Shown here in pieces: positions 1-21,569 of a stretch of 21,569 bases of DNA (positions are counted from its first letter, which is position 1; every line of letters begins with the position of its first letter). Source of the stretch: a virus. Where the stretch lies: IMG/VR virus record IMGVR_UViG_3300042924_007338, positions 1-21,569 of that record. The stretch is one strand, 5' to 3'. Position numbers and translations under genes: made by a program. The notes below the pieces were generated by a model. The model saw nothing but the letters and a program-made list of their open reading frames with translations, did no database searches and was not told the origin of the DNA.

Positions 1-1
1 C

Positions 2-1816
2 GACGCGCGGTGTGTGCCGCCCTTGGACCCCGCCGAGGTCAAGGCAATCGTCGCGAGCGCCTGCAAGCACCCCGAGGGGCACAGCGCCGAGGTCAAGGCG
101 CGCATCGCGGCGCGCACGGCGGCGGCACCCGCGCCCGCGGACCAGCAGCCCGGCAGCGACGCCACCGACGACGGGCAGGACCAGCAGCCCGCGCTCGCGG
201 CACGCGTCGCCGTCGAGGTGACCGACAACGAACACGCGGTCAACGACACCGTGCTCGACGTGCTACCGCGGGAGCCTTCGATCTACTCGCGCGGCGGATC
301 GCTCGTGCGCGTCTGCATCGACGACTCGCCCGTCGACGCGCGGCCCCCACGCACCGAGGTGCTCCCGCCGGCGTCGCTGCGAGAGATCATCTCGCGCCGC
401 GTGGCGTTCCACAGCTTCGGCCCCGACCGCCGCGGCGTCCTCGTGCGCAAGGTCGAGCACCCGCCCCTGTGGTGCGTCGCCGCCGTCCACGCCCGCGGGC
501 AGTGGCCCGGGATCCGCCCCCTCACCGGCGTGGTCGACGCCCCGGTGATGCGCCGCGACGGCACCGTGCTCGACGTCCCCGGGTACGACGCGCCCACGGG
601 GTACCTTTTCTGCCCGCGGCGGGATTTCCCCCGCGTGCCCGAGAGCCCGACGCCCGACGAGGGCACCGCCGCGATGACGCGCATCGCCGACGTCGTGTCG
701 GAGTTCCCGTTCGACATCGGCAGCGACGAGGACGACCCCGACGAAATCGTGCGCCTCAACGTCGCCGCCGCACTGGCAATGGTCCTTACCCTCGTGGCCC
801 GTCCCATGATCGCGGGCGCGGTCCCCGGATGGCTCATTGACGCGCCCGACGCCGGTGCGGGCAAGAGCCTGCTCGCGAAGACCCTCGCGGCGATGGGCAC
901 GGGGCAGGTTCCCGACGCCGAGCGCTGGCACGCCGAAGAGGACGAGTGGGGCAAGGTGCACCTCGGCAACCTCCTTGAGGGGCGGCGCGTGGTGTTCTTC
1001 GACAACGTCGCCACGGGCTCGAGCTTCGGTCACGCAGGCCTCGACGGCGCGCTCACGCAGTGGCCGCTTTGGAAGGGTCGGATCCTCGGACAGACCGGCA
1101 ACGTCTCCGTGCGCAACGACACGCTGATCGTCGCCACAGGCAACAACCCCACCGTGCCCAACGACACGATCCGCCGCCTCGTGCGGGTGCGGCTCCGACC
1201 GGACGTCGAGCGCCCCGCCGAGCGCGAAATCGTCTACCGCTACGCCCTCCCGGGCGACGCGCTCACCCACGCACCGACCATCATCACCGACGCCCTCACC
1301 GCCCTGCGCGCATGGGTCGTCGCCGGGCGCCCCACCGCGCGCCTCACGCCCTGGGGGAGCTTCGAAGAGTGGGCTGCGATCGTCCCGCAGGTGCTCTGGT
1401 GGTACGGCTACCCCGACATCCACCGCACCCAGGACGGGCTCCGCGCAGTCGACGACGGCGCCACCGCCCTCGGGATGCTGCTCACGGGGTGGGAGGCTCT
1501 CGGGGGCGACGAGGGGCGCAGCCCGTCCGAGGTGCTCGCCATGCTCCGCGGCTCCGCGCCGGTGCCCACCGCTGCCGCGCAGGAGGGCGTGCGGCTGATC
1601 CGCGAGGCGCTCGACGCGCTCGACCCGAAGCGCCGCGTCGCCGAGCAGACCCCGGGGTCCGTGGGAAAGCTCCTCGCCAAGTTCGACGGCAAGGTCGTCG
1701 GGGGGCGCCGCATCGGGCGCAACACGCACAAGGGGGGCGCCGCGCGGTGGATCGTGCGCCGCACCGGGGCTGCGGTCATCGGCCCCCAGGGGGACGGCGA
1801 TGCTTGTTTCAACTGA
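2..1816 (+). CDS. Phage primase-helicase type ATPase, 5' end cut off by window
   Basis: Probable replicative helicase/ATPase part of a phage DNA primase-helicase, acting at the phage replication fork. The frame is open from base 2, so the true start and any N-terminal primase-polymerase domain lie outside the window. The first internal start is GTG at 14, and residues are numbered from it. Seen: Walker A DAGAGKS (residues 279-285), Walker B VVFFDN (326-331), a sensor-1-like segment LIVATGNNP (371-379), then an Arg-rich RRLVRVRLRP that could hold the arginine finger. The N-terminal PPLDPAEVKAIVASA stretch resembles the linker that follows primase-polymerase domains; this is recognised from family pattern only. 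The C-terminal ~120 residues look like a small helical/winged-helix tail with an Arg/Gly-rich end. It lies directly upstream of the repeat array at 1842-2166, which suits a replication role. The ATPase call is firm; the exact family is less sure. Confidence 0.75.
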   Translation, partial: DARCVPPLDPAEVKAIVASACKHPEGHSAEVKARIAARTAAAPAPADQQPGSDATDDGQDQQPALAARVAVEVTDNEHAVNDTVLDVLPREPSIYSRGGSLVRVCIDDSPVDARPPRTEVLPPASLREIISRRVAFHSFGPDRRGVLVRKVEHPPLWCVAAVHARGQWPGIRPLTGVVDAPVMRRDGTVLDVPGYDAPTGYLFCPRRDFPRVPESPTPDEGTAAMTRIADVVSEFPFDIGSDEDDPDEIVRLNVAAALAMVLTLVARPMIAGAVPGWLIDAPDAGAGKSLLAKTLAAMGTGQVPDAERWHAEEDEWGKVHLGNLLEGRRVVFFDNVATGSSFGHAGLDGALTQWPLWKGRILGQTGNVSVRNDTLIVATGNNPTVPNDTIRRLVRVRLRPDVERPAEREIVYRYALPGDALTHAPTIITDALTALRAWVVAGRPTARLTPWGSFEEWAAIVPQVLWWYGYPDIHRTQDGLRAVDDGATALGMLLTGWEALGGDEGRSPSEVLAMLRGSAPVPTAAAQEGVRLIREALDALDPKRRVAEQTPGSVGKLLAKFDGKVVGGRRIGRNTHKGGAARWIVRRTGAAVIGPQGDGDACFN

Positions 1817-1895
1817 GGCAGTTTGCCCCGCCGTGGTCGACTTGGGGAGGATCAGCGGCGCCTCGCGCCCTGTTTCCCGCACGGGCTCCGATCCT

Positions 1896-1933
1896 AACCC
1901 ATTGAAAACAAACTGTTTGGGGAGGATGGGGAG
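1896..1933 (+). repeat. 38-bp direct repeat, copy 1
   Basis: Starts AACCCATTGAAAACA and ends TGGGGAG. It matches copy 2 at 1960-1997 in 37 of 38 positions; the mismatch is A at 1911 against C at 1975. The offset of 64 bp is about six helical turns, so proteins bound to both copies would face the same side of the DNA. Confidence 0.85.
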
Positions 1934-1959
1934 GGTGCGAAATCAATCCTCCCCAACGC

Positions 1960-1997
1960 AACCCATTGAAAACACACTGTTTGGGGAGGATGGGGAG
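1960..1997 (+). repeat. 38-bp direct repeat, copy 2
   Basis: Second copy of the 38-bp unit. It is followed at once by another TTTGGGGAGGAT (1998-2009), so this copy carries a short tandem extension. Confidence 0.85.
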
Positions 1998-2033
1998 TTT
2001 GGGGAGGATACTACCCCTCACGTATGTGCGTAC

Positions 2034-2046
2034 GCGCGCTGCGCGC
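2034..2046. other. GC hairpin at the centre of the repeat array
   Basis: GCGCGC-T-GCGCGC is a near-perfect palindrome, realistically a GCGCG stem with a three-base loop. Flanking CACGT (2020-2024) and ACGTG (2055-2059) could form an outer, interrupted stem. It lies between the mainly left-facing and mainly right-facing repeat copies. No T-tract follows, so it is not a typical intrinsic terminator. Confidence 0.45.
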
Positions 2047-2151
2047 AGGCGTGCACGTGGAGGGCTGAAAACATCCTCCCCAAACTCCCCAAGTTCCCCA
2101 ACCGCTGCAACATCAACGGGTTGCGCGCTTTTCGATCCTCCCCACGATCCT

Positions 2152-2179
2152 CCCCATCCTCCCCAAACTCCCAAACCCC
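2152..2179 (-). other. Possible G-quadruplex on the minus strand
   Basis: The plus strand has C-runs at 2152-2155, 2161-2164, 2170-2172 and 2176-2179. Read on the minus strand this is four runs of three or four G with loops of 3, 5 and 5 bases, which fits the standard G3+N1-7 pattern. Folding is not shown. Confidence 0.4.
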
Positions 2180-2195
2180 GCCGCGGGCCATCCCT

Positions 2196-2702
2196 GTGGA
2201 TCCATCCCCGCTTCTCGGACCTCCCGCGCGCCCTCTCCCGCCCTCGGCCGCGCCATCGCCCGTCCTGACCCGTCCGCGGGCACTGCAGGGCACGCCAGGG
2301 GCCGTCAGCCTCGCCCTCGTGGCCGTCGCAGCCGCGGACCAGTGGGCGCAGGGCGCGGGCCTCCCGGCACCCCGCGCGTGGGTGGCCCGGCGCATCCTCG
2401 CGGCGTGCGCCCGGGTGCAGCGGCGCCACCACGTGCTCGCCTCGGGCCATGCGCACGGCCGGGCCGTTGCCGCGCTGGACCGCATCGCCGACGGGGTGAA
2501 CGCGTGCCCCGCGCCCACGAGGCCCGCGGTGCTCTGCGCCGTGCTGCTCGACCTGCTCAACGACCGCACCGAGGACGCGTTCCGCGCCGTGAGCGACGAG
2601 CTCACGCGGCTCGACCGGGAGCTGGTGCGGTCCCCTGACGCCGAGGCTGCGGGGGCGCGCATTGCGGAGGGGCTGCGGCGCGGATTGGACGGCGCGGCGT
2701 GA
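2196..2702 (+). CDS. Hypothetical helical protein upstream of the small terminase
   Basis: Family not recognised. From about base 2300 onward the frame has the high G/C third positions and Ala/Arg/Leu-rich helical look of real genes here. Features include QWAQGAGLPAPRAWVARR, a Cys/His patch (AACARVQRRHHVLASGHAHG) and a charged C-terminal helix. The start is uncertain. The same frame stays open back to an ATG at 1800 that has a fair AGGGGG ribosome site, but the stretch 1842-2166 is repeat DNA read in mixed frames. I chose GTG 2196, just after the array; GTG 2319 is an alternative, and neither has a good Shine-Dalgarno site. The stop is three bases before the first GACATANNCTGTC motif. The location between replication and packaging genes gives no clear role. 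Confidence 0.45.
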   Translation: MDPSPLLGPPARPLPPSAAPSPVLTRPRALQGTPGAVSLALVAVAAADQWAQGAGLPAPRAWVARRILAACARVQRRHHVLASGHAHGRAVAALDRIADGVNACPAPTRPAVLCAVLLDLLNDRTEDAFRAVSDELTRLDRELVRSPDAEAAGARIAEGLRRGLDGAA

Positions 2703-2704
2703 GT

Positions 2705-2717
2705 GACATAGGCTGTC
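2705..2717 (+). promoter_or_regulatory. GACATANNCTGTC motif, site A
   Basis: GACATAGGCTGTC, preceded by T. One of four copies in the window with 11 of 13 positions invariant, and with inverted arms GACA/TGTC. It lies in the 29-bp gap before the small terminase gene; the next ATG begins 14 bases after the motif and there is no Shine-Dalgarno site between them. The TANNCT core could be a -10-like element, or the palindrome an operator. Confidence 0.6.
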
Positions 2718-2731
2718 CCTGCTAATCGCCT

Positions 2732-3217
2732 ATGACGCGACCTGCGAAAATGACGCAACGCGGCAACGCAGCCGAAGCAACGGTTCCGCCGTCTGCGTCG
2801 GTGCAGCAGCGCCGCGCGTGGGTGGCGAAGCACCTGACGATGGGGCATCGCCCCGGCGCGGTGTGCGAGATGGGTGCCGCGCAGTTCGGCGTGCATCACC
2901 AGACCATCGTCGAAGACCTCGCCGCGATCCGTGACCAGTGGGCCGCGGAGGCCGAGGCCGAGCGCCCGCGCGCCCGGGAGGAGATGCTCGCGCGCATCGA
3001 CGCCGCCACCGTGGACGCGACCAACGCGGCCGACCGCGCGCGGCTGCTCAAGCTCCGCGCCGAGGTGCAGGGCCTCGTGGGGCCGCGCAACGTGGCCATC
3101 GCCGTAGCGAGCGCCGAGGCGCTGTCCGAGGAGGAGATCCGTGAGCGAGCCGCTGCCACTCTCCGCCGAGCTCGCGAACGAGCTGTTGGCGGAGTGGGAT
3201 CACCTGACGGCGGCTGA
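2732..3217 (+). CDS. Small terminase subunit-like HTH protein
   Basis: Probable DNA-recognition subunit of the packaging terminase, which marks phage DNA for cutting by the large subunit. 161 residues. The middle part (about residues 28-70), RRAWVAKHLTMGHRP through QFGVHHQTIVEDLAAIRDQW, has the spacing of a helix-turn-helix. It is followed by long charged helices (about 70-130) suited to ring assembly, and an Arg-rich C-terminus. The position directly before the large terminase is the main support. The start is ATG 2732; ATG 2750 is an in-frame alternative. Neither has a Shine-Dalgarno site, and site A lies just upstream, so a very short leader is possible. The 3' end overlaps the large terminase by 77 bases, which is long for this region. 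Confidence 0.7.
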   Translation: MTRPAKMTQRGNAAEATVPPSASVQQRRAWVAKHLTMGHRPGAVCEMGAAQFGVHHQTIVEDLAAIRDQWAAEAEAERPRAREEMLARIDAATVDATNAADRARLLKLRAEVQGLVGPRNVAIAVASAEALSEEEIRERAAATLRRARERAVGGVGSPDGG

Positions 3218-4565
3218 GCGCCGCGCCCTGCACCAGCTCATCGAGGCCGCACGTGCGCTCGAGGAGCCCACGGGCCTGCTCGACTTTGTGCCGCGCCTCT
3301 CGCGTGGGTACGAGCGCCCGTCGCACCTCGCCGCCGTGGCGAGCCTGTTCGAGCGCGCGTTCGCCGGCGAGCCGGTGTTCGCCTGCGTGAGCGTGCCGCC
3401 GCGCCACGGCAAGACGGAGATGATCCTCGCGGCGCTCGCGTGGTGGCTCTCGCGCCGCCCCGAGGACGCCCTGGGGTACGTGAGCTACGCGAGCGCGTTC
3501 GCGGAGTCGAAGAGCCTGCGGGCGCGCGACTTCGCCACGTCGCAGGGGGTGAGGCTCCACCCGGCGCGGAGCACACTCGCCGAATGGCGCACGACGTCGG
3601 GCGGGGGCGTGCTCGCCACGGGCATCGGCGGTCCCCTCACCGGGCAGGGCGTGCGCCTGGCGGTGGTGGACGACCCCGTGAAGAACCGCGAGGAGGCTGA
3701 GAGCGCGCTCATCCGCCAGCGCACGTGGGATTGGTTCACCTCAACCCTGTGGACGCGCATCGAGCCCGAGGGGTCCTGCATCGTGGTGCACACCCGCTGG
3801 CACGAGGACGACCTGATCGGGCGCCTCGCGCGCGGTGACATGGGCGCGGCGGCGCGGTGGGAGGTGGTGAACCTCCCGGCCATTGACGACGCCGGTGCGC
3901 CGCTGTGGCCCTCGCGGTGGCCCGTGCCCGAGCTCGCGAAGAAGCGCGCCGCGAACGAGTACGACTGGCACTCCCTGTTCATGGGCGCGCCGCGTGCTCG
4001 AGGTGGCGAGGTCTTCCGCGCGCCCGCGCGCTACGCCGCCCCCGACCTGCACGGCGCACGCCTCGTGCTCGCGGTCGACCCCGCGGGCACCGAGGGCACG
4101 CGCTCAGATTGGACCGTGGCCGTCGCGCTCGCGGTGCGCGGTGCGGGGCTGTCGCTGCGGGCTGACGTGGTGGACGTGCTGCGCCTGCGTGCGGAGCCCG
4201 GCGAGGCCGCGCGGGAGCTCGTCGCGTGGCAGCAGCGGCACGGGATGGCGCCCATGCACATCGAGGCGAGCCGCGACGGCAAGAGCATCGCGAAGGCCCT
4301 GCGGGCGATGCAGCCCGGCCTACGCCTGACGGAGCTGGCGCCGCGGGGCGACAAGTTCGTGCGCGCGCAGCCGGTGGCGACGGCGTGGAACGAGGGGCGC
4401 GTGCGCGTGCCCGCGTCGTCCCAGGGCGCGCCGTGGCTCGGGCCGTTCCTCGACGTGGTGTGCCGGTTCACGGGCGTGAGCGACCGCCACGACGACGACG
4501 TGGACGCGCTGGCCTACGCCTGGACCGCGGGGAGCGGCGCGACACACACCGGCTTCAACCGCTAG
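3141..4565 (+). CDS. terL: Terminase large subunit (packaging ATPase and nuclease)
   Basis: Motor that pumps DNA into the prohead and cuts the concatemer. 474 residues, a normal length. Seen: Walker A PPRHGKT (86-92), a coupling-type segment around residues 115-140, Walker B LAVVDD (173-178), and SCIVVHTRWHEDDL, a hallmark of this terminase class. The C-terminal RNase H-like nuclease has acidic residues in VDPAGT (D313) and HDDDVDALAYAW (D451, D453, D455). The GTG start at 3141 has a GAGGAG ribosome site 7-12 bases upstream, inside the small-terminase reading frame, which suggests translational coupling. No truncation or frameshift is seen. This is the most certain call in the window. Confidence 0.95.
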   Translation: MSEPLPLSAELANELLAEWDHLTAAERRALHQLIEAARALEEPTGLLDFVPRLSRGYERPSHLAAVASLFERAFAGEPVFACVSVPPRHGKTEMILAALAWWLSRRPEDALGYVSYASAFAESKSLRARDFATSQGVRLHPARSTLAEWRTTSGGGVLATGIGGPLTGQGVRLAVVDDPVKNREEAESALIRQRTWDWFTSTLWTRIEPEGSCIVVHTRWHEDDLIGRLARGDMGAAARWEVVNLPAIDDAGAPLWPSRWPVPELAKKRAANEYDWHSLFMGAPRARGGEVFRAPARYAAPDLHGARLVLAVDPAGTEGTRSDWTVAVALAVRGAGLSLRADVVDVLRLRAEPGEAARELVAWQQRHGMAPMHIEASRDGKSIAKALRAMQPGLRLTELAPRGDKFVRAQPVATAWNEGRVRVPASSQGAPWLGPFLDVVCRFTGVSDRHDDDVDALAYAWTAGSGATHTGFNR

Positions 4566-4601
4566 CCCATCCCCGGAGCTAACCGCCCGATCCCGCACGG
4601 A

Positions 4602-4630
4602 AACCCGCGCGCGTTTTGACATACTCTGTC
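4602..4630 (+). promoter_or_regulatory. GACATANNCTGTC motif, site B, with upstream CG block
   Basis: GACATACTCTGTC at 4618-4630, preceded by AACCCGCGCGCG (4602-4613) and four T. The same 12-base block at the same 4-base spacing precedes site D at 20641. It lies in the gap between terL and the portal gene. The minimal TTG-started reading of the portal frame would run through this motif, which argues for a later start. Confidence 0.65.
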
Positions 4631-4654
4631 ACCGCGTGGCACGCTTCACCCGCC

Positions 4655-6292
4655 GTGTCCTCTTTGACCACCGCGACCGACCTGATCACGCGCCTTCGCG
4701 CGCGCCACGAGGGCCACGACGGCCCCCTCGGCGCCGCGCATTGGCGGCTGGTCGACGACGCGATTGAGGGCGCGGGCGGTTTCCTCGCGGGGCTGCGCGA
4801 CCTGCGCGTGTTCGACCACGGCGTGAACGGCACGGTCCCCTCGGGGCGCGTGCGTCAGGTGCGGGACGGCGAGACGTACCTCGTGCAGTTCGGCCGCGAG
4901 ACGGCCGACGACTTCACGGGGCGCGTCGAGGTCACGACCTACGACAACCACGTTGCGCCGGTGGCGCGGGCCTACCAGGGCCACATGCGCGCCACGTCGC
5001 CCGTGCGTCAGACGACCATCGACGCGGTGCAGGCGTTCTGGTCCGACCCCGACGAGGGGCTCGGCGACGTGGACGCGTGGGTCGCGGTGGGCTCGTCGGC
5101 CGCGCTGCGCCACGGGTGGGCGGCGTGCCTGATCGACCGTCCCGAGGGTGAGCGGCCCGCGACCACGCCGGGCACGGTGGGCCGGTGGCTCGACCCGCGC
5201 GAGGTGGCCGATTGGGAGCTTGACGAGCGCGGGCGGTTCGCGTGGGTGAAGCTCATCTCCCGGCGCGAGACGCGCGACCCGGTGGCGGGCACGGAGACGG
5301 AGACCGAGACGGTCACGATCTGGACCGCCGCGCATTGGCGCCGCTTCGACCTGCGCGAGGTCAACGAGCAGTGGGTCATCGAGGGCGACACCGGCGAGGT
5401 GCCGCACACGCTCGGCCGCGTGCCGGTGGCGTTGCTGCGGTGGGTGCCGACGTCGCGTCCGCGCGACCTGCTCGCGCCCTCGGTGCTCTCCGGGAGCGTG
5501 GCGGCGGCGCTGGAGCTGTTCAACGTGCGGTCGGAGCTACGCGCCATCGAGCGCGACTGCGTGTTCCCGATCCTCACGGTGCAGACCGATGACCCGTCGA
5601 GCGTCGAGGGCTCGAAGGTCGGCACCCGCTCGGGGATGACCTACCCGACCAACGCGTCAGGCCCCGCGTTCATCGCGCCCGACGCCGCGGTCACGGTGCA
5701 CTACGGCGCGCGCACCGAGGAGCTCACCACGCGGATCTACGAGGCCGCGTACCAGGAGCGTCCCTCCGCGCAGACCCAGGCGCCGGAGTCGGGCGTGTCG
5801 CGCGGCTACCGATACCGGCAGATGAGCGGGCTCCTCGTCGTGGCCGCGGAGCAACACGAGGCCTTCGAGCGCGACGTCGTGTCGATCCTCGCGGCGTGGG
5901 ACGGTGCCGACGCCTCGGTGTGGCAGGCCGCGACGACGATCAACTACCCGCGCCGGTTCGACCCGCAGGCGCCCGAGGAGCTCGCCGACACGGGCATGGC
6001 CGTGCTCAAGGAGCGCGCGCAGCTCGTGCCCGAGATGGCCGCGCAGGCCCGTCGCATGATTGCGATGGCGCTGTTCCCGCGGCTGGCGCCCGAGGACGCG
6101 AAGCGGCTCGACGACGAGCTCGCGGCGCTCGCCGACCGCGACCGCGCGGCCTTCGCGCAGAGCCAGGCGCAGCAGACTTCCGACGCCGCGATCACTGCGG
6201 CGGTGAACGACCTCCCGGCACCCGCGCCGGGGGAGTTCGTGCCTTCCCTCGCGGGGCCAACGGCCGGGGACACGACCCCGGCGGGAGCGTGA
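4655..6292 (+). CDS. Portal protein
   Basis: Predicted dodecameric portal, the vertex ring through which DNA enters and leaves and on which the terminase docks. The call rests on position (after terL, before scaffold and capsid), on size (545 residues, typical for SPP1-type portals) and on an alpha/beta make-up. There is a long helical C-terminal part with QERPSAQTQAPESGVSRGYRY before it, and a clip/stem-like middle. I chose GTG 4655; TTG 4616 would translate through site B, and TTG 4664 is also possible. None has a clear Shine-Dalgarno site. The C-terminal ~50 residues are Ala/Gln/Pro-rich and low complexity. It is followed after three bases by the scaffold gene. Confidence 0.8.
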   Translation: MSSLTTATDLITRLRARHEGHDGPLGAAHWRLVDDAIEGAGGFLAGLRDLRVFDHGVNGTVPSGRVRQVRDGETYLVQFGRETADDFTGRVEVTTYDNHVAPVARAYQGHMRATSPVRQTTIDAVQAFWSDPDEGLGDVDAWVAVGSSAALRHGWAACLIDRPEGERPATTPGTVGRWLDPREVADWELDERGRFAWVKLISRRETRDPVAGTETETETVTIWTAAHWRRFDLREVNEQWVIEGDTGEVPHTLGRVPVALLRWVPTSRPRDLLAPSVLSGSVAAALELFNVRSELRAIERDCVFPILTVQTDDPSSVEGSKVGTRSGMTYPTNASGPAFIAPDAAVTVHYGARTEELTTRIYEAAYQERPSAQTQAPESGVSRGYRYRQMSGLLVVAAEQHEAFERDVVSILAAWDGADASVWQAATTINYPRRFDPQAPEELADTGMAVLKERAQLVPEMAAQARRMIAMALFPRLAPEDAKRLDDELAALADRDRAAFAQSQAQQTSDAAITAAVNDLPAPAPGEFVPSLAGPTAGDTTPAGA

Positions 6293-6295
6293 TTC

Positions 6296-6946
6296 GTGGA
6301 TGAGCAGCAGCAGCAGGCGCCCGAGGCGTCGCCCGCACCCGAGAAGACCCTGACGCAGAGCGAGGTCAACGCGATCCTCGCGCGCGAGACGCGCAAGCTC
6401 CGGGCGACCTTCGAGCCCGCGGTGGCCGAGGCCGAGGGCCTCAAGGCGCGGCTCGCGGAGATCGAGGCCGAGCGCGCACGCGCCGAGGAGGAGAAGCTCA
6501 CGGCGCAGCAGCGCCAGGATCGCAAGATCGCGGCCGAGCGCGATGGCTACCAGAAGCAGATCGCGGACCTCTCCGCGCGCGCGCAGGACGAGCTCAAGCG
6601 CCGCCACGGGCTGATGGTGCAGCACGCCGCGGCGTCGCGCATCGGCTCGGTCGCGACGCGGCTGTTCAACCCGGAGATCGCGCCGGAGATCGAGTCGCTC
6701 GTCTCGAGCGCGATGGCGGTGGAGGCGGTCGACGGGCGCGAGGTCGTCACGATCCGCGTGGGCGAGGACGTGGAGCCCATCGAAACGGGCTGGCAGAGGT
6801 TCGTCGACACGAAGCTGAACAAGTTCTTCAAGGCCGCGGGCGGCGCCGGTGCAGCCCACGGCGGTGGCGGGAGCGCGGGTGGTCGGTCCGCGTTTGCCGG
6901 GATGTCTCCGACCGAGAAGATCGCGGCGTCCCTCAAGGGTCGCTGA
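6296..6946 (+). CDS. Capsid scaffolding protein
   Basis: Predicted internal scaffold that templates the prohead shell and leaves before or during packaging. 216 residues. Seen: an acidic, Gln/Pro-rich N-terminus, a long charged coiled-coil-like helix at about residues 20-100 (repeated ARLAEIEAERARAEEE-type heptads), a compact middle, then a Gly/Ala linker (about 183-200) and a basic C-terminal helix ending TEKIAASLKGR. A short basic C-terminal helix that binds the coat protein is the usual scaffold layout. The GTG start at 6296 has GGGAG upstream. No capsid maturation protease gene lies nearby, which suits a phage with a separate, uncleaved scaffold. Confidence 0.78.
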   Translation: MDEQQQQAPEASPAPEKTLTQSEVNAILARETRKLRATFEPAVAEAEGLKARLAEIEAERARAEEEKLTAQQRQDRKIAAERDGYQKQIADLSARAQDELKRRHGLMVQHAAASRIGSVATRLFNPEIAPEIESLVSSAMAVEAVDGREVVTIRVGEDVEPIETGWQRFVDTKLNKFFKAAGGAGAAHGGGGSAGGRSAFAGMSPTEKIAASLKGR

Positions 6947-6951
6947 GCGGC

Positions 6952-6971
6952 GGCGGGCCATGTCTCCCGCC
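6952..6971 (+). other. Small hairpin in the leader of the major capsid gene
   Basis: GGCGGG (6952-6957) pairs with CCCGCC (6966-6971) around an 8-base loop, between the scaffold stop and the capsid ribosome site (AGGAG, 6982-6986). No T-tract follows. It could protect or tune the capsid message; the function is unproven. Confidence 0.35.
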
Positions 6972-6994
6972 CCGAAGAACCAGGAGCACACGTC

Positions 6995-8236
6995 ATGGCC
7001 CTCTCTCTCGTCGAACTGCTGAAGCTCTCCAACAACCCGCTGATCCAGGGCGTGATCGAGAACATCGTCACGTCTGATCAGCTCGTGGCGAACCTGCCGC
7101 TGGTGCCGGTCCGCGGGAAGTCCTTCGACTTCAACCGCGAGAAGGCGCTCCCCGCGGTGTCGAAGCCCTCGCCCGGCGCGACGATCAGCGTGACCGACGC
7201 GCTCACGTTCTCGCGCGTGTCGGCGTACTGCCGCTCGCTCGTCGTCGACCAGGCGATCAACACCCTCGACGCCGCGCAGACCTCGATGGCGAACGCGAAG
7301 GCGATCGCGATCTCGAAGGCGTCGAAGTCGATCGGCCGCACGTACGGCGACGACATCATCACCGGCAACGCGAACTGGACCGTGACCGTCGCCGAGCTCG
7401 GTTCGTCCGGCGCGTCCGGCGCGACCATCGTGGTGGGCCCCGGCCACGATCCCGCGCTCGGCCCCGGCCTCATCAAGTACACGCACTCGGGCACGACCGT
7501 GCAGTACAAGGCCCCGGGCGATTCGGAGTACGGCACCGCGGTGACCTACGCGACGGCGGTGAAGGTCTACTCCTCGAACGAGGACAAGTGGGTCACGGTC
7601 ACCCTCGCCGGCACGCTCTCGGCGAACGGCACCACGGTGTTCACGTTCGCGCCGACCTCGAGCACGACCGAGGTGGACGGCCTGCTGCGGCTCATCACCA
7701 GCGGGCAGACCGTGAGCTCCTCGGGCACCAACGGCGACGCCATCGCGCTCGCCACGCTCGACCAGCTCGCCGACCTCGTGAAGGTGGGCCGGGGCAAGGC
7801 CTACGTCATGAACAGCCGCACGCGCCGCAGCGTGATGGCGCTCCTGCGCGCCCTCGGCGGCGTGACCATGATGGAGGTCTCTCAGAACTACATCCCGGCG
7901 CTGCGCGAGACCGTGGTGGTGCCGAGCTACAACGGCATCCCGATCTTCGTGTCGGACTACTGCCCGCTCAACCGCGCCAAGGGCTCCCTGAGCACCGGCG
8001 CGGTGGTCTTCTGCGCGTCGCTCGACGCGGACGAGGGCGTGCACGGCTTCTACTCCGACAGCGCGATGGGCGACGAGCTCGCCCACGAGCTGATCGCGTC
8101 GGAGAACGGCGTCACGGTGCTGAACCTGGGCACCGACTCGACCACCGACAGCCAGAAGGTGCGCGTCAAGGCCTACATGGGCCTTGCCGTGCGCTCCGAC
8201 CTGGCCATCGCGATGGCCGACGAGATCACCAACTGA
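6995..8236 (+). CDS. Major capsid protein, HK97-fold type, with inserted beta-rich domain
   Basis: Main shell subunit. 413 residues. The start ATG 6995 has AGGAG eight bases upstream, among the better ribosome sites here. The flanks fit an HK97-like coat: helix-rich N-terminus, SFDFNREKALPA and a DQAINTLDAAQTSMANAKAIAISKA-type spine helix. Then come DDIITGN (about 120-126) and, after a gap, EVDGLLRLI (226-234), which in ordinary coats lie nearly next to each other. Between them, residues ~127-225 form a Thr/Val/Ser/Gly-rich, beta-type segment likely to be a surface domain. The C-terminal half (PSYNGIPIFVSDY, then AMGDELAHELIASENGVTVLN) fits the A and P domains. There is no N-terminal pro-domain. 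Function follows from position and pattern. Confidence 0.88.
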   Translation: MALSLVELLKLSNNPLIQGVIENIVTSDQLVANLPLVPVRGKSFDFNREKALPAVSKPSPGATISVTDALTFSRVSAYCRSLVVDQAINTLDAAQTSMANAKAIAISKASKSIGRTYGDDIITGNANWTVTVAELGSSGASGATIVVGPGHDPALGPGLIKYTHSGTTVQYKAPGDSEYGTAVTYATAVKVYSSNEDKWVTVTLAGTLSANGTTVFTFAPTSSTTEVDGLLRLITSGQTVSSSGTNGDAIALATLDQLADLVKVGRGKAYVMNSRTRRSVMALLRALGGVTMMEVSQNYIPALRETVVVPSYNGIPIFVSDYCPLNRAKGSLSTGAVVFCASLDADEGVHGFYSDSAMGDELAHELIASENGVTVLNLGTDSTTDSQKVRVKAYMGLAVRSDLAIAMADEITN

Positions 8237-8263
8237 CCTGGCCCGCACCCGCTGGAGTCCGCC

Positions 8264-8539
8264 ATGCCCGTCTCCGAAGCCCGCAGCGACGCCGTCTTTC
8301 TGCTCCGTCTCGCGTATCCCGCGTTCACGGGGCACCTCGGCATGATCGCGCCGCACGGCGTGTCTTTCGTCGACGGGGTGGCGCAGAACGGCGTAACGGA
8401 GAAGGCCGCGACGCGGCTCATCGGGTGCATCGGTCCTACGCTCTCCATCGTCGGCCCGTGGGAGGTCCCGGTTGACCCCGTGCCTCCCGCGGCGCCGGCG
8501 CCCCCCGTCAAGCCCATCAAGCCCCTGCGGAGCCGCTGA
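8264..8539 (+). CDS. Small hypothetical protein downstream of the capsid gene
   Basis: 91 residues. The core contains GVSFVDGVAQNGVTEKAATRLIG, a pattern I associate with short phage proteins encoded after the capsid gene; precise role unknown. The C-terminus is a Pro/Ala/Lys tail (from about residue 66). The start ATG 8264 has GGAG upstream. The stop overlaps the next start by one base (TGATG), which suggests coupling. Confidence 0.6.
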   Translation: MPVSEARSDAVFLLRLAYPAFTGHLGMIAPHGVSFVDGVAQNGVTEKAATRLIGCIGPTLSIVGPWEVPVDPVPPAAPAPPVKPIKPLRSR

Positions 8540-8940
8540 TGGTGTGGGCGACCACCACCACGGTCGACGCCCGCTCCGTCGCTGCGCGCGGCGCGCTGTC
8601 GGCCTTCTCGGCTGCAGCCGTCGCGCGTGGCGATGCCGCGGTCACGGATTACGACGACTTCATCACCGCCGCCCACGGGCAGGTGGTCGAGGTCCTTGCG
8701 CAGCGCGGGATCACCGAGGCGTCGGTGTCGAGCACGGCCGGTGTGACGCGCGCGGAGACGGACCTCGTGCTCGCGCTGCTCTTCGAGAGCGTGCAACAGA
8801 TCGCCCGCGAGGGCACGGGCGACCAGTTCGCGCAGCAGGCGGCGTTCTTCCGCGACTCCTTCGAGCGCGAGATCGCACGCGCGCAGCCTATCGACGACGT
8901 GCGCGGCACCGGCCGCGGGTTCGGGTGGGGCCGTGGCTGA
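8539..8940 (+). CDS. Head-tail connector (adaptor)-like protein
   Basis: 133 residues, mostly helical. It includes DYDDFITAAHGQVVEVLAQRG near the middle and a helix with EREIARAQ near the end. Small helical proteins at this spot, between capsid and tail genes, usually form the adaptor ring under the portal (gp6/gp15-like). No diagnostic motif is visible, so the assignment is by position. The C-terminus is Gly/Arg-rich. The 3' end overlaps the next gene by eight bases. Confidence 0.6.
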   Translation: MVWATTTTVDARSVAARGALSAFSAAAVARGDAAVTDYDDFITAAHGQVVEVLAQRGITEASVSSTAGVTRAETDLVLALLFESVQQIAREGTGDQFAQQAAFFRDSFEREIARAQPIDDVRGTGRGFGWGRG

Positions 8941-9418
8941 CCTCTCGGCGATTCCCGCGAAGATCCAGGCGCTCGCCGTTGCGGCGGTGACCACGCTCAA
9001 GGGCGTGCAGGCGCACGCCGACATCACCGACCCGGAGTTTCCCGGCGCGCTCTTCCACCGCGGCGTGTCGGTGGGGATCGTGGCCACGGACTACCGCACG
9101 GGCGAGACGGGCATCAACCGCGCGATGACGCCGCGGTACAAGCTGATCCGCGTCGCGGTGCGCGTGGGCTACCTGTTCGGCCGCGACGCGCTCTCGGTGA
9201 GCGCCACGGCGCGCGGGAGCTTCGACGGCGCGAGCATCGACGCGGCCTCCGACCTCGACACGATCGAGGCGGCGGTGACGCAGGCGACCTCGTGGTCGGG
9301 CACGACCCCGGCCATCGTGAGCGTGCGTCGCTCGGGGCCGACGTCGTGCGACCGGATCGCGGAGCTGAACAGGGCGCTGGCGACGGTGTTCTTCGACGTG
9401 GAGGTGAGCATCACATGA
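8933..9418 (+). CDS. Neck or tail-terminator-like protein
   Basis: 161 residues, mixed alpha/beta. A helical N-terminus (IPAKIQALAVAAVTTLKGVQAHADI) is followed by strands such as KLIRVAVRVGYLFG and ATVFFDVEVSIT. A beta-rich protein of this size ending in strands, just before the major tail gene cluster, suits a tail terminator or head-closure protein. No decisive motif is seen. GTG 8933 has GGTGGGG upstream and overlaps the previous gene by eight bases. The stop overlaps the next start as ATGA. Confidence 0.55.
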   Translation: MADLSAIPAKIQALAVAAVTTLKGVQAHADITDPEFPGALFHRGVSVGIVATDYRTGETGINRAMTPRYKLIRVAVRVGYLFGRDALSVSATARGSFDGASIDAASDLDTIEAAVTQATSWSGTTPAIVSVRRSGPTSCDRIAELNRALATVFFDVEVSIT

Positions 9419-9936
9419 GCATCAACGTCCGCAGCAACGTCAGCGCGCTGCGCCTCATGGAGCTGCAGCTCCGTGGCGTGGTCGAGAAGATGGGCGAGAC
9501 GTGGGCGATCGCCTTCGACGGCCCCGCCACGGCCCGTCGTCCCTACCCCACACTGCGCCCGCGCAAGGGTCCTGCGGGCAAGCAGCCGACCAACGCGGAG
9601 GTGTTGCAGTACCTCGAGGCGAGCGGGCGCACGCTCACGAAGCTCGATGCGGCCTTCAAGGCGCGGGCGCTCTCGTACGTGCTGGCGCGCTTCCGCGGCA
9701 AGGCCATCCCGCAGCCGCAGAACGTGATGTTCGCGCTGGCGCCGTTCGTCAAAGAGACCTTCCTCGCGCGCGCCCTGCACTCGGGCGCGGACATCGAGGG
9801 GGAGATCCCGGCGAACAGCGCGGAGTGGACGGAGCGCAAGCGCAAGCTCGGGCTGTCGACGAACAAGATGAAGGCCTCGGGCCAGTTGGCCTCGTGGCTC
9901 AAGGATTCGCGGTTCCGCGTGGTGCGGGTGAAGTGA
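9415..9936 (+). CDS. Neck/head-tail joining protein, HK97 gp10-like by position
   Basis: 173 residues. ATG 9415 overlaps the preceding stop as ATGA; the frame opens further upstream, but that part is only the shadow of the neighbouring gene. The protein is basic, with long helices (MELQLRGVVEKMGETWAIAFDG near the start) and a Lys/Arg-rich C-terminus. The position directly before the major tail protein suggests a head-completion or neck role. No family motif is certain. Confidence 0.55.
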   Translation: MSINVRSNVSALRLMELQLRGVVEKMGETWAIAFDGPATARRPYPTLRPRKGPAGKQPTNAEVLQYLEASGRTLTKLDAAFKARALSYVLARFRGKAIPQPQNVMFALAPFVKETFLARALHSGADIEGEIPANSAEWTERKRKLGLSTNKMKASGQLASWLKDSRFRVVRVK

Positions 9937-9943
9937 GGGCGAG

Positions 9944-11206
9944 ATGACCTGGGAGAACGTCAACAAGCGCAACGGCATCGTGCGGTTCGGTCGTGAGGCG
10001 ACCTTCGGCACGGCGTCGAGCAACATGAAGGCCCTGCTCAACCGCGCCGACCCGCCGTGGCCGCTCGCGGGCAAGACGCAGAAGATGATCGCGCGTCAGG
10101 ACAGCCTGACCTCGCGCCGCGCGTACCAGACGCCGGTGAAGGGGATGAAGAGCGGGAGCCCGGTGGCCCTCGCGGTCGACGTGAAGCCCCCCTCGGGGCG
10201 GCTCAACGCGTCGGCCACGCCGGTGGCGTTCTCGCACGCCGACGCGCTCTCGCACCAGCTCCTGTGGCGCGCGGCGATGGGCGGCGAGCTCACGCCCGCG
10301 GCCGGGTCCGCGGTGGTGAGCGTGTCGAGCGCAGACGTGACGGTGACCACGGGGCACGGCACCCGCTTCGCCATCGGGCAGTGGTTCCTCTACGAGGCCA
10401 CGGGCGGCGGGCTCACGCTGCACCAGGTCACGGGCATCGCGACCGACGTGCTCACGGTGCAGCCTCCGCTCCCGGGCACGCCGCAGGCGGGCGAGGTGAT
10501 CCGCAACCTCTACAACTACTTCCTCGCCGAGGACGACACGCAGACGTTTACCGTCGACCACGCGCCGATCGAGGCCGGGTCGAACGAGGCGCAGTCGCGC
10601 GGTCGGGGCTGCGTGTTCTCGCCGGAGCTCACCCTCCCGCTCGGTGAGGTCCCCATGCTCACCCTCACGGGCACGGCGGCGGACCACGACGGCTTCGGCG
10701 ACCTGTCGCTCTCCGAGACGGCGGTGAGCGACGACATGGCCGCGCCCTTCGCCCTGGACGTGTCCACGGGCAACGGCGGGCTGTGGCTCGCGTCGTCGCT
10801 CTCGAGCACGCCCTCGGCGTCGCTCATCACGGCGGTCAGGCTGACGATCCCGCGGCAGTGGCAGGAGATCCCGGGCGCCGGCGGCGTGTCCTCCCTCGCG
10901 GCGATCAAGGAGGTCGCGAGCCCGCAGCAGCAGATCCAGGTGCAGATCACCCTGCGCGGCGGGACCGCGGAGGTCACTGCGTTCGCGAACATGAGCTCGC
11001 GGCACCTCGTGCTCTTCGGCTTCTCGGGCACGGGCACCTCGGGCCGGGCGTTCCTCGTGCACGTGCCGAACGCGGTCCCCGCGACGCCGCCCACGGTGGT
11101 GCCCGACGGGGAGCTGGCGTTCTGCCAGATGGTCCTCACGGCGCAGAGGAACAGCCTCGCGGCCACGGACCTCGGCTCCTCCAACGTGATCGTGGCGTGG
11201 GGCTGA
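9944..11206 (+). CDS. Major tail protein (tail tube)
   Basis: Predicted subunit of the tail tube, stacked around the tape measure. 420 residues and beta-rich. It sits before a tail-chaperone gene pair and the tape measure, the usual siphovirus order. Around residues 120-175 there is a repetitive beta segment (VVSVSSADVTVTTGHG, then VTGIATDVLTVQPPLPG) that looks like an inserted surface domain. The C-terminal half has alternating strands typical of tube proteins. ATG 9944 lies seven bases after the preceding stop, with GAGGG upstream. Confidence 0.75.
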   Translation: MTWENVNKRNGIVRFGREATFGTASSNMKALLNRADPPWPLAGKTQKMIARQDSLTSRRAYQTPVKGMKSGSPVALAVDVKPPSGRLNASATPVAFSHADALSHQLLWRAAMGGELTPAAGSAVVSVSSADVTVTTGHGTRFAIGQWFLYEATGGGLTLHQVTGIATDVLTVQPPLPGTPQAGEVIRNLYNYFLAEDDTQTFTVDHAPIEAGSNEAQSRGRGCVFSPELTLPLGEVPMLTLTGTAADHDGFGDLSLSETAVSDDMAAPFALDVSTGNGGLWLASSLSSTPSASLITAVRLTIPRQWQEIPGAGGVSSLAAIKEVASPQQQIQVQITLRGGTAEVTAFANMSSRHLVLFGFSGTGTSGRAFLVHVPNAVPATPPTVVPDGELAFCQMVLTAQRNSLAATDLGSSNVIVAWG

Positions 11207-11208
11207 TC

Positions 11209-11700
11209 GTGCCGAACCCCTCACACCCCCTGTGGGCCGCGTGCTCGGGCGACCCGGCCATCGCGACGACGAAGCCGAACAGCCCCGAGCGCGAGGCGCT
11301 CATGGCCTACGTCAAGGGCCGCGAGGTCGCGCAGCTCGCCGCGGTGACCCTCGTGCCGGGACAGCAGCCCGTCCTCGTGGAACTCGCGCCCCTCAGCGCG
11401 AAGCTCCGCGCGGCGGCGCTCGGATTCCCCAACGAGCCGCAGCGCCGCCTCGTCGCGTGCCAGTACGCGGCGCGCAAGGTGATGACCGCGTGGACCGTCG
11501 AGGGCACGCAGGTCACGGGCTCCGCGGAGGAGCTCGACGCGACCGACGGCGTCCTGTCCGAGAAGGGCGTTGCGCGGCTGCAGGAGCTCGTGGGCGGCGA
11601 GGGCATCGAGGAGCTCGGGAGCCTGGCGCTGCAGCGGGCCACGGTGCACCCGAGGGCCCTGAGCCCTTTCGTGCTGCCGTCGCACTCGGGCGGCGCGTAG
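11209..11700 (+). CDS. Tail assembly chaperone, short form (gpG-like)
   Basis: Predicted chaperone that keeps the tape measure soluble while the tail tube grows around it. 163 residues from GTG 11209, two bases after the major tail stop. Seen: helical segments PEREALMAYVKGREVAQLAAV and RLQELVGGEGIEELGSLALQ, with no membrane segment. The position between tail tube and tape measure is the hallmark place of lambda gpG analogues. The heptamer CCCTTTC near its 3' end, 27 bases upstream of its stop codon, is in the right frame to make a longer fusion with the next frame. Confidence 0.7.
   Translation: MPNPSHPLWAACSGDPAIATTKPNSPEREALMAYVKGREVAQLAAVTLVPGQQPVLVELAPLSAKLRAAALGFPNEPQRRLVACQYAARKVMTAWTVEGTQVTGSAEELDATDGVLSEKGVARLQELVGGEGIEELGSLALQRATVHPRALSPFVLPSHSGGA
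11664..11670 (+). other. Predicted -1 ribosomal frameshift site CCCTTTC
   Basis: In the chaperone frame the bases read agC CCT TTC, a perfect X XXY YYZ slippery heptamer. A -1 slip moves both tRNAs to CCC and TTT. The 0-frame stop TAG is at 11698-11700, and the -1 frame then stays open to 12155. This matches the conserved frameshift of lambda G/GT-type tail genes. Confidence 0.6.
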
Positions 11701-12155
11701 CCGTCGTCGAGGCGACGGAGAGGGAGTGCGGGTGCAGGCGCGCGGAGAAAGCTCGGACGAGTCCACGAACGCCCGAGGCGCGCGCCGCCGCGGAGCGTGG
11801 CGCCGAGGGCGCGCGCGTGGCGTGGGGGTGCGGTCGGGGCGGGAAACCCAGGGCGAACCTCGCGTTGCTCGCCGAGAGCTTCTGGCGCGCGGTGGCGCCG
11901 GGTGCCCCCGCGTGCGAGGGGTGCCCCTTCGAGGGCGTCTACCACCCGCGCGATGGCTGGACGCGGGAGGTGTTCGACGCGATGGCGCTGACCTCCACGG
12001 GCGACGGCGGCGTCGGGATGCCCTGGCCCGAGGCGCTCGGACGGGACGTCACAGCGGCGGACCGGGAGGCCATCCTCGCGGTGCAGACGGCGCGGGCGGC
12101 GATGGTGCGCGCGGAGCGTGCGGAGCGGGAGGCACGGGAAGCCCGGGAGGAGTAG
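11670..12155 (+). CDS. Tail assembly chaperone, -1 frameshift extension (gpT-like)
   Basis: C-terminal part of a predicted fusion of about 315 residues: 154 from the upstream frame, then 161 from here. The convincing coding section starts near 11855, with LALLAESFWRAVAPGAP, a CEGCPFEG Cys pair, HPRDGWTREVFDAMALTS, and a charged C-terminal helix of Arg/Glu/Ala. The part from 11671 to about 11850 is Arg-rich with less typical codons, as expected for a linker. No start codon with a good ribosome site opens this frame; GTG 11817 is the best independent start if frameshifting does not occur. The long form would bind the tape measure through the first half and tail subunits through this half, as in lambda. 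Confidence 0.62.
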   Translation, partial: RAAVALGRRVAVVEATERECGCRRAEKARTSPRTPEARAAAERGAEGARVAWGCGRGGKPRANLALLAESFWRAVAPGAPACEGCPFEGVYHPRDGWTREVFDAMALTSTGDGGVGMPWPEALGRDVTAADREAILAVQTARAAMVRAERAEREAREAREE

Positions 12156-12164
12156 CCTCGCCGC

Positions 12165-12437
12165 GTGCTGATCTTCGCGACGGGGTGGAGTCCTCGGGGC
12201 GTGCGCGCGATGCGTGCGCGTCACCCGCTGGTGCGGTGGTGGGAGCCCGGGAGCGCGACGCTCGCCGACGTGATCCGCGCGGCGTGCGGGTGCGACGCCG
12301 ACGTGCTCGACGGGCCTGCGCCGACGGATGCGTGCGCGCCGCTCTGGTGCGGGCCGTGGGCGGGTGCGGTGCGGTGCGACGGGACGTGTCGGGAGGTGCA
12401 GCGTGACCGAACGGGTGATCATCGAGGGGGCGGTTGA
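12165..12437 (+). CDS. Small Cys-rich hypothetical protein before the tape measure
   Basis: 90 residues from GTG 12165, filling the gap between chaperone and tape measure and overlapping the tape measure start by 35 bases. Family not recognised. The N-terminal half looks like a real folded protein (LIFATGWSPRGVRAMR, HPLVRWWEPG). Cysteines fall in CGC, APLWCGP and CDGTC. The last ~12 residues lie inside the tape-measure overlap and are Arg/Gly-rich. A Shine-Dalgarno-like GGAGGAG is about 13 bases upstream. Without this gene there would be a 247-base gap in an otherwise packed region. Confidence 0.5.
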   Translation: MLIFATGWSPRGVRAMRARHPLVRWWEPGSATLADVIRAACGCDADVLDGPAPTDACAPLWCGPWAGAVRCDGTCREVQRDRTGDHRGGG

Positions 12438-14715
12438 CGCGGCATTTCAACGGCAGGTAGCGTCCCTCGCGGACGAGCTCAAGCGCGCGCACGACGAGGG
12501 AGCGCGCATCGGGAGCGGCGCGATCGGCTCCAGCTTCTCGCAGCTCCGCGAGCAGATCGGCGAGGCCAGCGGGCGCGCCTCGCGCTTCGCCGTGGGCATG
12601 GGCGAGGTGACCGCGGGCATTGCCGGGGGCGCCGCCGCCGCGGTTGCCGCGGGTGTGGCGTTCGGGCGTCTCGCAGCCCAGGGCGACCTCAACGCGCGCG
12701 CCGCCGCGGGCGTGGCGGGCGGGTATGACCTCGTCTCGCGTGCGACCATGGGCACGGTCACGGCGTTGAGCGCCTACCGCGCGCAGCAGGCGCTCGTGAA
12801 CTCCGGGCTGCGCGTGTCGGGTGAAGAGCTCGCCTCGGTGGCGCGCCACGCGCGCGAGCACCGGGACGTGACGCAGTCCGCCGAGGAGGCGGTGCAAGAG
12901 CTCACCGAGGCGCTCCGCGAGGGCGAAGAGGGCGGGCTGCGCAAGTACGGCATCGCGGTGCAGCAGGGCGCGACGCGCGCGCAGACCTTCGAGAGCGCAC
13001 TGCGTCAGATGCGCGAGGCGGCGCAGGGGACTGATCCCGCGCTGCGCACGGCGAGCGAGAGCATGGACGCGATGTCCAGCGGGGCGACCGACGCGGTGAG
13101 CGCGCTCGCCTCGCTCGCCTCGCAGGGCCTCGGGCTCAACAACGTCGTCAACAACCTCTCGACGGACATCCGCCGTCTCGGGGACGACCTTACGGAGCTT
13201 GCGGCCCGGCGCGCCAACGCGGAACGCAACGCGAGCGAGGAGCGGGAGCGCACGCGGCTTCTTGAGGACGTGCGGCAGAACCGCGCGAACGTGGCGCAGG
13301 TGCTCCGCGAGCAGGGCATGTCCACGGACCTGCTCCCCGACGCGGGGCTCAGCCTGAACCGCTTGAACGCGCAGCAGCTCACGGAGGTTGCCGGGACCAT
13401 CGCGTCGATCCGCTCCGAGGTGGACGACCTCCGCGCGACCAACGAGCAGACGGTGTTGGAGGGCTTCGCGCGCGCGCGGAACTCTGCGACGGGCGTGCTG
13501 AGTTCGGGCAACCTCGAAAGCGTGGCCACCGGGCTCGGGGCGAACGACGCCGAGCGCGCGGTTGATGCGCTGCGCGCTGCGCGCCGCGGCGCAGACCCCA
13601 ACGCCGCAGCAGATCGGCGGCAGTTGCTTGAGACGCGGCTGCGGTTCCTCTCGGGGCAGATCATGGAGGCGCTCAACCCGGCGAGCCCGCGCGACCGTGC
13701 GGCGGCGCCGACGGAGCCGGAAGCGGCGGCGGCATCGGCCGCGGTGACCGCGAACGACAACGCTGGTCCGCGCCGTCCGACGCTCGAAGATCTCATGGGG
13801 CGGGCGTTCGAGCGGAGCGGCCCCGACGCGGGACAGCCCGCGCCCTTCGCCGGGGAGATGGACCCCGAGCAGCTCGCGGCGACGGCGGAGAAGGAGCGCG
13901 AGACGCGGCAGGCGCTGGCGGACGCGACCAACCGCGTTTCCCCCCTCGACGCCCTGCGCCTGCGCGCCCGCGAGGGACGGCGCGACGCGCGCACGGCTTC
14001 GGAGGCATCCCTCGCCGATGTGCGCGACCCCGCGGTGCAGGCCGAGCAGGCGGCACAGCGCGCCCTCGACACCCAGGTCGAGCGCGAGCGGGCCACGAGC
14101 GAGGAGCGCCTGCGCGTGCAGGAGAGCTTCACGGACCAGTGGGAGCGGCTGCACCGACGACAGGCGAGCGCGACCACGGCCTCGGTGGATATGGCGAACA
14201 GCGCCATCAACAAGTTCGGCGAGAGCTTCGGCAAGCACGTCAACCTGATCATCTCCGGGCAGGAGTCGGTCGGTGAGGGCGTGCTCAACATGGTCCAGGA
14301 GGTCGTGACCGGCATCGGGCAGGAGGCGATCGTCAAGGCCGCGATGAGCACGGCCGAGGGCGTTGCGGCGCTCGCGGGCGTGCTGACGGCGCCCCTCGCC
14401 CCGGGGCACTTCGCAGCCGCGGGTGCCTACGCCGCCGTCGGTGTCGCGGCCCTCGGTGCCGGGGCCATCCTCGGCGCGGCCCGGGGCTCGGGCGGTGGCG
14501 GCGCTGCAGCGGGGACGCCGGCGACCGCGCCCGCGCTCCCGCCCCCGACGCAGCAGGACGCCGAGGCGGCGGGCGGGCGCAACCTCACCATCGTGTACGG
14601 CGGCGGCATCCTCGGAAGTCCGCGGGAACTCGCCCGACACGTGCGCGACGTGCTTGAAGAGGGCGAACAGGCTGGCGTGCGGCTCCCGTCGCGCGTGGTG
14701 GAGCGTGCGGCATGA
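12403..14715 (+). CDS. Tail tape measure protein
   Basis: Predicted ruler that fills the tail tube and sets its length. 770 residues from GTG 12403, chosen for GGGAGG about six bases upstream; the frame is open further up, but without a ribosome site. Seen: Ala/Gln/Arg/Glu-rich helical and coiled-coil composition, an N-terminal Ala/Gly hydrophobic segment (about 69-90), and a strongly hydrophobic C-terminal segment (about 652-695) followed by a Gly/Ala/Pro linker. Hydrophobic stretches near the ends are common in tape measures. By the known rule of about 0.15 nm per residue, the tail would be near 110-120 nm. No lysozyme or peptidase motif is recognised. The stop overlaps the next start as ATGA. 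Confidence 0.85.
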   Translation: MTERVIIEGAVDAAFQRQVASLADELKRAHDEGARIGSGAIGSSFSQLREQIGEASGRASRFAVGMGEVTAGIAGGAAAAVAAGVAFGRLAAQGDLNARAAAGVAGGYDLVSRATMGTVTALSAYRAQQALVNSGLRVSGEELASVARHAREHRDVTQSAEEAVQELTEALREGEEGGLRKYGIAVQQGATRAQTFESALRQMREAAQGTDPALRTASESMDAMSSGATDAVSALASLASQGLGLNNVVNNLSTDIRRLGDDLTELAARRANAERNASEERERTRLLEDVRQNRANVAQVLREQGMSTDLLPDAGLSLNRLNAQQLTEVAGTIASIRSEVDDLRATNEQTVLEGFARARNSATGVLSSGNLESVATGLGANDAERAVDALRAARRGADPNAAADRRQLLETRLRFLSGQIMEALNPASPRDRAAAPTEPEAAAASAAVTANDNAGPRRPTLEDLMGRAFERSGPDAGQPAPFAGEMDPEQLAATAEKERETRQALADATNRVSPLDALRLRAREGRRDARTASEASLADVRDPAVQAEQAAQRALDTQVERERATSEERLRVQESFTDQWERLHRRQASATTASVDMANSAINKFGESFGKHVNLIISGQESVGEGVLNMVQEVVTGIGQEAIVKAAMSTAEGVAALAGVLTAPLAPGHFAAAGAYAAVGVAALGAGAILGAARGSGGGGAAAGTPATAPALPPPTQQDAEAAGGRNLTIVYGGGILGSPRELARHVRDVLEEGEQAGVRLPSRVVERAA

Positions 14716-15557
14716 GTGATCAGCTACGGCCCTCGGTGATGCTGGCGGCGCCGTTCGCGTGGACGAGCGGCGGGACCGACCTCGCGATGACCTTTGCCTC
14801 GGGCACGAGCCCGGTGAACGTGACCGTGGCATCGGGCACGTACCGCGTGCTGCTCTCGACGGCTGCGACGGACCTGCTCGCGGTGCTCAACGCGGCCATC
14901 GCGGCGGCGCTCACGGGCGCGGGCCGGTCGGAGACGATCACCTTCGCGATGAACGCGAACGGCCTCGTGACCATCACGGCGTCGGCGGCGGTGACCATGA
15001 GCGCCCTGCACAGCGGCACGCTCGGCGCGATCCTGGGGTTCACCAGCGGCATCGCCGGGAGCTTCACCACGCGCACGGCCGACCGCATGCCCCGGCACGT
15101 CGCGCTCCTCGCGGGGCAGGCGAGCGGCCCGTGGGCGCCGCGGCGCGAGATGGCCGTCGAGCAGGCCGCGGGCGGCACGACCTACGGCGTGATGGGTGCG
15201 CAGGAGACGCACGAGACGGAGATGGTGTTCTCGTTCATCCCCGACGAACCGGGCGTGACCTCGGACGCGATCACCCCGTGGGCGCCCGTGAAGGCCAACC
15301 TTTCGACGGTGGGGAGCCACACGGGCGTGTGGAGCGTGCGGGACATGCTGCGGCTCGCCATCGGGCAGACCTGGACCTACGCGCACGACTACCAGACCGT
15401 CCGGTCGAGTAGCTCGGAGCGCTTCGACTACGTGACGGTCACGCCCGAGACGATTCGCGCGCCGCGCACCTCGCGCACCATCCCCGACGTGATCCGGTAC
15501 ACCACGTGGACGGCGCGGCTCACAAGGGTGAGCCCGTACACGGGGGTGCGGGCGTGA
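14712..15557 (+). CDS. Distal-tail-type protein
   Basis: 281 residues, beta-rich. The position directly after the tape measure suits the distal tail ring protein that starts the tail tip. Residues ~15-120 have the pattern of a beta domain seen in many phage structural proteins: a GTYRVLL strand, then LLAVLNAAIAAALTG helix, ITFAMNANGLVTITASA strands and GAILGFTSG. The C-terminal half has Trp/Tyr-rich strands (WTYAHDYQTV, RYTTWTARLTRV). The start overlaps the tape measure by four bases and the stop overlaps the hub gene by four bases. The exact family is not certain. Confidence 0.6.
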   Translation: MSDQLRPSVMLAAPFAWTSGGTDLAMTFASGTSPVNVTVASGTYRVLLSTAATDLLAVLNAAIAAALTGAGRSETITFAMNANGLVTITASAAVTMSALHSGTLGAILGFTSGIAGSFTTRTADRMPRHVALLAGQASGPWAPRREMAVEQAAGGTTYGVMGAQETHETEMVFSFIPDEPGVTSDAITPWAPVKANLSTVGSHTGVWSVRDMLRLAIGQTWTYAHDYQTVRSSSSERFDYVTVTPETIRAPRTSRTIPDVIRYTTWTARLTRVSPYTGVRA

Positions 15558-18226
15558 CCGTCGAGCGCATCAACTGGCAGACCGCCGCGTCGCAGGGCGC
15601 GCAGGTCGTGTACGGCGTGCTCATCGCGGGCATCCCGCACCTGCTCGTGGGCGACGGCGTGACGGTGTCCACCGTGGCGTGGACGGACGCGGCCGACCCC
15701 GCGTGGCACGCCGGGACGAGCCCCACGACGCGCCCGTGGCTCGCGCTCGACGAGCTCACGGTGGAGGAGCGCATCCGCCCGATCGACGGCGGGATCGACG
15801 TGTCGAGCATCTCGCTCAAGCTGGCGGACATCGGCGGCGGCGTCACCGCCCTGCTCGGCGCGCGCGACGCCATGGACGTGAGCACGCTCACGACGGGGAT
15901 CACCGCGACGGCCACGAGCATCGGCGTGCGGTCAACGGCGGCGTTCCCATCGTCGGGCGTGCTGCACATCGGCCGCGAGCGCATCACGTACACGGGCAAG
16001 ACCTCGGGCTCGGTCACGGGCTGCACGCGCGGCACGGCTGGCACGAAGGCACGGCGGCACCAGGTCACGCAGGGCTTCGCGCCCCCGCGGGTCTTCGAGG
16101 GCGACGCGCTGCCGTTCACCCTCGGGCGCCGCGTGACGGTGTGGGCGCTGCAGCTCTCGGGCACGACCGTGACGGACCCCACGCTGATCTACGACGGGCG
16201 GGTGGGTCCGGGCACGCGCATGTCGGACGCGGGCGCCGCGTGGGAGATCCCGGTGGACCACGCGAGCAAGGCGCTCGCCGAGGAGACACGGGCGGTCGAG
16301 GTGTACCTGTACGGTTACGGGCACCACATCGCGGGGCGCACAACGACCAACGACGCGAACGACCAGCCGCCGCGGTTCACGCCGCTGTTCGCGCGGTGGG
16401 CCGTGCCGAACAGCGGCGGCGCTGCGATCTATCTGCACAACAGCGCGACCTATCCACACGGGTCGGGCTGGAGCCCGAGCGCGGAGGTGTTCCTCGAGCG
16501 CTGGACCGAGGCCGCGCGTGCGCTCGGCGTGGCGGTGGTGCACGGCGTCGACTCCAACGGCTACTACATCAACGCGGGCGCCTCCCCTGCTCGGCGCCTG
16601 GAAATCACGTGGGCGTGGGGCGAAGGCGGGTCCAACGCGTACCCCGCGAACCCCGGCGACAGCGTCACCAGCGCGCGCGCCTACATGCACACGCCGACCG
16701 AGGCGTGCCTGTGGCTCTACGACAAGATCCGGCTCGACCCGGGCGACCTCGCGCTGATCCCTGCGGCGCCCACGGGCGCGACGGGCATCGCCGCGTCGTG
16801 GGGCCTCGACGTCGAGCGCGACAACGACCAGCTCCCCAAGGCCATGGTGCGCGTGCGCATCGGCGGCGACGACGGCACGAACCTCACGGGCGTGACCGCC
16901 TTCGACCACCGCGGCCTCGCGATCACGGGCACTCTCGCGGGGGAGCGCGCGTTCGGCGCGGAGATCCTGCTCACGAAGCCCACACGCGCGCCGCTGCGCC
17001 TGTACGTGCAGATCAACGCACGCACGGCGGGGTGGTGGGACGCGATCCGCTACGGCGTCATCGAGAGCATCGACACCCTGCGCGGCCTCGACCACGTGCA
17101 GGATTCGCTCGCGTGGGACCGCATCGAGAGCGTCGCCGGGAACTCGCAGCCTTGGAACTGGGAGCGCACGTACTGGATCGCGCCCGAAGAGCCCCCGCTG
17201 CGCGCGCTGCGCGACGAGGCCACGCTCTCCGGGTTGATGCTCTGCACCTGGCGCGCGCGCATCTCCGTCGCGCGCATCCGCGAGCCGTCGACCACGGAGA
17301 CGGCGACGCGCACCATCGGGCAGGCCGACCTTCGCCGGGGGCAGCTCCCGACGATGCGCGAGGTGCGCGACGGGATCATCTCGTCGGTGAAGCTGATCCT
17401 CCCGCCGCACAACGTCGAGAAACCCAACTACCTGCGGGTGATCGACGCCACGGCGATCAGTGAGAGCGGCGCGGGCGCGGAGATCACCGCGCGCGTGGCC
17501 GAGGGCGCGATGCGCGGCGGCGAGGACCCGCGCACGAGCCCCTCGATCCGCACCGCCGTCGAAAACATCGCGCTCTCCCTGCTCACGCCCTGGACCCGGC
17601 CTTACCGCCTCGTGACGGTGCCGACGGACCTGCGCGCGGCCGACGTCGAGGTCGGCGACGTGATCGCCCTGGACGAGTGGCTGCTGCCCTCGGGCACGGG
17701 CACGCGCGGGATCAGCGGGCGCGGCGTGGTCGTGGGGTGGCGCAAGTCCTACACCACCGGCCGGGTGGACCTCATGCTGCGGGTGGCGCCTGCTCGGGCC
17801 GGGTGGGCGCCTGCGTACGCCGTGAACACCATCTCCGGCGCGGTGCTCACCCTCGACAACCCCTACCCGACGGGCCCCGCAGGCTTCGGCACGGAGTACA
17901 CCGCGACGGGGGCTCTGCGCACGGACTTCGGCCTTGAGTCACTCTCGCCGGGGCACAAGATGCGGCTGGTCGAGGTGGGCAACCGCTCGCCGGCGACGCC
18001 GCTGTCGGTGGAGGTCTTGAGCGTCGACGCGGGCGCGGGCACGGTGACGCTGACGGCGTCGCCCGGGGCGTCGTGGGAGACGCTCGCGACCTCGAGCTAC
18101 GGCAAGGTGTTGCTGATCCCCGAGACGCACGCGAACAGCCTCACGGCGCAGCGGCGCTACGTCTACGTGGCCGACGGGTCCAGCGTGACCTTGAGCACGG
18201 GCGATCCGGCGCGGACGTGGGTTTAG
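15554..18226 (+). CDS. Tail hub / tail-tip attachment protein
   Basis: Large structural protein of 890 residues at the tail tip, probably the central hub that the distal ring and fibres attach to. GTG 15554 overlaps the previous stop as GTGA and has GGGGGTG upstream; the longer frame from 15506 lies inside the neighbour. Seen: around residues 135-160 a conserved-looking structural motif, GVLHIGRERITYTGKTSG with GCTRGTAGT, which I know from other phage tail proteins. A middle part is rich in Trp, and C-terminal beta repeats follow. No glycosidase or peptidase motif is recognised. The stop overlaps the convergent lipoprotein stop by four bases. Confidence 0.7.
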   Translation: MTVERINWQTAASQGAQVVYGVLIAGIPHLLVGDGVTVSTVAWTDAADPAWHAGTSPTTRPWLALDELTVEERIRPIDGGIDVSSISLKLADIGGGVTALLGARDAMDVSTLTTGITATATSIGVRSTAAFPSSGVLHIGRERITYTGKTSGSVTGCTRGTAGTKARRHQVTQGFAPPRVFEGDALPFTLGRRVTVWALQLSGTTVTDPTLIYDGRVGPGTRMSDAGAAWEIPVDHASKALAEETRAVEVYLYGYGHHIAGRTTTNDANDQPPRFTPLFARWAVPNSGGAAIYLHNSATYPHGSGWSPSAEVFLERWTEAARALGVAVVHGVDSNGYYINAGASPARRLEITWAWGEGGSNAYPANPGDSVTSARAYMHTPTEACLWLYDKIRLDPGDLALIPAAPTGATGIAASWGLDVERDNDQLPKAMVRVRIGGDDGTNLTGVTAFDHRGLAITGTLAGERAFGAEILLTKPTRAPLRLYVQINARTAGWWDAIRYGVIESIDTLRGLDHVQDSLAWDRIESVAGNSQPWNWERTYWIAPEEPPLRALRDEATLSGLMLCTWRARISVARIREPSTTETATRTIGQADLRRGQLPTMREVRDGIISSVKLILPPHNVEKPNYLRVIDATAISESGAGAEITARVAEGAMRGGEDPRTSPSIRTAVENIALSLLTPWTRPYRLVTVPTDLRAADVEVGDVIALDEWLLPSGTGTRGISGRGVVVGWRKSYTTGRVDLMLRVAPARAGWAPAYAVNTISGAVLTLDNPYPTGPAGFGTEYTATGALRTDFGLESLSPGHKMRLVEVGNRSPATPLSVEVLSVDAGAGTVTLTASPGASWETLATSSYGKVLLIPETHANSLTAQRRYVYVADGSSVTLSTGDPARTWV

Positions 18227-18705
18227 CGCCGAGGGAATGCAGTAGTCACAACGTCGATGGCGCCCACGGCGTCCTGGGCCGTGTCGTCGAACCATGAGGC
18301 TCTGACGGTCCACGTCGTGCGGACCACGATGGACACCGCGCCGCCCTGCGACTCGCCAGAGCGAAACGCCAAATCTCCCGTGTAGACTACGCGGCTGGCT
18401 GCGGGGTCGGTGGCGACGCGGCACGTGTTGAAACGGGAGTCGCTCGCGACGATTGCGCCCGTCGTCACGTTCACCTGCGCGAAGCAGCTCGACGTGATGC
18501 TCATGGAGGGAGACGACCGCGAGAGGGAACGCTCGAAGCCCTCAATGCGCTGAGTCAGTGTGGAGCACATCCCCGCGGGGAGTCCAACGCACGAAACGAC
18601 CCGCGACGTGTGAGCCCACTGCTCGGTGTCCGCCCACTGGAGCGGGCCGCTGTTGCAGGCGACGAGCAGGGTCAGCGTGGCGAGCAGGGCGGCGAGTCGG
18701 GTCAT
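18223..18705 (-). CDS. Lipoprotein moron, candidate superinfection-exclusion factor
   Basis: 160 residues, the only convincing minus-strand gene in the window. Seen: a signal peptide with basic start MTRLAALLATLTL and lipobox LVAC, with lipidated C17 followed by Asn-Ser, so not an inner-membrane Asp+2 signal. Four more cysteines (C39, C47, C74, C95) could form two disulfides, and the C-terminal half is beta-rich. The ATG at 18705 (minus) has a strong GGAGG ribosome site. It faces the tail hub gene tail-to-tail, with stops overlapping at 18223-18226. The DNA is visibly less GC-rich than its neighbours. Known parallels are phage T5 Llp, a lipoprotein encoded beside the receptor-binding gene that blocks the host receptor, and other lipoprotein exclusion factors. 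That role here is inference; a plain lysogenic-conversion surface protein is equally possible. Confidence 0.75.
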   Translation of the reverse strand: MTRLAALLATLTLLVACNSGPLQWADTEQWAHTSRVVSCVGLPAGMCSTLTQRIEGFERSLSRSSPSMSITSSCFAQVNVTTGAIVASDSRFNTCRVATDPAASRVVYTGDLAFRSGESQGGAVSIVVRTTWTVRASWFDDTAQDAVGAIDVVTTAFPRR

Positions 18706-18751
18706 GGGGGCACCTCCGGTGCGCGTGACCCTACGTCGACGTCCCCGGGCG

Positions 18752-18784
18752 GTCACACGATTTGGCCCTCTGCCCCGCTGTGAC
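18752..18784. promoter_or_regulatory. Inverted GTCACA/TGTGAC pair in the divergent promoter region
   Basis: GTCACA (18752-18757) and TGTGAC (18779-18784) are perfect 6-base inverted arms with a 21-base gap. They lie in the 93-bp region between the lipoprotein start and the plus-strand gene at 18799. The right arm overlaps the start of motif site C. This could be a control site serving both directions. Confidence 0.35.
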
Positions 18785-18794
18785 ATATCCTGTC
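18782..18794 (+). promoter_or_regulatory. GACATANNCTGTC motif, site C
   Basis: GACATATCCTGTC, identical to site D and preceded by T. Only four bases separate it from the ATG at 18799, so no ribosome-binding site fits between them. If TATCCT (18786-18791) acts as a -10 element, transcription would start at or next to the A of the start codon, giving a leaderless message. Confidence 0.65.
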
Positions 18795-18798
18795 CACC

Positions 18799-19506
18799 AT
18801 GAGCGTGCTCGGGAAATACCTCCCCCACCCGCCCGCAGGCTCGGGCTCCTGGGGTGACGCGGGCGAGCCCCTCGACGCCGGGCGGTGGACGATCCTGCGG
18901 CAGAGCGCGGTATTCCTCGCGCAGGCCAACGCATCGCGGCACCTCGCGGAGCACAACGGCTTTCGGGGGATCTACCGGCCGGCGATCGGCGGCACGTCGT
19001 TCACCGACCCGCCCGCGGTGCAGCAGATCCCGGTGATCTACACGCGCAAGACCGGGGGCTCGTTCCTCGACTTCGGCGTGCACTGGTTCCACCCGGCCGT
19101 GCTCGGCGAGACGTCGCCCACGGTGATTGCGCCCTTCGGCACGGTGGTTCTGCGCGCCCGGTGGAAGGTCGCGGGCGGCTACACCCTCGGCGTGGTCCTC
19201 GGCGCGAGCGCGGGCACGGGCGGGCCACACGCGGCGCAGACCGTGGGGACGGCGCAGTCCACGACCACGAGCGCGACATGGGCCGACCTGACGCTGACGC
19301 TGCCCCTCACGGAAACGAACACCCTCGAGGTCGACATGCGCCCCGCGGCGGGCGCGAGCGCGCTCCCCGACAACTACCAGCGCGGGCGCCTGCGATACGC
19401 GCGGCTGTTCTTCGGCGCGTACTGCTCCTCGGACATCGACACCGTGGGCACGCGCGGGCAGGTCGTGAACATCAGCGTGCACCTCGCGGGCACGAACGGG
19501 ACGTGA
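18799..19506 (+). CDS. Tail-tip or receptor-binding type protein
   Basis: 235 residues, family not recognised. The N-terminal ~50 residues, with LDAGRWTILRQSAVFLAQANASRHLAEH, could be a helical attachment segment. From about residue 100 on it has alternating strands (TVVLRARWKVAGGYTLGVVLG, then WADLTLTLPLTETNTLEVDM) typical of a jelly-roll or carbohydrate-binding-like domain. The position after the tail hub suggests a tip or fibre role. Only site C precedes it and there is no Shine-Dalgarno site. The stop is one base from the next ATG. Confidence 0.6.
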   Translation: MSVLGKYLPHPPAGSGSWGDAGEPLDAGRWTILRQSAVFLAQANASRHLAEHNGFRGIYRPAIGGTSFTDPPAVQQIPVIYTRKTGGSFLDFGVHWFHPAVLGETSPTVIAPFGTVVLRARWKVAGGYTLGVVLGASAGTGGPHAAQTVGTAQSTTTSATWADLTLTLPLTETNTLEVDMRPAAGASALPDNYQRGRLRYARLFFGAYCSSDIDTVGTRGQVVNISVHLAGTNGT

Positions 19507-19507
19507 G

Positions 19508-20605
19508 ATGACGCAGATTCAGCACCAGAACCGCGGGCGCCCGACGATCCCCGAGCAGAGCCCGCGCATCGGCGTCCCGCCAACGGCGGCGGAGATGCTG
19601 CAGCACGCCGACTGCATCAACGGCGCGAGCCTGGACGACCACGCGGGACGCTTCGGCACGTCGGAGATCCTCGACACCGGCACGTTCACCTGGAGCTACA
19701 CGCGCACGGCGCAGGCGCGTTACCTCTGCGTGCGCGCGATCATCGCGGCGACCGCGCCCGTCACGACCCCGGGCACCGACACGGTGACGCTCGACCTCAC
19801 GCTCTCGGACGGGACCAACACCCTCGCGAGCTCGTCGTCGAAGCTCCCCCGCGGTTGGAAGGGGGAGACGCACGTGTCGCCGCTGGCGTACCTCGGGGGC
19901 AGGCACGACGGGCTGCACGTCACGGGCTACGTCGACCTCGACGACGTGGACGATGACCTGACGGCCGGGAGCGACTGGTCCATCACGGTGGTCGTGACCA
20001 TTGCGGGCGGCGCGCAGGTCCAAGTCTTGAGCGCCTGGGAGGTGCCCGGCTTCGCCATCGACGACGACGTCCCAGGCCGCGGCGTGCTCGTTGGGAACTA
20101 CAGCAGGGACCGCGAGATCGTCGACACGCCCCTCGGCTGCGAGCAGCTCATCACCCAGGACGATTACGCCGTGACGCAGCAGCGCACGATCCTCTCGACG
20201 GCGTGGCGGCAGCAGGTCGCCGACAGCACCGAGACGCCCTCGTGCGCGTCGACCAGTTACGGCGCCGTGAGCCTGCTCGATGAGGGCGGGAGCGTGGGGC
20301 ACTTCCGCACCATCGCCCGCGCGCTCCCGACGCCTGGCGCTGACGTGCCGATCCGGTTCCGCGTGCTCTACCGCATGACGGGCGGCACCACCGAGACGGG
20401 ACAGGTGCGCATCAACACGGGCGCGACCGGGGGGCCGTGGGCGACGGCATCGCTAGCCTACACGGCCTCGTGGACGTGGAGCGCGTGGGTGACCGCGGCG
20501 CACCTCTCGGGCGCCGACGAGACCACCATCGAGGCCAAGGTCAGCGCAAGCCCCGCGGTGCTGTGGATCGCCGCCATCGCGGTGATGGAGGCGTGCGCGC
20601 CCTAA
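19508..20605 (+). CDS. Beta-rich tail-tip or receptor-binding type protein
   Basis: 365 residues, family not recognised. The N-terminal part TAAEMLQHADCINGASLDDHAG is a short helical region. It is followed by two beta-rich halves: residues ~55-185 (TDTVTLDLTLSDGTN, DWSITVVVTIAGGAQVQVLSAW) and ~255-365 (VPIRFRVLYRMTGG, then TIEAKVSASPAVLWIAAIAV). The C-terminal half has a strand pattern like that of the previous gene product, hinting at a shared jelly-roll type fold; this is weak. ATG 19508 follows the previous stop after one base, so both genes probably share a transcript starting near site C. Confidence 0.6.
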   Translation: MTQIQHQNRGRPTIPEQSPRIGVPPTAAEMLQHADCINGASLDDHAGRFGTSEILDTGTFTWSYTRTAQARYLCVRAIIAATAPVTTPGTDTVTLDLTLSDGTNTLASSSSKLPRGWKGETHVSPLAYLGGRHDGLHVTGYVDLDDVDDDLTAGSDWSITVVVTIAGGAQVQVLSAWEVPGFAIDDDVPGRGVLVGNYSRDREIVDTPLGCEQLITQDDYAVTQQRTILSTAWRQQVADSTETPSCASTSYGAVSLLDEGGSVGHFRTIARALPTPGADVPIRFRVLYRMTGGTTETGQVRINTGATGGPWATASLAYTASWTWSAWVTAAHLSGADETTIEAKVSASPAVLWIAAIAVMEACAP

Positions 20606-20624
20606 CACTCTGAAACCACCGCAC

Positions 20625-20653
20625 AACCCGCGCGCGAATGGACATATCCTGTC
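20625..20653 (+). promoter_or_regulatory. GACATANNCTGTC motif, site D, with upstream CG block
   Basis: GACATATCCTGTC at 20641-20653, preceded at the same 4-base spacing as site B by AACCCGCGCGCG (20625-20636). It lies in the 95-bp gap before the gene at 20701, which has its own Shine-Dalgarno AGGAG (20687-20691). A transcript starting just after the motif would carry a leader of roughly 45 bases. Confidence 0.65.
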
Positions 20654-20700
20654 ACGCGCGTTAGCCTCCCGCGGACCCCTCTTGACAGGAGCACCCGCGC

Positions 20701-21021
20701 ATGGCGTCGAAGCGACTACTCACCACCACCTCGGTCGCGACCAGCGGCTCCAGCGGCGTGCTCGTGGAGCTCGACGTGAGCAGCGTCGTGGACGTGATGA
20801 TCCTGCTCACGCCCGCGGGGCAGAACCTCACCGCGGTGAGCGTCGAAGCGGACGCGGGCAACGGCGAATGGGGCGAGTACGCGCTCACCATCGCGCCCCT
20901 CGCTGCGGGGAGCACCTCGCGCCCCATCGAGCTGACCAACCTCGCCGCGTCGCGCATCCGCGTGAAGGCCACGGCGGCGGGCGTCGGCACCTGTCGCGTC
21001 ACCGCGTACGGGAGGGAGTGA
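20701..21021 (+). CDS. Small beta-rich hypothetical structural protein
   Basis: 106 residues, almost entirely strand-forming (SGVLVELDVSSVVDVMILL, TAVSVEADAGNGEWGEYALTI, RIRVKATAAGVGTCRVTAYG). No signal peptide or membrane segment is seen. The size and pattern suit a single small beta-sandwich domain such as a fibre, decoration or accessory tail protein; no family is recognised. ATG 20701 has AGGAG nine bases upstream. The stop is one base before the next ATG. Confidence 0.65.
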   Translation: MASKRLLTTTSVATSGSSGVLVELDVSSVVDVMILLTPAGQNLTAVSVEADAGNGEWGEYALTIAPLAAGSTSRPIELTNLAASRIRVKATAAGVGTCRVTAYGRE

Positions 21022-21022
21022 G

Positions 21023-21569
21023 ATGCCCGCAAGCTACGGCGGCGCCAGCGGCGCGTCCCTCCCCGACACGCCCGACGACGTCCTGCTCGACTTCGCCAAC
21101 CGCGGCAAGGCGATCATTCTCGATCAGACGACGGGCGAGGGCCTCGCGCTGCCGGTCGCGACGCTGCTCGAGGGCGCGACCGGCGAGGCGACCGAGACAG
21201 CCGCGAGCGGCGATTGGCTCGTCGGCGACGGCGCGGGCGGCGCGCAGCTCGCGAGCGCGGCACCGGGCGATGTGCGCGCGGTCCTCGGCGTGCCTAGCGC
21301 CCTGCAGCTCATCCCGCTCGCGCCCTACGCCAGCACGGTTTCGACGGTCGATGTCGCCATCGGAGGCGCGTACTTCGCGCCGGCCGACTACGCGATCACG
21401 GGCAAGACCACGGTGCTCACCCTCGACGCAATCGGGCAGGTCGTGAGCGGCGTCACGGGCACGCTCACGCTGCACAACCTCACCGACGCGGCCGACGTCG
21501 CCACCCTCGCGTGGATTGAGACCAGCGCGACCCGCAAGACCACGTCCGTGACGCTGCCGAGCGCGGCGA
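21023..21569 (+). CDS. Tail fibre-like protein, 3' end cut off by window
   Basis: ATG 21023 follows the previous stop after one base and has GGGAGGGAG upstream. The frame is open to the last base, giving at least 182 residues. Seen: an N-terminal Gly/Ser-rich start, FANRGKAIILDQTTGEGLALPVA, then GDWLVGDGAGGAQLASAA and DVRAVLGVP. The last resembles the repeating Gly/Ala 'aaLGv' phrases in phage tail fibre N-terminal regions. After it come beta-type repeats (STVDVAIGGAYFAP, TLTLHNLTDAADVATLAW). It is probably the first part of a longer fibre or tip protein. Confidence 0.65.
   Translation, partial: MPASYGGASGASLPDTPDDVLLDFANRGKAIILDQTTGEGLALPVATLLEGATGEATETAASGDWLVGDGAGGAQLASAAPGDVRAVLGVPSALQLIPLAPYASTVSTVDVAIGGAYFAPADYAITGKTTVLTLDAIGQVVSGVTGTLTLHNLTDAADVATLAWIETSATRKTTSVTLPSAA

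Follow-up and report, generated by a model that had tools for sequence, protein, structure and literature searches.

The locus examined here raises the question of why a phage would keep a lipoprotein gene among its tail-tip genes, on the strand opposite to them, and whether the product could guard the host cell against related phages. The DNA that was analyzed, hereafter the window, is a 21,569-base IMG/VR virus record (IMGVR_UViG_3300042924_007338) with 72% GC and a siphophage-type module that includes genes for the large terminase, portal, scaffold and major capsid protein and a tape-measure-like gene. The preliminary description of this sequence had read the gene at 18223-18705 (minus strand) as a possible receptor blocker, comparable to Llp of phage T5, and had suggested that it could define a new family of exclusion lipoproteins.

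Relatives of the phage were identified by terminases 69-100% identical to that of the window. One of them (G004, terminase 98% identical) is a provirus with an integrase, lying beside tRNA-Gln and a bacterial thymidine phosphorylase gene, and another (G009, 87%) carries an integrase and a repressor. The window ends before any lysogeny genes, so the term temperate rests on kinship; through these integrase-bearing relatives, the window phage appears to come from a temperate group. Compared with its counterparts in MAGs, the thymidine phosphorylase beside the G004 provirus shows 65% identity to one from a Myxococcales MAG and 33% to one from a proteobacterial MAG; the host is probably a member of the Myxococcota (myxobacteria). 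At positions 1-2404 of the G004 locus L023, we found the provirus end at tRNA-Gln(ttg) and the thymidine phosphorylase gene, together with a tyrosine integrase; this end is likely the attachment site of the phage group. In the window itself, positions 1896-2186 hold direct and inverted copies of GTTTGGGGAGGATGGGGAG / CTCCCCATCCTCCCCAAAC, clustered in a GC-poorer stretch 5' of a small-terminase-like ORF, and this cluster may serve packaging or replication instead of coding for protein.

A minus-strand lipoprotein gene among tail genes

In the tail module, the gene at 14712 has counterparts in relatives, and the tail hub or baseplate-like gene (15506-18226, plus strand; its start may be 15554) was recognized by a PHROG baseplate/tail match and by its family of homologues, with a counterpart in every relative compared. 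It is followed on the plus strand by two tail-tip genes, A (18799-19506), which in relatives without an insert comes straight after the hub gene or overlaps it, and B (19508-20605), and the order hub-A-B is conserved. A or B would presumably act in receptor binding. The lipoprotein gene lies between the hub and A, as the preliminary description had placed it.

The gene encodes 160 aa beginning with MTRLAALLATLTLLVACNSG. Its first 16 residues (MTRLAALLATLTLLVA; 18658-18705) form a signal peptide that fits a PROSITE-type lipoprotein rule, and the lipobox LVA|C puts the lipid-modified cysteine at residue 17 (codon at 18655-18657), with Asn at +2 and four further cysteines in a mature protein of 144 aa. 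A Shine-Dalgarno sequence, GGAGG (18713-18717), stands 7 nt 5' of the ATG at 18705. GC content is 66.9%, compared with about 72% for the phage DNA, and GC3 in this frame is 0.84 (about 0.95 in the neighbours), with 0.58 and 0.59 at the other two codon positions. The codon score of +0.15 is the highest of the six frames; the phage's own genes score about +0.55, and the low value fits recently acquired DNA. The frame stays open up to 19482, so ORF length alone is little proof of a gene. However, the strict pattern of an ORF of at least 100 aa with a PROSITE-type lipobox, K/R near the start and a Shine-Dalgarno sequence appeared in only 3 of 3000 dinucleotide shuffles of the region, and no alternative plus-strand gene fits between 18227 and 18798. 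Hence, the stretch 18223-18705 is a real gene, and by composition it looks imported. It is the single convincing minus-strand gene in the window, where the genes of the siphophage-type module, from the terminase to B, are all on the plus strand. The ORF, the LVAC|N motif and the coding signal thus bear out a lipobox protein with four more cysteines, and the opposite strand, the GC-poorer DNA and the separate ribosome site were likewise described correctly.

At its 3' end, the gene meets the hub gene tail-to-tail with the two stop codons overlapping by 4 bp (18223-18226), which leaves no room for a terminator. At its 5' end, a divergent intergenic region of 93 bp (18706-18798) separates its ATG from gene A and presumably holds the promoter. 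Scanning for promoter and terminator consensus sequences gave no sites and no sigma-70-like promoter, with a model that may not fit Myxococcota promoters. The spacer contains an imperfect palindrome, CGCGTGACC-N20-GGTCACACG (18722-18759), which is operator-like and could be an operator; it has one match in the window, for a pattern chosen after the palindrome had been seen, and no copy in the other loci compared.

Searches for relatives of the protein gave no credible match in Pfam, PHROGs, NCBIfam, PADLOC or the PDB; one PDB match to a transporter (E 0.05) was dropped because it covers the hydrophobic start. No relative was found by 8-mer scans of IMG/VR and GTDB or among the 18 records found via the terminase, and the best E value against phage records by tblastn was 0.8. 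Across 318 genomes from the class to which G198 (one of the prophages described below) belongs, the best match (E 8e-4) was partial or interrupted and was judged to be due to chance. Two AlphaFold runs on the single sequence gave pLDDT of 43.5 and 38.2, too poor for use, and a fold search with the first model returned noise only. Hence, the suggestion of a new family finds no support, as these searches produced no second member, and the protein appears at present to be one orphan.

The hub/A junction in relatives

A profile of the hub found homologues in three IMG/VR contigs and in Myxococcota genomes, and the hub belongs to a divergent family shared by Myxococcota prophages and IMG/VR contigs. 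Hub-like matches in G168 and G233 were dropped as short stretches of other proteins, and one in G303 was dropped as weak and located in a much longer protein. Nineteen loci were compared at the junction, 18 of them with a hub complete enough for a tree. Gene calls came from a home-made caller based on GC3 and lipoprotein calls from a motif rule, both applied alike to prophage and host DNA.

We found the junction between the hub and the next gene empty in 12 of the 19 loci, mostly with the two genes overlapping or touching (-4 to +8 bp). The distant relative G014 keeps the order hub-A-B, and its junction is a 103-bp stretch devoid of genes; the lipoprotein gene is absent there in G014 and eleven others, and hub-A-B order is kept wherever A and B are recognized. 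Further downstream in G014 (L021, 7998-10160), a lysis-like region encodes a small lipoprotein, a HELGH-motif protein, an M15-like peptidase and a transglycosylase-like protein, and a PHROG search matched none of them.

The other seven junctions hold an insert, and six of these inserts are lipoprotein genes (the window, G198, G375b, G544, G029 and L052). In the first five, the lipoprotein is encoded on the minus strand, and its stop is offset from that of the hub by -4 to +1 bp. The sixth, in L052, lies on the plus strand and was read by six-frame translation (MRYALALALALGC...); a minus-strand ORF called there first was rejected as its mirror. Opposite orientation is thus not essential, the L052 lipoprotein being co-directional with the hub. 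The remaining insert, in G392, is a 62-aa non-lipoprotein. By the identical rule, 39 of 289 host genes drawn from two genomes (13.5%) are lipoproteins, compared with six of seven inserts (p = 6e-5), or five of six without L052, which was added by eye; this and the other tests were picked after the pattern had emerged, on a small number of loci.

Lipoproteins also occur elsewhere near the hub. An automatic count gave 10 lipoproteins among 93 genes at positions -2 to +3 relative to the hub and 0 among 133 genes further upstream (p = 1e-4). Four more loci carry them away from the junction: two lie 5' of the hub in L050, one lies 5' of the hub in G375a with another, of borderline lipobox, after B, and minus-strand lipoproteins stand further on, after later genes, in G363b and G510. 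The two genes of L050, an IMG/VR contig, are adjacent and unrelated (9281-9589, minus strand; 9662-9976, plus strand), just 5' of the hub. G375b, which lacks gene A, is an atypical element. In its locus (L134) and that of G392 (L132), the hub gene lacks the preceding tape-measure-like gene typical of other hubs and comes after small genes, in G392 also terminase-like genes, with a minus-strand gene at each hub end; the two may be phage satellites or remnants in which a hub has been retained.

On a maximum-likelihood tree of the hub, filled junctions are scattered and do not cluster, and they require six changes, at least five of them forced by well-supported branches. The cargo sequences are mutually unrelated except for a marginal match between those of G198 and G375b (E 0.02). 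Mature lengths range from 81 to 215 residues, and extra cysteines from 2 to 18. One of ten proteins tested had a sub-threshold Pfam match and the others had none, and the G198 protein is an orphan among 184 genomes of that prophage's order. With filled junctions scattered and the cargo unlike, lipoproteins have arrived or been replaced at the junction repeatedly, which suggests that the hub/A junction is a slot for swappable lipoprotein cargo.

Possible functions of the junction lipoproteins

The window gene is extra, missing from relatives, has colinear flanks and deviates in composition, as a moron would. We read it as a lysogenic-conversion moron at the hub/A junction that serves, most plausibly, superinfection exclusion, and we give this reading an even chance of being right. 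Exclusion is favored because the position matches that of lambda lom and N15 cor, because T5 llp adjoins the receptor-binding gene pb5 and its product jams FhuA (PMC9586334), and because the lipoproteins of mEpimmI phages sit in the structural cluster and the types tested exclude (PMC11893012). Counting against it are the orphan status of the window protein, its size, which is larger than that of Llp or Cor, and the inclusion of the atypical G375b among the six lipoprotein inserts.

Under this reading, the moron would be transcribed on its own, against the late operon, and the prophage would make a lipoprotein that the host lipidates and places in its envelope; by the E. coli rule, Asn at +2 argues against retention in the inner membrane. 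There the lipoprotein would interfere with the adsorption or DNA entry of related phages, perhaps by binding to the receptor that the adjacent tail-tip proteins use, in the way that Llp and Cor act on FhuA. Because no gap separates the stops of hub and lipoprotein, late transcription of the tail operon would run antisense through the lipoprotein gene; the protein is therefore expected in the lysogen and would be switched off in lytic growth. With the gene placed next to the hub, blocker and adhesin would stay linked through recombination of the tail-tip genes, and the fast turnover of the cargo would be the result of arms-race selection.

The main rival is a general role in lysogenic conversion, in which the lipoprotein brings another host benefit (a surface, nutrient, stress or predation trait, as with lambda Bor) and the junction may be merely a site where insertions are tolerated. 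We consider this possible but on the whole unlikely. The cargo is unrelated and varies widely in extra cysteines, as expected of random draws from a lipoprotein-rich host, and with 13.5% of sampled genes in these hosts encoding lipoproteins, cargo of this origin could serve any purpose in the envelope. The junction is also not unique, given the lipoproteins encoded just ahead of the hub in L050 and G375a and beyond later genes in G510 and G363b. However, free entry predicts about 13% lipoproteins among inserts rather than the six of seven observed, and no lipoprotein is encoded by the 133 genes that lie farther upstream in the structural modules sampled. This bias speaks against mere tolerance of insertions at the site, but leaves room for envelope functions other than exclusion.

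Three further explanations were weighed. Some phages encode lipoprotein spanins, and the G014 lysis region includes a small lipoprotein; yet an outer-membrane spanin or a lipidated virion part is improbable for a gene that is opposite to the late operon, absent from most relatives and outside the lysis cassette. Its product lacks the C-terminal membrane segment of a unimolecular spanin (the best 19-residue hydropathy after residue 20 is 1.08), and its likeness to the G014 protein is limited to a 25-aa stretch (E 0.018). With hosts in the Myxococcota, a SitA-type kin-discrimination lipoprotein also comes to mind, that is, a prophage-borne toxin that moves from cell to cell when outer membrane is exchanged. 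The sitAI cassettes, which are frequent in Myxococcus prophages, encode lipoprotein toxins (PMC10047993). The 572-bp gap fits one gene only, with no neighbouring immunity gene, and domain searches of the window lipoprotein found no toxin domain, so we hold this to be very improbable. That the stretch is not a gene, only an open frame in GC-rich DNA opposite a spacer, could be argued from the modest codon score and from the long ORFs that arise by chance at 72% GC. The joint rarity of lipobox, Shine-Dalgarno sequence and ORF in shuffled DNA, high GC3 in the right frame and the identical geometry in four other prophages (G198, G375b, G544 and G029) make it extremely improbable.

Extending the preferred reading of a superinfection-exclusion moron beyond the window, we tentatively propose that temperate phages of Myxococcota have a hypervariable slot at the hub, filled repeatedly with unrelated lipoproteins that would block the receptor of the neighbouring adhesin, and that the terminator-less convergent layout would tie their expression to lysogeny. 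The earlier view of the gene as a receptor blocker thus gains from the finding of a precisely inserted, foreign lipoprotein gene and of recurring unrelated lipoproteins at the same junction in related prophages, and loses the idea of a new family. To our knowledge, most phage lipoproteins known to block receptors come from coliphages. A junction that repeatedly collects unrelated lipoproteins would let exclusion proteins be recognized by their genomic position when sequence searches miss them and, if the slot reading is true, would be a locator for many such proteins and for phage receptors in a phylum with few characterized phages. It also makes a testable general idea of a blocker kept beside the adhesin so that both move together.

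Comparison with known systems

The comparison with T5 Llp drawn in the preliminary description is apt, and lambda, N15, T5 and mEpimmI phages all show similar placement. The Cor lipoprotein of N15, phi80, T1 and others acts in FhuA exclusion. Like the window gene, cor is a small lipoprotein moron beside a tail-tip gene, and in N15 it lies between the tail-tip and tail fibre genes (tail tip-gp22-gp23-cor-tail fibre). However, the window lipoprotein does not align with N15 Cor; the Cor precursor has 78 aa compared with 144 aa for the mature window protein; and the window gene is opposite to the tail genes, belongs to a phage of another phylum of hosts and has a putative role in exclusion.

With Llp, the window protein shares the place of its gene beside a receptor-binding gene, a role that is putative for A or B. 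The structure of Llp has been deposited (PMC9586334), and the window protein has no PDB match to it at E up to 1. T5 is lytic, and Llp is far smaller than the window protein and has a known receptor, FhuA. By sequence, the protein is not a member of the Cor/Llp family, having neither an alignment with N15 Cor nor a PDB hit to Llp; a lipoprotein signal and a tail-tip location are both present.

Of 48 mEpimmI phages, 40 encode lipoproteins in the structural cluster; these fall into four sequence types, and the two types that were tested excluded phages grouped by receptor (PMC11893012). The likeness lies in the presence, inside the structural gene cluster of a single group of phages, of several unrelated sequence types; in contrast, the mEpimmI types have many members and two were shown to exclude, whereas the cargo of the window group is essentially unique in each case and known from sequence. 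In lambda (J-lom-tail fibre), the outer-membrane moron lom directly follows the hub gene J and precedes the tail fibre gene, as the window gene follows its hub. Its product is annotated as an outer membrane protein rather than a lipoprotein, is encoded co-directionally and has no similarity to the window lipoprotein.
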